Shown: in pieces, positions 1 through 64,000 of the stretch | How positions within the stretch are numbered: the first letter of the stretch is position 1 | Layout of the letters: each line of letters begins with the position of its first letter | DNA from: Schizochytrium sp. TIO01 | Lineage: Eukaryota > Sar > Bigyra > Thraustochytrida > Thraustochytriidae | DNA length: 64,000 nucleotides | Assembly (NCBI GenBank): GCA_004764695.1 | Contig: SMSO01000033.1 | Location: forward strand, 449,001-513,000 | Direction of reading: 5' to 3' | Translations under genes and position numbers: made by a program | Notes under the pieces: model-generated | The model's input: the letters and a program-made list of their open reading frames with translations, nothing else | What the model was told of the DNA's origin: nothing | Database searches by the model: none

Positions 1-3000
1 TCTCCCGAAAAACGCCGCAACTCAAGACGTCGAAACGCTAGCACCGGTTCTGACGCGCGAAGTCTTCGGACCTCAAACCAAAACGAAGCTGAACGAATTG
101 AAGATGATTCAAAGCACATGTTGTATGGAGATTTGAGTAGATTGGTGCGGTGCATTCTTCCTGAGAGGGATGTTGCAGAAAATCCTGAGCATGAAGATGG
201 TACCATGGCTGTAGAAGATGTAGTCTTGAGTAAAATCGACCGCGAAGAGCTTTCGCGTCGTGCGAAACTTGCCCCCGTCCTTGAAGGCCCTGTTGTTGCA
301 CGTAAAATTCGCACACGAAGGACAGCTCAAATTACTCAAGAGAATAAAGACATCCAGGCGTGGGTTATCTCCCTCGGTGGGAAAGGCTTTCCTCCAGATA
401 TTCTTCTCCGTAAACTTTTTATGGAACTAAAAAGTTTCCATCCTGCATGCTTTGCGTCTAGTGAGGCTGACTCGCAGACACCCTTGAGAGCAATGCTAGT
501 GTCTCAGAGCCTTGATGCGCTTGCTGAGGCTGATATAGATTGGCTTGATGCATACCGTGAGTCTTCAGAGCAGGAAATTCATGCGTTGTTTTTAGCCGAA
601 ATACTTTTAGATTGGGCTGTTCACCCTGGCGTTTCAAATTCCGTCAAGGAACGGTGCAAACATTTTGCACAATTGTGCTATTATTCTGCGCGTCACTACA
701 TCCCCCAACATGTTTGCACAGAACCAAAGGAGCTCATAGTCATGACTGATCGAATGATTCGTCTTGAGTGGCTCGGGGGGCGCGCTTCTGCAATCATTTC
801 TGGCGATGTGGGAGCCGCAACAAGCTCCTTTGCACGTTGTGAGTCATTACTAAGCTCATCTGGGCAGAAATATGTGCACATTCCTCATATTCAATTTGAT
901 AACAATGTCTCTGCTGACAGCATTGTGACCAAGAGATCATTTCTTTCGTGGCGACGAATTATTTCTCAAGCAAAGCTTGAATTTCTACAGAAAGAATTGC
1001 GTCGCAACCAAGATCTTGCGCAAATTCGGTTTGACGAAATTTGTCAACATTTTCTGCTTGATCTGAAGTCCGAGGAATCAGGCCTACCACAATGGAACGA
1101 GTTTGTAGCTGAGGCACAACTGTCTGAGCGCGTTCAACTTCGCGCAAGACCCAAGATAAAATCATTAGCTGTAGACTCGCCCGAGCTTGCCGAGACGCCA
1201 ACCTTGCAAGTATTGCAAGAATGTTTGCCTCACGTCAATGAATCCTCACAAAGTTTGTTCTTCAATTTGATAGCTCGGCTGCTAGACCAGCTTGTTGTAC
1301 ATTCTCTTCCGGGGTCTGGGTCCAACTCGGAGAGTTCCAAAATCATGAGCGAGCGTAATTTGATCGAGGAGTGCCTTAAATTATTGCGAGAGAATCAAGG
1401 CCGATGGGTGCCTGAACATTGGCTTACAGAAGGTGAGGGCTGGTCACGTATTGTTGGCGCGTTCGTCAGCGACTTGCCTAATGTACCTGAAAATCCTACT
1501 CTCTGGAATGATATTAGCTTTGCTGTCAAGGATACTCCATCGTGCCTTGATCAGACGTCTAATGTCCTCCTTAACACATTGTGTAAGTGCGCTTTGGAAT
1601 TTGACCCGTTACTTCAAAGCCTTCTTGCTGATGAGTCAAAGGGAGACGCGCTGAAGTCCCCAGATGCTTCTTTGACCAGTGCTGGCAGGGTTGCATCATT
1701 GCTTGTCTCAGCGATGACAATTGCTCCTCATCAGGCAAGCTCGGCGTTATGGCTTCAACTTGCTTGGGACTGCCTTTCACTTCTCTTCCAACCTTCTTTG
1801 TTGCTGTCTCTTCGTGCCCATACGAAGGGCAAACGTGGAGCGAGTTGGGCTAGCAGCTTGACACTGTCATCTCTACGCGCGATGCTTGACATTTGCCTGG
1901 TGCACAAGACTCCGTACATGCACATCCGTGGTGTTGCCTTGACAAGTCTCATTGACCGAATTTACAATATAATTGGTCAAAGTGTAGAGGATCGCACAAT
2001 TGCTTCGCTAAAGAGCTCCGCTACCCGGCTCTTGGCGGATGAGTCAACCATAACGGCGTTGCAGACTCAGCCTGGGACTCTGTACAATGAGTTGGAGGAA
2101 TTCCGGCAAGCAACACTCTCAGAGATGCTTGCTACACTGTACGGTGTTTTGGAGTTTAGTGAGGAACCTCGTAAAGATGCTGATGGTATTAGGTCAGAGC
2201 ACCCTTCGTTCATTTTCGAAAAAGAAGCAATGGCAAAGCTACCTCGTGCACTTGTGGAGCCTGTTGAAGTCGAAAAATTCGGTCCAGCCACGAGCATGGA
2301 ATGGCCCGAACACCGAACTGGTCTGATGCGTTACATGCTCAATTATGCAGATAGTCGTGTCCTCGAGGTTGATCGAGACTTTATAAACTCGAGGAATACT
2401 GAGATCATGGTTCACTTCCTGCTCGTTCGAAGTTTGGTTGAGGCAGGTCCAAATGTTATGCCATTTCAAGAATCCGTGGACGCGTTTTTGGATATGCCTG
2501 TAGACAAATTTATGACGTCAGGAACTGGCAAATGTGCTCAATCCACTTGCCAATTCATTCTGGAAGATAAGGCGTATCTCGCGCCTCGCATGACTCCTAA
2601 ACCAGCAAACCTTATCACAAGCAAGGAACTATGTGAGCGTCTACCAGTCTCATTGTCGTATCTTATTGATGAGCAAGCTCAGAAACTGCCGCGTTTAAAC
2701 GCGATTGGAACCGACAAAGAGAAACTTCTCGTTGACTTTCGGAATGACTTGGAGTTATGCATGTCAGCTTGGCGAATCGATGTAGGCTTTAATCCATGGC
2801 GTTTTCTTTCATGGTACAACTATGGTGATTTTGGCACTCAAGTACAGCGGATCGAGATGTCTCACCCAACGATATGCCGTGCAATGTTGGATTTAATTGA
2901 CCTTACAGATGTAGAAAGCCTGCTTGCACCCCCTAAAGGAAAAACTGCTATGGCAGAAGCTACCGGTGAACACTCTTTGGAGTCAGAAACGCAGGAGTCT

Positions 3001-4659
3001 ATGGGGTCAGATGATAAACCAGCGGCCACAGAAAATGAGCCAATGCAACTCGAGGGCAATGACAAGGCCACAACAGAAGATAAGACAGAAACGGCGGAGG
3101 AAGAAAAAGCAGAAGAAGAAGTGGCAGAGCATTGTGAAGAGATAGATGAAGATAAACCATCTCCTCCAGCAGAACATATTGTAACCGCATGTAAGATACT
3201 CCAAAGTGCTTTGAATACGACACTCACTGCGCCGATCCAGGCAGTTGAAGCTGCAGTCGCCTTAGCAGAGAAGACAGAAACAGAGATTGGAAATAAAGGT
3301 AACGAAATCCGAGTTCACGACCGCGTAAAAGCTCTTTTCAGAGGCCTTGAGTGGCAAGAGGCTTATGTCACACGTATAAACGAAGGTGGGACCTACGACC
3401 TTTACTATTGCTCTGAAGGGTACGACGAGTTGGACTTTGCATTGCCACGAGACAAAATTCAGGTAATCCTTGACGAGGAACGTCCTCGGGTTCGCGAGCC
3501 AGAACACCCGAAGGAAAGTATCTTCAAGTGTCTTATGTTGCTTGGAAAATATGCGATAGCAAATCTTGGATTCGTTCGTCGCTTGAACGATATTTACTAT
3601 GCGCACTTCTGCAAGCTTGCTCTGCAAGCTTTCGAACGTGCGTTGGATTGTGAGAAGATTGAAGATAAGTATGAAGCTCTTTTCTTGCAGACGCGTGTTA
3701 TGGAAAAGAGTTCATATCCTTTTAACGACGTTATGAGAAGATATGAGGAGGTTTTGAAGATTGCACCCGAAAAAGGTGACGATATGGCGATTTGCAAGAC
3801 TGAAGTCCGCTATCGCATTGCTTCATCTCGCATGAAGGCATTGTTAAAAGAACCGGTTGAAGAGTTTACTTTACCTCAACTGAAAGAAAAGGGTCTCGCA
3901 TTCTTTGAGTATCTCAAGGAGCTTGAGTCTTGCTTCGGCGATAAATGTGAGCGAGAGAATCACCGAGCTGTGTACAGGTATGCGCGATCCATTTTAAAGG
4001 CTCCAGTTGAATTGATTGGTGAGAAGCGTGAAAGTTATTTTGTCAAAGCTCTCGACTACATGGACAGAACCCAGGTAAAGAAGGCAGATGGCCGGATCTG
4101 CGTTGTCCGCTATCCTGAATATACTATCAAATTTGATTACATTGCACGCCCCTGGTGGAAAATGGAGGTGACGCGTTTTAAGCACATTCGGCTGTATATT
4201 GCAATTTGTACTGAACTTGCGGACTACGATCGGCTTAAAAAGTTCTATGTCACAGTTCTTATGGAGTCGCTCAAATTGAAAGATGACCCCAACTGCGTCA
4301 CAATTTTGAGAGGAGCATGCGCTGCTCTTGAAGCTGCGAACCAAATTCTAGACCAAGGTTCAGTATCAGGACTTTCTGGGCAAGTCCTTAAGCGGGCCTA
4401 TGAGGTTTACCTCGAAACACAGGAGCTAGCAACAAAACTTAAAGCATTCCCAGAGCTCAAGCCTCGGGTAGCTCAATGTGCAGATGAGATAAGACACGTT
4501 TTTTATAGAACTACATCTTCTGATACAGTTCCTGCACTCGCTACTGTGATAAAGGATTGCCAAAATCGTTTTGCCTCGTCTCGCGCATGGTCTATCAAGC
4601 GGGGAAAAGCTCGCTCAGCGTCTGCTCCTGTGAAAGGCTCCGAAGCAAAGCAGGTATAA
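1..4659 (+). CDS. HIR complex subunit Hir3/CABIN1-like protein, 5' truncated by window edge
   Basis: The frame is open from base 1 (39 residues before the first in-window Met at 118), so the start lies outside the window; 1,552 residues are visible. The leading part is basic and Arg/Ser rich (RRNSRRRNAS), followed by a very long helical body resembling the TPR-like superhelix of Hir3/CABIN1, including a segment near 2,730-2,850 (DFRNDLELCMSAW, FNPWRFLSWYNYGDF) like the conserved block of that family. That family scaffolds the HIRA/HIR histone chaperone, which deposits H3-H4 outside replication. An acidic Glu/Lys low-complexity stretch (about 2,950-3,170) is followed by a Tudor/agenet-like segment at 3,301-3,470 (HDRVKALFRGLEWQEAYV, YDLYY). 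The C-terminus is basic. Family assignment rests on recalled pattern similarity only; another large helical-repeat nuclear protein is the alternative. Confidence 0.55.
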   Translation, partial: SPEKRRNSRRRNASTGSDARSLRTSNQNEAERIEDDSKHMLYGDLSRLVRCILPERDVAENPEHEDGTMAVEDVVLSKIDREELSRRAKLAPVLEGPVVARKIRTRRTAQITQENKDIQAWVISLGGKGFPPDILLRKLFMELKSFHPACFASSEADSQTPLRAMLVSQSLDALAEADIDWLDAYRESSEQEIHALFLAEILLDWAVHPGVSNSVKERCKHFAQLCYYSARHYIPQHVCTEPKELIVMTDRMIRLEWLGGRASAIISGDVGAATSSFARCESLLSSSGQKYVHIPHIQFDNNVSADSIVTKRSFLSWRRIISQAKLEFLQKELRRNQDLAQIRFDEICQHFLLDLKSEESGLPQWNEFVAEAQLSERVQLRARPKIKSLAVDSPELAETPTLQVLQECLPHVNESSQSLFFNLIARLLDQLVVHSLPGSGSNSESSKIMSERNLIEECLKLLRENQGRWVPEHWLTEGEGWSRIVGAFVSDLPNVPENPTLWNDISFAVKDTPSCLDQTSNVLLNTLCKCALEFDPLLQSLLADESKGDALKSPDASLTSAGRVASLLVSAMTIAPHQASSALWLQLAWDCLSLLFQPSLLLSLRAHTKGKRGASWASSLTLSSLRAMLDICLVHKTPYMHIRGVALTSLIDRIYNIIGQSVEDRTIASLKSSATRLLADESTITALQTQPGTLYNELEEFRQATLSEMLATLYGVLEFSEEPRKDADGIRSEHPSFIFEKEAMAKLPRALVEPVEVEKFGPATSMEWPEHRTGLMRYMLNYADSRVLEVDRDFINSRNTEIMVHFLLVRSLVEAGPNVMPFQESVDAFLDMPVDKFMTSGTGKCAQSTCQFILEDKAYLAPRMTPKPANLITSKELCERLPVSLSYLIDEQAQKLPRLNAIGTDKEKLLVDFRNDLELCMSAWRIDVGFNPWRFLSWYNYGDFGTQVQRIEMSHPTICRAMLDLIDLTDVESLLAPPKGKTAMAEATGEHSLESETQESMGSDDKPAATENEPMQLEGNDKATTEDKTETAEEEKAEEEVAEHCEEIDEDKPSPPAEHIVTACKILQSALNTTLTAPIQAVEAAVALAEKTETEIGNKGNEIRVHDRVKALFRGLEWQEAYVTRINEGGTYDLYYCSEGYDELDFALPRDKIQVILDEERPRVREPEHPKESIFKCLMLLGKYAIANLGFVRRLNDIYYAHFCKLALQAFERALDCEKIEDKYEALFLQTRVMEKSSYPFNDVMRRYEEVLKIAPEKGDDMAICKTEVRYRIASSRMKALLKEPVEEFTLPQLKEKGLAFFEYLKELESCFGDKCERENHRAVYRYARSILKAPVELIGEKRESYFVKALDYMDRTQVKKADGRICVVRYPEYTIKFDYIARPWWKMEVTRFKHIRLYIAICTELADYDRLKKFYVTVLMESLKLKDDPNCVTILRGACAALEAANQILDQGSVSGLSGQVLKRAYEVYLETQELATKLKAFPELKPRVAQCADEIRHVFYRTTSSDTVPALATVIKDCQNRFASSRAWSIKRGKARSASAPVKGSEAKQV

Positions 4660-4956
4660 AAGCTTATCTTTTTCTCTCCCTCACAAGTTGATCAAGCATA
4701 CATAGTATCATGAAAACTTTAAAGTTTAACGCCAACTTCTTGGAGTGTTGTATGCACGAACTCGTGCTGTTTTTCCTAGCCCAGTTTTTTCCTTTTCATT
4801 CTAGTTTTTGAAAGAAAAAGTAACAAAATAAAGAATCGTAGAGAAATTCAAACTAAAAAGCTATCAATGATACTGTCTGTTGATATCCAGTTTTTGAAAA
4901 CTCAAGATAAAAGGTGCAGCTATAACTTTATTCAAAAAGAAAGAATAATTGAGGTA

Positions 4957-6360
4957 TCAAAGTATTTTTGACGGTGATTCCAGAGTCGGTTGATCTAATA
5001 GGGTTCCTAAAGATTTTTCATTAAGATCGTCAATCTTAGGAGTCAGCCATTTTGCGCACTTTGGTATTAGCTTCCGAGGAAGCAAGTCTAAGGGTGTCTG
5101 CCCAACATTATTTGTTATTTCAATATCCATCCCGAGCTCAACAAGACCTTTAATTAGGCGTCGATGACCATACATTGCAGCATAGTGCAAGGCTGTCATT
5201 CCATATTTATTGCGATCTTGAATGTTTGCCTTACCAATGTCACACAACCATTGCAAACGCTCCAAATCACCAACTTTAGCTGCTGTAAAAAATGGAACGT
5301 CACTTGCAAGCATAGCCCGAGCTCTCCGAAATCGACTGTGGTGCTTGTGGGTACGCTCTGCAAGGGGACTTAAGTATAAGATTTCTCTAGGAAGAAGGTT
5401 GTTAATATTCATCACTGATTGATCTACATTCATCAAGATGAGATATTCAAGCACCTCAATTTGTGATGTAGCAGCAGCAGCATGAAGTGCATTGTCACCA
5501 TTATCACATAGGGAATCGACCTCAACATTTCCTAGACTGTGATGATTACGAAATAGAGCTTTCATTTCAGAAAGCAGACCTTGACGAGCACATGTTACAA
5601 ATTTCTTTTGTTCACGTGTATCGAGCATATATCCCTCTTTACGAACCTCAAGTATTTGTGGTGGTGAGGATTCCTCTTTCTTGCATTTGTCAGTACTTTC
5701 AGGTTCCTGTGTTGGGAATATACCGGAGAATTCGGTGTTGATTTTGACAGCACCCTTCGTTTTGAGAGATTTAGTGACTATGCATGGAGTCTTTGAGGAT
5801 GCTTGTGGCTCATCTTTTTGAAGAGCCAGACAAAAGAAATGCTGTTTAAGATCAGATTCTATCTTTTCTATGTCAAGGTTGTGCACCGTGCGAGGTCGCT
5901 TCAAATGTCGAAGATTCAGAGCCAACTTTGGACTGCAAAGCTTACTGGCTGTGTTATCAGAAACTCGAATGCTTGAAGCACTTTGTTTTACACGAGCTCG
6001 TTCGCGGTTAAGCTCTCGTTGCAATCGAGGTAATGCACTGAAAGGTCCTTCTTTTAATTGAAGTAATGCTTCGCCAGGTTTCCCAAGATTGTCAAGAGCC
6101 TCAAAAGGACGAAAGGGTGGCGCTTCTGCCTCTGCGCGACTGTCAAAGCCAAACTGAAGCCTCAATTCACGTTTGTAGCAACGTATGGCATCATTTGCAC
6201 GTTTCCTTTGTGTTGCCCAGCTCCGTCTTTCCTCCTCAAGTTTTCTATGCCGTGCCTTTTGTGCTGCACTAAGCTCAACTTTCCTTGGTGGCTGCCACGA
6301 CTCACTATGCAAAGGACGCTGAGTATACTTTGAGACATATTCATAGCGCATCTTCAGCAA
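4957..6360 (-). CDS. Ankyrin-repeat protein with basic coiled N-terminus
   Basis: This 467-residue protein has a highly charged helical N-terminal third (KARHRKLEEERRSWATQRKR and similar, roughly residues 30-130) and a disordered middle. The C-terminal half holds ankyrin repeats. Two are clear: GDNALHAAAATSQIEVLEYL (around residue 290) and GMTALHYAAMYGHRRLIKGL (around residue 390), followed by a degenerate GQTPLDLLPRKL unit. Ankyrin stacks bind other proteins; no catalytic domain is visible, so the partner is unknown. The gene is convergent with the HIR3-like gene (297 bp between stops) and divergent from the coiled-coil gene at 6796, with a 435 bp shared upstream region. The start MLKMRYEYVSKY is the first Met; a second Met lies three residues later and cannot be excluded. 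Confidence 0.8.
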   Translation of the reverse strand: MLKMRYEYVSKYTQRPLHSESWQPPRKVELSAAQKARHRKLEEERRSWATQRKRANDAIRCYKRELRLQFGFDSRAEAEAPPFRPFEALDNLGKPGEALLQLKEGPFSALPRLQRELNRERARVKQSASSIRVSDNTASKLCSPKLALNLRHLKRPRTVHNLDIEKIESDLKQHFFCLALQKDEPQASSKTPCIVTKSLKTKGAVKINTEFSGIFPTQEPESTDKCKKEESSPPQILEVRKEGYMLDTREQKKFVTCARQGLLSEMKALFRNHHSLGNVEVDSLCDNGDNALHAAAATSQIEVLEYLILMNVDQSVMNINNLLPREILYLSPLAERTHKHHSRFRRARAMLASDVPFFTAAKVGDLERLQWLCDIGKANIQDRNKYGMTALHYAAMYGHRRLIKGLVELGMDIEITNNVGQTPLDLLPRKLIPKCAKWLTPKIDDLNEKSLGTLLDQPTLESPSKIL

Positions 6361-6795
6361 ATACCTTTCTTGACTTCGTTTCTAAAAGCTTCTTTTCATC
6401 AAACGTTTTGTGCCTCAGAAGCGTTCTATACAACTCCTCCCTCATGCCGCAGCTATGCGGCAGTATTTGTCAAGAGCGCCTCTGCTCCTGTTCCTGCATA
6501 TGTTGAATCATTGAGAAAGTTATTAATATTCTAGCAAAATGATATCTACGTGGAGTTCCAGGTTCCATACTTAGTAGTATCAGTACACACCTTGGATAGG
6601 AACTCTGTGAAACTGTAATCTCTGAGTCCTCCTTGTAAACATAGCATAGTTATCTACGAGAATGAGTTTGCTCAGTTAGGAGGAGTGAGGCTTTATACAG
6701 GTAGTGGAGCTAGTGCCTGAAATAGATAAGCAACGAGCAATTGGGCTGGCTGGACATATGTAAAGAAAGACAAACAAACATCTGACGGTGGCAAG
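6361..6795. other. Intergenic divergent promoter region
   Basis: These 435 bases separate the divergently transcribed ankyrin and coiled-coil genes and should hold both promoters. I see no credible coding frame, tRNA-like structure or clear TATA element. Confidence 0.6.
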
Positions 6796-7413
6796 ATGCA
6801 TGAAACGATTGTCTCTGTTGGGGAGGCATTTTTGCAGAGAGAGGCGACTACATTACGTCGTGCTCAAGACCGTTTGCAAGTTCATTTGTATAGAGAGCAC
6901 AACCGTGCAGAAAAGGCAGAGAAGGATCTATGCAAGGCACAGGTTCATGCAGAAGCATTTCTGGCGAAGGAGCGTGAGGCATACAAGACAAGGGAAGCAG
7001 CCATGCTAGAAGAAATTCAAGACTTGCAAGCCTTAGTAAACAAACTAAAGGTTGATAAAGCGGGTGCACGTAGAGAGCTACAACTTCGCGCATCTATGCC
7101 TTTTGAGGAGCTAAAGCAAAGTGTTTTGGCTCTGCACGAACGTGCCCGGAGGCCACTAGCATCTGTGGAGAAGATCCTTGAAGAATCTGCTGCACGTGCC
7201 AAACATGCCGAGCTTCAAGCCGCAACGGTGCGCGAAAGGTGCGCGATTCTTGAGCAAGAAGCTTATTTTGAGCGCGAGGCTCGATTTCAGGTAGAGGGCG
7301 CACTTGAAGCAAAACAGCAAATTGTTGATCAACTAAGACATGAAAATTCTGTGCTGACGCTTAGAGTGGCAGAGTTAGAGAACGCTGTTCGCCGAGAAGG
7401 AGTTTTGTTTTAA
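6796..7413 (+). CDS. Coiled-coil protein of unknown function
   Basis: This 205-residue protein is almost wholly alpha-helical and rich in Glu, Arg, Ala, Leu and Gln, with heptad spacing from about residue 15 to 200 (for example ALEAKQQIVDQLRHENSVL). There is one break near residues 105-115 (ASMPFEELKQ). There is no globular domain, membrane segment or signal peptide. Such short coiled coils commonly belong to centrosomal, basal-body or tethering proteins, but I cannot assign a family. The start MHETIVSVGEAF is the first in-frame Met after the intergenic region. The stop is 114 bp from the convergent PqiA-like gene. Confidence 0.7.
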   Translation: MHETIVSVGEAFLQREATTLRRAQDRLQVHLYREHNRAEKAEKDLCKAQVHAEAFLAKEREAYKTREAAMLEEIQDLQALVNKLKVDKAGARRELQLRASMPFEELKQSVLALHERARRPLASVEKILEESAARAKHAELQAATVRERCAILEQEAYFEREARFQVEGALEAKQQIVDQLRHENSVLTLRVAELENAVRREGVLF

Positions 7414-7527
7414 AGGTGGCTTTGCAGGTAAGTAAACTAATCAGGCCGTTATCTGAGATGAGAAATTGGCCAATGGGTTCATCATGCAAAAAGATCCCTA
7501 TTTTTTATGTAACAGAATAAGATGTTT

Positions 7528-9465
7528 TTAATTAGAACTCTTTGGGAGACATTTGCCTATCAGTTTAAACATGGTTGCCCCACACATATTTTGTTCAACT
7601 GGATGAAACTGCTCAGCCATAAAATATGTGAATATTAACTCCAGCAGCCAGCCTACACAGACTACTGCTATGCCGATGAATAGACCAGATTTCATTTGGG
7701 CCTCTGCTTCAATGCAAGGGTCAACGCAGCCAATAAATTTGGCCGTGAGCTCTGACATCGCAGAGTTTACAAAACGATCCCACTCTGTAAGAGTAACTAC
7801 CAAAGCTAGCATAAATACATCAAAAGCAGCAAATCCCTTTAGTAGAGCCGCCATTTCGCATAGACGTTTCGTTCCGCTGGAACTACACGTAGAGAGCGGG
7901 CCAGACCACGGAAGATTGAGCGCAAGAGGGTAAATGATTGAGGTGATAATATAAACTATCGTCATGCACAGGACAGAGACAACGACCAGGTACGCAACGC
8001 CAGCAAGGCTTCCGGCCGTGGCGCGGTGGTCTTTAGTGAGTAATGTTGGTGCTATCTCTGACAAACGATACGATTCATAAGTACCTGGATTGTTGGCAAA
8101 GAATGTGCCAAATGCGTTACCATCCAAGGTGAAGTCAACTCCTGGTAGGCTTAATGTGCATATGAAAAGAGCGATGTGGACAGTGCTAAGCAGAATATGT
8201 AAGAATTGAACAACTTTACTCAGTTGAGCATGTTGACTAGATCGCATAACTTCCTGAACTACGCTTGTGTGCTCATCTGAGAAGAGGGGTTCCATGGTAG
8301 GTTTCTGAAGCTGCTGCTCTGTCACTCGCAGGTGTCTCAAATGCATCCATTCACCTTGTACGAGGTCCCAAAGGGCAGCTGTGCAAAATGCATAGATACC
8401 AGCACGGGATTCTGCGACAAGGTAAACCCGGGGAACAAGAACACCATCTAGATCAATTCGTAAACCAGCAAGAATGATGATGACAACAAAAACATCGATC
8501 AGCGACCATTTTGCGAAGCGCGTGAGGTTTTTAAGAAGTACAGCTCTGTGAAAATCTCTCATGGGCACGAACCAGGCAACAAACATGATGCAGTTCTTTA
8601 AATAAGGCCAGATCCCCGATAAAATTGTGAGTATAACTGCAACACCATAGGCACCAGAGTTCCAGCTGTCACGCACGGTCTGAACGAACGAGACATTGTA
8701 GACAACATAGAGTTCTTCTGGAGGATCAGATACAAGACGCCGGCTTGCAGTCAAATCATCAGGGGGGTCCGGCATAGTGAACCCTGTGCACTCTTCAAAA
8801 GAGGGGTTGCAATTTGTCACGGTGCATTCTATACACTCGATCTGCGCGGCTTGCCCACCCAAACCAAGTGCTGCGAGAAAACAGTCATCATAACAACCAC
8901 CCTCGCTGGAATCTGCCCCAGCGCATGCAAGGTAGTCCCCGTAGCAGAGAATGCATTGGTTACCACCTTGATAGCCAATCTCTGCACTTCGAAGGCAAGT
9001 TTCCAGTGCCTCCGTTTCATCATCTGTAGCTAAGAAATAGTCACTAGCGCAGGCAATCATATCGTCATAAACTGTCGTGCTGCCTTCGGCGAGCCACCAT
9101 GCGCTAAACTCGGTATCATTAGTTGAACATGCAGAAACTCCACTGAATAGTGTTTCTTCGTAGATATTGATGTTGGAAAGCACAACAAGTGAAGTCCCAA
9201 GATGACTATATATTGTTAAACCAACGTTTCCAAGAAGAAAACAAAGGGAGACAGCCCCGTGCCACCGCGGGTATTGTGAGTGGAGAGAGCGCTTTGCAGG
9301 AAAGCCTTTGCCGTTTACTTGCTCGGAATTATTGCTTATTGTACCTAGGACTTTGTTCATATCCGAGGTTTTAAGTCGTTGTGTTGTGCTGCTGTCTTGC
9401 ACTTCGGTTGGAGTGATCTTGACAGCGCCTTCTTCTTGCTCTGCGAGAGCCATTTCCTGCCCCAA
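7528..9465 (-). CDS. PqiA-like multipass membrane protein with Cys-rich lumenal/extracellular domain
   Basis: This 645-residue protein starts with a hydrophilic cytosolic segment, then a membrane segment (SLCFLLGNVGLTIYSHLG, about residue 75). A Cys-rich soluble loop of about 150 residues (QCILCYGDYLACAG, IECIECTVTNCNPSFEECTG) follows. Two tandem membrane modules with the paraquat-inducible protein A pattern come next: module 1 has WPYLKNCIMFVAWFVP, FAKWSLIDVFVVIIILAGL and AGIYAFCTAALWDL; module 2 has LLKGFAAFDVFMLALVVTL. Bacterial PqiA has the same two-module layout and partners MCE lipid-transport proteins in the envelope. The eukaryotic role is unknown, although lipid or metal handling in an internal membrane is possible. 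The Cys-rich insertion is not part of bacterial PqiA. The two-Met start (MGQEMALAEQEEG) is the first available. Confidence 0.65.
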   Translation of the reverse strand: MGQEMALAEQEEGAVKITPTEVQDSSTTQRLKTSDMNKVLGTISNNSEQVNGKGFPAKRSLHSQYPRWHGAVSLCFLLGNVGLTIYSHLGTSLVVLSNINIYEETLFSGVSACSTNDTEFSAWWLAEGSTTVYDDMIACASDYFLATDDETEALETCLRSAEIGYQGGNQCILCYGDYLACAGADSSEGGCYDDCFLAALGLGGQAAQIECIECTVTNCNPSFEECTGFTMPDPPDDLTASRRLVSDPPEELYVVYNVSFVQTVRDSWNSGAYGVAVILTILSGIWPYLKNCIMFVAWFVPMRDFHRAVLLKNLTRFAKWSLIDVFVVIIILAGLRIDLDGVLVPRVYLVAESRAGIYAFCTAALWDLVQGEWMHLRHLRVTEQQLQKPTMEPLFSDEHTSVVQEVMRSSQHAQLSKVVQFLHILLSTVHIALFICTLSLPGVDFTLDGNAFGTFFANNPGTYESYRLSEIAPTLLTKDHRATAGSLAGVAYLVVVSVLCMTIVYIITSIIYPLALNLPWSGPLSTCSSSGTKRLCEMAALLKGFAAFDVFMLALVVTLTEWDRFVNSAMSELTAKFIGCVDPCIEAEAQMKSGLFIGIAVVCVGWLLELIFTYFMAEQFHPVEQNMCGATMFKLIGKCLPKSSN

Positions 9466-10290
9466 TTTCTAAATATAGTAGCTTGAAGCAACTGTCAACG
9501 TGCTTGTGATCTTCTGAAGCGCTCGACGAAGAGGTACTTCTACAGAGGCACGCGCTTGGGTCAAGACGCAATGTCAAACTTCTCTCGTTTCAACTTAATC
9601 CCTACCAACTACTTTAGGCTTGAGTTATTCAGTGAACAATGCCTGTACCCAGAGCGTTGGGCCGCCAAGCCATAAGCTCGCTTTCGGGTACTGGTCGAAA
9701 AGGGTTTGGTGGTTCAAGTTGTGCTCTTCTTGGTCCTTTTACGTTCATATAATTCTAATTCAGCGTATCGTATGGAAAAAATAAAAATAAAAAATCTACC
9801 CCCCGTGGATAAAATAAAAGATGAATCCTTCCTCCAGGCAAAAACAAACTCTACTTCTCGACATTTTTTCGCTCCTGCGATCAGCTACAGCTCCCTTGTG
9901 CACGGTCCTGAGGAGAGCTGGTACACCAGTCCAGCCAAGCCTCCCCTTTTTCAACAACACCCAATTTCGATGTACCACGCGATTTTCATATCGGGTCAGT
10001 AGCTTTCACTCCTCCTCTTCTTTTCATAGTAGGTCTGTCTTACGTCCCGATCTACCAACTTGGAACTTGTCCATCCATGTGCAAAAGTAAAAGTGATCAA
10101 AGCCTGAAAGAACAGCATCATTTTCGACACCTGAGGAGTTAACTAAGCAATTAGCAGGCAGGTGCCAACCTAAAATGCACACACGGAGGATCTTGCTTAC
10201 ATTGGGCCAGTCAGCACTCAAAGTTGGCTGGAAACTAAGCTAGGTAGGTACCTCATAAGGCAACTTATGACGCTTGGAGTTGAAGCTGTA
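9466..10290. other. Intergenic region upstream of the PqiA-like gene
   Basis: About 825 bases with several short open frames on both strands but no recognisable protein. The sequence contains a GGTAGGTACC-type motif near 10243. It probably includes the promoter of the leftward PqiA-like gene and ends at the repeat that begins near 10291. Confidence 0.5.
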
Positions 10291-11230
10291 AAAAAGTTTG
10301 CAAAACTTGCATTTCCCATGGTGACAAAGCGGGTCTAAGGCCCAATCGCGGGCTAGAGGACCAACCCACCCGCGACTCAAAGACAGTTGCTAAATCATGC
10401 CCTTGGGTGGGTGGGTAGGTAGCGCGCAAGGACGCCTCTGGCGGCGCAGCCATCAAGGTCGGCTACGTGTTCACCTTTTGGGGGGCATTTGAAGACCTCG
10501 GATGTGTTCTGAGCTTGTTGTCGATGGTGTCGCATCCATTGCAAGGCTTTGGAGGCCAATCCTCTCGGCAAATTACCAGTTTACACCACTGGCAAGCCAG
10601 GGAAAAGCTCGGCCTCGCGAACGAGCTCCTGTCGGAAGCCAACGAACGGCACATCATTCGAGCTGTCTTGATTTTGACCACAATCTTGTTAACCTGTTCA
10701 GCTTTCGAGTTTAGGCAAAAGGATGACACCGTAGTTTTCACGGAGCCAAACAAAGCGCGAGTTTGCGGTGAATCTCGGTGGCCCAGTAGGGCCCGCAAGC
10801 CCGGCCTTTTGAAGTTGGAGCTGATCCTTCTTCTATCGATGTCTTTGTAGACGGCGGAGGTCACCAATCTGGCATTTGAAATTCTCTTTTGGCTCGGCGG
10901 AGGACTAGATTATGTTACGGGTCGGTGCTGCAGTGCTCTCAGCCGCTGGAACAAACCGCAGCTGTAGGTGCGCTCAGCGTCATCACTTGCGTATATACGA
11001 TAAGCACCCGAGGGCACTTGCTGAGGCGCCAAGCTTCTGATTAAGTCATTTGATAATTTGAATTGAAGGTTTGGTCCATTTAGAGTATTTGGAGCTTGGT
11101 GGTTCCTTGGCCATTCCATTTTCTTACCCAACCTCTGCTTCTTAGCAAAGACCTAAACAACTACAATATATCATTTATGCTATTCTACTATTCTGAGGTT
11201 ATGTAAGTTCTAACGTTGTCATAGGTACAG
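10291..11230 (-). pseudogene. Decayed TnpB/Fanzor-like nuclease fragment, dispersed repeat copy 1
   Basis: This block is homologous along its length to 21621-22520. Read on the minus strand, several frames together give the C-terminal part of a TnpB/Fanzor-type RuvC nuclease. An N-terminal piece YRIYASDDAERTY lies near 10950-11000. IHRKLAL and, in a shifted frame, RENYGVILLPKLES lie near 10705-10785 (RuvC-II-like region; the usual Glu reads Lys). KTARMMC and GFRQELVREAELFPG lie near 10600-10670. A zinc-ribbon half CREDWPPKPCNGC lies at about 10525-10585. FKCP and DGCAARGVLARYL end it near 10410-10490. At least three frameshifts and several stops make it non-functional. Family knowledge: Fanzors are eukaryotic TnpB relatives guided by an omega RNA. 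No N-terminal DED-type first motif, guide RNA or terminal repeats were identified. Confidence 0.65.
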
Positions 11231-12103
11231 CTCTGATAAAAGGGTTGCGCACACACCATTTAGTTGGGTAAAATGGGTTGTGCAGAGCCAGAAAAATGGG
11301 TGGTGGCACAGAAACTGGGTTTGCATACTTACTTACAGACCTTGACGCAAACCGCCAAAGGCAAGCTCGAGAACCATTGGCTGATAGAGACAGGCATAAT
11401 AAGAGTGATAGAAGGACTGCTTATCTGACCAAGGCAGCAGATCCAAATCGCCTGTGCGGCGGGTCATCTGCAGCCAACTGCGCCTCGCAAGCTGAGCCAC
11501 CTGCGGCGCTTGCTAGTGGCGGGCACTATGGACGACACACGAGTAAGTTGTAACGCAAGAAGTCGTTGTTGAGGAGAGATATTTCTGTGAAGGCTAGAGT
11601 TCTAGGGCGAGGGGAAAGCAAGCAAGTTGGCAATGGGCTCAGTGCCAGCTAGCTTGTGTTGGGCTAGCTTGAAGTCGTCCTAACCGAAGCATCACCTGGC
11701 TGCTATTCCTGCCGTTCCCTCCTTCGAATGTGAAGAAGCGCTAAGTTGCTTGCCCTTTTCAGCTGGTAAATGATCAACAAAAAACTAGTTAGATGTCGGA
11801 GTTTGGGTGTACAAGCCCAGACAAAATGAACGAAAACATCTGTGCTGATACCAGTTGATGCAACTCAATGCAATAAAGCGCTTCTCAGTTCTCCATTTTG
11901 ATGTGATACTAATATCCACTTGTTTAAAGAACACAACAACTGACGGTAACCATCTTTTCCATTTTCTATAACAGCAAATCAAAGAAGGCAAGTCTGCGTT
12001 GCGTGACACCACCTCTTTGTGGCTTTTGCCCGAAACTGCACTATGCGCCATCACAGGATGCGTAGCGTGCTGCTACAAGATCCTTGTTGAGGCACCCAAT
12101 GTC
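11231..12103. other. Intergenic region between repeat copy 1 and the BMT5-like gene
   Basis: About 870 bases. A 91-codon open frame at 11278-11553 on the plus strand has unremarkable composition and no recognisable domain, so I do not call it a gene. The right part should contain the promoter of the BMT5-like gene. The extended open frame upstream of 12104 is probably 5' UTR. Confidence 0.45.
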
Positions 12104-13198
12104 ATGGACGGTGAACCTTTGCGCCCACCATGCCATCGCAATGTCCGCCCTGAAACCTGCCCGCGTCACCGCGCTGCAAAGGGTGAAGCAAGCGACGAGC
12201 CTGAGCGAACTGGTCTGTACAGCACTGACCAACGTATCTTGGTTGTTGGAGATGGTGACTTCACCTTCTCTCTCGCCCTAGCAAAGAGCCTTGGCGAAGA
12301 TGCAAAGCTTACGTGCACTTCTTTTCAATCCCGCGATGAGGTTTCTAGCATTTACGCTGACGGCACTAAAACTCTTTCCGCGTTGGAGGAGTTCTCTGAT
12401 GTTAAGGTCGAGCACGGCGTTGATGCTACTGCGCTCGCCGCAACCTTGAGCAAGGAAACTGCTGCAACTCGTTTCAACCGCGTTGTCTTTAACTTCCCTT
12501 GTGTTCCTGACGATGTTGGCCAAGATGGCCAAACTGAACAGCTCGAAGCAAACCGCAACCTTGTTCGTGGGTTTCTCAAAAGCGCAGAGTCTTTGCTGGA
12601 ACCTGATGGTGAGGTTCACCTTGTACACAAAACCCGGCCGCCTTTTGGCTGGTGGGGTATCGAGAGCCTCGGAGATACATGTGAGAAAATCAAATTTATT
12701 CGATCAGTTGTTTTTGATCGCTCTGTATACCCGGGTTACATTCCCCGCAAGGTTGGTGAGAACAAGAGCTTCCCTGTTTTCGATGCAGTCACTTACTGCT
12801 TTGGCACACCAACTCCAGAGCCAGAAGTTAACGAAGCCAAGGAACCCCAAGAAGAAGAGCCTGTTCCGGCTGAACCAGCCGCCAAGGGCAAGAAGTCGAA
12901 GAGAGCTCGTGTTAAGAAGTCCAAGCCTGAGCAGGAGGAGCCCAAGGAGGAGGAAGATGAGAAGGATGACGAGAACTCTCTAATGAGCCCTGAAAGTATT
13001 GAGGCTCTGGACTTGGTCAAGCTTTCTCGTCGTCGCTTGGTCCAGGTAGTCAGCATTCTGCAATTGGCTGCTACAGGCGCACTCAAGCTCCCGAACCCGA
13101 ACAAGAAGCGTAACCGTTCGGACTTTGTTCAAGTGCCAAAGCGGGATGGCAAAAAAGCGCGTAAGCGGACTGCAAAGCGTCGGGGTGGCAAGAAGTAA
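12104..13198 (+). CDS. BMT5-like (DUF2431) rRNA uridine-N3 methyltransferase domain protein
   Basis: The chosen start at 12104 (MDGEPLRPPCH) gives 364 residues; the frame also opens at 11999 with a less plausible 35-residue hydrophobic leader. A Rossmann-type SAM-binding start is clear: RILVVGDGDFTFSLALAKSL (about residue 45). It is followed by VVFNFPCVPDD, which matches the conserved FNFP(H) signature of the DUF2431/BMT5 family, and by RNLVRGFLKSAESLL and GEVHLVHKT. Yeast BMT5 methylates a uridine in 25S rRNA in the nucleolus. After the catalytic domain comes an acidic/basic Glu-Lys-Pro tail, then a short helical piece (LVKLSRRRLVQVVSIL), and a strongly basic end consistent with nucleolar targeting. 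The usual His after FNFP reads Cys here. The extra C-terminal tail is lineage specific. Confidence 0.75.
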   Translation: MDGEPLRPPCHRNVRPETCPRHRAAKGEASDEPERTGLYSTDQRILVVGDGDFTFSLALAKSLGEDAKLTCTSFQSRDEVSSIYADGTKTLSALEEFSDVKVEHGVDATALAATLSKETAATRFNRVVFNFPCVPDDVGQDGQTEQLEANRNLVRGFLKSAESLLEPDGEVHLVHKTRPPFGWWGIESLGDTCEKIKFIRSVVFDRSVYPGYIPRKVGENKSFPVFDAVTYCFGTPTPEPEVNEAKEPQEEEPVPAEPAAKGKKSKRARVKKSKPEQEEPKEEEDEKDDENSLMSPESIEALDLVKLSRRRLVQVVSILQLAATGALKLPNPNKKRNRSDFVQVPKRDGKKARKRTAKRRGGKK

Positions 13199-13443
13199 GA
13201 AACCTAGTAGATTATGTGTCTGTAATTTATTCGTATCAATTGATGTGACATCATCTGTTTTATTTTCTCATATTCTGTTACTACTTTCATTTGTTTTCTT
13301 CGAATTAAAGCACCTCCACATGCCAGCATCCTTTACCAAAGCAATAATAAGAAAATTACCAGCCCACGGACAGATATACAAAGATTATCTTATTAGATTC
13401 GCAGAGCTTCTAAACTGATACTTACACAGCAAACACTGTTTTT

Positions 13444-14196
13444 TTAGCCGTTACCAGCAGCGCTGACCTTGGGGATGTCATGATGTTCAGAGAGTTTAGA
13501 GAGTTTCTCATTAAATGCTTCCACGCGTTCACGGTGGGTCATGCTTGTCATTTCCTTAATCTTTGCCGCCTCGCGTTCCCGTCGTTTCAATTCAAAACGA
13601 CGCTCAGCTGGTGTCATGTCAGCCAAGCTGTCGTTGTCGTCATCTCCCACATCTTTACTGAGATCCTCTTTGTCCTCCACAATGGTATCATCCTTTTGAT
13701 GGACCGTCTCAAGTTCTCGGGGCGGTGATACTGACGATGTTGACCTGCTACGACGACGCCTTTTCTTGCTACGTTCTTTATGCGATTTTTTCTTTTTGCT
13801 TGATTTCCGAGCGTTGGAGTCATCGCTACTTCGGCTCTCATTATCACTCTCACTATCGCCATCACTTTTGCTGTCCCGGTCTCGTCGCTGGTGCTTACTG
13901 CGACGGGTTCTCTTGCGTCGATGGTCCCGTTGATCGCTGTGATCACTAAGGCTTTCGTTGTCGCTTCCATTGTCGCTACCAGAATCACTGTCATCATCCG
14001 ACCTCGATCTGCGATGACGACGACGTTTTTCGGAATCTCTTTTCTTGGCCTCTTTGCTTTTCTTGTTCGCCTTCTTGCGCTCCTTGCGACGCTTTTGTTT
14101 CTTTTCTTTTTTCTCTAGCCGATGCTTCTCCGTGACATCTCCAAACCCTTTAAGGTTGAGGCGGCCGCCAACAACGCCATCATAAGCAGACGACAT
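13444..14196 (-). CDS. FAM32A-like spliceosomal protein with RS/SD-rich insertion
   Basis: This 250-residue protein begins with YDGVVGGRLNLKG and ends with THRERVEAFNEKLSKLSEHH and DIPKVS; both blocks are the conserved ends of the FAM32A family. In other eukaryotes FAM32A is about 110 residues long and acts in the spliceosome at exon ligation. Here the two ends are separated by some 140 residues of Arg/Ser/Asp/Lys repeats (RSRSDDDSDSGSDNGSDNE and similar), like SR-protein regions, which suggests nuclear speckle targeting and phosphorylation. The start MSSAYDGVVGG is unambiguous. It is convergent with the BMT5-like gene (245 bp apart). Confidence 0.8.
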   Translation of the reverse strand: MSSAYDGVVGGRLNLKGFGDVTEKHRLEKKEKKQKRRKERKKANKKSKEAKKRDSEKRRRHRRSRSDDDSDSGSDNGSDNESLSDHSDQRDHRRKRTRRSKHQRRDRDSKSDGDSESDNESRSSDDSNARKSSKKKKSHKERSKKRRRRSRSTSSVSPPRELETVHQKDDTIVEDKEDLSKDVGDDDNDSLADMTPAERRFELKRREREAAKIKEMTSMTHRERVEAFNEKLSKLSEHHDIPKVSAAGNG

Positions 14197-14221
14197 AGCT
14201 AGTTGCTCAAGTTTGACTTGG

Positions 14222-14420
14222 CTTCTTCAGTGCCGCGCCTGCCCGCCGATCTCAAGCCAGGACTCGTCTTCAGCGCCTGTCTCGGCACAGGGAAACCTGT
14301 GTCTGGGCAGGAAAGTCCACCGTGGGCAATGTGATAATGCCTCGAGCACAGCCTGAAGCGTGGCTTGTGTTCGATTGGGTTTTGCGGACGCTGTTGGTTG
14401 CCTTTCGCGCTCCCGAAGTT
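14222..14420 (+). ncRNA. Possible RNase P/MRP-like RNA (weak candidate)
   Basis: The segment holds GGAAAGTCCACC at 14309-14320, matching the CR-I core (GAAAGUCC) of RNase P/MRP RNAs. It is preceded by a helix CCTGCCC (14238-14244) with GGGCAGG (14304-14310) placed like P3. An internal perfect hairpin CACAGG-GAAA-CCTGTG lies at 14286-14301. Downstream, GTGGCTT (14360-14366) can pair with AAG(U)CCAC leaving one bulged U, as in helix P4. TTTT runs near 14380 and 14418 could end a Pol III transcript. Against it, only about 40 nt separate the two P4 strands, far fewer than in known RNAs, and I cannot trace CR-IV/CR-V or P1/P2. It could simply be 5' flank of the FAM32A gene. Confidence 0.25.
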
Positions 14421-14997
14421 TTCTAGTACTTCTAACTAGTTATAACTATTTATATTTCGAGTTATTTTCCCTCTCATTTTTCCTTATTTTTGAAATGTCA
14501 GATTTCATCGAAATTCAGAGTTCCAATCTAAAATAAAGGAAGGTCTTGATCTATCATAGATAAGATATCTGGTTTCCAGATAATATCGAAGCAAGCATCC
14601 TCACATTTAGTTTGCACGAAATCGTTCTTCACCCTTTATAAACTTGCTTCTAACATCAATCTTCACTTTGTACCTCGATTTCGGACAACTCATTTCCAAT
14701 GCTCTTCGCGTTTCTCAAGTTCTGAAAGTTCCCACACCTATATCAAAGACCATTTGTTTTCTCTTAGTGTTACCTAGGTCCTGCCCTTTCTAGCCCCGCT
14801 TATACATAACTACAGCACTCAAGTTTAAAAAAAGCGGGAAAAAAAAGCAAAGCAAGAAAGGAGAAATTAGGTAGTAAAGAAAAACTTTTCTCTTCTCTCA
14901 CAAGCTACATATACAAGTTGTAGTCGCTCTAGAAGCCGTCCCTCTGTCCTTAGTGTACGATACATTTAAATAAAAGGACTTATTTGAATAAATATAA
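14421..14997. other. AT-rich intergenic region
   Basis: About 580 bases between the FAM32A/ncRNA region and the mL59-like gene. No coding frame is recognisable. It must contain the promoter, and possibly an unseen first exon, of the downstream gene. Confidence 0.5.
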
Positions 14998-15665
14998 GTC
15001 TCTTTCCTGCCTCGCCGCAAGTTGCCGCAGACGGCGATTGTGGAGGCCATTCGCGCGAACTTGAAGATGTCGGGCGAGCTCCCGCACGCGCTGCGGCTTG
15101 TGCGCAGTCAAGTGAACCCGCGCAAGCTCAAGGCTCCCCTTCTTAACGGCCGCAAGGCTGCCGTCGTGCGCAAGCGCGCCATCGAGGAGGGCAAGTAAGT
15201 GGACATTGCGCCTTTTTCAGCAAGGCAGCCAGGCCGGCGTGGAGGCAAGGGCGACGAATTTTAGGTTTGCAAGGCTTGGAGACTAACCACGGTACGACAT
15301 TGAACTCATGCAAACGCATTGAATATGGATTTGATAACTGTAAATTGATTGTGAATTGGTTGTGGGTTCGTATGAAATCATGAATGCACAGGTACTTTCG
15401 AGGAGCTGACCTTGCCAACAATGAGTGGGACCCGCGCTGGGATAAGAACCCCAAGGCGACCGTGACTCGCGAGCCGAAGGGCAAGAAGTACCTCCGCAAC
15501 CGCGAGGAGCGCGTTATGAAGATTGAGCAGGCATTGAAAACCATGGATGCCGACATTGCGGCCTACCACGCTGAGCGTATTGAGAACAAGCCCCGGTCAT
15601 ACCTCGAGAAGGTCTTCATTAAGCACGGCCTCTTCAAGGCACGCGACGCTGGCAAGAAGAAATAA
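14998..15665 (+). CDS. Mitochondrial large-subunit ribosomal protein mL59/mL64-like, two exons
   Basis: Exon 1 runs to 15194, the intron is 15195-15391 (donor GTAAGT, acceptor CACAG), and exon 2 is 15392-15665. From the in-frame ATG at 15067 the spliced product is 133 residues; the coding-like GC-rich frame continues back to 14998 (preceded by a stop), so an upstream exon with the true start is possible. The protein is small and basic: KAPLLNGRKAAVVRKRAIEEG, then WDPRWDKNP, EPKGKKYLRNREERVMKIEQ and KTMDADIAAYHAERIENKP. The order 'GRKAA.LRK, PKGKK..R...R...I...K.M...IA.YR' resembles mitoribosomal mL59 (yeast MRPL25) and plant homologues. These are located in the mitochondrial large subunit. 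The local GC rise suggests a highly expressed gene. Confidence 0.5.
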
Positions 15666-16239
15666 GCATGTTTATCTTACTACAACATTAACTACTATTA
15701 CTACAACTAATACAACTACAACTACAATTGCAACAACATCATCTACATGAACAAACCCTTATTAATCAACTCCATCACTCTAGCTCGGGTAGTCTCATCC
15801 TGTGCGTGTCCTGTTTTCTTCTTTCTTGCTAGAACGCGATTTGCCATTTCTGTTGTGTTGGACAAAATCTTCTTTCAGCTTGTGCACAACCCTCCGCATA
15901 CCTTTGAAGACGATTGCGTCAGAGACAACGCTGCTGCTCTTTTTTGCTTCGGAAGAAGACCATGAAGAAGAGAAGAAGGGTGTTTCTAAATTCTGTTAGA
16001 ATACTTGTTCCGCAGTGGATTAGCTCAAGGTAGAGACAAGTAAGCCTGCCAAAGGTAGACTAGGGAAATGCTCATTCCAGAGCAACCAGGGTAATCATGT
16101 AGGTTTTAAACACATAACAAGAATCTAAGGAAAGCAAAGTGCAAACAAATTATAGACAAATCTGAGTTTAAAAACACGCGTCATGCCCATCAACGATAAG
16201 ATATAAAAGCAATGTGTTTGCTCTGAGAAGGGAACCAAC
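15666..16239. other. Convergent 3' intergenic region
   Basis: About 575 bases between two convergent genes. It starts with an ACTACAACT-type low-complexity 3' UTR (15680-15740). No gene is visible. Confidence 0.5.
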
Positions 16240-18627
16240 TCATTCAATCAGAGTTTCTAGAGTCGGGGACATGATACGTCGTACACCTGGTGGTGAGCGG
16301 GACCTTTTGTGTCTCCTCCGTCCAGAGCCAGGGGAGAGAGGTGATTTAGGAGACATGGGAGACTTAGATCGTCCATGACGTGTATTCACAGGTGGTGGCG
16401 GGGCCGGTCCCAACTTGCGCTCGTTTGCAGCATTGCGAACACTTGGAAAATCGCGTAGGAAAATCATATAGTTGCGCTTGGCCATGCGATGCATAGGGTT
16501 GATTCGAAGTGCACGTAAGTATAGATCGCGGGCTTTTTGAATCTGCGCGTGAGCTTCCGGGGCATCATCTTCAGGTGCAACACTCTTGACAAGCATGTTT
16601 GCAAAGTTGCATAACACAGTTGGGTTGTCAGGTTCATTCCGTAGGGCTCGCTGATAATATGTTTTGGCTTCGGCATGCTTTGAAAACCCCTTTTTTAAGA
16701 GGGTCGCATAATTACAACAGTTGTTGACATGATCTGGGTCAATTTCCAAAGCACGTTGAAACATCCGGTCAGCACGCAAGAAATCCTTTCGTACACGGAA
16801 TAGAAACATTGCATAATTACCAAGTATTGAAGCGTTCGCTGGTGCGACTTGAATTGCACGTTCAAAGTATTGCTCGGCTCGGTCGTGTTGCCTTAAGTTT
16901 TTCTTCAGAAATGCGGCGTAATTAGCCAGATTGGTTGTATGGGATGGATCTGCGCTAATGGCAAGGCGATAGTACTTGTCTGCTTTGTGATCACATTCTT
17001 TGCGGTACTCCTCATCACCGTCGTTGTGAGTGCGATCTCGTAGCCCGGTTCCGACATGGTCTGAACCCCATTGCTGAAGGAAAAGAGCAAAATTGCCCAA
17101 GTTTGTGGCATGGCGTTCATCCAGCTCGATTGCTCGGCGATACAAAATCTCCGCACGCTTAGGGTCTTTTCTTGACATGTGAAGGCTGAGAGCCTCCCGT
17201 CCAAGTTCGTTAGCATCTTGACTTGTGGACTTGCTGTACTCGGTGAGACTTCTGTTTGTGCTTAGAGATTGTACCTTCTTTCCAGTAGACGAACCTGCTT
17301 GCAATTGGTGAAGTTTGAAGCGTCGTTCGTTTTGGGCCTGAAGGCCATACTGCGGATGTGAATCTTCTTCAGCCCGAACGCGGGAAATCTCTTGCTCAAG
17401 TCTCAAATTTAGCTCGCGCTCTAGAGCATCAAGCTTTGGGAGAAGGTCCTCCTTAGCCCAACGTTGCATATGTCCATTTGGAGACGCATAACGTGAGTCA
17501 ATGAACATACCCTTGTGTTGTTCAACACGGCGTAACTCAGCTTGAACTCGCTGTAATTCCCACTCAGCTTCTTGGATTTCCACATCCTTATTATCGTGCA
17601 AACGTGAGCGAATCCTTGAAACACGTTTTCGATCAAGTTCATCAATCTCGCGGCGTAAAGTTTCTGTTTCCGAGGTATTCAAAACTGCAAATGCAGATTT
17701 TGTTCGCTGAATATGAGGAGGAGGGGTTCCTCGAGGTGGGGGGGCAAGGGCCCGTGCTGGCGCAGTTTTCATTTTTTGCAAGACAGGCCTTGGCATTGGC
17801 TCCTCAAGCTTTTGTTCACGTCGCGCAATTTCAATCAGCTCTCGCGCAAATTCTGCAATCCATGCCTCGTCTCGCTTTTCTTCCTTTTGAGGGTTATTAC
17901 CAATGGATAGGTTATCCACCAAACCTTCGACATCACCATCCTCATCCGCCAGCAGTGATGAAGGGTCTAGTTTCGACTCGTCCTCGATATCAGACTCGTC
18001 ATCAGAGGAGTCACTGTAGCCATCGCGCCCGTGTGAAGGCTTAAGTTCTTGAGCGGATATACGAATTTTGTCCTTTTCAGATTTTTTCTGCTCTGTTACA
18101 GCAGTGCGCTTATGAGTGCGAGAGTGTACAATTAAGTGGGCAATTTTCTTAAAGTGAAGACCACAGGTATCGCACTTAAATGATGGAACTTCAGGCATTT
18201 TGGATTCCGGGATCACTCGGGGCTGTTGACGCTTATTTGTTTCTATTTTATCCAGTTGTACTAGCATATCATGTGCTTTATGAATCGGTTCTTCGGTTTT
18301 GTTTTCGAAACCTCGTTGAATGTGCTCCTGGGGAGGAGGAGGTATTGATGGCCGTCCGACTGCGCTAGGTTTTCTTGAGATTGTTGGAGGTGGTGGAATC
18401 TTTGGTCCAGCGACCTTGGATGGTTTCTTCTCAGTAAGTGAGCTGAGTGGCGGAGGGGGGAGTCTGCGTGCACGTTCAAACTCCCCAAGGCGGCGTTGGA
18501 GTTCGGCTCGGCGGTCTTCGCGTTGCAGTCCAGGTGTCCTTGTATCCAGTCCAAAGTGCTTCAATGTTTTCGCCAAACCCGAGGTGGTGGCAGTACCCCT
18601 TTCCCCAATCGAGATCTCATCGTTCAT
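16240..18627 (-). CDS. C2H2 zinc-finger and TPR-repeat protein
   Basis: This 795-residue protein has a proline-rich N-terminus (PPPPLSSL, KIPPPPTISRKP), then one classical C2H2 finger around residue 152 (C-x2-C-x12-H-x3-H: CDTCGLHFKKIAHLIVHSRTH, spelled here only as spacing plus key residues). An acidic linker (DSSDDESDIEDE) and a coiled region with repeated PPP.G.PPPH.QRTKS follow. From about residue 480 there are at least five TPR-like units with the spacing NYA.FL...DRAE.YF.RAI...P. The C-terminus is basic and Ser-Pro rich, ending SPTLETLIE. TPRs bind protein peptides; a single zinc finger may bind RNA, DNA or protein. I know no family with this exact combination, so function is unassigned. 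The start MNDEISIGERGT is the first Met and its upstream is not open. Confidence 0.75.
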   Translation of the reverse strand: MNDEISIGERGTATTSGLAKTLKHFGLDTRTPGLQREDRRAELQRRLGEFERARRLPPPPLSSLTEKKPSKVAGPKIPPPPTISRKPSAVGRPSIPPPPQEHIQRGFENKTEEPIHKAHDMLVQLDKIETNKRQQPRVIPESKMPEVPSFKCDTCGLHFKKIAHLIVHSRTHKRTAVTEQKKSEKDKIRISAQELKPSHGRDGYSDSSDDESDIEDESKLDPSSLLADEDGDVEGLVDNLSIGNNPQKEEKRDEAWIAEFARELIEIARREQKLEEPMPRPVLQKMKTAPARALAPPPRGTPPPHIQRTKSAFAVLNTSETETLRREIDELDRKRVSRIRSRLHDNKDVEIQEAEWELQRVQAELRRVEQHKGMFIDSRYASPNGHMQRWAKEDLLPKLDALERELNLRLEQEISRVRAEEDSHPQYGLQAQNERRFKLHQLQAGSSTGKKVQSLSTNRSLTEYSKSTSQDANELGREALSLHMSRKDPKRAEILYRRAIELDERHATNLGNFALFLQQWGSDHVGTGLRDRTHNDGDEEYRKECDHKADKYYRLAISADPSHTTNLANYAAFLKKNLRQHDRAEQYFERAIQVAPANASILGNYAMFLFRVRKDFLRADRMFQRALEIDPDHVNNCCNYATLLKKGFSKHAEAKTYYQRALRNEPDNPTVLCNFANMLVKSVAPEDDAPEAHAQIQKARDLYLRALRINPMHRMAKRNYMIFLRDFPSVRNAANERKLGPAPPPPVNTRHGRSKSPMSPKSPLSPGSGRRRHKRSRSPPGVRRIMSPTLETLIE

Positions 18628-19617
18628 CTTGAGAGACTAGTGTTACTTCAAAGCCTGAAAGAGCTCCAATGCATAGAATCCCAGCCAGACAAATATCTGT
18701 CGCCTGTAATCAGAGATGGCTTAAGGCGCCGCTGGCGCTGCTGATATCGCTGCGCCAAATCTCAGCGCAAAGCTCTCTCGCATTCGGAACGTATTTCCCA
18801 ATATTTCGCAACGATGACAACCTGGGGTTTATTTCACGCTACTATAGGTGAGGTTGCTTTGCTTTGTAAGGAAAACCTCCATATGAGACTTCTGCTTTGT
18901 AAAGTCCTTCCTTGATGAAGTTCTTATCCTGACCTTCAAAATATACCTATCCGTTAGAGAAAAGGATATCCTAGAACATTCATACATTTGTTATAAAAAT
19001 TTTCAAAAATAAAAATTTTCTTGGATAAATAGCCCAAACTTACTTATAGCGAATCAAATCAAATCACTAATAGTAAGCAAACCTATTATGATAATGTGCA
19101 TGTGTGCTACAGGAATGTTCAAATGTGTCATGATAGAGCTGGGGCAGATTGTAGGCTTCCTTTTCTTTTCGCATGTTATTCTAAAACAAACAATACCCCT
19201 TTAATTGAAAAGTATGTCTTTAAACTACTCGCCAAGGTACCAGGCAGTGCACTTGGTGAAAGACACGTCAGTACATTTAGAAGTTGCAAATTGTTCCTGG
19301 CTTGATATCATTAGCAATAACATCGAGAGGGGGTTAGAAGAAAAGATTGATATGTACTTATGTTATTTCTTTCAAAAGAATATAATATCTTCTTGCTGTC
19401 AAGACCTGAGAAAGTGTTCTAGCGGAGGAGGCTCAAGGCAAGAAAATCAGTGACATGCCACATGCATTTGTGTGCGAGCCTTGCTGAGCTAAAAAATGTG
19501 TTGTGTTTGTTCATCCTCTGCGCTAAGCTGAGGGACGCTGGCTTGCTTGTGGCGAGCACACACCACTACCAGAACCTCCCATATTTTACGAGCATGGAAG
19601 GAGTCGCGGTGGTATGC
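18628..19617. other. Intergenic region
   Basis: About 990 bases between two leftward genes. It is AT-rich from 18950 to 19100. Short open frames on the plus strand have no recognisable content. It should include the promoter of the C2H2/TPR gene and the 3' flank of the membrane-protein gene. Confidence 0.5.
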
Positions 19618-20448
19618 TTAGATGGTCTTCTGCTTCCTGCCAGGGGTGGGCTTCTTAACATCAACCTCCTTTGGCACAATGACGAGAACAAGAAAGCCAT
19701 AAATTGCATGCGCCGCACCAAAGAAGATGGCCAGCTCCTGGTCAATATGTTCAAGTCCAGCAGCAACAGCAAAAACACCAGCTACCATGAGGCCAACCTT
19801 TCCAGATGCACGAAGGCAGCGAGCATTCATGAGCATGGCGCCAACCAGAGGCATAACTGCATGTCCACAGAGTGTGGCCAGAAACACGTGAAAGAGAAAC
19901 TCCACATTAAGCTGCACAGGCTCTTCGTCCATCTTAACAGCGAGCATTGCGAAACCCTCCGCGACCTTGGGGCGGAGTTCCGGAGTCATCAGTCCAAGTC
20001 CGAGTGCCCACGTCATCACCATGTTTGGCAAAATTGTGAAGCTATAGGTGGGCATCAGAATGGTCAGCAAGCCCGTCAAAATGTCGTTTCCTGCAATCAA
20101 CGCCACAAGTTTCGGGAACCCAAGGTGAAGGTGCATAAAGACCAGTCCGGCAGCGATCACAAGTCTCGCGAGGCCAGTGGCACGTGCCTGTGCAACTGGC
20201 ATTTTAGCGTGCCAAGTAATCAAGTACGTGAAGGACATGGCCAACAAACTGGCACCGAGAAGTACACACCAGGTGCCTTCGTCTCCAAGAAGGTTCACGG
20301 GAGGGCGTCCCTGCACGCGAACCCAGGGCGTCATGGACTTCATCGTCTCGACCTGCGATTCTCCTACAAGGTAGTGCACAAGCGCCGGCGTGGTGTAGGC
20401 AGACCCGACGATCATGGCCAAAGAGGCTCCAAACGCAGTGGTCGCCAT
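19618..20448 (-). CDS. Multipass membrane protein of unknown function
   Basis: I choose MATTAFGASLAMIVG at 20448 as the start (276 residues); an extra Met 10 codons upstream at 20478 is possible. About seven hydrophobic segments are visible, for example FGASLAMIVGSAYTTPALV, WCVLLGASLLAMSFTYLITW, LARLVIAAGLVFMHLHLGFP, TILPNMVMTWALGLGLM, FLFHVFLATLCGHAVMPLVG, VGLMVAGVFAVAAGL and IFFGAAHAIYGFLVLVIV. The C-terminus is Lys rich and cytosolic-looking (KKPTPGRKQKTI). Codon usage is GC rich and consistent with strong expression. I do not recognise the family. An antisense 357-codon open frame covers the same bases, but it is low-complexity and lacks domain character, so the minus strand is preferred. 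Confidence 0.7.
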   Translation of the reverse strand: MATTAFGASLAMIVGSAYTTPALVHYLVGESQVETMKSMTPWVRVQGRPPVNLLGDEGTWCVLLGASLLAMSFTYLITWHAKMPVAQARATGLARLVIAAGLVFMHLHLGFPKLVALIAGNDILTGLLTILMPTYSFTILPNMVMTWALGLGLMTPELRPKVAEGFAMLAVKMDEEPVQLNVEFLFHVFLATLCGHAVMPLVGAMLMNARCLRASGKVGLMVAGVFAVAAGLEHIDQELAIFFGAAHAIYGFLVLVIVPKEVDVKKPTPGRKQKTI

Positions 20449-20478
20449 GTTGAAGTCAACCGGGTTGACACACAGCAA

Positions 20479-21620
20479 GCTAGCCTTCCAACAAAATTAT
20501 TGCACCAGGATCAGCCACGTTGAATTAGACACAAAGCTTCAGCTCAGCGGTAGGCGGACAGCACAGGCTACGCTTCGTTCGGGAACTGCTCCGCGGCGGC
20601 CTTCGTCCAAACTAGCTCAGGTTTCAAACAATCAACAATCGCTGTCACAATAAATCTTTACGTTCTTTTCTTCCTCAACTTTGGAACACTACCCGGTAGG
20701 GGTTGGCTATTCCTGTATACCATTTACTAACTACCTGCCGCCAACGTTCTCTCTTAACTGTCACTCTTCGCAAACTCTAGCTAGTAGAATCCTTAGTAAT
20801 CCGCTAGCAAACTCTAGCGGAAGAGAAAGTAAAAAGAGACGAAAGAGACAAAGAACGAGCGAAGGAAAGGGAAGAAGCTCCACGTGTACAACCTTCGTTT
20901 TCTCTTGAGGTCGCGTGAAGCATCCACCAGCGACTGCTCAGACTCGCTTAGGGATGCTCAGGTCGGTCGTCACAGGGTGGGTACCTGGGGCGCTGTCTTC
21001 GGGCCTTCTGTAGTGCTTCGCTCCGCATTGCCGGCAAGCTTTCTGGCTGAAGATTAGAACTTGCGGACAGGTCGATCTTTCTTGAATACACCATGTCTGG
21101 TGTACAAGAGGGAGGCCGGGGTACAACTGCTGATATTAGCGAACCAGGATCATAGACCGCAACCAAAAAGTGATTTCCCTTCTTCCTGTGCTTCAAGAAA
21201 GTTATGCATTTGCTTACTTCCTTTCGGAGTAGCAGCAGTAGAACTTCTTTTCTGCTGGGAGATTGGAAACGCAACAGAAACGAGCCCTTAGACTAGGCAG
21301 TGAGAGGCTCATGTGTCATGGCCATAGATTATTTGGTACGGCATTGTGAATGTAGATGGGCAATTCAATAACCTGCCTGGTTCTTCAACGTTTCATGCGA
21401 GATACCTGCGGCAAAGGATACCGGATGAATTCCGCGGATTGTGAAACGACCTTAGACACGGCCTGCCAGATTTCTGAGCACTATACGTACCTATGCCCAT
21501 CGCGAGGCATATATTCAAAGAAGAGCAAAGTTTATATAAGTTGGAGAACTAGGTACTATGAAATTTAATGTGGGAACCATCACCAAAACTTCGTGGAAAT
21601 TTACCAATTGGAGATTAATC
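20479..21620. other. Intergenic region upstream of membrane-protein gene
   Basis: About 1,140 bases with no recognisable gene. A GC-rich patch next to 20479-20640 probably forms the promoter and 5' UTR of the leftward membrane-protein gene. A purine-rich stretch lies at 20820-20880. The region leads into repeat copy 2. Confidence 0.5.
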
Positions 21621-22520
21621 TGTAAATTTACAAAGCTTGCATTTACAAAGTGGCGCTAAGGTCCAATCGTGGTTAAAGACTCGAGACTCAAAGCCAATTT
21701 TTAATTCATGTCCTTGAATGGTAGCGCACAAGGATGCCTCTGGCGGCATGGATATCACTATATTTGCGGGGCATTTTAAAATCTTGAATGCTCCGGGCTT
21801 GTCGTGGATGGTATCTAATACCGGATTTATTGCATAGTTTTGAGGTGCAATCCTCTCGGCAAATTACCAGTTTACACCACTGGCAGGGAAATGTTCGGCC
21901 TTGCGAATGAGCGCCTGCCGGAAGCCAACGAACGACACATCATCCAAGCTGTCTTGATTTTGATTCGTGATTGTGTTAACTTGTTGGGGTTTCGAATTCT
22001 GGCAAAAGGATAACACTGAAGTTTTCAAAGAGCCAAAGCACAAGTTTGCGGTGAATCTCGGTGGTCCAGTAGGACCCGCATGCCCGGCCTTATGAAGTTG
22101 ACCCCTCTACTACCGATGTCTCTGTAGACGGCGGAGAACGCCAATCTGACATTTGTAGTTCTCTTTTTGCTTGGCGAAGGGCACTTTGACGTAGATAATG
22201 GTACGGTCAGTGCTGCGTTGGTGGAACAAACCGCAGTCATAGGTGCGCTCGGCGTCATCACTTGCGTATATGCGATAAGCATCCGAAGGGCACTAACCAA
22301 GGCGCCAAACTTCTGATTCAGCACATTGATAATTTGAATTGAAGGTTTGGTTCACTTGTAGTATTTGAAGCTTGGTGGTTCCTTAGTCATGCCATTTTCT
22401 TTCCTGGCCTCCACTTCTTAACAAAAACCTAAATAATTACAATATATCATTCATATGGAAAGTCACTCACTACCTACCATTCGGAGATTATATAAGTTCT
22501 AACGTTTTCATAAGCTCAGT
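21621..22520 (-). pseudogene. Decayed TnpB/Fanzor-like nuclease fragment, dispersed repeat copy 2
   Basis: This is the better-preserved copy of the repeat, read on the minus strand. From right to left: AYRIYASDDAERTYDCGLFH (about 22,210-22,270); HRKLVLWLFENFSVILLPEF followed by ET, with the RuvC-II-type Glu intact (21,980-22,055); IKIKTAWMMC and, after a frame change, GFRQALIRKAEHFP (21,895-21,960); CREDCTSKLC then NKSGI (21,820-21,880), a zinc-ribbon half in which the second CG is lost; FKILKCP (near 21,780); and DIHAARGILVRY (21,720-21,760), the RuvC-III-type Asp region, followed by a stop as at TnpB C-termini. Frameshifts and stops inactivate it. Its right end is only about 40 bp from the frameshifted transporter gene. 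The N-terminal part of the nuclease is missing or unrecognisable. Confidence 0.7.
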
Positions 22521-22557
22521 ATATTTGTTGCAGCGCAAGGAGGAGAATCTATGGCGT

Positions 22558-24278
22558 TTATATTACTTTGACCTCAGTGGGTGTTGAGGGTTCCACTTGT
22601 CCAAGAGAAATAGGTGGCGAGAGCTCGACGCTTGGGTTTGTAGAGACAAACTGGCCCATAGTGCCTTGTTGACGCTGTTCGATCTGTCGGTGGTCTATTT
22701 GGTCGAAATACTCTTTCCATGAATCACCCTGGCGGTAGCGCAACGTGTCATGAATATCTAACTTGGCTTGGTCAAAATCAATCAGACACCCAATGAGAGC
22801 AGCCATCAGAAAAATAGGTCCTAACCCAACAATCGACCATCGAAGATGATCAAATTTCTCGTTGATTGTAGTGTAGAGGAGAGGCGGAAGCCAAGTCAAA
22901 AGACTTGCGAACGTGACGCGGATCGAAAAAAATGTGGTCTCTTTCCCGCCTGGCACCAAGGCGCTAAAAGTCCATTACAAACTGTAAAAATCCCTCCTAA
23001 CAGAAGGCCCCAAACAACACATAATGCTCCAACAATAAATACAACATAATCATCAGTGACCTGCTCAAAAGTATTACCAGCTTCGGCAGTTACAGTATCG
23101 CACATTCCATATTGGGTAGAATCCTGACTGTCTCCAGAGCTGCTATTGTTGCTTACGGGCACCGAGTCTGCAATCAAAATTGCCGGAGTGAGAAAAAAGG
23201 ATACCCCAGCTAAGATATTAATCCCGACGTAGATTCTCTTCAATGAAAAGAACTGAGCTAGCACGGAGATCAACAAAGACCCTGGAAGAGAAAACACCAA
23301 TGCTAGTGCCAAAAAGCAGGATGTAAGAAAGCTCGAAAAACCTAAATAAAATTGCAAATACGTAGTTGCCAGAATTGATATTGCACCTGCGCCAGCATTA
23401 CCAAAAGACCAAGAAATGAGAAACTTAGCCAGCTGTGGGTACGTGGTCCATACTTCACGACTCGAGTCAACAAGGTGTCCAAGACCAAAACACGCCTTGT
23501 TGACTTTGGGAATGCCAATTCCTCGAGATTTGATCAGGCGATATCCTGGGGAAAACCAGCAGACAGCATAAACCACAGATATAAAACCTCCATACGAGCC
23601 TTGATCAAACGAGTTCCACGAGAGGAGATGACCCAACAAAATGACGAACAATGCTACTACAACCTGAGAACCATTCATCATTAAGTATGCATAGCCAAGG
23701 TATCTTGTTACCTTCAAATCATCAGTTGAGAGTTCAGGCGCCAAGCTTGCAGACAAAAGTGCTGCACCCTCATATGCGATTCCGCCTAAGGCGAAAAAGA
23801 CGCCGATAGCGATTAAGCTAGCATTACTGTGCCATAACGGTTCAGGCAAGAATTCTGATGGGTTCTCAGGGTCCACAGTATGCGATTCCCCAGAAAGTAG
23901 TAAAATTGCCATTGCTAGACTGAACAAGAAGAGGCTTATATAAAAACCAGCTAGCAGGGTCTTTCGGTATGGGGTGATATCCGCCAATGTTCCAAGAAAT
24001 GGCCCTATGACGGCAATGGACACTCCCGTGATAATTCCGATTGTGGAGACAAACGAGCTTGCTTTCAGGCGCCCTCCGAGGATCATTGCGTCACAATCTG
24101 CCATAGCTCGAGCAAATTCGTTTTGTGCTACGCTTGCAAACAGGCCAGCAAAAATGCTTGGCGCTCCACGTGCAGCGAACAGGTACACAAAGCCACGCGC
24201 CTCGCCATTCTCCATGTTGGTACATCTGCTCAACCACGAGTTGGACTCGTACGCACCCCTCGATTCCTCCTTTGCCAT
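22558..24278 (-). pseudogene. Atg22/UMF1-like MFS transporter, interrupted by a 1-nt deletion
   Basis: This is a paralogue of the intact gene at 28991-30610, sharing EARGFVYLFAARGAPSIF (paralogue EGRGFVYVCASRGTTTIY), about 12 membrane segments, and a C-terminal INEKFDHLRWSIVGLGP. The first frame runs from 24278 to a stop near 22896 (460 residues) and the second (in-frame end) covers 22558-22959. Comparison with the paralogue (NSLFAALIPGGKE) shows that one base is missing at 22963/22964: NGLLA then out of frame to LVPGGKETTFF. The family includes yeast vacuolar Atg22 amino-acid effluxers and related solute transporters. The break may be a real inactivation or a sequencing error; most of the protein is otherwise well conserved, which favours recent loss or an error. 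Confidence 0.75.
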
Positions 24279-26173
24279 GGCGTTTTAATTTTCGTCTGCC
24301 TCGACCAGCCTTGCTCAAATTCTTAACGTGAGCAAGACTGGGCTCAGCACTACTTCAGCAGGCCTGAGCTTTCAGATTGTGGCAATCTTCAACTTCAAGC
24401 TCTTGCCAAGGACTTATCGAGGCTTCTCCCTTTTTCTTATTATTTTTCAGTTCTATACACGGGAAAGAAATAAAAAAAGAAAAGAAAAACACAGAAAAGG
24501 GGAAACTTGACAGAAGAAGGAAAGGAACGCCAGCACATCAGCGGTAGGTAGTACCAGACACTACTTCTACTTCTAATCCTTTACGTGGTTGAAAGCACAA
24601 GTAGACAATCACATATGAGCAAACTATATTTTAGACCATCATGATAGGCAGTAAAGCCGCCTACAACAGTAGGTCACTCACTCACTACATGGCCAGCTTA
24701 AGATACCTTACAGTGGAGCTAGCGACTACTCGAAGGCTGGACCATCGTCCTGGTCATCCGCACATCCACATCTGGAGCAGGCGGTCCATCTCCAAATGGA
24801 CATTCACTTACTTCGATGACCACGTTGGAAATCACCGATCGAAAATCATTGATCATAATCGAGCAGGGCGAGAGCTGAAAGACGGTAGGTACCAGCTAGC
24901 TACATCTTGAGCTCTCTCGAAGGGATTGGAAGGGTCTTTGAAGCAGAAGGGTGATAGAGTGAACGGTAGGTAGGCTTCATTGACAAGCCCACTGTGCATG
25001 TAATAGCTTGATTTAGGGTACCACGACCAAACATTCAGTCTACACGATTAAAAGAAGCTGCGTGTTTATAGTTATTGGAGAAAAGGCTCTTCGGAGTCGG
25101 CGTGCGTACAAACTTATTGCATTAAGTATCGTTGTCATGAGAACAGGAGGGGTGCCGGATCGTAACCGCTTTCAGTGGTTTTGACAGTTTCCCCCATACT
25201 TCCGAGGCGCGACTACAGTTTATGAAGCAGTCCATATACGTTTCCCTTGTGGGTATAGATAGATTGAGCAGGCTTGTACTTCCCGAGCTGGCACGATCCT
25301 CGAGAAGATCACCAGCGCTAGACTTTGGGACTTTCTCTTGCTCCTACACCATATCTCATGGCCATGTTACAAAGGTGTAATGGTGCAAAACTTTTATCAG
25401 CAGCGTTAACCTGTGCCTTGGTACTTTTCCCAAATCAAACGATCAAGATCGATCAATCAACCGATTGATGAATCATCGGTGGTGCTCTGAAAAGGTTACC
25501 TCTACTTCAACTTGAAGCATCACGAAATCAGTATTTGTATCTCCTTGCTGCAACCTGCGCGCAAAGGTTGCTTGGAGACATCCTTCTGGTGCGCCAGTGG
25601 CACCTCATTCAAGTCAAAAGTGCCACCAGCATGACCACCATAACTCTTAAACCCAAATACACGTGCACGTGCTGAGGACACAGCTCTTGGAGCTGAGCGG
25701 AAATCCTTTTAAAGACAGTTCCGCCCACAACCGAATTGAGGTGCCGTGGTCCTCAATCGCAGCCGTCTGCATTTCCAATGGTCGTCATGGCAGCGGTGCC
25801 GATCCTCACGATCACGATCATAATCATCATCGCCGCCGCCACGAAAGATGCCGTTGGTACACACCGTCTTCAGAACTTGCACCCGACGGCCAGCTCAATA
25901 GGGTGAAGTACTGCGCGTGTTTCATTTCGCGCCACTGACATGCATTGATGCAGGTAGGTACCTGGCTTTAGTGCATCTGATCATCAAAGGCTGAAGCCTG
26001 AGGCCACAGCGAACGGCTTTGCTGAGGAATTGTTTGGGCGTGCGCAACTTTATTTTATTTGTTGCAAACCAGACCGCTGCTCCGGGTGTCCTTGATTGTA
26101 GACAGTCTGATTAACGCCAAAGAAAGTAAACTAAACCAATTTCAATTCTAATTAGGTGTACAAGGTCTCAGGC

Positions 26174-26177
<4 letters not shown>

Positions 26178-26204
<27 letters not shown>
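26178..26204. repeat. (AT)n microsatellite
   Basis: A run of alternating A and T, about 13 units, within the gene-poor interval. Confidence 0.95.
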
Positions 26205-26207
<3 letters not shown>

Positions 26208-26526
26208 TTTATTAGAAAAGAGTAAACGTATATCATAAATCAATACCTGAATAGAATTGACTGTCATTATCATTTAAAAAAAAAATCAAAAACCCAGATA
26301 TCGGTATCTACGTATTCTTCACATTTTACCTACGATTCAATTAATCCTGAAAATAGTTCTCTTTCTTCGGCAATCGTTGGAAACGCCGCCCTTCGTGCCG
26401 CTGATCGTCCTTCCAAAGCCGAGGACCCCAGCTTCAAGCTCAGCATTTCGCCTTTCAAATCTCGAGCTCCAGGCTCGAATCGAGACGATCCTTCAGTTCC
26501 AAAGTTCCGCGATCTTGTTTTAGTCC

Positions 26527-26577
<51 letters not shown>
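26527..26577. repeat. (TTTC)n microsatellite
   Basis: About 13 perfect tetranucleotide units, directly after a GC-rich patch and before a poly-pyrimidine stretch. Confidence 0.95.
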
Positions 26578-26579
<2 letters not shown>

Positions 26580-27058
26580 TTTCCCCCTCCAAAACAGCCC
26601 TGCTAACCCCACATAGGCACTGCTACTGCCAGTAGGAGGGCGCCTATCTACTACTACTATGGACCTTTAAAGTACCAGGTCCTGTTCCCAGAAGACTGCG
26701 TATTTGTGTCCCCTCCGTGTCGCTCACTATACAGTGAGCGATAGGAAAGAAAGAAAGCACGCGTGCCTCGGATGCCCTCTTTCTGCCTATCAGTTTGCTG
26801 CTCAGTTTTCATGGTTAATGCCGCCCACACGCATTGAAGATGGTCCTTCGCAGATGGGCTGAGGAGCTTTGGGGGTCTTCTGAGAGGTCAGAAGGACCCG
26901 CCCATCGAAGGAGCCACTGCAGGAGAAGCGGCAGGGCCTATGGTGAAACGTCGTAAAGAGTCTCGTCTTGCATACAGTCAGTACCTATTCCAACTATGGC
27001 TCTGTATTTCATCATGAAGACAATAAAAATGATAAGTAAAAGGAAAACATAGAAATAA

Positions 27059-27113
27059 GTAAAACTAAAACTAAAACTAAAACTAAAACTAAAACTAAAA
27101 CTAAAACTAAAAC
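27059..27113. repeat. (AAAACT)n hexanucleotide repeat
   Basis: About nine tandem hexanucleotide units; the complementary strand reads (AGTTTT)n. The repeat lies between unrelated single-copy sequences. Confidence 0.95.
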
Positions 27114-27398
27114 AAAAGCTGTTTGTTTGTAGGTTCATGAGAGGTGAAAGAAACACATCAACAAACCGACGAACAGACTTCGAAGTTGTTGCCTCTTCTT
27201 TCTTCGCGTCTCCTTTCGCTTTTGGAACTCTTCGCAGACCCAGATCGCTTCGAGCCCAAAGTGAGCGAAAGGAACCTCAGATATGATATTGCAGTCAGCC
27301 AAAGGCCTAGCTAGAGTCGCGAGCATTTGCTGCCTTTACGAGAGATAGCGGTGCCGGTCTGAGATCGAATTTCGCGCGTTCTCGCTCCAAACTGCCAT

Positions 27399-27426
27399 TC
27401 TCTCTCTCTCTCTCTCTCTCTCTCTT
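27399..27426. repeat. (CT)n microsatellite
   Basis: About 14 dinucleotide units followed by a pyrimidine-rich tail. Confidence 0.95.
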
Positions 27427-27753
27427 CTTTCCGCAGAAGTGGTCAATTATTCTGGCTATAATGGTGATTTTATATATTTTTTTAATTTATTTTTAATTTA
27501 ATTTTAATTTTAATTATCAGTTTGGGGGTATTATGGTTTCTGAACAGAAAACAAACAAACAGTCTTGAAAGCGGCCTATGCACGGCTAGGACACTAACAG
27601 GGGTTAAGTACTTCTACCGGGAGGGTGGAAAAGTCATCATGGTGGTTTCATGAAGTAGTAGGGAAAAAAAGAATTAATCATAAATAAAGTAGATTCATTA
27701 AACCCACTCGTACCGATACATGTGTATATCGTATTTATTTTAATTAGAGAATG

Positions 27754-27780
27754 AATAAAGAAAGAAAGAAAGAAAGAATA
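27754..27780. repeat. (AAAG)n microsatellite
   Basis: Five to six tetranucleotide units bordered by AATAAA-like sequence. Confidence 0.9.
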
Positions 27781-27968
27781 AATTAAGAATAATAATCAAA
27801 TATACATACAACTCGGGATGTAAGCAGAAACCCGTCTATTACAAGCAGAAGCCGACTAAAGCCTGAGTGAACAGCGTTCAACCAATAGCATTGCTCCTCT
27901 CTTCACAGCCATGCACTACTACTGTGAGTGTAATCACATCATTTGAAGGATTAAAAAGGCCTCTAAGT

Positions 27969-27996
27969 TTCATTTCATTTCATTTCATTTCATTTT
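27969..27996. repeat. (ATTTC)n pentanucleotide repeat
   Basis: Five perfect pentamers followed by a TTTAG-type tail. Confidence 0.9.
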
Positions 27997-28990
27997 GGTT
28001 TAGTTTAGTTTCTAAGTCCTCTCGTTTTCTGCGACAGTGCACGAGCAGACTATTAATGGGTATCTATCATTAAATATAGGAGTGGCAGTATGCGGAAGCG
28101 CGGGTCCGTTTGCAGCTTCCTTCCGCGCGAGCCAGGGTTATTGTTTAGGGTAGGAGGTGGTTAGGGTCAGGCACGGCAATGTTTTGGGTCTTTAAAGGCG
28201 ACTAAAAGTTTAGTATTAGTTTTAGACATCAAATTGAAGAAGGACATGATTTTTGTAAAATGATTGAAATGTTCGAGCGACAACATGATTTCATGAGCTT
28301 TACAAAGCTTTGCCGCTTTTGATGAACTTGGGACTCGTTGTGCGGCATCTTTATCGACACGATCTCCGTCGAGACGTCTTCTGGCACTTCGTTTTTATTT
28401 GTTGTGCCTTCGATCATGGGGCTTGATGCCGGGTTTTTGCTTGATTTGGTTTAAAAAAGAAAAAAAAGAGGAAACCCGAAAAGAGTTACAATAAGGGCGA
28501 AAAACACTAAATTTCATTGAACTGCTCAAAGTTTGTTGCCCTTAGTGTGGTTTTTGTAAAATGTTTGACTGGCCGAGTCTCAAGTCCAAATCTGAATTGG
28601 CTCGCGCTCGACGTGGCCAGCGCTCGCTAGGAGGTGCCAACAGTGAGCTGCTGCAAAACCTCAACGTCACCTTGACGCTCGACTGCAACTTTCTAGTTGG
28701 CTGAGCAGCCTCGATCGCATCGGCAGCAAGTGCTTTCCGTAACTGAGTCCAGGACGACCTTGAAGCTGGAAACGCCAAACAAATAGCTGCGAGGCGTCTT
28801 GAAGACTTGCTTAAACCCCTTGCAGAAGAAACTTAATGTTCTGAGATCCTCCTGAGTGGCATTCAAGAACCTTGAGATAATTGAGAGATTTGTGAAAGTC
28901 CTACAGATCTGTAAGTGATCAGAGCAAGCCACACTCGCTGTTCACAGGTAGAAAGAAGGGGAAACATAAGCCGCAGTATTCACTACCATC

Positions 28991-30610
28991 ATGGCCTCTG
29001 GCCAGGGCTTTGTAGATGTAGGGGCGCCGAGGAGCCTTGGTGATCGCATCTTTTGCCTTTGTAAGCGAATCGCTCCCGATAATCCTGAAGGTCGAGGCTT
29101 TGTGTATGTTTGTGCGTCTCGAGGCACTACAACCATTTATGTGTCGCTTTTCGCATCGGTAGCACTTAATGCCTTTGCGCTCTCGGTGAGTAATTGTGAC
29201 GGAGAGATCTTTGATGGTGCCATCAAAGCCAGTTCACTCGTCTCCTCTCTTGGCGTTGTGGAAGGAGTCCTAAATGCTATTCTCAGTCCCTTTCTAGGCT
29301 CCATCGCAGACCTCACCCCCCACCGGAAGCCTGGTATTGGTCTAACAATTACTCTCTTTCTTGTTCTCAATGTAGTTCAAGCGCTTCTCTTTTTGTCCGA
29401 AGACTCTGACAAACTTGACCCCGATGACGATACTGGAACTGAGTATCTTCGACGCCCTCTTTGGCAATCTGATGTTGCATTGATGATTTTATGCATCATC
29501 ATTATTATCCAAGTCGTAAGCTACGAGATCGCTGCGCTCCTTACACAATCCTACAGCTCTGAACTCAGTCGTGATGATCTTGAAGTCACTCGGTTCGTTG
29601 GTCTCGGCTACACTATGCTCAACTCAATGCAGCTCTTCTTGGCTGTGGTCGTAACCGCTATTTCCTTTGCTGCAGATCTCGGTTCCTTGCAGCAAGGTAC
29701 AGTTGGTGGCTTCATTGCCTTTGCTATTGCTCTCACATGGTTTTTGCCTGGCTATCGTATGCTAGGCTCACGTACAACCGTCAACAAAGAGTTTGATCGG
29801 ACTTGCTGTGGGTTGAAACATGTGTGGACTACCGTAAAAGAAATATTCACTCAATACACTCAACTCGCACTTTTCTTGGTGAGTTGGGTGCTCGGTAGCG
29901 CTGCCGTGTCCTCTATCGCTGTACTTTCTACGTCCTATTTACAGTTCCACCTCGGCTACGATGGTACTCTCACATCTGCTATCCTTGCACTGGCTCTCCT
30001 CTTTTCTGTCCCAGGATCGCTTATCGCTCATTACCTGACTCGCTGGTACTCTCTCAAGGCCATCTACATTATGGTTCTTATTATTTATGGCATTTCGTTC
30101 ATTGTTGGTCCTGCACTTCTCGTGGCAGAGTCCGTCCCCGTTAACGACGTCAATTCTACCATTACCAAGACTCAATATGGATTTTGCGACACTGTCATTC
30201 TCGGCGACAGTGATGAGACCCAGCAAGAAACCGAATCCTACATCCTCTATGTCCTCATTGTTATTACAATTATCTGGGGTCTTGGTCTCGGTTCTTTGTA
30301 TGTGATCTCAAACAGTTTGTTCGCCGCGCTCATTCCTGGGGGTAAAGAGAGTAGCTATTTCGGGATCAAGGTTCTCTTTGCAAAACTCCTCACATGGTTG
30401 CCATCCCTGCTTTTCACAACGATCAATGAAAAGTTCGATAATCTTCGATGGGCAATTGTTCCTCTAGGCCCGTTGTTTCTTCTTGCAGCTGTTGTAGCCT
30501 TCTTCATTGATTTTGACAAGGGCAAAGCCGATATTCATGATACCTTGCACCGTCGTCGGGGTGTTCAGTGGGAGCAGGATGGCAGCGAGGAAGGATCTCT
30601 CAAGGCATGA
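28991..30610 (+). CDS. Atg22/UMF1-like MFS transporter
   Basis: This intact 539-residue protein has about 12 membrane segments. Signature parts are GRGFVYVCASRGTTTIYVSL (first helix), LGVVEGVLNAILSPFLGSIA followed by DLTPHRKP (loop between helices 2 and 3 with the charged R/K motif of MFS proteins), and INEKFDNLRWAIVPLGPLF in helix 12, followed by an acidic C-terminal tail (DFDKGKADIHDTLHRRRG). Atg22-like members export amino acids from vacuoles or move other small solutes; the substrate here is unknown. It starts at the clear Met MASGQGFVDVGAPRSL. It is divergent from its frameshifted paralogue across 4.7 kb. The coding strand is C-rich at third positions, unlike the AT-rich flank, consistent with active expression. 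Confidence 0.8.
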   Translation: MASGQGFVDVGAPRSLGDRIFCLCKRIAPDNPEGRGFVYVCASRGTTTIYVSLFASVALNAFALSVSNCDGEIFDGAIKASSLVSSLGVVEGVLNAILSPFLGSIADLTPHRKPGIGLTITLFLVLNVVQALLFLSEDSDKLDPDDDTGTEYLRRPLWQSDVALMILCIIIIIQVVSYEIAALLTQSYSSELSRDDLEVTRFVGLGYTMLNSMQLFLAVVVTAISFAADLGSLQQGTVGGFIAFAIALTWFLPGYRMLGSRTTVNKEFDRTCCGLKHVWTTVKEIFTQYTQLALFLVSWVLGSAAVSSIAVLSTSYLQFHLGYDGTLTSAILALALLFSVPGSLIAHYLTRWYSLKAIYIMVLIIYGISFIVGPALLVAESVPVNDVNSTITKTQYGFCDTVILGDSDETQQETESYILYVLIVITIIWGLGLGSLYVISNSLFAALIPGGKESSYFGIKVLFAKLLTWLPSLLFTTINEKFDNLRWAIVPLGPLFLLAAVVAFFIDFDKGKADIHDTLHRRRGVQWEQDGSEEGSLKA

Positions 30611-31148
30611 GAGAATACAACCTGGGCAACATTTTTCTTCCATAGAACATTAGTAAGAAAGCCCCCTTGTTTCTAAAACCTTTCTATTAATTTATTGTGT
30701 TGATGTTTCTTTTGTATTTTCGCTTCTCCTGATTCTCTGAGTTCATTTGCTCTATTATTACACGTGTATGCTAAGATTACTTTGCGAACTTAAAAAAAAA
30801 ATGAAAAATAGACAACACCTTTATTTGCTTTATTTCGCAACCAGCTCAGGCTTGGCTTGAGTCGATTGCTGTCGTGATGGAACATGGAAATTTCAAACAG
30901 CAAATCTAATAAACAACTCAATTTTTTATTATTATTTTTAAAGTCATAAGTGACCTAGTGGTAGTTATGTGCTTCAAACAAACGCAAACGAAGCAATAAC
31001 AGAAGTCATTTTCCTCGCGTACGAGAGTAGCACACAAGGTACTGGATATTGCTACATCCAAGGGGTAGTATTTGAACACGCTCTGTCTCCTAGAAGGGAG
31101 CAGTGCCACCGTCGTAGAGTTCATAACAACTGGAGGCTGCGAAGAACC
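30611..31148. other. Intergenic region between transporter and WDR76-like genes
   Basis: About 540 bases, including the 3' flank of the transporter and AT-rich DNA. A 60-codon open extension (from 30969) precedes the chosen Met of the next gene and looks non-coding. Confidence 0.5.
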
Positions 31149-32933
31149 ATGCGGCAGCTAAAGCTAACGAGCTTTTTGCGGAAATCCCCCTCACCTGTTC
31201 AACACCACGAGGTTGAGGAAGAACCAGCAACGAAAACCCCCATGGAAATAAGGCGCTCTTCTTCGACTCCAAAGCCAAGGCCAGAAAAGAATAAGCCAAA
31301 GGCCGCGAAACTTGCTATTTCTGAAACTGTTCTTTCTAGTAGCGAGGTCGGGGAAGTGAGCAACGCCCCCTGCAAAGCCAACACCAGTGTTGCTATTGCA
31401 ACTACTGCTGCTAGAAAAATCAAATCACGACTTACTCAAAAGAGGGAGCACCAACCTGGTCATACTGATGTTGTCACTTCCGATTCAGGTGAAACTGATA
31501 ATGCTTTTGTAGATAATAAATTGCAGGATTCCCTACCACCGTTAAAAAATCAAGAAGCTGAGTTGCTCAACAACAAAAGCAAGGAAAGTGAAGATGAAAT
31601 CAACAACACAAACGGCTCAGACGAAAACGATGGTGAAAGCAGTATGGATAAGCTCGACGATACTGAACACGAAGCCAACGACTATGAGGCCAGGCGTCTT
31701 GCGAAGATTCGTGAAAACAACGACTTCTTGGAAAGCCTTGGTCTCAATGAGCCTACTATCAGCCGGAAACGCCTTTCATCAGCAAGAAACCCGCATACAA
31801 GAGTTAAGCGCAGCCGTGAGCGGGTTCCACGTGAGCCAATGCGCCGAAGTAGTAGATTAGCACACATGCCAATTATTGAGGAAGCAAATATAGAGACTGG
31901 CCTTTCAGCGCTGACTACAGAGACTAAACGTTCAAATCCAGTCTCCTATACTCCAAGTGGTGTTGCAAACCTTGTAGCATCTTCCCCGGATCACCAAGCT
32001 ACTGCAACAAAGGAATGGACAGACTCCACATTAAAACGTATTTACTGCGTTGACGCCCACACGCAACGCCCAATGTTTGCCGCAGCTGGGCATGGAGGAA
32101 GAGTTGCTGTATTTAGCTTGTGCGAGGAAGAACCACTACTTTCTTTCAAGGCCTTTCGGGGATGGTGCTCCAGCATTCAATATCTTGACAACTCTGAGCA
32201 TTTACTAGCTGCATCCAATGATGGTGCTCTCGAGCTTTTTGATACTTCTATAGTGGACGAATTCTCAGGAAAAGCACAGGTCATAGCCCAAGCAGATCAA
32301 GACCTTCATGACGGTGGTATTTTTGCGATGCATGTAATCGACAACATTGTTGCAACCGCATCGAAGGATGCATCTGTTGCTATTTCTCAACTTTCACCGG
32401 CAGCAGCGATTCAATTCTCAACCCGATTCTCGGACTTGCATCACGGTGTGATCAAGAGCGTACGTCTACGTGCCAAAAATATATTTGCATCAACTGGAAA
32501 CGATGCTTGCGTGCACGTTTGTGATATTCGAGCCGGTAAGGTGAGCGTCTCGCTTGAAGATGTCCACGATTGTGCTGTTAACTCTGTCAGATGGCGCAAT
32601 GAGTACCAGGTCATGACTACATGTTTCAGTCAAGAAATGCGCCTTTTCGATATTCGGAAACCAAAAGGCACTGATCCCGTAATGGAATTCACAGGTCATT
32701 TTCCGCGGCCCAAAACAATCTATCATCCTCTTTTTCTTCACGCTGGTGAGCATGTCCTGGTCTGCGGTGACAAACGAATTGTGACATTCGATGTAAACTC
32801 AGGTCATGTTTTATCTAGCGGTGGTCTCGATTTTAACCCTTCCGCTATAGCTCTTGACCCTTCTGACCCTTCCAAAGTGTTCATTGCTGGCCCGCAAACT
32901 GTGATCTCCTTATCCCTCAACAACACAGACTAA
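31149..32933 (+). CDS. WDR76/Cmr1-like WD40 protein with PIP-box-like N-terminus
   Basis: From the internal Met at 31149 (MRQLKLTSFLRKSPSP) the protein is 594 residues. The N-terminal third is disordered, Ser/Lys/Glu rich. The family-specific block is ARRLAKIRENNDFLESLGL, then RRSSRLAHMP. A WD40 propeller follows (about residue 275 to the end, with units such as HDGGIFAMHVIDNIVATASK and GVIKSVRLRAKNIFASTGND). WDR76 and yeast Cmr1 are nuclear DNA-damage-linked WD40 proteins. The extreme N-terminus QLKLTSFL fits the PCNA-binding pattern Q-x-x-L-x-x-F-[FYL], which would fit a replication-associated role. The further-upstream Met at 30969 would add 60 residues of basic, low-quality sequence. Family assignment is good; partners are inferred. 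Confidence 0.75.
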   Translation: MRQLKLTSFLRKSPSPVQHHEVEEEPATKTPMEIRRSSSTPKPRPEKNKPKAAKLAISETVLSSSEVGEVSNAPCKANTSVAIATTAARKIKSRLTQKREHQPGHTDVVTSDSGETDNAFVDNKLQDSLPPLKNQEAELLNNKSKESEDEINNTNGSDENDGESSMDKLDDTEHEANDYEARRLAKIRENNDFLESLGLNEPTISRKRLSSARNPHTRVKRSRERVPREPMRRSSRLAHMPIIEEANIETGLSALTTETKRSNPVSYTPSGVANLVASSPDHQATATKEWTDSTLKRIYCVDAHTQRPMFAAAGHGGRVAVFSLCEEEPLLSFKAFRGWCSSIQYLDNSEHLLAASNDGALELFDTSIVDEFSGKAQVIAQADQDLHDGGIFAMHVIDNIVATASKDASVAISQLSPAAAIQFSTRFSDLHHGVIKSVRLRAKNIFASTGNDACVHVCDIRAGKVSVSLEDVHDCAVNSVRWRNEYQVMTTCFSQEMRLFDIRKPKGTDPVMEFTGHFPRPKTIYHPLFLHAGEHVLVCGDKRIVTFDVNSGHVLSSGGLDFNPSAIALDPSDPSKVFIAGPQTVISLSLNNTD

Positions 32934-33213
32934 ATTAATATAACAGGTTCTTCTCATTACCTTCATGGGTACATTTGTATGATTTTTGTGAATTGGGTAA
33001 TAGTAGGTAGTTAGTACTACCTTTTAACCTGAATAGTACTTACCTATGTATTCGTACAAGGAAAAATGTTGATGCGTGTCATCATGAAAAAACAATCCTC
33101 AAATATTCGTCGCAGCAGAGCATCAATCTGAACTGGGAGTTCACCATTGACAAACAGAAGAACGCTATTCGCAACGCAGGTCAAGGCGCTTAAGTCATAT
33201 TTCTCCGTGAGGG

Positions 33214-34821
33214 ATGCGTCGAGCAGCCGCAAGGATTGGCCCTGCCAGCTTCAGATCCCGTAGTCTTCATCCTCCATTTCGCAGCCCTCATAAAAATGGC
33301 AGCGGGTCAAGCTGGATCCAAAGCCTCACACTTGTTGGCGCAGCAGCACTGACCCTAGGCGCAGGGATGGCATCAATCGCAGTAGATGGTAGCGATGGAT
33401 CAATGTCGCGATGCGATGAGAGTGATGCAGGCACTAGTTTTAGGTCCAGAACCTTTGGCAAGTATGAGAACCAGCTTCGAAGACATGCTCCTTTAGAAAA
33501 GGTCTTCAACTATTTCGCATCAGTGCCAGCAGAAATCGCAAATGCTAACAAAGGTAGCGGAGGAAATAATAGCAGTGGCGCTACAGAGAACAAGGTTGAT
33601 CGGAATGCAATGTATATGACACCGGAGGACTTTGTAAGATCCATAGTGCCATTCTGTGCAGGAGTCAACGATGGCCAAGTTGGGTCCGCCAACTTTCGTT
33701 TTAACCTTCAGCTATCCTCAAACCCAAAGCTTCCTGAGGGGTTTATGGAAAGATATCGAGCCGCATGTGAAAATGTATTGAAGGCCAAAAGCCAGGAGGA
33801 ATGTGCGGCCGCCACAAAAAAGGTGCGTATGTTGAGGAGGGAGTGCGTTGTGCCATTCGAGACTCACCTCGAGATACTCAAGGATCTTGGCACCACAAAT
33901 GCACAATTTTGGAAGGAAGACCCATTTGTTCAACTGATTGATGCAGATGGGGATGGCTTAATCTCCTTCAGGGAGTACCTATTGTTCATGTCGCTACTGG
34001 ACCTTCCTCGAGGGCACCTTCACCTCGTGTTTCGTCTCATGGACGAGTCGCACAACAATGCGCTAGATAAAGAGGAATTCGCACACGCTTTACGGTGGGT
34101 CTGCAAGCAGTCTGCAGATAAGGATAACTTTTCTCAGTACCAAGCCAGTGATCAGTATGAATGGGCCGGGCATGAAGACTTCATCAAGACTAAACTTTTC
34201 CACGATAAGGAAGAAATCACCTTCGATGAGTTTGCAGAGTTTATTGACACCCTTCACGACTGCGTGGCAATTTTGAAGTTTGAGATTTTTGAGAAGGATC
34301 TCGAAGGTTTTCTTCGCCCTTCAGCCTTTGTAGATTTTCTTGCTGCTTCGCACGCAACAGTGAGTATGACTCCGGCGTGCCAAGCTTATGCTCAGCAACT
34401 TGCTGAGAAAGAGTCAACGATGTCGTCAGAAGAGCTTCGTGCGTGCAGCATCTCGAAAGATGACTTTCTTCATTTTTCTCGCTTTACATCCCGTCTTGAT
34501 GCTGTATCATTAGCTATGCACCTAATCCTGGACCTAGGGTCTGGCGAAAATGAGCAAGGCCTCACACGTAAAGATTTCGAGAATTGCGTTCGTGCCTGTG
34601 CTGACGTGGAGGCGGCTTTTCTTCCTCCAGTGATTATCGACCTTGTATTCACACTCATGGACTTTGACAATAGTGGCACTGTCACAAAACATGAAATGAT
34701 TCAAATTCTTCAGCCCAACAATCGTCGAGGAGGTCTTGATGAGGAGGAATCTTCATTTTCTATTTTCTCCTCAGCTTTTCACGCGATTGTGGACAAACTG
34801 GGCCTCGTTAAGGGGAAATAA
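33214..34821 (+). CDS. MICU-like mitochondrial calcium-uptake regulator
   Basis: This 535-residue protein has an N-terminal basic presequence (MRRAAARIGPASFRSRSL) followed by a hydrophobic segment (SLTLVGAAALTLGAGMASI), as expected for mitochondrial import and inner-membrane anchoring. The body shows the MICU pattern: YMTPEDFVRSIVPF, then the first canonical EF-hand with DADGDGLISFREYLLFMSLL (about residues 245-265), a degenerate hand DESHNNALDKEEF, and a C-terminal canonical hand DFDNSGTVTKHEMIQIL (about residue 483). Known MICU proteins bind Ca2+ and gate the mitochondrial calcium uniporter in the intermembrane space. The calcium-binding Asp/Asn residues of the first and last hands are intact. 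Which MICU paralogue it corresponds to cannot be decided by eye. The start is the first Met. Confidence 0.85.
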   Translation: MRRAAARIGPASFRSRSLHPPFRSPHKNGSGSSWIQSLTLVGAAALTLGAGMASIAVDGSDGSMSRCDESDAGTSFRSRTFGKYENQLRRHAPLEKVFNYFASVPAEIANANKGSGGNNSSGATENKVDRNAMYMTPEDFVRSIVPFCAGVNDGQVGSANFRFNLQLSSNPKLPEGFMERYRAACENVLKAKSQEECAAATKKVRMLRRECVVPFETHLEILKDLGTTNAQFWKEDPFVQLIDADGDGLISFREYLLFMSLLDLPRGHLHLVFRLMDESHNNALDKEEFAHALRWVCKQSADKDNFSQYQASDQYEWAGHEDFIKTKLFHDKEEITFDEFAEFIDTLHDCVAILKFEIFEKDLEGFLRPSAFVDFLAASHATVSMTPACQAYAQQLAEKESTMSSEELRACSISKDDFLHFSRFTSRLDAVSLAMHLILDLGSGENEQGLTRKDFENCVRACADVEAAFLPPVIIDLVFTLMDFDNSGTVTKHEMIQILQPNNRRGGLDEEESSFSIFSSAFHAIVDKLGLVKGK

Positions 34822-35534
34822 AGCAGAGGATGTTAAAACGCCTAATTTTGCAAATTAAACTTTGCTCTCCATTCGAAAGTCATTCTAACCTTAATCCTTC
34901 CTGATTCTAATTCTAAAACCAAGATGAATTACTTAGAAAATTTACTTTGTTTTAACCTTATCACCTCATTTCTCGCTTTGTCATAGGAGTAACTGTTTTG
35001 TTGTTGTTTAAAAGTAAATTCTAGTATCAAATTTTTCAAGAGAAGCGAGAAGAACAGATAACGCTGAAGTTTACGAATAGTTTTACTTATTTCGAACGAT
35101 GTGACCTGTTATATTAAAATTGATGGCACAAGTGCAGGCGCCTCTGTTTGCTTCAAAGAAAAAAAACTGCGGGAAAAGTTAGTTGCTATTCCCTATAGAT
35201 TAAAAATAAGTAAAATACATCTATATTATATATGCCTTTTTTAGTTTTTAAAGTCATTACAAAAAGAGTTAAGAAGAGGAAGAAGGTTCCAAAAACTTGA
35301 AATCCTTATAGTGTAAAGTTTTAGTTTAAAATTTTATTTTAAAGGTCTATTTTTTAAGCCCAATTTTAAATTGGCTTAACGGTCCTTACAGAATTTATGC
35401 TCATTGCAATTGCGTAAACTTGGGAGCCTAGACATCCATCCCACTAGCCACGCTCCAGGTTCAGAGCGGGGCTCTAACGTTTACTCTCGCTAAACGGTGA
35501 AGCCACACCTAATTTGGATTAGGTTGCGAAGGCC
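34822..35534. other. Intergenic AT-rich region
   Basis: About 710 bases between MICU-like and NPHP4 genes. Poly-A/T tracts dominate (35200-35370). No RNA gene or open frame is convincing. Confidence 0.5.
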
Positions 35535-38500
35535 GTGAACACTGCGTGGTCTCTGGAGGACCAGACACCACCCAGAGGGCGTTTGCTAAGTATGTCTTCG
35601 TCTCCTACAAAGCGTAGGGCATCTGCACCAGGTGTCTCCGCAAACTCACGCCTTGATAAATGGACCAAGACCAGGCAAAATGCTCTTGTGGTGCCTCTTT
35701 TAGCACAAGGCGTGCGTCGCACGAAACACAAGGTTGGTATTCGAGTTCATTTTGATCGAATCGATGGCTTCAGACTTCCGCCCGCATTTGCAAAAGAACT
35801 CAAGGGCGCCTCAAAGAGTAAACTCGAGTTTTGTATTCATCTTTCGCTCTTCCATACTTCATCGCAAAGCTTTTTTGGAAACACATGGGTTAGTCCATTG
35901 CAGAAAGCGTCTATGTCAGGGAAAAAATCATCTAGACTTGACCTCTCCTCAATTCAAGTCGCACTTTGCACGAGAATTGCAGATCCGGGATGCCTTGCAG
36001 TTGCAGAAATAGTGGTTGTAGAAAAAGATGCTTCTGGGAACCAAATTTTAGGTCAATATGGCGTTGGTTGGACGAGCATGCCTCTTTTTGCAGCTGTCTC
36101 TAGCCTAGCTTCTGCAACAAACAAATCACAAAAGCAAAAAGTGAAAGTGTACTCTGGTAGTCCACGAGCTTTGTTATTTATGGATGCTGACGGCCCAAAC
36201 AGCAAAGAAGATGCACTACAGCCGCTTCAAGACTGCACAATGGTGTATGTTTGCAGTAATGATACTCAAATGACAAAAATTTCGCATTTGGTTCGCTTGA
36301 ATGAATTTGTCGGTCCTGGACAAAGTCTTGGTGGACTCCGCGAAGGAACCTTCCCAACCAAGAGTTCCTCAAATGCAAAGTTATCGTCTTCAATGGACCT
36401 ATTCATCAATTTGATCTCTATTCTACTGCCTGCTCAGTGGGAAGGGCAAGCCCAATCATACCTGCAACTCCGCAAAGGCTTGGATAAACACGAAGCAGGA
36501 AACAAGTTTGTACTCAAGGTGGCGCCTCACAACGGAAGAACAGCTATTGATAAGAATGGCTGGACGCAAATACCACTTAAGGCTTCAGAGTTTTCCGATC
36601 ACCCAGACTACGACCAATGCCTTCGTTATGAGAAATCGGTGCGACTGCGACAATTTCCCAAAGATAATCAAGTCGCAATAGCTTTTCAGCTGGAATATCA
36701 CACTGCATCTATTCAGACTTCGGGCCCCGTTGTTGTTGGATGTGGTATATGGCTTCCATTTAGCTCAGACTCCTCTGGTCCAAAACTAACTATGACAAAT
36801 ATCAAAGCAAAAGATGCTTCAACAAAAGCTCCACTGCAAATTTCACTAAGATCCGATGCTCAATGTCCATTTACTGATGATGGTATCTTCCTGCCGTCTC
36901 GTCGCGGAGAAACGGTACTACCAATTCTTGGAGTTCACCTTGGTCGCAAAGCCGAGGTGGTACGTAGACAAAGGTCTCCCAGCAAAAGCAGTCGGAGAAA
37001 TCGCAAGAGCAGACATGGATGGGGTTCTGAGTCAGGCTCCGATGTTGAAAGTCGAGGCAGTGGTTCAAGTGATTCAAATGAATCTGACACTGAAAGTAAC
37101 TCAGGGTCCGATAGCGATTCAAGTCCAGTTCGGAAACGGAAGGATCGAGATGAATCTTCAGGGTCTGAAGCTTCACATGCGTCGCGCACACCACTGAACT
37201 CTGACGACGACAGTGATGATAGTGTGGACGGCTATTCTCAAGTATCGGAATCTCGTCGCAACTCTAGATCAAGATCTCGGGTCCGCCAATCTAAGAACAA
37301 ACGAAGTTCTCCCCATGGTCGTGCCCATGTAGCTCACCAGCGTAGCCTGAGTCGTGGCCGAGTCGCCACAAAACTTGGACAGCTGGCTTCAGCATCTCAG
37401 CTACCGTATGGGGCAAACGTAGATGATAATCTTCTATCGAGAATGCTTAGCTTACGCATGCATGATGAAAATATGCCAGCTGCTACAGCGAATGCAACTC
37501 AAAGTTATACGACGAATTATGTTAACAGTATGCAGAACAAAGGAAGTAGTGATCCTATCGAGTTGTCAAGGGCTTCAAGAACAATACTGAACCGCATGGG
37601 TGTGCTCGACAATATGAGAACAGTGGTGCCTCCTCTCCGACACGATCCAGATATAGAAACAGAACTTAAAGATAGGTTTCTTGCCAACGAGATCACATTT
37701 CAGTTTGCAGCATATCGGCATATTGTTGGTGACTTACAGCTTACTGCAAGGCCCCAGAGCGTTTTTTTCACATTTCAGTTTTATGATTCTTTGCCAACGA
37801 GAACAGAACGTATGAGTTTGAGAGCGTCAGGAGTTACGGACACACAATCTAACATGGAAGCAGGATTGTCAAAGCCGTATATCCTGATGCGCGGAAATGA
37901 CTCAGATGGAAAACATCGCAACTCACCCAGTCAGGCGTTACGGTTCTTGGTTGATACTTCGACTGCAGATGAAAGTGAGCCAAAGAGATTTGCACAATAC
38001 CTGAAAGACAATATGCTTTATATTCAAGTATGGGATGCGGAATCCCTATTAAGTCTGGGTCTTGTTGCGATAAGATTAGCTGAAATCATGAGGCAAGGCG
38101 AGCGCTCCACTAAACTAGCTCGTGAGTTTGATGTCATTGCTCCCACTTCAATATTTGGATCATCAGGTATTCAAGAAATTGATCTCTTTGATAATGGTAA
38201 CGCTCGTGGATGCCTTAACGGAAAGGTCCAATTGATCATCACTAATTATGGTATCAAAGGCCAAGGCAAGCGAAACCTTTTACAAAAGGAAGCAAACAAC
38301 TGCCCCTTGGTAGATAAACACTGGCATATGGACCGGACTTTTGGGACATCCTCGATGAACGTAGCTGAGGAGTCTGGAAAAGGGGGGCCTCGCCACCGAG
38401 TTATTGCACGGCCTCTTGCACAAGCAAATTCTCAACTAGAAGGCCTTCTTAGGGCAGCAAATTCGTCTTCACGTCGCGAAATGCGACGCGCTGAATCACA

Positions 38501-41500
38501 AATGAAGATTGCTGATGGTGCCGTTCTTGAGGCAGACTGGGCACTCTCAGAAGCTGATTTACAAAGAATTGCGCGCACTCTGGACCGTGCTAACGCAGGG
38601 TTAGTTCCCATCACAACTGTCTTGACGTATCTTCAGGTAGATGAAAGCTCCACAAAAGAAGCAAGTCGTGCATGGTCTAAGCTACGTGCATGCGAACCAT
38701 TGTGCGCGCTCGACACTTATCATGTTTTTAACAACTTAGACAGTGAAAATACAGGTTGTGTCTCAGAGAGTACATTCCAAGAAATCTTACGGACATATGT
38801 TCCCTGCACAGATGTTTCTGAGAACGAAGTAGGGATCTTGGCAAAAAGATTCCAAGAAGGTGCTTCTCAAGTCAATTACGAAAGATTTCTCAAACAACTT
38901 ATTGGTAGTCATGTTGGAGATCTTGAGTCCAAGCTTCGACGAGTTCTTCGAAAGGCTAGATCTTCGAGTGGAGTGACTTATAAGGAAGCTTTTCAACACC
39001 ATTTCGATGCAAATGGAGACGGGCGAATTCAGGCTCGTGAGCTTAAACGAGGACTCCTATCTCTTAATTTTCAAGCTACAAGTGCTGATATTGATCTTTT
39101 ATTAAAACGTTACGGCGACGGCAAGTGCCTTCTGCTTACAGATTTTGTTGCCTTGGCCGAAGCCAAAGTCCCGAGTTCTTCTAACAAGACAACAGCAAAG
39201 CAATCCTTCACAGATATGGTTCGGGAGATTGTATTAGAGGCAGAAGCTCGAGGCATTAATCTTCGGGATACTTTCGCTCATTTTGATAAAGACGGAAACG
39301 GAAAAATCTCTGTCGCAGAATGTAAGAAGGGACTCGTGGATATCGGCATCAAGTCCACTGATAAAAATATTAGTGAGCTCATGGGTCAGTTGGATGTGGA
39401 CGGAAGCGGAGAAGTTGAACTTGATGAATTTTTGTCATTTATCCGGAGCAAAGCTACTTCACAATCCTCTTGCAAAGAAAGTTCTGATGAATTAGGTTTT
39501 ACAAATAAAGTGCGCGCAATTGTTCTAAAAGCTCAAGACAATGGCGTTAATGTTCGTGACACATTTGCCCATCTTGATAAGGATGGCAATGGCTTTATCA
39601 CCCAAGAGGAATGTGGTGAGGGCCTTGCAAGTATTGGGTGCACTTTCACGCCTGAAGAACTCAGTTCTTTGTTTCAAACCATTGACCAAAACTCTAGTGG
39701 ACAAGTTGACATGATGGAGTTTCTTAGTTTCTTAACGAAGCCCAGTGACGAAGTTGATGTCAGTGGGAATGATAGCAAGACTGACCATAGCGAGGCCTCT
39801 ATCATACAACGTTTTCGAGAATTGTTGAAGCAGAACAACAACGGAGGAAATTCAGAAAGCTTCTTCCCCTTTCTTAAAAAGAAGGGAAGATCTAGTATTG
39901 AGAGAACAGAGTTCATTGATTGCCTTAAACGTTTTGGACTGGATACATTCCGACCTGAACAGCTTGACACCTTAGTAGCTCACTTTGAAAAGGATAAATC
40001 AGGTGAGGTTTCGGTCAGTGCATTTCAGAAGTTTTTCGAGGAGGCCACGTTTGATCCAGAAAACACACCCGCTGGTTTTCTTGAAGCGCATGCAGATCGT
40101 ATCAAAAGGCGGTGTCGTAAACATGATCGTAAAGACCGTGGCACAATCTCTCTTTCACACTTTAATCGCATTGTAGAAGACCTAGGCTGGGATGACGAGT
40201 ATACTGCTGAAGAATTAGGTGATATTGTGTTAGAGGATGAACGTGTTGATTATGAGCGCCTCGGGAAAGATTTGGTTCGAGAGAAACTTGTAAAAGCTGT
40301 GCGTAAGGCATTTGAGAAAGGAATCAATGTGCCGGATATGGTCCAATCTTTGGATAGGCAAAACGTTGGTAAAGTAAACCTTTCCCAGATACGACGTCTC
40401 ATTGTAGATCTAGGTTTTTCGATCCTTGAGCGTTCACAGGCATCGAGCGCACTATCATCGGGAGTCTATGGCTCCAGCATCGGTGATAATTCCTCACGCC
40501 AATTGAATAAAATTGAACGACTGCGCCAAGCCCGAATGATACGCTCAAGTAAGAATGGTATGTATGAAGACTTGGGCTTAGATCGTGACTTTGGAGATGC
40601 TTTTGCGCGACAAGCATCTGATCTTCAGCTTGTACAAAGATTTAGAGAAGGGCACAAACGAGATGTTGTAGGAAGTTTCTTGCGCACAAGCATGACAAGA
40701 GAAGTAACACTTTACCCAAAATTTGCCTCTGCCAGCTATTTTGAGATAGAGCTATCAAATCCTTTTCCTCAGGAAGAGAGGTTTCATATCAAGATAGATG
40801 ATCCAGAGCTCCGCTGCATCACTGACGGTGAAGAGTGGAGATATTATAGAGAACGAATTACTCCAATTAGCAAGCCTGAGAACTTCTATCCTGTTGAGAG
40901 CGAAATGATCACGCCCGACAATTTAGAAGTAACCCTCAATAGTAATGAATCAGTTGCGGTGCCATTTTCCTTTTTAAGCTTTGCTTCGGGACAACCTGGG
41001 CAGGAGGCTCTAGGCCAAGAAAGAAAAAGTATTCGTGAAAGGACCATTATAGTGCGCTTTATCAGTGCTCGACACGCTCACGCAGTTCTTGAAGTGCATG
41101 TGCGTATCAATCCAAAACCCTTCGTTGTGCATCGTGCATTGGAATTACATTCTGGAGTAGGAGAATTTGCGAAAGCCCAAGTTAAACTTCATGGACAGCA
41201 TACTGGTAGCGAGAAGTTCCTTTATTGTAATGATCCAGATGCTGCGGTTCAGTGGAAAGATGATACAGTTACAATTCGCTATCGTGGGCGTACAGATAAA
41301 TCTATCGGAGGAGAATTCTTCGTTGTATTGTATAAAGATTCTTTCCATGCAGAAATGGAGGCCATTTGGCTCGTTTCGGTTCAGCCGATGCAGCGCGTTA
41401 ACTTCCACGGCGTAGTTGGCCAGTCTGCGAGCAGTGAGCTCATTATAAAGGGCGATAACTTTTCTCGTCGTGTCCAGTGCTTCACATCAAACCCCGGAGA

Positions 41501-41981
41501 AACACAACTGCATCCCGTAGAACCATTTCAACTTGTTGCTGGTGCATTCAATAGAATTGAACTTATCCATCGCCCACTGGTTGAGACTTCACCAGGCTGT
41601 ACAAGTCAAATCCGAGTACATTTGGTTGATTTAGATTCTCACGAACTGATTAGTGCATGGCTCGTTAAGGCGACGGCAGCATTGCCTGAAGTCTCGAAAA
41701 CCTTCGATGTTGATCTCTCATGCGGCCATGCAGCTCACAAAAAAATTGCGTACGTGAATCCGTGGAATGAACCACGTAAGTTCACAATCCGTACGAGTGA
41801 CCCAGTCCATGTTCGCGCCAAAGATCCTGAGCTCGAGATCCCTCCCAAAACAAAAGCATACATTCGGCTTTGGTTTGCTGCTGCCCATAAATCAATTGTA
41901 CGGCAGGTACTAATTTTTGTAAATGATGAAGACGGGCAGAATGAAGAGTGTCTTTTATTGAAGGCCACGTATAAACCATAA
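35535..41981 (+). CDS. NPHP4: Nephrocystin-4 (NPHP4)-like ciliary protein with inserted EF-hand array
   Basis: 2,148 residues against about 1,430 in human NPHP4. N-terminal part: QSFFGNTWVSPL and VAIAFQLEYH. An RS/SD-rich linker (residues ~478-610) follows. The middle C2-like part has VFFTFQFYDSLPTR and KRFAQYLKDNMLYIQVWD. Near residues 1,040-1,700 there is an EF-hand array: HFDANGDGRIQARELKRGLL (~1,152), AHFDKDGNGKISVAECKKGL (~1,245), LDVDGSGEVELDEFL (~1,286), AHLDKDGNGFITQEECGEGL (~1,342) and weaker hands. C-terminal Ig-like domains carry SYFEIELSNPFPQEERFHIK, DLDSHELISAWLV and VNPWNEPRKFTIRTSD, matching human NPHP4 in order. NPHP4 builds the ciliary transition zone with NPHP1/RPGRIP1L. The start MNTAWSLEDQTPPRG is the first Met; MSSSPTKRRAS is an alternative. 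Confidence 0.88.
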   Translation: MNTAWSLEDQTPPRGRLLSMSSSPTKRRASAPGVSANSRLDKWTKTRQNALVVPLLAQGVRRTKHKVGIRVHFDRIDGFRLPPAFAKELKGASKSKLEFCIHLSLFHTSSQSFFGNTWVSPLQKASMSGKKSSRLDLSSIQVALCTRIADPGCLAVAEIVVVEKDASGNQILGQYGVGWTSMPLFAAVSSLASATNKSQKQKVKVYSGSPRALLFMDADGPNSKEDALQPLQDCTMVYVCSNDTQMTKISHLVRLNEFVGPGQSLGGLREGTFPTKSSSNAKLSSSMDLFINLISILLPAQWEGQAQSYLQLRKGLDKHEAGNKFVLKVAPHNGRTAIDKNGWTQIPLKASEFSDHPDYDQCLRYEKSVRLRQFPKDNQVAIAFQLEYHTASIQTSGPVVVGCGIWLPFSSDSSGPKLTMTNIKAKDASTKAPLQISLRSDAQCPFTDDGIFLPSRRGETVLPILGVHLGRKAEVVRRQRSPSKSSRRNRKSRHGWGSESGSDVESRGSGSSDSNESDTESNSGSDSDSSPVRKRKDRDESSGSEASHASRTPLNSDDDSDDSVDGYSQVSESRRNSRSRSRVRQSKNKRSSPHGRAHVAHQRSLSRGRVATKLGQLASASQLPYGANVDDNLLSRMLSLRMHDENMPAATANATQSYTTNYVNSMQNKGSSDPIELSRASRTILNRMGVLDNMRTVVPPLRHDPDIETELKDRFLANEITFQFAAYRHIVGDLQLTARPQSVFFTFQFYDSLPTRTERMSLRASGVTDTQSNMEAGLSKPYILMRGNDSDGKHRNSPSQALRFLVDTSTADESEPKRFAQYLKDNMLYIQVWDAESLLSLGLVAIRLAEIMRQGERSTKLAREFDVIAPTSIFGSSGIQEIDLFDNGNARGCLNGKVQLIITNYGIKGQGKRNLLQKEANNCPLVDKHWHMDRTFGTSSMNVAEESGKGGPRHRVIARPLAQANSQLEGLLRAANSSSRREMRRAESQMKIADGAVLEADWALSEADLQRIARTLDRANAGLVPITTVLTYLQVDESSTKEASRAWSKLRACEPLCALDTYHVFNNLDSENTGCVSESTFQEILRTYVPCTDVSENEVGILAKRFQEGASQVNYERFLKQLIGSHVGDLESKLRRVLRKARSSSGVTYKEAFQHHFDANGDGRIQARELKRGLLSLNFQATSADIDLLLKRYGDGKCLLLTDFVALAEAKVPSSSNKTTAKQSFTDMVREIVLEAEARGINLRDTFAHFDKDGNGKISVAECKKGLVDIGIKSTDKNISELMGQLDVDGSGEVELDEFLSFIRSKATSQSSCKESSDELGFTNKVRAIVLKAQDNGVNVRDTFAHLDKDGNGFITQEECGEGLASIGCTFTPEELSSLFQTIDQNSSGQVDMMEFLSFLTKPSDEVDVSGNDSKTDHSEASIIQRFRELLKQNNNGGNSESFFPFLKKKGRSSIERTEFIDCLKRFGLDTFRPEQLDTLVAHFEKDKSGEVSVSAFQKFFEEATFDPENTPAGFLEAHADRIKRRCRKHDRKDRGTISLSHFNRIVEDLGWDDEYTAEELGDIVLEDERVDYERLGKDLVREKLVKAVRKAFEKGINVPDMVQSLDRQNVGKVNLSQIRRLIVDLGFSILERSQASSALSSGVYGSSIGDNSSRQLNKIERLRQARMIRSSKNGMYEDLGLDRDFGDAFARQASDLQLVQRFREGHKRDVVGSFLRTSMTREVTLYPKFASASYFEIELSNPFPQEERFHIKIDDPELRCITDGEEWRYYRERITPISKPENFYPVESEMITPDNLEVTLNSNESVAVPFSFLSFASGQPGQEALGQERKSIRERTIIVRFISARHAHAVLEVHVRINPKPFVVHRALELHSGVGEFAKAQVKLHGQHTGSEKFLYCNDPDAAVQWKDDTVTIRYRGRTDKSIGGEFFVVLYKDSFHAEMEAIWLVSVQPMQRVNFHGVVGQSASSELIIKGDNFSRRVQCFTSNPGETQLHPVEPFQLVAGAFNRIELIHRPLVETSPGCTSQIRVHLVDLDSHELISAWLVKATAALPEVSKTFDVDLSCGHAAHKKIAYVNPWNEPRKFTIRTSDPVHVRAKDPELEIPPKTKAYIRLWFAAAHKSIVRQVLIFVNDEDGQNEECLLLKATYKP

Positions 41982-42163
41982 ATTAAAACAAATGCATTTA
42001 TGGGGATTTAAGTCAAATCAGGTATCCTCCAAAGGTAAAAATAAGAAACATGGCAACTTATTTTTCAAACATCTGTTTATTCCTTCATCTTTCAGACTAT
42101 CCCTATCTGTTATGTTTAATGTGTTAATTTCTACAATAAGAAATTTTTCGTTGGGTGTTAGAA

Positions 42164-43287
42164 TCAAATGGTAAAGGGTCTTGTTTCTGGCCATTTCCAG
42201 CCACAGAAAGTACACCATAGTTGCAGAGGAGCTAGTTCTGTGCGCAAGGCCTCAGCCATGGATTTCTTCTTATTTAGTAACTCAGTTGCAGCTGTAAGTT
42301 CATCATAGCCACTTTTAGTATCTCGCCAACGCCGCGTAAAGTAGCGAACCTGATTTGCATCATGTTCAATTTCTTCAGTGAGCATTCTTAAGCGGCCTCG
42401 TTTGTCATTTTGTACAGCTTCAGAATCCAGTGCCGAGCGTCCATTGTTAAGTTTACTAACGTCTGTTCATGTGTGTTGATAAATCTCATACATGTTAGGC
42501 TTTGTTGCACAGAAAAAATAAATATAAAAAAAATCGAGTAGTATGCATGAAGAGTTTGAAATTAAAACTTACGTCCGCATTCCCCACATAGAAGATAATC
42601 GCACATGACAAGAGTCAAGGGGATAGTCTCATCTTCGCAACGGTCTTGGCCCCATATTAGTGTCACCTTTCCAGCTTCAATTTCATTATAAGGAACAATC
42701 ATTACCTGCGGGGATGAGCCAGCCACAGGTTGTGCAGCATGGAAGTCGGTTTCAACTTCGCCTTCGCTCAAAGTTCTGAGTTTGACTGTGTGCAACGTCA
42801 ATGATTTTTTGAGATAGTCAATTCTTGTCACTAACCCTACAAAAAGTTGCTTATTCTTCCACAGCTTAACAAGGTTCCCAATAGCGATGACATCTCCTGA
42901 CGCAAGTTGTAGCCAGTCCGGTGTTCTTGGGCGCCCACATGCACAGCAGTCAAAGTTTCCTGATTTGTTCGAAGTTTCACATAGCCAACATTTCCACTTT
43001 GTAGGATCTTTGGATTTCTTCTGACGTTCTCCAAATAGCCTTGGATTCATGATAGAAGTCTCAAATACATCTGGTGGTACTAGCAAACCACAAAAGGGTC
43101 TAGACGTGAGCGGTCTGTCAACGTCTGTGCACGGAAATGGTCTTGGTTTATCATATTGCGGGGTATTAGTCTCTCGTCGAGCGGTCTTTTGCGAGAGCAT
43201 CTTTCTTTGCTGTTGCTGACGCTGTTCGTTTACAAGCACATTTCGACGAGACGAGGCTTCTTTCTTCAGGCCCACGACTGGAGCCAT
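42164..43287 (-). CDS. RanBP2-type zinc-finger protein, two exons
   Basis: Exon 1 covers 43287-42573, the intron is 42463-42572 (donor GTAAGT, acceptor AACAG), and exon 2 covers 42462-42164; splicing gives 337 residues in one frame (CGECG joined to HVSKLNNGRSALD). A RanBP2-type zinc finger is clear: WKCWLCETSNKSGNFDCCAC with GRPRTP (W-x-C-x2-C...C-x2-C). The C-terminus has a second small Cys pattern CTFCGWKWPETRP near residue 330 that may pair with CGECG across the intron junction. The N-terminus is Gln/Arg rich and disordered. RanBP2 fingers bind ubiquitin or single-stranded RNA; I cannot assign which. The gene is divergent from the kinesin-like gene and convergent with NPHP4. The start MAPVVGLKKEASSRR is the first Met. 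Confidence 0.7.
42463..42572 (-). other. Spliceosomal intron, 110 bp
   Basis: Donor GTAAGT, acceptor AACAG, T-rich interior. Splicing restores an uninterrupted frame across both exons of the RanBP2-type zinc-finger gene. Confidence 0.75.
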
Positions 43288-43747
43288 GATATCCCCTTCT
43301 GGTGGTTCCTCCTGTCAAGAGCTTAGAGGATACACAACCACCGTGCGACTGCTTTCGCTGTTTATCTTGTTTGTCTGATAATCTAGTTCTTCTTGACTGG
43401 CATGATTAAATTACTTCATAAAATGAAATAGTTGCGAATACTGAAATTAAAAAAGGAAAAGGGAAAAGAGGCCGTTGAGAGACACCTGGATTGAGTCTTG
43501 GTCAGTGCACACCTTCACACTAGAACGGAACGCAAATCGAGACTCCTCGCGCCCGCGTCTAAGCCACGAAGGTGAGGACCATGTGGACCTCGCGTGCGGC
43601 AACTGCCCTTCTTGTTTTCAAGACCAACAACCAAAAGAAGAAGAAGAAGAAGAAGAGAAAGCAGAAGAAGTTATCAATTTACCAGGACACAAAGCTTTCT
43701 TGACTTGTGAATAAATTAGATGGAAAAATCAGCATTGGAAGAGTACT
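43288..43747. other. Intergenic divergent promoter region
   Basis: About 460 bases between two divergent genes. A 79-codon open frame (43475-43714) with a poly-Glu stretch has no recognisable content; the AAGAAG run at 43635-43660 is simple repeat. Confidence 0.5.
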
Positions 43748-46486
43748 ATGAAGCCTCACCCACCTTATGCTTTGCGTAAAGATCGAAGCAGATTTTTGGG
43801 ACGTAGCTTAAGTAGCCGGAGCGAGCAGATTTTGGCGATTGCAAAAGAAAGCGAAGTCCCAGAAGTCAGACCTGAGGCAGCTCTTGAAGATGCTCTGATA
43901 GATATTGAAAATCGTGGTACGAAAGCCTTCTGCACCCCTCGCGACGCCTGCAGTGATTCTCAACAGCAAACAATAGATATTGGCGACAAACAGCCGGATG
44001 ATGCGTCCACTTTCTTATGTTTAGGTAACCAGAAAGTTTTCTGGGCCTGCAGCATAACTCAATGCATCGGCGTTGTTCAATCACCCCAAGGTACTTTTGG
44101 ATTTTTACGTAAGACTTGGGCCAAAAATATCGGCGTACCTATTGCAATTGATGCAAACACAGATCAAGAGGTTTTTGCTATTTGTAGTGATGTTGATGAT
44201 AGCCTCTTTCACATGGATCCAATGCGAGAGCATTTTTCACTCCATCGGGAGTCCAAAGGCAAACTGATAATGGTCCGACAAAACTCTCAAGTGTGTGTTT
44301 TATTGTCGAGACTAGTCGCCCCAAGAGCAGTCGGTGTTTGCCCTCGGACTGGAAACCTTCATGTCTTAGACTTTTCTTCTCCTACTTCAGATGTCATGCA
44401 TATACTCATGATCCCAGGATACAGAATTCGCCAAGCATTACCAGGACATAACCCATATTTTAGAAAGTATATCTCAGTAGTGCAGGGAAACATCGAAAGC
44501 ACGGCAATTGCAATGCGCGTGCTGGATGATGGGCGAGTCATGATCGCACATCACCGAGGGAAGCTTCAAGTATTTGACTTTGTCAAGAGATCAATCGATT
44601 TGTCTTTCGATAGTCACATGTCACGATTAGATCCTGGATGTCTTCAGAAGCTACCATATAAGAAGACACTATTTCCGACATGGGAAAACCACTCTGGGGT
44701 AGTTCTAAGTTCTGTACATGACACAAAACTTGGGGCATCAGCTTGTGCAATATTGCTGCAAAATATTACATTTAATGATCGTACGGGCGATCCTCTTAAT
44801 TTAGGAAATGAGTGTGCTTGTATTCAGGGTCCCTGGCGCTTGGAGATTAACAACCTTCCGACTCGGGCGCTATGTGTACTCCCAGATAAAACACGATTTC
44901 AAGGGTTGCTCCTTCAGCGGGATGGAACTGTGGCTTCAACCCAAATTTATTGTCCTGATTCGGTTGAAGAGCCTCTTCACATAACAGAATCTGAGATAGA
45001 GTGTATGCGTGACATCTCGTCGGATAAACCCTCTGAAGAGATAGAAAGTGAGACTACTACGATACAAAATCTAGAGGGTACTTCCCCAAGCTCAACAAGA
45101 CCTAAACGTGAACGCAGCGGCCCTTTTCACGTTATCGTTCGAGTTGAGTCACGTTGTCCACCCCAAGCTCATGCTAATGCGCACTTGACTTCAAATGAAC
45201 GTGTTGTTGTGAACGAAGGGGGGAGGTTTAATTTTGAAAAGAAGCTTCTGCGCCCACACAAAGATGGTTCAGCTCGTACGTTCAATAAATTTACACAGCA
45301 CTTTCTTGGCAAAATATTGAGTCCTCATATTGGGTTTATATGCATCGGTTCGTCTGCTATGGCCGAAAAATCTTTTGAGGTAGCACTGCAAATAGCAGGT
45401 TTGGTACTCAGCGCTGCATTTGAGCAGCTTGTCTGTGTCAATCTTAAAGTTGAATCTTTGCGAGAAAGTGATGGTTCGTGGTACGAGGAAACCTTCACGT
45501 GTGATGACCCAATTGATGTACAAAATATTCAAGCCTATGTTCGGGGTTCTGGAAGCTCGGATGTCCTGAGGAAGTATTCAATAGGGTATGGAAAACGGCA
45601 CTTTGAAATATATGAGTTGTGCTCTGAGGTTGCTGAAACGACTGCAATGAGCTGGATCGACACAGTCATTACTGGGAGATCGAACTCTATGGCTAGCGAA
45701 TCCTGTGTTTCAATGTCTATTCGTAATGCTTTGGCCAATATTTTAACAGGATCAATGCCTGTTGCCTTATTAGCATCAATTCAGGTTTGTGAATCGAAGA
45801 GTCGTCTAGACGCAATTTTATCGCATGTAGCAATGGCTGCCCAGATTCCATGGAAGCAACCCTTCGAAGCGCGTCGACGCTCTTCTAACCACGAGTTTGC
45901 GAAAAATGCTCAAGACAATGGCGCGTTTACAAGTTCGCAAAGACCGAAGACTGCATCTGTGCCAGTCCGCGGTCATCAGGCCACTAGACGATTGCCCAGC
46001 CCTTCCGGTAAGCTTGAGCGTAAAACTTTAAATCTCGAAGCTTTGGTATGGTTACAAGAAGCGTGGTTTCGTAACGAGGATCGCACAAAGCTCGTGTTGC
46101 GAGCAGTTTTTGCATTACATGATGTCACTGCTCAAGGTTGGCTTAATGGTATACATATTGTGCGTCTTATGAGTCACTGGCTTCAGTATAAGGTGGTGTT
46201 TTTTGACGAAGTAGGGAAAAATCATTTGCATATCCTAAATCGTTTCCCGGAGAGATATAAACTGTATTTACACGAGTGGGAGCAATTCATGTTCTGGTTT
46301 GCAAAAGTGAATCCAGAGAAACTTCTCGCAGTGGTTCAAGGGACGACTTGGCTTCACCAGAGTTTAGCACTCGAGCCGGACATGGAAGAACGCGCTTCTA
46401 CATACAGAGCCATTGAAAGGGAGCGCATCCAGGGGGTAGATCGGATGCATTCATTTTGGAAATTTGTACATCGTGAGCGTGTTTAA
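43748..46486 (+). CDS. Kinesin-related protein with degenerate motor and beta-rich N-terminal domain
   Basis: This 912-residue protein has an N-terminal beta-rich region (about residues 90-330, repeating patterns such as PRTGNLHVLDFSSP and LDDGRVMIAHHRGKLQVFDF) that may be a beta-propeller. Residues 457-700 resemble a kinesin motor but are eroded: PFHVIVRVESRCPPQAH (kinesin VVVRVRP start), FNFEKKLL (the FDRVF strand), GFICIGSSAMAEKSFEV (P-loop position, where GQTGSGKT has become SSAMAEKS), LVCVNLKVESL (strand before the LYD region) and MPVALLASIQVCESKSRLDA with ILSHVAMAAQI (the ETLSTLRYA helix). With the P-loop glycines lost, ATPase activity is doubtful; it may be a pseudo-motor. The C-terminus is helical with no match. 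Family call is by pattern only. Confidence 0.5.
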   Translation: MKPHPPYALRKDRSRFLGRSLSSRSEQILAIAKESEVPEVRPEAALEDALIDIENRGTKAFCTPRDACSDSQQQTIDIGDKQPDDASTFLCLGNQKVFWACSITQCIGVVQSPQGTFGFLRKTWAKNIGVPIAIDANTDQEVFAICSDVDDSLFHMDPMREHFSLHRESKGKLIMVRQNSQVCVLLSRLVAPRAVGVCPRTGNLHVLDFSSPTSDVMHILMIPGYRIRQALPGHNPYFRKYISVVQGNIESTAIAMRVLDDGRVMIAHHRGKLQVFDFVKRSIDLSFDSHMSRLDPGCLQKLPYKKTLFPTWENHSGVVLSSVHDTKLGASACAILLQNITFNDRTGDPLNLGNECACIQGPWRLEINNLPTRALCVLPDKTRFQGLLLQRDGTVASTQIYCPDSVEEPLHITESEIECMRDISSDKPSEEIESETTTIQNLEGTSPSSTRPKRERSGPFHVIVRVESRCPPQAHANAHLTSNERVVVNEGGRFNFEKKLLRPHKDGSARTFNKFTQHFLGKILSPHIGFICIGSSAMAEKSFEVALQIAGLVLSAAFEQLVCVNLKVESLRESDGSWYEETFTCDDPIDVQNIQAYVRGSGSSDVLRKYSIGYGKRHFEIYELCSEVAETTAMSWIDTVITGRSNSMASESCVSMSIRNALANILTGSMPVALLASIQVCESKSRLDAILSHVAMAAQIPWKQPFEARRRSSNHEFAKNAQDNGAFTSSQRPKTASVPVRGHQATRRLPSPSGKLERKTLNLEALVWLQEAWFRNEDRTKLVLRAVFALHDVTAQGWLNGIHIVRLMSHWLQYKVVFFDEVGKNHLHILNRFPERYKLYLHEWEQFMFWFAKVNPEKLLAVVQGTTWLHQSLALEPDMEERASTYRAIERERIQGVDRMHSFWKFVHRERV

Positions 46487-47119
46487 CAAAGTCACAATCT
46501 ATCGAAAGCCCCCCTTCATTTTGAAACATAGCTCCAATTCTTTTGCTTTCCACAAGAGTCAGAGTTTCGCATCATTACTCTTATACGTTTGATAAGTAAA
46601 ACGCATTTAAAAATAGCAGCAAGCGCGCCCACATTATTCTATAAAGTTGAAAAATATATATGCAATTTTCTAGTGTAAAGTAATTATCCAGGCTACGAGG
46701 CCAGGTACAAAATATTTAAAGCTTAAGGCTAAGGCTTAAAGTTTCTGTTTCATGATTGTACCTTTCGCACTTCTGTTTATTTCGAGAACTTCATGTGTTG
46801 ATCGGAGCAAGGGAGAGTCGAAAAAGCTTAAGCAGCCAAAGTGTTGACAGTCAACAATATTTCATTAGTGCACTCAAATTACAAAAACGGGTGAATTCCT
46901 GGGGCAAAGTATATAGTTCGCAGCCTGGTGTCCTCGTCATAACTTTACAGGAATCCGAGAGATTTTAGATACAGCAAAACCCCTTTAGTTATATGAGTGG
47001 CTTTTGCTTAGTTTGATTTAGAAAGGCTACGGTAAGATTGCCAAGAAAAGAAGGAGTTTAGTCACCATTGACAGGGTTTTCTCTGAATACCGGCAAAAAG
47101 GGCGATCTCATTTGGTCCT
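46487..47119. other. Convergent 3' intergenic region
   Basis: About 630 bases between convergent genes. AT-rich with a short GCTTAAGGCTAAGGCTTAAAG direct repeat near 46720; no gene. Confidence 0.5.
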
Positions 47120-49648
47120 TTAAACAGTATTAAGCACGGGCGCAGAGGCCGCAGAGCTCGCACGCTGTATCTGATCACTCAGGATGGACATATCCTCGGT
47201 TTCATCAGTTCTCATCTCATCGGTCTGGGAAAAAACATTGGGCGTATCAGGGTGGGAGTCGATGTCGCTCGAAGGAAGCGATGTAAACATAGAGCGGAAG
47301 AAACTACTACGAGACGATCGGCGCAACCCATTAGGAGATCCTAGTTCGACCTCACTGGCAGATTGGGGACGTGGAGGGTTGAGTTGCTCAACACGAGCCC
47401 GCATCGTAAGTTCTTGCAAGTTCTGCGAGAAACGGCCCTTGCGATTGAGTAATTCAACCCACTGCTCCATTTCCTGACGCGAGTCAGCGCGCAGCTTGAT
47501 GGTGCGGTGTTGACCAAGTTCAAAATTGCCAGTGCGACGAGAGAGTCGAGCGCTCTTGACATTAAGACGTTCATCCCACATGTAGAGTTCAAACCAGAAG
47601 TTGCGTGTGCGAGTTTGCCGCGAATGAGTGGCAGATGTTGGCGAGCTAGCGCGAAAGAATAAAGACGCAGCAGATTTTCGAGAAATCAGCTTTCGTCCCG
47701 AATCAGCTGTTTGTGGGGAATCATCTCCACTAGAGTACACATCGGATGATAGGGCTGTCGCACCGATTCCAGCAGTAAGAATACGTGTTGGTAAAGAAAT
47801 GGGCCTTGACAAGGTGGGTGCTTCTGCCGGCGGTGAGTTGATTTGCAGATGGGTGTGAAAAGACGCGGGGAAAGTGGAGGGCGCGGAACCAGCGCTGTTC
47901 GGGCACTCTGAAGAAGTGCGCGATATAAGCGTCTTGCGGGACCGTGAGGATTTACGTACAGGAACATCGAAGCACGTGCGAATAAGAACATTTTCGAGCG
48001 GAATAAATCCTTGCGGGTCGACATCCTCAGAGTGTTTAAAGTACCATAACGTACTCTCGCTGAGGATAAACCAACGAGGACGCCACTTGGAGAGTCGGGA
48101 TGGCCCCTTTTTTTGGAGCCAGCCGCTCTTGTCGGGGTGAGTGAAGAGGTTACCAGCGACTTCATCGCGGTCAACTTTATGACGCATTTGATGCCTGAGA
48201 ATTCGGTCATAAAGCGCACCAAGTTCGTCTTGTGGAAGGTCCTTGCCATCATCCAAACCACGTAAGTTTGAGATAAACTCTCTTCGAAGCATCTTTCGTG
48301 GATTGTTGGGGTTATGAAGATCTACATTGAGTAATATAATTGAGTACGCCAAAAGGAAAGTAGTACCAGGTAAGAACATGGCACTGGGATTGGCTTCCTC
48401 GCCAACCATGCTATTATCCTCATTGAATTTGTCAGCAAAGGTTTCTACAATGCGCTCAATCTTTTGACTTTCACCAGGGGGCTTAAAACTCTCAAACACA
48501 CTGCGGAGGGCACGTTCAAGACCCTTGATTGTAGGGCCATAAACCGAGAGATCAAATTGCACGAAGAAATTCTTCAAAATAAGAATATGTTGTGGACTTT
48601 CCCCACCAAGGACTTTGCCGATCTGTTCTTTGTTGAGTCCACGCGTGTGCTTAAGAAATATAGCAACTCGACGTGCGTTGCCGGAATCGTCTCCCTGAAC
48701 TTTATGTACAAGTCCATTATCTTGAATGAATTCGACACCCCGTTTTGGGTTGAGGTTGAAGATGCGAATACCACGGCTTAACAGCTGCATCATGGCGGAG
48801 TCTGTTTCAAAACCAGTTTTCATACTGCTGCTCGATTCCGTAGGGGTAAACTCGCCCTCAGTGGACTCACTAAAGCCTGAAGCGAGAGTTACTGTTGACT
48901 CACATGTGCGAATAGATGCCAGGTCTGTCTCAGCACGTGGTACTGTGGTTTGCTTAGATGATTGCTGCTGTTGATTAATAATTTTGATTTGCATATTTTT
49001 AGATGTTGGGGAGGACGACGACATTCTTCTGGACGCAGATGTAGTTTTGTGTTCCTCCTCTTCACCTTGATCTTGCCACTCTTCCTTGGCTGGCATGCCT
49101 GCACCTGCATCGGCGCCACTTACAGCCCCCCTTGCCACTGGGATACTCTTATAAAGACTTGTAAGGTGTCTTTGGGGTGTTTGGCGATAGCTTCCGATTA
49201 TAGCCTCAGGCTCCAGTTCCTCTTCTTCTTCGTGTGCAGTATCTTCGTCTTGTGCATCTTCACCTTCATCCTCGGAGTCTGACATGATGGTGGCGTCACT
49301 ACTCCTGCGTCCTTTCTTGTGAGCATCTGAGCTTCCAGCCAGGTTTTTGCTAGCCCCAACGAGTTCAGGTGCTACAATCGTCACTGCTACGCCGCATCTC
49401 GCCAGGCTTTGTTCCACACTGTCATCGACTTCTTCGTGTTTTACTTCTTTTCTGAGTTCAATTTTTTTCTGGTCCATAATATCTAAATTGTTGGGTTTTT
49501 CAAGAACCTTGCCAAACAAGGCAGTATCACAATCAGTCGCAACAATTCCTTTTTCATCCAAGCCGACAATTTTAGCAGGATCGCTGCTTTCGGTAGACTT
49601 CTGCATTTCGCGCAAGCCAGCGTGGCCCTCATCCATCTCCTCCTCCAT
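47120..49648 (-). CDS. Sec7-domain ARF-GEF with split PH domain
   Basis: 842 residues. The N-terminus is acidic and disordered (MSDSEDEGEDAQDEDTAHEE). A Sec7 domain spans about residues 284-483 (RIFNLNPKRGVEFIQDNGLV, FLKHTRGLNKEQIGKVLGG, FKPPGESQKIERIVETFADK, SIILLNVDLHNPN). Sec7 proteins exchange GDP for GTP on ARF GTPases in membrane traffic. A PH domain follows at 503-736: it begins SGWLQKKGPSRLSKWRPRWF and ends EMEQWVELLNRKGRF, but about 100 disordered residues are inserted in its middle. The Sec7 loop that carries the catalytic Glu reads LGGES where cytohesins have LGERE, so the Glu may be displaced by one. It is convergent with the kinesin-like gene. The start is the double-Met-like MEEEMDEGHAG. 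Confidence 0.85.
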   Translation of the reverse strand: MEEEMDEGHAGLREMQKSTESSDPAKIVGLDEKGIVATDCDTALFGKVLEKPNNLDIMDQKKIELRKEVKHEEVDDSVEQSLARCGVAVTIVAPELVGASKNLAGSSDAHKKGRRSSDATIMSDSEDEGEDAQDEDTAHEEEEELEPEAIIGSYRQTPQRHLTSLYKSIPVARGAVSGADAGAGMPAKEEWQDQGEEEEHKTTSASRRMSSSSPTSKNMQIKIINQQQQSSKQTTVPRAETDLASIRTCESTVTLASGFSESTEGEFTPTESSSSMKTGFETDSAMMQLLSRGIRIFNLNPKRGVEFIQDNGLVHKVQGDDSGNARRVAIFLKHTRGLNKEQIGKVLGGESPQHILILKNFFVQFDLSVYGPTIKGLERALRSVFESFKPPGESQKIERIVETFADKFNEDNSMVGEEANPSAMFLPGTTFLLAYSIILLNVDLHNPNNPRKMLRREFISNLRGLDDGKDLPQDELGALYDRILRHQMRHKVDRDEVAGNLFTHPDKSGWLQKKGPSRLSKWRPRWFILSESTLWYFKHSEDVDPQGFIPLENVLIRTCFDVPVRKSSRSRKTLISRTSSECPNSAGSAPSTFPASFHTHLQINSPPAEAPTLSRPISLPTRILTAGIGATALSSDVYSSGDDSPQTADSGRKLISRKSAASLFFRASSPTSATHSRQTRTRNFWFELYMWDERLNVKSARLSRRTGNFELGQHRTIKLRADSRQEMEQWVELLNRKGRFSQNLQELTMRARVEQLNPPRPQSASEVELGSPNGLRRSSRSSFFRSMFTSLPSSDIDSHPDTPNVFSQTDEMRTDETEDMSILSDQIQRASSAASAPVLNTV

Positions 49649-50956
49649 GAGATCCTCTCCAGATTGTCAGCCAGCCAGCCAACAAGCAGTGTACTAAATA
49701 CGTTTCCTGACTTCCCAAACGAGCAAAAGTCTTCTCGTAGATCGCTAGTTTTGCTATCTTGCTAGCTTGAATTATATCACGAGCGCAGCAAGCCACCACC
49801 GGTGATCTCAGAAGTATCTACGGCGTTCGATGCAACGAGTTCTTTAAATTGCCAGATATGAACCCAACGTGAATGAACGAGTGTCTCAAAAACCGGTTTC
49901 TCAAGAATGCAATTTTTTGCTGCAACATCCACAAACCCACTCCCAGAGATCGCCAAACTTGCTTCTTCTCGAGCTGCAAATTATCGTTTGGTGCTGCCTC
50001 TCGTATGATGCAAACTAGTCACCACCTGGGTTCAATGTTTGCTTCTTGTGTCCGCACAAATCTACTCTACTGGCGTATGTGTCAGTCAGCGCCACTGTCA
50101 AAGTCTCCTTTCTTCGTGCTTCTTTCTCTGCCTCTCTATGTCGCTGATATAGCCGCAGCAAGCTCGATGCCGCGATGTCGCACCCTCGTCTCCGCGAGTT
50201 ATGGGGTGGTGCCTTGCAGGAATGCCAATCTGGGGCGTGTCTGCACGGATCACGGGTCTCGAGGCTCCTCAGCAGCGTGCGACGGCGTCGGCAGTGCCAC
50301 CTCTGTCGGCGCGGAGACCGGACTTGGAACTGGAGCGAGGCCGAGTTCGCGCTGCGGCCGACTCGCAGATGCTCTAGTAGTGCCTACGCTATCGCTAGGA
50401 CTGAGCACACCAAACTAAAACAAACCAGAAACTTTTAAAAAAACATTTTACTTTCATGGTTTCATCATCTCTCTGAGAAAATTATTTTTATATTTCTATT
50501 CAAGTTGTTTACAGTTTAAACTTTAAACCGTGACTAGAAATGGCGATAGCAGTATAAAATAAAATAAGATAAAATCAATTTTTATTTAGCAAAATGAACA
50601 AGCCACCTCTTAGGCAGTACCTAGCCACCTGCTAATAAGAAAAAGAAAGAAAAGAAAGAAATAAAGCAATGAACTACTAAACTTTGAACATCAAAGCACG
50701 CTATCATGTCGTAGAAGGGGCCTACTGCTCGTTCTTTCTGTTCCAACTTCAGGGTACCCTGGCTATGGATAAGCGTAGGACACGCTTATCACTTTGTTCT
50801 TTCTTCCGCTCACTTCTTTTAAGGAGATAGAAAAACAGATACACAGAGAGATTCGTAAAACCTCTCAGTTTCGATTTCTTTCTTTTTTTTTCTTTTCTTT
50901 TTTTCTTCTTTCCAGGACCGCTAGCAGTATCCTATTGACAACTACCCGAAACTCCT

Positions 50957-51235
50957 CTACAGCACTTTTGTTGTTTGGTTTCTTCCTTCTGCAATAACCG
51001 TGACTCGAGCAAACAAAGTGAGCCAAACGATGATGCCAACTCCGCAAGACAGACCCAAGAAACCAGCCAGGCCAAGGCCAGAGGAGCCGTGGCGCTGTAT
51101 GCCTTGCTCGAAGGGGCCCTGCGCAGCGCAGGACCTCTTTTGCTGCGAGCCAACTTGAGGGATGCCGGAGACCTTGGTTCTGGTTTGGTGCTCCATCATC
51201 GTCATCAACAGTTTCTGGCGAATGCTTACTAACAC
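50957..51235 (-). CDS. Possible small single-pass membrane protein
   Basis: A 92-codon frame with a hydrophilic N-terminus (QTRTKVSGIPQVGSQQKR) and one strong hydrophobic helix near the C-terminus (GLGLAGFLGLSCGVGIIVWL), ending in a basic/polar tail. Topology resembles small respiratory or mitochondrial inner-membrane subunits, but no family match is recognised. The base composition of this stretch is higher in GC than the flanks. The start could be the later MMEHQTRTK. It may equally be chance. Confidence 0.25.
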   Translation of the reverse strand: MLVSIRQKLLMTMMEHQTRTKVSGIPQVGSQQKRSCAAQGPFEQGIQRHGSSGLGLAGFLGLSCGVGIIVWLTLFARVTVIAEGRNQTTKVL

Positions 51236-51749
51236 CGCACATATAGCACATACTCTCTAGGAGTAGAGGTGAGCGCTAAGTGAGGGTTTCCCTCTTTTCT
51301 ACGATACCATTATTGCTATGTACCCTCTACTAAGTACTTTTTTTCTTCACGATGAAACTTTCATATAACTTCTTTCTAAACCTACAAATACATAAACTAT
51401 AAATAATTAAAGCTTTTAATTAAAAATAAACATATAAACAAATAGAAATTGATCCGAACATTTTAAAAGCAATTGTTTTTAAATAATGATAAAAACATCA
51501 AACAGGACATAGTGAAAGAGTGTTTTCAGTTCATTTTCGTATCTTTCACCATCATTATACTTTAATTTGTTGTTGTTTTCAACAGTGAAAAGGGGATTAA
51601 AAAGGTGTCTACGTAGCAGGGTACATAGGCCCAATAGTAGGAGTGAACAAGGTGCTGCTAAAAGGCCCATCAGCCGAAATGAAGCTCGCGAAACGATGGT
51701 GTGAAGAAACGCAGATTTCTGATGCTGTGTAAGCGATCATCGACAGGTG

Positions 51750-51794
51750 TATGTATGTATGTATGTATGTATGTATGTATGTACGTACGTACGC
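51750..51794. repeat. (GTAT)n then (GTAC)n microsatellite
   Basis: About eight GTAT units followed by three GTAC units, in the gene-poor interval. Confidence 0.95.
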
Positions 51795-52668
51795 ATACAT
51801 TGTGATGACGCCAATGAATGATTGAGTGGTTGAATGCGCGAATGAACGAATGAACGAATGATCTTGAATGATCTTGAGTGGATGACGCATGTATCTTCTC
51901 GTGCCGCTTCTTTCAAAGCTGCCTAAAGGAAGGAAGGAAGGTCCCCAGATACTGAGACCCATCACCTACCTCTTCAATCAAGACTCGGCTCTTTTCTTTT
52001 GGCACTTGTGTGCGAGGTAGATTTAGGTGTTTATGATTGGTTTGTGGTTCGATTGTGCTGTGAGTGGGCGGTCGTGAATAGCCCTGAGGCTATTCTAGCT
52101 GGAGGTGCGTGGTTTGTTGTTCTTGTTTATGAAGTTCTTCGACTTTCTTCAATAATTATGAACAAAAGGAGCTTCTTGTCATCTGGTCTCATTTGCATCT
52201 CTTGCCATTACTCTATTCCAGGACTTCGCTTGTTTACAAAATCAACAACTTGAGGTGAAGATTTGCTTTTTCCATAACTTGAATACAATAAACAAATACA
52301 TAAATAGGTAAATGAATGAATGAATCAAAGCGATGTGGGTACCATAAAGCAACTGAACCTTGATAATAGACTGACTTTGTGGATTTATGGGCAAGTGAGA
52401 GCTAAAGCTTCGGCTTCGGAAGGCGCTCTCCGAAGACTGTCAACCTCCATGGATGATGGATGGATGCTCTGTGCATCGCATCGACAGCCTCTCTCGCAGA
52501 TGGCTGACTTGGGCGACCTCCGTTTTGCCCCGAAGATCTTTGGTGAGTTTGTGGATGGATATGGATGGCCAGGACACCGTCATGAATCGCAATCGCACGC
52601 GCCGCGGCGCATGCCTGAATGGACAGTCAACTTCTATTAGCTTTAAGTAGGTACTACCATTTATTGAT

Positions 52669-52687
52669 TACTTACTTACTTACTTAC

Positions 52688-52758
<71 letters not shown>
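52669..52758. repeat. (ACTT)n then (GATT)n microsatellite
   Basis: About five ACTT units directly joined to about 17 GATT units, the longest simple repeat in the window. Confidence 0.95.
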
Positions 52759-52759
<1 letters not shown>

Positions 52760-53100
52760 ATCAATCCTTTTGATAACAACTATATTGCTAGATTAGCTGG
52801 TTTTGCACATTCCCCAGTCCAAGCGAGCTGCGGATTGCAGGATTGTAGAAACCCCACCTTCATGGTGCAGACTAACCCCAGATCTACCTCCTGGTCACCA
52901 ATTGGCAAGGAAGGGCGTGGCTTACTTTGCAAGAGCGTCATCTTTGCGTCACCAAAGTAGAACCGTACGCGTGGTACCTACTACTTGTCAAATCTAGGAC
53001 ATGTGCCCACTAATTGGGCACATAGAGAGGAGCGTAGATCCATGTGAGCTAGCTAGGTGTAGATACCTAGGTAGGACCCGCTTTCTTCCTCTCATTTGTA

Positions 53101-53185
53101 CATTCATTCATACATTCACACATTCATACATTCATACATTCATACATTCATACATACATACATTCATGCATTCATACATTCATTC
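53101..53185. repeat. (CATA/CATT)n imperfect tetranucleotide repeat
   Basis: Mixed CATT and CATA units over about 85 bases. Confidence 0.9.
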
Positions 53186-53753
53186 TTCGTGTCTTTTTGG
53201 ACGAGTGCAATTGTATTTGGTATTTGTGTAGTCAGTCACATCGGCAGGCACTGATCAGATGATAATAGTGATTGATTGACCTTTCAAGCTCTTATAGGGA
53301 ATGCACGCATATACCTAACACGGCAATGTTGTTTCACGAATAACTTTTCTTTGCCAGTTAAGCATTTCGTGCAAGTTCGCTCATTCAGGCTTGGTAAGCA
53401 GTGGCGTGGATCAGAAAATGTTCTCTTTCCAAAGATGAATGACCTCGATGAAGGACACAGCATAAGTTGGAGGCGTGCGAGTGCAACTTGGACTCTTTTC
53501 TTCATTCGTTCTTTAGATGCGAACGAAGCAAACAGTAAAAAAGAACAGGAACGAGAACAAAATTGCAATGGGAGAAACTTTTACGTGTGTACAACTCTTC
53601 AAGGGATTGCTGCTTTAAAATGTATCTCTTAGACTCACTCTGGTTATTGCTGGGCGCATGTGAAAGCTTCGCATGCGATCTATCAGAATCACTGTTCTAA
53701 AGAGTAAGTGTAAGCCATGATAGCAGCTGCTTCAGCGTGGTGGAGAACCTCGA

Positions 53754-53830
53754 GTGCTTTTGTTGTGCTTTTGTTGTGCTTTTGTTGTGCTTTTGTTGTG
53801 CTTTTGTTGTGCTTTGCTTTGCTTTGCTTT
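53754..53830. repeat. 11-bp minisatellite and pentamer tail
   Basis: About five copies of the unit TTTTGTTGTGC, followed by a TTTGC pentamer run. Confidence 0.9.
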
Positions 53831-54685
53831 AATGTTTTCTAATGTGAGAAAAGAAAATACTACTAGACTTACCTCTTACACCTACCTATTATAGTAGGTC
53901 TAGTATAGTCGTAGTCCACTCTGGTCAGTGATAGAAGAAATGCTCGACACACGCACACCTTCGATTCCATCATCGACAGACCATTCCAATACCGCTTGAC
54001 CTTGGAGCGTACAGCCGCTGCTGGTGATACGTGGCGTCTGTGACCTGATTCACCAGGAAATCCTTTCTACAGCAGTCTGTAGAGGTGCTCTTGTTTGGAG
54101 CTGCGGTTTACTTTTGTTTCGTAGCGTAGAAGTGCCGGTGGATCCTGTGAGCGAGGAAACAGGCTCTCGCTTGCTATTCTCTTGCGCTGCTGCGATAGCG
54201 ACGCCGTGGCGGAGCGGCCTTGGCCACTTTCCACCGTAAAGTCGTGCATTCTATTTGGCGTAGTTACGCGGTTTACCTACTGTGACTTTCGCCATCTGCT
54301 TGATCCAGTAGAAAGAAACTTGGACCATCTTTAATAAGAACGCTTCTTGCTGCTACTGTTCACTGTTCGACTTGCGGTTTTCTCAGCAGTGAACCTTCTC
54401 TGACGCATTGCCTTAAGAAAAAATTGCACTAGGGCATCACTTTCTGACTGTGTTTAGAAAACCTGAAAAATCTTGCCTCGGATTGTGGATAAGTAGAGAC
54501 TGATTACAAGGGCTACGGGGAAGACCGAAAGCCTCAAGACAAAGACATTTTTTTCCCGTCTACATTCGACCCGAGGAGTTAGGTCTTTTTTTAATCTTTT
54601 GAGGTTCACTTAGGATAAATTTGCGTGCAGGCTAGGTCATATCATTAGTGAAGGTCTTCACTTCGTAAGTCAAGCTTAAGAAAAC

Positions 54686-55693
54686 ATGAAGGCTGTTGTG
54701 TACGATCGCTTTGGACCTCCGCAGGAGACTTTAGACCTAGACATCAATTTTCCACGTGCTTTTATCGAGCGTGACAGCGATTGCATCTTGGTCAAAGTCA
54801 TGGCGGCTTCAGTGACCTACAGAGATTTTCGTGAGGTTAACGGCGACTTTCGCAATGTAGAGAGTGTCGATCTCCCCAGCATCCTAGGAAAGGATGTAAG
54901 TGGCATCGTCGAGGCTGTAGGCGAGCTTTGTTGTAAATTTCGTGTTGGTGATGAAGTTATTGGGATTGTGCCGAGCGGTGCTATGGCCGAATACGTTGCA
55001 GCGCCTGAGCAAAATTTCGTACGGAAGCCTAAACGTGTATCACATCTTCACGCGGCTGCTTTTCCGTTAAGTGGTTTGTTAGCTTTTCAATGCCTTTATT
55101 TGCATGGTCGTCTACGAGAGGGGGAGAAAATTCTGATTCTGAATGGGTCCGGCGGAGTTGGCAGCCTCGCCATTCAGATGGCAAAGTACAAAAAAGCGCG
55201 AGTCTATGCGACGGCATCAAAACATGTCGAAATGGTGGAAAGCTTGGGTGCTGACCATGTACTTGATTATGAAAAATGTGATTGGTGGGAGCAGCTTGAG
55301 GGAATGGATCTTGATCTCATTCTTGACTTTGGTGTTGGCTACAGCGCCTGGAAACATAGCGAGCGCGTTCTCAACCCAGTAACAGGGCGCTTTGTGACAA
55401 TTGTACCCGACAACGTTGATGGGCAAGTTGAGTTCTTAAATCATAAGATTGGGGTGCCAATGCGCTCATTATTCAATGGAAAGTATATCTACGTGGATAA
55501 TGTTGATTTGTCAAACCGTGATCATCTCACCTACATCGCAAAGATCGTGCAAAATGGCCACCTTCGGCCGGTTCTTGACCCAGATTCACCTTTTGAATTT
55601 AGCCCACGGGGTATGCGCGCTATGATTGACAAGTTGGCCACTAAACATACTAGAGGGAAACTTATCATGAATGTTGCGTGTGTCACGCGTTGA
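54686..55693 (+). CDS. Zinc-independent MDR oxidoreductase (quinone reductase/RTN4IP1-like)
   Basis: 335 residues with both MDR domains. The N-terminal GroES-like part has LPSILGKDVSGIVEAVGE and RVGDEVIGIVPSGAMAEYVA. The nucleotide-binding part has ILILNGSGGVGSLAIQMAK (the AxxGxxG-like Rossmann motif) followed by VYATASKHVEMVESLGADHV. The catalytic-zinc Cys/His ligands of alcohol dehydrogenases are absent, as expected for quinone-oxidoreductase-type members, which use NADPH. The predicted start MKAVVYDRFGPPQE is typical of the family. RTN4IP1 is mitochondrial, but no presequence is visible here. The gene is followed by a convergent membrane-enzyme gene. Confidence 0.85.
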   Translation: MKAVVYDRFGPPQETLDLDINFPRAFIERDSDCILVKVMAASVTYRDFREVNGDFRNVESVDLPSILGKDVSGIVEAVGELCCKFRVGDEVIGIVPSGAMAEYVAAPEQNFVRKPKRVSHLHAAAFPLSGLLAFQCLYLHGRLREGEKILILNGSGGVGSLAIQMAKYKKARVYATASKHVEMVESLGADHVLDYEKCDWWEQLEGMDLDLILDFGVGYSAWKHSERVLNPVTGRFVTIVPDNVDGQVEFLNHKIGVPMRSLFNGKYIYVDNVDLSNRDHLTYIAKIVQNGHLRPVLDPDSPFEFSPRGMRAMIDKLATKHTRGKLIMNVACVTR

Positions 55694-56567
55694 TGAATGA
55701 GGTATGAAAGCGATAGAACTGTGTCGTATTAGTAACATAAGTTTAAAATCATGCGTTGAAGATTTATTTTTATTTTTGTTTATACCAGGAGAATATTTGT
55801 ACTTCTTTCGCCTTGATTTTCTACATCCTTTTTATTACAAAGACCTAAATCTTTCGAAAACATGGACTCAATATCTTGGCAGCTCCATTCTCATCATGCA
55901 CTTTACTCATCCGACGCAAATGACAATGACTGCTCAAAGTGGTGAACATCCAGATATCTACTGTCAACATGATCAAGCTATTTTGATGCGGCGAAGAAAG
56001 AAGGAAAGAAAGAATCCTCTTTCTCTCCACGCTCAGGCTGAGCCATACCGGCGCAGGATATGTGCTTAATTAAAATTAATTATTGTCTTTTTCTGTACTA
56101 TTTACCTAGCTTAAACTCTAACCATACAAATGCTACTGATTTCGGGAAGCTTATTCCTGGAGGAAAATGGGCATGCCGTTTCATACTTTTATGGGCAATT
56201 GAACTTCGTAACTGTCAATTGAAGTTCAGCTGATCCACTTTAAAAAACAAAAAAAAAAAAAGATAGGGCGGATGCAATGGTAGAATGATTGGGATAACGT
56301 AATTGCGAAGTAAGCCACCAGCCAGAACTTCAGCTTTGTTCAAATTTCTAAAAATGTCACATTTCGTCTTTTCCAAGTCCATTTTCTATCGTGTGAACTT
56401 TCCGTGGACTTTCAAAATGCTTCTAGGGAATGAAAAAAGGTCAATTCAAAAAGCAGGATTCCTGCTGAGTAAAGATAACGTAGTACGTATTTTTGAGTAT
56501 ATGATGTTGTTGAGGAATCAAAAATTGGGATGACCCACCCCATTGTATAGTTTTAGCTCATCTATGT
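55694..56567. other. Convergent 3' intergenic region
   Basis: About 870 bases; a poly-A tract near 56248. Short open frames have no recognisable content. Confidence 0.5.
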
Positions 56568-57767
56568 TTACAAACGATTGGATTTTGTCATCTGGCCAAA
56601 CGACTCGTAACCACGCAACGAGAAGCCACTTGTGCTTATTGGGCTTGACATGGGGTGCGTTGGGGTATTTCGGCCATCAAAGACGATGGATGGCCCAGTG
56701 TGGGGCCCTACATCTTCAAAGCCATCGTCAAATTCAGACTCTTCCAAAGAGGCCTGTGAGTATGGCTTATTAGAGCTATAAAAACTCTTGTGGTTGCTAC
56801 CATCTGCATGGGCCACATCCGGCATACCCAGAAAATATAAATCTTCAGCCCCAGCCTCAAACCAGAGGACAAAGGAGGCAAACCAATTATTGCGGCTGTA
56901 GTGGAGTTCTGAACCTAACACTCCAAGAGAGTCAAGCCGCAGCAGAACTACCCAGTGATGATAGCCAACCCAGAGAGCCGCTGTAAACGACGCCCATACA
57001 AAGATGTCGGCAGTGTAGTGTGCTCTTGTAGACGTGATGAGCAAGTAGCCAATTAAGCAGTACATGACCACTGTGACACGAATTGTGCATGCACCAACAC
57101 CCATGGGACCTACTGTTTCCACATAATATAGCCAAACCAGCGAAACCAGCGTAATATGCACTACGTGCAATGCAAAGACAACGTCAACACAGCTTGATGC
57201 CTGTTTAAAGAAGGTTGCAAAAGCAACCAGCATCGGGTTATCCTCAGCCCTGTCATGAAACATGCACATATTTGTCACCGTCGGTGGTCTCACTGTGAGC
57301 ATACGGGCAAGTCCTCGACTCATTGATAAGACACCCACGGCGAAAAACCATCTTCGCAGTACCGTAGAGCCTATAGAGCTAAAGGTAAACCTCCCTAGAG
57401 TAATTAGAATGCCCACGAGCAGCCAAACCTCTAGAAGCTCCGAGACGCCCCATCTTGGCACTAGCTCGAAGCCCAAGTCTGGTAGAGGTCTTTGTTCGCA
57501 GGAAACACCATCAGCTTCCACAGCAGGACTTGGGGTTGACGAGTCCAAAGCTGGGGATGAAGGCCCTGGAGTTGCAGAGTCCGATGGAATTGGCGAGTCT
57601 GCAACTTGGTTATTTCCTGAAAAGGCTGCGACACCTCTGCGATGAGCCAAAACTACGAAGACAAAGCCAAGGTACATGCCGATCAGGCCCACCAACACGC
57701 CAACACAGAGGCCGCGAGCTCGCAGAGTGCGAGCCCACGGGCTGTGCAAGTGATCTAAGGACAGCAT
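56568..57767 (-). CDS. Sphingomyelin-synthase-like (PAP2_C) membrane enzyme, diverged active site
   Basis: 399 residues with an N-terminal membrane segment (CVGVLVGLIGMYLGFVFVVL), a Pro/Ser-rich loop, and about six more membrane segments. Typical SMS/PAP2_C motifs are visible: RGLARMLTVRPPT (the conserved RG-T-L-PP block), a Cys-Val-Asp-...-H segment CVDVVFALHVVHITL at the C-x-D-x-x-FSGH site, and AHYTADIFVWASFTAALWVG at the HYT-x-D site. These enzymes transfer a phosphoryl head group between phospholipid and ceramide or diacylglycerol in the Golgi or plasma membrane. The SGH of motif D3 reads ALH here, so the His is kept while the Ser-Gly is lost. The C-terminal tail is Ser/Asp rich. The exact substrate cannot be inferred. 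Confidence 0.65.
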   Translation of the reverse strand: MLSLDHLHSPWARTLRARGLCVGVLVGLIGMYLGFVFVVLAHRRGVAAFSGNNQVADSPIPSDSATPGPSSPALDSSTPSPAVEADGVSCEQRPLPDLGFELVPRWGVSELLEVWLLVGILITLGRFTFSSIGSTVLRRWFFAVGVLSMSRGLARMLTVRPPTVTNMCMFHDRAEDNPMLVAFATFFKQASSCVDVVFALHVVHITLVSLVWLYYVETVGPMGVGACTIRVTVVMYCLIGYLLITSTRAHYTADIFVWASFTAALWVGYHHWVVLLRLDSLGVLGSELHYSRNNWFASFVLWFEAGAEDLYFLGMPDVAHADGSNHKSFYSSNKPYSQASLEESEFDDGFEDVGPHTGPSIVFDGRNTPTHPMSSPISTSGFSLRGYESFGQMTKSNRL

Positions 57768-59192
57768 CTCCCCTGCTGCTCCAGCGCAGCTGCAGAGAGA
57801 TTTAATTTTGTCTGTTAAGCAAGCCCCTTCCTTACCCCAAGCAAAGATTGAACGAACAATAGCTATTTATTTTCTTTAAGCAATATATATTCTTTAGCAC
57901 GGGAAATGTAGGTGGACTTTCGTCTCTACTTTAATTGGAAGGAGATAACCTCCTCACAGAGATAGTGCTCAAGAAGTGCAAAAGCTCGTCTTGATGTGAT
58001 GTTGATAAATATAAAATACACGACAGTGAAACGTTGTACCTGGATAGATATTGAAATAATTAGAATGAAGCTTCCTAGACTTTTCTTTGCTACAATTGCC
58101 ACGTACGTTTTATTATTTTTGTTTCCCGATTATATTGATTGATGAGCACAGTTTCGTTTGACTGCGCAGCTTTATAACATGCATTGACTAAATTATGTAT
58201 TGCATGAAGGTATTTCATTTTAGAGTTTTGGGAAATTCAGCCTTAATCAGGAACCTTATTCTATAGGATTAAAATAGCTAATGAACTCAAAAGGCTACCT
58301 TTGACTTGAATTATTTGGTGTAAATTCCTTCAGATAGGAGGGATGCATACACAGATGCTGGATTGTGGAAATGGCCTCCAGAGTGTTGAGGAAAATATGA
58401 AGAGTGCAAAAAATGACCATCTTCAGTCATTGATTTTTATCAGCAGATAAACGGAAGGCAAACGAAAACCTTCGTCTCATCTCATGCAGAATTCATCACG
58501 CTGAACGATGCTTGTAGCATACGGCTACGTTCAGTCACTCCAACAGTAGTCGATTACAATCATTGGTGAGATATTTGCAGTATAGTAATATTGCAAACAA
58601 GGGGAAACATTAGAAACATAAATTCGAACCTCTTCCTTCGATACTTGTAGATCTGTATACAAGGTTTATCATGGCTTCTCTCGCCGTAATAAATGTAATA
58701 AGCGAGGTTTTGAGTGGACCTCAGAAAATGAGATATGATTAGCCCTACGGTCTTCAAAAAATTGAATTTGATTCTCTTCTTAGCAGAGTTTTATCTTCAC
58801 AGACCCCAAACCCAACGATTTTTTCTTGCGCCAAAGTTAAATGCTTTAGCCGTATCGAGGTCCTTATCAAGTCTTCATCCTTCATCAGTGACTATCTTCA
58901 TCATCTCAAGTAGATAGGTAGGTACGTGCCTAGGAATTGTCCTATTAATAAACGGTAGTATCGCGGCTGGAAAAAAAAACAAAAAAAAACTCCCTTATTA
59001 AGCAAAGTAATAAATCTGAGTTGCGATCGTCGTATACTCTATAGTAATTCCAATCCTCCATTGTGTACTGAGTCGATTAAATGAGTTATAGAAACGAATG
59101 ACTGGAATCAGTTTGAATCAATCAGTCAACTCGATTCAAAATCGTCAATTCTCAGTTCGCTATTGCTCGACACAACGCGTGAGAAGACCGCC
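57768..59192. other. Divergent intergenic region
   Basis: About 1.4 kb between divergent genes. Mostly AT-rich single-copy DNA with a GATAGGTAGGTACG motif at 58913 and poly-A tracts near 58970. No gene. Confidence 0.5.
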
Positions 59193-62100
59193 ATGGGCGG
59201 CACTTCGCGCGGCGCTAGTGTTGGTGCAGGCGGTAGCTTGCGTCTAGGCGGTGGCTTGCCACGCGTGGCAGCTGCTGCAGTGGATTTTGTGGCGTTGCAG
59301 GGCGAACAAGGTTGCTCACTGGAGGCTGTTTGGACCTTTCTATCCTCGAAAGATGAGTTCGCCGCTTGGATTTCCAACCGGAAGGATGCGGTGTGGCAAT
59401 GTTTGTGCCGTGTGAACTCCACAACCCTCCAAATCGTACCCAGCTCCGCTTCTGCCAATAAATCTGCGCCCGAAAATGGCAAAACTGTCAAACTCATAGC
59501 TGGAGATCGAGCTCGACTTCAGGCGCTTCGAATCCCATTTCCAGACGTTGTGGGTACTGAAGAAGCTCTTAAAACGCTAGAGACGATTGCGTCGAGTCTA
59601 GGTAAAGGCTTTCATACTACAGAATTAAGCGAGAAACTGTCAGGCCCTCAAAAGGGCTCTGGAAGCAAAGGTGGGCGACGAATTCATTACCTCTTTGACT
59701 CGCTTGAAGAACTGCAGCTCGTGGAAAAGAATGGTGAGCGGAAGGCTAGCGGCTCGAGAAATCGAATGCGACACGCAAGATTTTCAACAAAGGAACAGAT
59801 ATCGGAGTCCGGCGCCGAAGAGGCGACTTCGGAAGTCTTCGTAAGACTGAGACGATTTGGCCTGAGGATTATTAAATTCATGGCAGCAATTCGCAATGAA
59901 CTTGGCGTCTCGCAACTTGCGTATGGCGACGTTATCTTTTTACTCGGGATAAAATCCCGGGCACTGTTTGGGTTTCTGGAGCAGGAGTGGAAGGCAGGGA
60001 GGTCGTGCCTGGAGGCTTCTCATGCTACTATCCGTTTGGTGAGTGCCAAAGATCGAACTTCCGATGAAAGCTTTTTCACACGAGTTGCACGACGGGCATC
60101 TAGGGGAAAGCTATGCGTTGATGAACGCCGAGTTGTCATTTTGCACAGCGCGCCACTTGCTAATACAAAAGGCGAGGGATCCAAACCGACACCAACTGTA
60201 AATGATCCAGATTCGAATGACTCTGACCCGCAGGATGACGATGAGGCTATTGCCGTTGCTAGGCGGATTCTTGGCATGCATGTTCCAGGTGCATTGCACG
60301 GTGTGTCACATACACAACAGCTTTATGAAGCAGTACTTGCCGCTGGTGAGTCTGGAATGTCTCTTATCGAAATGGCTAATTTGATGGCCGTTGAACAGAA
60401 ACCATTGTCACGATCATTCCACAAGCTAATGGAGGGAGGTCCCAAAGTCGCATCTAAAGCCCAGAGCCTACCTGTTCAGCTCTCTCAAACGCGTGCTGTT
60501 GGCAAGTATAATGCTGTCGGTATGGCTACCGCCCGTCAAGATGCAATTGATGCCTATCAAGCATCATGCCTTGCTGAGGAGCGTGCAGAGCGTATTCATA
60601 GACTCAAGGTGAAAAAACTCTTGCCAAGTGATGATGCGGAACTTGGGCCTGTGCAGCGTCACGACCGTGTCCAGCTCCGCTTAAACACCATTCTTCAAGA
60701 GATTAAAGAAACTGGTGTTGCCTCAATCCGTAGATTGGTCCGCGCTATTCGCGATCGCGAAGTTGGTATGTTTGAAGGCACTTGCGATGCCGAGTCTGTT
60801 CGCCGTCTTGTTGAGCGTTGTCAGGGTGAAGAGCGTCCACCAGGTATGCCTAAACTCCGCCTTGTTGAGTGGTGCCCAGGCCTTACAATAAGGGAAGATG
60901 GCGAAATCCAAGTGTTGAGCGACTCCGCTGCGGAAGAAGAGACCACAGAAATGGCAAAACAGCATTCAGGTGTAGAAGCAGGGCGAACAGATATGGATGT
61001 GGACCAAGAGAATGGCGTTGAAAGAAACCCTGCAAATGCGGCAGAAGACAAAGCCTCGGCCACTCAAGAAGAGGCACCACTGCCTCCTGCCGCAGATCCG
61101 ATGTTTGTCGATGATAGCGGCCCACCCATGCCTCCACCCATGGACGAGAGCAGTCAAGATGCCGAACCTCCCCATCCCCCTACGGTCTCTGAAACAACAA
61201 TAGATGAAGAGAACATTTCCCCGGATGAGAATGTTAATAAAGGAAGAGGGAAAAGGAAGAGTAAGCGGGACGATACAAACGTTGCAGATCCATCCAAGTC
61301 AGGAGGCGCAGGTTCGAATGAAATGGAAATTGCAAGGAGTAGCGCAATCGGTGTTCAACTGGTATGCAATCTAGACCAACGACCTACCCCACTAGCTCTC
61401 GAAAGGGCGGCACGTGAAAAGCTGAAATACATTGTTGCGCGCCCTCAGACATCAAGTATCGCTCAGATTGTGCGTATTCCTAACGAAGATTACATGAAAC
61501 TGTTTTTGTCCAAAATGGAACCAGGACAAACCGCTCTTGATGTTTTTCGGAAGATGGACCTTGAAGCTGCACAGAACTTTGTAGAAGCTGATTTGCCGCG
61601 AAAGAAAGCTGTTCGCCGTAAGGCAATGAAGATGAAAGCTATTACTTTCCCGGTTGGACCTGGTTACGCTGCAGACATGCTTCAGCAACTTCTTTCAACC
61701 TTACGTAAACAACATGGCTCTGCACCGCGAGTACTTGATTACTATTTTGATGTGCGCCTCATGGTCCGCTCACGCCTGCTACATGGATATTTTCTGGAGT
61801 ATTGCAAAGAGGCCCACCCAATAGAATGGGCAGCAGACAAAGATATATCCTTCGATATGGACGAAGCATTACGAGAGATGCCTGTGCTTCTGTACCTTCG
61901 TTTAGTAAAACGACCTATATCATTTGATGGCACGGGGCCCAGCTGGAATGAGAATACATGCGAGCGCGCTCTAGAGGCTGCATTAAACGAATGTAAAGTG
62001 CGTGAAGTACAAAGTGACGAGTTTTTCGTGCACGAAGCCCCATTTGCCTCCTTGCAAGCACTAAGTACTGTCGGGATTTTATCCAAGACTGACCGCGCAA

Positions 62101-63941
62101 CACTGACAAACTCTCGATGGGTTCTCTATGCAAAAGCTAATTTTAGCTTTTACAATGACAATGCGTCACCAAAGCCAGCGCGGAATAGCGAGGATGTTGA
62201 TCGGTTTTGGTCTGCTCTCTATGACGAAGCATCGAATCGCCAATCACACCTTAATGAGCCTGGTGAGCTCTGGCAATCTAGCAGCTGGGCTATTTTCCCT
62301 GTCAAGTCAAAGTCTGCAAAGTCTAAACTTCGCGTTGCCTTACTCGGTGTTGACGGAAAAGGTAAAAAGAAACTTAAACGCAAGCGCCAACGCAAATCAT
62401 CGCGTAAGGGAGAAGGTCATGGCGCAGTGCGTGGCCCAGGTGACCCCCAGCTCTGGAGACCGCAAAAGCGTAAGCATACGCCTCTTACTAATGAACGGGT
62501 GGAACCATGGGCGGCTAATGTTACAAAGATAGGATTTGATACCTATTTACGAACTTTAGATATGGACTCTGTTAAAGAGACACTGGTCAAGGATGAAATT
62601 GATGTCGAGGATTCAGAAGTCGCTCGAAAGAAGTTACGTTCTGCCTTGGAGTTTACCTCGAGGCCTGTGGACTACTATAAGGCAGTGGACGAATGTCGTA
62701 CTTCTCGTGACGCACACCCACGTGTGTGGGCTTTGCGTAAGCTCGTGGTCTACCACTTGTTGCAGTTAGCAAGACAAGATCATTTTCGCTCGTCTGCTCG
62801 GAAATTCGAACATTTGACACGAAATCTGAAGCGCTTCCCTTATGCTTTAATTGCCGATGTACTTGATGAGCTTGTTGTTTGCGGATTTCTTCGTGATTAT
62901 CCCCTTGATCCTGATCCCCGCTGGACACGCTACTTCGTCCAGAACATTAATCGAGAGGCATTTAAAAAACACATGAAGAAGGTTTGCACGGAAATGCAAC
63001 GCCCTCGGCGAATTCTCCCTGCTGCTTTCTCTTTTACACGGCCTTCGAAAGGAAATGTGAGCGAGATGAAGGAGTTGCGTGAAGACATAACAGGTTGCGA
63101 CCTTATGAGAATTTTGCCAATGTTTGCACTCGGCGAAGCCAGCCTTTCTCTGCAATATCAAACTTTCCGCGACCCAGAGAACCAGGGGCCACCTTTGATG
63201 GAATCTGAGCGCAGTCGTCGCGCTCCTCGTGTCCCTGTTTCTGAATTAAAAAATACAGAAGACACATTTAAGGTCATTCTGAAGACTGAACCTGGTGAAC
63301 TCCCCACTCACAATGCCACCCTCCCGTTCGCAGCAAACAAAATATCGGATCCGTCTACAGAACCTATGGAAGTTGATAATGACGCAGGCGTTGTTGAACT
63401 TCTCACAGAGGATGAGTTTGAAGATCGCCTGCGCACAGCTGGCGAGGATGGTCTGTCCGAGGCCCATGTTTTGAAGCTTGCATCGGACGCAACCATTTCT
63501 GACCTGTTGAAGAATAATCAAATCATCAAAGCGTCCGCATTCCATAGTTATCGCTATATACATGCGGACCATGCTTGGCCATGGCTTCTTCCTTCGCTGA
63601 TTTCAAACCCTGAAGATTTACCCTCTGAAAACCTGGTTATTTTGCAGCCATGGCTACAAATGGATGGCCAGGTCGACACACATTTTAAACGTTCTCTGAC
63701 CCGTGCGCTTGTACTTTTTGTGCTTGATTTTCCGGGTACAACACGCAAGGCCATCTTCAAGTCCTTCTATCCTATCCTCGACCTCATGCACATCGATGAG
63801 CTCCTTGCTCCTCTGACGCAAGGGCCTGATGCGCTGATTGAGATTCATGTTGCCGAGGGAGGTGTGGAGCTGCTATCGCCTTCTTTGCGTGCCCTGGATA
63901 GGAGGTTTCTACTACCAGCTGAGAATAGTGACGCATCATGA
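59193..63941 (+). CDS. TFIIIC largest subunit-like (B-block binding, GTF3C1/Tfc3 family)
   Basis: Start at 59193 (MGGTSRGASVG, in a strong GCCATGG context) gives 1,582 residues; the frame also opens 10 codons earlier. The N-terminal FVALQGEQGCSLEAVWTFL and later GMSLIEMANLMAVEQKPLSR with SFHKLMEGG fit the winged-helix B-block binding repeats of the TFIIIC largest subunit. Other winged-helix-like units follow (GVASIRRLVRAIRD, EVQSDEFFVHEAPF). A long acidic, Pro-rich linker sits at about 60,890-61,320 (DPMFVDDSGPPMPPPMDESS) and a Lys/Arg-rich linker at about 62,350-62,410. TFIIIC binds internal A and B blocks of tRNA genes and recruits TFIIIB and Pol III. Family assignment rests on the B-block pattern and size (human GTF3C1 is about 2,100 residues). 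Confidence 0.7.
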   Translation: MGGTSRGASVGAGGSLRLGGGLPRVAAAAVDFVALQGEQGCSLEAVWTFLSSKDEFAAWISNRKDAVWQCLCRVNSTTLQIVPSSASANKSAPENGKTVKLIAGDRARLQALRIPFPDVVGTEEALKTLETIASSLGKGFHTTELSEKLSGPQKGSGSKGGRRIHYLFDSLEELQLVEKNGERKASGSRNRMRHARFSTKEQISESGAEEATSEVFVRLRRFGLRIIKFMAAIRNELGVSQLAYGDVIFLLGIKSRALFGFLEQEWKAGRSCLEASHATIRLVSAKDRTSDESFFTRVARRASRGKLCVDERRVVILHSAPLANTKGEGSKPTPTVNDPDSNDSDPQDDDEAIAVARRILGMHVPGALHGVSHTQQLYEAVLAAGESGMSLIEMANLMAVEQKPLSRSFHKLMEGGPKVASKAQSLPVQLSQTRAVGKYNAVGMATARQDAIDAYQASCLAEERAERIHRLKVKKLLPSDDAELGPVQRHDRVQLRLNTILQEIKETGVASIRRLVRAIRDREVGMFEGTCDAESVRRLVERCQGEERPPGMPKLRLVEWCPGLTIREDGEIQVLSDSAAEEETTEMAKQHSGVEAGRTDMDVDQENGVERNPANAAEDKASATQEEAPLPPAADPMFVDDSGPPMPPPMDESSQDAEPPHPPTVSETTIDEENISPDENVNKGRGKRKSKRDDTNVADPSKSGGAGSNEMEIARSSAIGVQLVCNLDQRPTPLALERAAREKLKYIVARPQTSSIAQIVRIPNEDYMKLFLSKMEPGQTALDVFRKMDLEAAQNFVEADLPRKKAVRRKAMKMKAITFPVGPGYAADMLQQLLSTLRKQHGSAPRVLDYYFDVRLMVRSRLLHGYFLEYCKEAHPIEWAADKDISFDMDEALREMPVLLYLRLVKRPISFDGTGPSWNENTCERALEAALNECKVREVQSDEFFVHEAPFASLQALSTVGILSKTDRATLTNSRWVLYAKANFSFYNDNASPKPARNSEDVDRFWSALYDEASNRQSHLNEPGELWQSSSWAIFPVKSKSAKSKLRVALLGVDGKGKKKLKRKRQRKSSRKGEGHGAVRGPGDPQLWRPQKRKHTPLTNERVEPWAANVTKIGFDTYLRTLDMDSVKETLVKDEIDVEDSEVARKKLRSALEFTSRPVDYYKAVDECRTSRDAHPRVWALRKLVVYHLLQLARQDHFRSSARKFEHLTRNLKRFPYALIADVLDELVVCGFLRDYPLDPDPRWTRYFVQNINREAFKKHMKKVCTEMQRPRRILPAAFSFTRPSKGNVSEMKELREDITGCDLMRILPMFALGEASLSLQYQTFRDPENQGPPLMESERSRRAPRVPVSELKNTEDTFKVILKTEPGELPTHNATLPFAANKISDPSTEPMEVDNDAGVVELLTEDEFEDRLRTAGEDGLSEAHVLKLASDATISDLLKNNQIIKASAFHSYRYIHADHAWPWLLPSLISNPEDLPSENLVILQPWLQMDGQVDTHFKRSLTRALVLFVLDFPGTTRKAIFKSFYPILDLMHIDELLAPLTQGPDALIEIHVAEGGVELLSPSLRALDRRFLLPAENSDAS

Positions 63942-64000
63942 CAAGCTTCCTCTACAAGTGCTACTAAACAAGACTCTACCGTAGACAAATCCAACGCAGA

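Follow-up and report, generated by a model that had tools for sequence, protein, structure and literature searches.

The window analysed here is a stretch of 64,000 nucleotides, positions 449,001 to 513,000, from contig SMSO01000033.1 of Schizochytrium sp. TIO01. On its minus strand, at 21607..22516, lies copy 2, a complete 910-bp element delimited from left to right end by DNA search and multiple alignment, which we read as non-autonomous and derived from an IS607/Fanzor element. Matches to it elsewhere in the genome begin at query position 49 of the DNA search, which is window position 22512, and in the multiple alignment column agreement at its ends drops from ~0.8 to ~0.45. The left core dinucleotide, taken from end reading, is the TG at 22517..22518 (minus strand), where the flank reads ACTG; the right one is also TG, at 21605..21606 (minus strand). 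Within the element, DNA and protein alignment place a tnpA remnant at 22066..22395 (minus strand) that keeps the start codon, the helix-turn-helix part and the beginning of the recombinase domain and carries frame-breaking lesions common to the family. The scar of a 1191-bp internal deletion follows at 22050..22073 (minus strand), found with a 24-mer at one mismatch, and marks where tnpA now runs directly into the 3' portion of tnpB. A remnant of that 3' part of tnpB/Fanzor occupies 21701..22065 (minus strand), with the RuvC-II region, the alternative Glu, a broken zinc ribbon and RuvC-III. The right end, at 21607..21700 (minus strand), corresponds in position to the putative reRNA scaffold of intact copies, with an eroded fold (z -1.2). 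A sister member of the family, copy 1, lies at 10273..11227 (minus strand), as the label "copy 2" had implied. It is 955 bp long, with TG as the left core, CG as the right dinucleotide and the identical deletion junction at 10767..10790 (minus strand; 24-mer, two mismatches). Its left TG was read separately, the left end being missing from the slice used in the core count. The stop codon of an open frame at 22558-22959 (minus strand) is 42 bases upstream of the left end of copy 2, so the insertion may sit in a 3' untranslated region.

The preliminary description had read positions 21621-22520 as the fossil of one TnpB/Fanzor-like nuclease gene. That span is close to the true feature, but the tnpA remnant inside it went unnamed. 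All five peptides it quoted are present on the minus strand, from ~22089 to 21709 and across three frames, and the tnpB fragments are spread over three frames with stops, in keeping with a dead reading frame. Descent from TnpB/Fanzor also holds, as the stretch aligns at the DNA level with intact copies of Fanzor in this genome; the lowest E value is 3e-42 in the tnpB part and 1e-10 in the tnpA part. At the protein level, the RuvC-II piece is identical to the intact protein at 20 of 25 residues (E 9e-13), the zinc-ribbon/RuvC-III piece at 30 of 68 (E 6e-14) and the TnpA piece at 27 of 52 (E 1e-14). The Glu of ENFSVILLPEFET, taken as RuvC-II-like, does stand at the canonical TnpB place; the alternative Glu of Fanzors is instead the E of CREDCTSKLC. 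This last peptide, described as half of a zinc ribbon, is a broken one: Ser stands in place of the second Cys of the first pair, and there is no second pair. RuvC-I, the site of the DPG motif, falls inside the 1191-bp deletion and is consequently absent from copy 2, not merely frameshifted, leaving only the alternative Glu of the Fanzor2 fingerprint (DPG and alternative Glu in an open frame). By these comparisons copy 2 is what is left of an IS607 element with two genes, the start of tnpA included.

Lack of a TnpB or Fanzor profile match in any frame had been named as the outcome that would overturn the nuclease reading, and taken literally this is what Pfam and NCBIfam searches gave for the fossil pieces alone, with no TnpB/OrfB match. 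Five open pieces of copy 2 searched against Pfam matched neither TnpB/OrfB nor Resolvase, with one irrelevant weak match, and none of three pieces matched NCBIfam. Copy 2 is likewise not among the 34 matches to PF07282 in a scan of the genome (64 Mb, 37 contigs). Since the pieces give no profile match, the identity of the fossil rests on comparison with intact relatives.

Such relatives are present. As the preliminary description had supposed, the lineage hosted these elements, intact ones are still in the genome, and the search it proposed for an intact copy turned up near-full-length copies with open tnpB. The full-length element is ~2.2 kb long and has tnpA, an overlapping tnpB and ends without inverted repeats; in L016:1257-3230 the overlapping genes are in different frames. 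Of 19 near-full-length copies, tnpB is open in 14, tnpA is open to full length in nine and both are open in eight, while in two tnpA stops after 166 codons. The intact TnpA passes the equivalog cut-off of NF033518 transpos_IS607 (143.1 bits, cut-off 110) and has a serine recombinase (Resolvase) domain, PF00239, at 70.5 bits; its helix-turn-helix Pfam matches are under their cut-offs. Judged by sequence, the intact relatives appear to have the N-terminal MerR-like helix-turn-helix and serine recombinase of an IS607 TnpA. The intact TnpB passes PF07282 (50.8 bits, cut-off 26.3) and the helix-turn-helix domain PF12323, with PF01385 under its cut-off, and at 95.2 bits falls short of the NCBIfam guided_TnpB cut-off of 100. 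The Fanzor fingerprint described in PMC10711439 pairs DPG at RuvC-I with an alternative Glu placed six residues ahead of the zinc finger, and the two occur together in one open frame in 14 of the 19 copies. With an IS607 TnpA beside it, this combination classes the intact relatives as Fanzor2. The nearest solved structure to the intact TnpB is the TnpB-like protein L79 (E 2e-18). Outside the genome, the top-ranking protein match is an MMETSP protein derived from a transcript, 99.2% identical to L015 over 601 residues, suggesting expression; it is followed by metagenome proteins (45-48%) and one from Durusdinium (46%). A virus collection gave a single relative at 28% identity, so no recent viral source is seen. 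HSP90 of this genome is 100% identical to an MMETSP0958 protein filed under a name starting with 'Auranti' and 95% identical to that of Hondaea fermentalgiana, by which the host would probably be an Aurantiochytrium, a thraustochytrid. The taxid of the former entry, 87120, points instead to Rhizopogon, a fungus, and two longer entries under plant names have higher bit scores at 68-69% identity. A RuBisCO search of the genome gave no match, and a search with one window protein gave relatives without names.

To define the family, we searched the genome at the DNA level with 21600-22560, scoring 40 of 217 candidates. At least 48 matches were found, mostly 68-78% identical and 0.4-0.95 kb long. 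The two window copies and loci L026-L062 gave 39 sequences, 28 of which were kept and aligned with MAFFT, which also placed the gaps; 10 full-length, truncated or cut-short loci and one without a match were left out. Compared with intact L016, a 1191-bp gap at element positions 511-1701 is empty in at least 24 of the 28 copies. The deletion junction is visible in all 28 rows, with additional loss around it in L040. Further lesions found in the majority of the 28 copies are a 4-bp insertion and three deletions, of 32, ~10 and 7 bp. With up to three mismatches, the scar 24-mer occurs at 50 places in the genome including both window copies, and its reversed control at none. This count is a lower bound because copies differ from the column majority by ~14%. 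Scar-bearing copies are spread over many contigs with unrelated flanks, and agreement between copies at the ends of the intact element is 0.72-0.89 inside and 0.45-0.57 outside.

Lesions common to the majority of copies imply that the family multiplied once its genes were already lost. The feature would then be one member of a family that carries an internal deletion and spread after gene loss, and not a single gene fossil decayed in place. Mismatches in the 28 copies show no bias by codon position, at.149/.133/.143 for the tnpA part and.145/.124/.136 for the tnpB part. Among 16 full-length rows, both genes have most mismatches at the third position (tnpA,.0147/.0103/.0222; tnpB,.0364/.0252/.0515). 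In the tree, terminal branches are long (median 0.14) and internal ones short. The modern copies group as one clade (support 100/100), and window copies 1 and 2 are sisters (97/91). A branch with support of 55/81 sets the derivatives apart; it was recovered in 48% of bootstrap trees from a bootstrap that had not settled. On this evidence the burst of the derivative family predates the present full-length copies. With many copies, a common deletion, kept ends and no coding constraint, it has the properties of a non-autonomous family.

The core dinucleotides separate old from modern copies. Of the old copies that could be scored, 13 of 20 have TG on the left and 11 of 19 on the right, against a background of.071. 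Modern copies have AG on the left in 13 of 15, preceded by C to give CAG in 12, and on the right in all 15. The left-end position for this AG count was set by eye; free of that choice, 12 of 15 modern copies have CAG no more than 12 bases from the conserved left end, compared to.153 expected. L026 and L035, decayed and older near-full-length copies, have TG on the right, indicating that a TG-core parent lineage existed. Neither old nor modern copies have the GG exchange core of IS607. With TG in old copies, AG in modern ones and GG in bacterial IS607, the core is unlike the bacterial one and has switched at both ends together. A matching dinucleotide at both ends would be the mark expected of a serine recombinase, and from the flanks there appears to be no target duplication beyond the 2-bp core common to both ends. 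A modern copy, L022, is nested in an old derivative, and its joined flanks align with uninterrupted derivatives without a gap at the join, as expected if nothing was duplicated beyond the core. A search for empty sites with the joined flanks of five modern copies returned self matches and one chance match, with no orthologous empty site. Contrary to expectation for a precise recombinase, the spacing from CAG to the conserved left end of modern copies ranges from 3 to 8 bases. This stretch varies in sequence and length among close copies, for example L012, L014, L017 and L019, and in L019 it contains a repeat of 11 bases from the right flank.

Between the intact and the deleted elements is a class with tnpA broken and tnpB open. 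Six of the 19 full-length-type copies (L012, L013, L015, L017, L021 and L037) have tnpA closed at the identical codon, with tnpB open in five of the six. In L013, L015, L017 and L037, tnpA carries a common 295-bp insertion, which follows position 1043-1044 in oriented locus coordinates. It has no GT at its start and is a candidate intron or passenger; if an intron, tnpA may not be broken by it. Among the three copies with the insertion and an open tnpB, pN/pS of tnpB is 0.43, next to 0.38 among the eight copies with both genes open. Pairwise values for the three are 0.52 (Fisher p 0.06), 0.40 (p 0.002) and 0.42 (p 0.03), in comparisons that are not independent. These ratios suggest continued selection on the Fanzor once tnpA had gone, though gene conversion between copies may also give the appearance of constraint. 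Copies with a tnpA lesion and a constrained open Fanzor would offer a direct way to ask what role a Fanzor has for an element that cannot move itself.

We also folded the right ends of seven sequences. Four were predicted to fold clearly better than shuffles: the intact L009 (z -3.6), L013 (z -6.0) and L021 (z -3.6) and the derivative L048 (z -3.3). L027 (z -0.4) and the window copies (copy 2 as above; copy 1, z 0.4) were not. With the pairing made by eye, one pair of stem 1 is C-G, U-G or U-A between copies and one pair of stem 2 is A-U or G-C. The RNAalifold consensus over 26 right-end rows is a single 5-pair hairpin, and in an Rfam search of L009, L013 and L048 the right end had no match. 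The published reRNA of IS607 TnpB, as described by Yoon et al. 2023 (PMC10711439), has three stem-loops and a pseudoknot. Similarly, the predicted right-end fold has three stem-loops, and by eye the loop of stem-loop 2, CUUAG, is complementary to the terminal CUAAG in a pseudoknot-like manner. The number of the loop in the pseudoknot differs from that in the published structure. The IS607 TnpB of that work has the DPG and alternative Glu fingerprint, as does the intact protein here.

Taken together, copy 2 is very probably a member of an old non-autonomous family that arose from an IS607-type TnpA and Fanzor2/TnpB element via a single 1191-bp deletion and was presumably moved by TnpA in trans. 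That one internal deletion in a full-length element would have taken out the remainder of tnpA together with the first part of tnpB, including RuvC-I, and spared both transposon ends. TnpA from full-length TG-core relatives would have acted in trans on the ends of the derivatives, which we infer because these share their ends and core type with the full-length lineage. It would have circularised the derivative and then inserted the circle by exchange across the 2-bp core. The burst would have preceded the present AG-core full-length copies, with the window copies decaying since. Counting against this account are the CG in place of TG on the right of copy 1 and the low support for a single derivative clade (55/81).

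The Fanzor/TnpB gene of a full-length element could instead have decayed in place, independently in each copy. Copies of that kind are known here (L026, L029 and L035), and tnpB fragments in three frames with stops would fit, but the aligned copies have one deletion and common secondary lesions. For the family this reading is refuted by the shared scar, with its 50 places against none for the control, and overall we hold it to be very improbable. Segmental or local duplication in place of transposition would suit two sister copies only 11 kb apart. It is hard to credit, however, as agreement between copies ends at the transposon ends, copies 1 and 2 have no clear likeness past theirs, the copies are on many contigs and core dinucleotides stand directly outside the element ends. 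Copy 2 has open stretches of 60-108 codons and copy 1 has one of 134 codons, leaving room for the tnpA-tnpB fusion to code for a domesticated small protein. With the codon-position signal absent in the 28 copies and frame-breaking lesions in the majority of them, that proposal can practically be dismissed.

A further reading is that the non-coding copies are kept as a source of guide RNA, used at empty sites by Fanzor supplied in trans. The family does retain the right-end region, derivative L048 folds like intact L009, L013 and L021 into three stem-loops, and the Fanzor is constrained in copies with broken tnpA. TnpA needs the right end regardless, however, and right-end columns are not better conserved than the remainder. 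In addition, three of the seven folded sequences, including both window copies, fold no better than shuffles, and neither the lone RNAalifold hairpin nor the Rfam result speaks for a kept RNA. We regard this reading as unlikely. A broader version, also doubtful, is a three-tier RNA-guided mobile system of autonomous IS607 elements, dead-tnpA elements with a selected Fanzor, and non-coding copies consisting of ends and a guide-RNA scaffold. All would be moved by TnpA in trans, Fanzor with RNAs from any tier would cut or protect matching empty sites, and the TG to AG core change would have gone alongside a change in target preference. If so, the non-coding copies would be mobile guide-RNA genes.

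Returning to a non-autonomous family moved in trans, we compared it with known systems from published accounts. Like the eukaryotic IS607-type Fanzor2 elements of Bao and Jurka 2013 (PMC3627910), the elements here have a TnpA_IS607-like serine recombinase and Fanzor2 and are without terminal inverted repeats. The elements described there code for Fanzor2; here a deletion family without coding capacity occurs beside them in at least 50 copies, and the cores are TG or AG. Bacterial IS607 (eLife 2018, PMC6188088) has the same two overlapping genes, with no inverted repeats or target duplication, and likewise uses a 2-bp exchange core, which is GG in bacteria and TG (old) or AG (modern) here. Deleted or non-autonomous copies accompany Fanzor elements elsewhere too, as in TE-N2_CMe and in CRe-1,2,3 with internal deletions (PMC3627910). 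Those are Fanzor1-linked, with a Helitron or unknown transposase, whereas an IS607 serine recombinase is found here. Among titles and abstracts on Fanzor, IS607 and Aurantiochytrium mobile elements, none described a non-coding eukaryotic IS607/Fanzor2 family. Within that coverage, a non-coding IS607/Fanzor2 family in a eukaryote would be new, and non-autonomous Fanzor1 relatives already known. A 2015 paper (PMC4495683) called the capacity of IS607 for transposition outside prokaryotes uncertain. Given ~19 near-full-length copies scattered over unrelated sites, 50 or more scar copies and a core change at both ends, transposition in a eukaryote seems hard to avoid.

L063, L064 and L065 are modern-type fragments of 29-182 bp that consist of the right end, with the remainder of the element absent. 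At L016 and L022, the left flanks show a modern copy next to or nested in an old derivative that runs the other way, and L025 has a further relative located downstream. It is possible that insertions are clustered.
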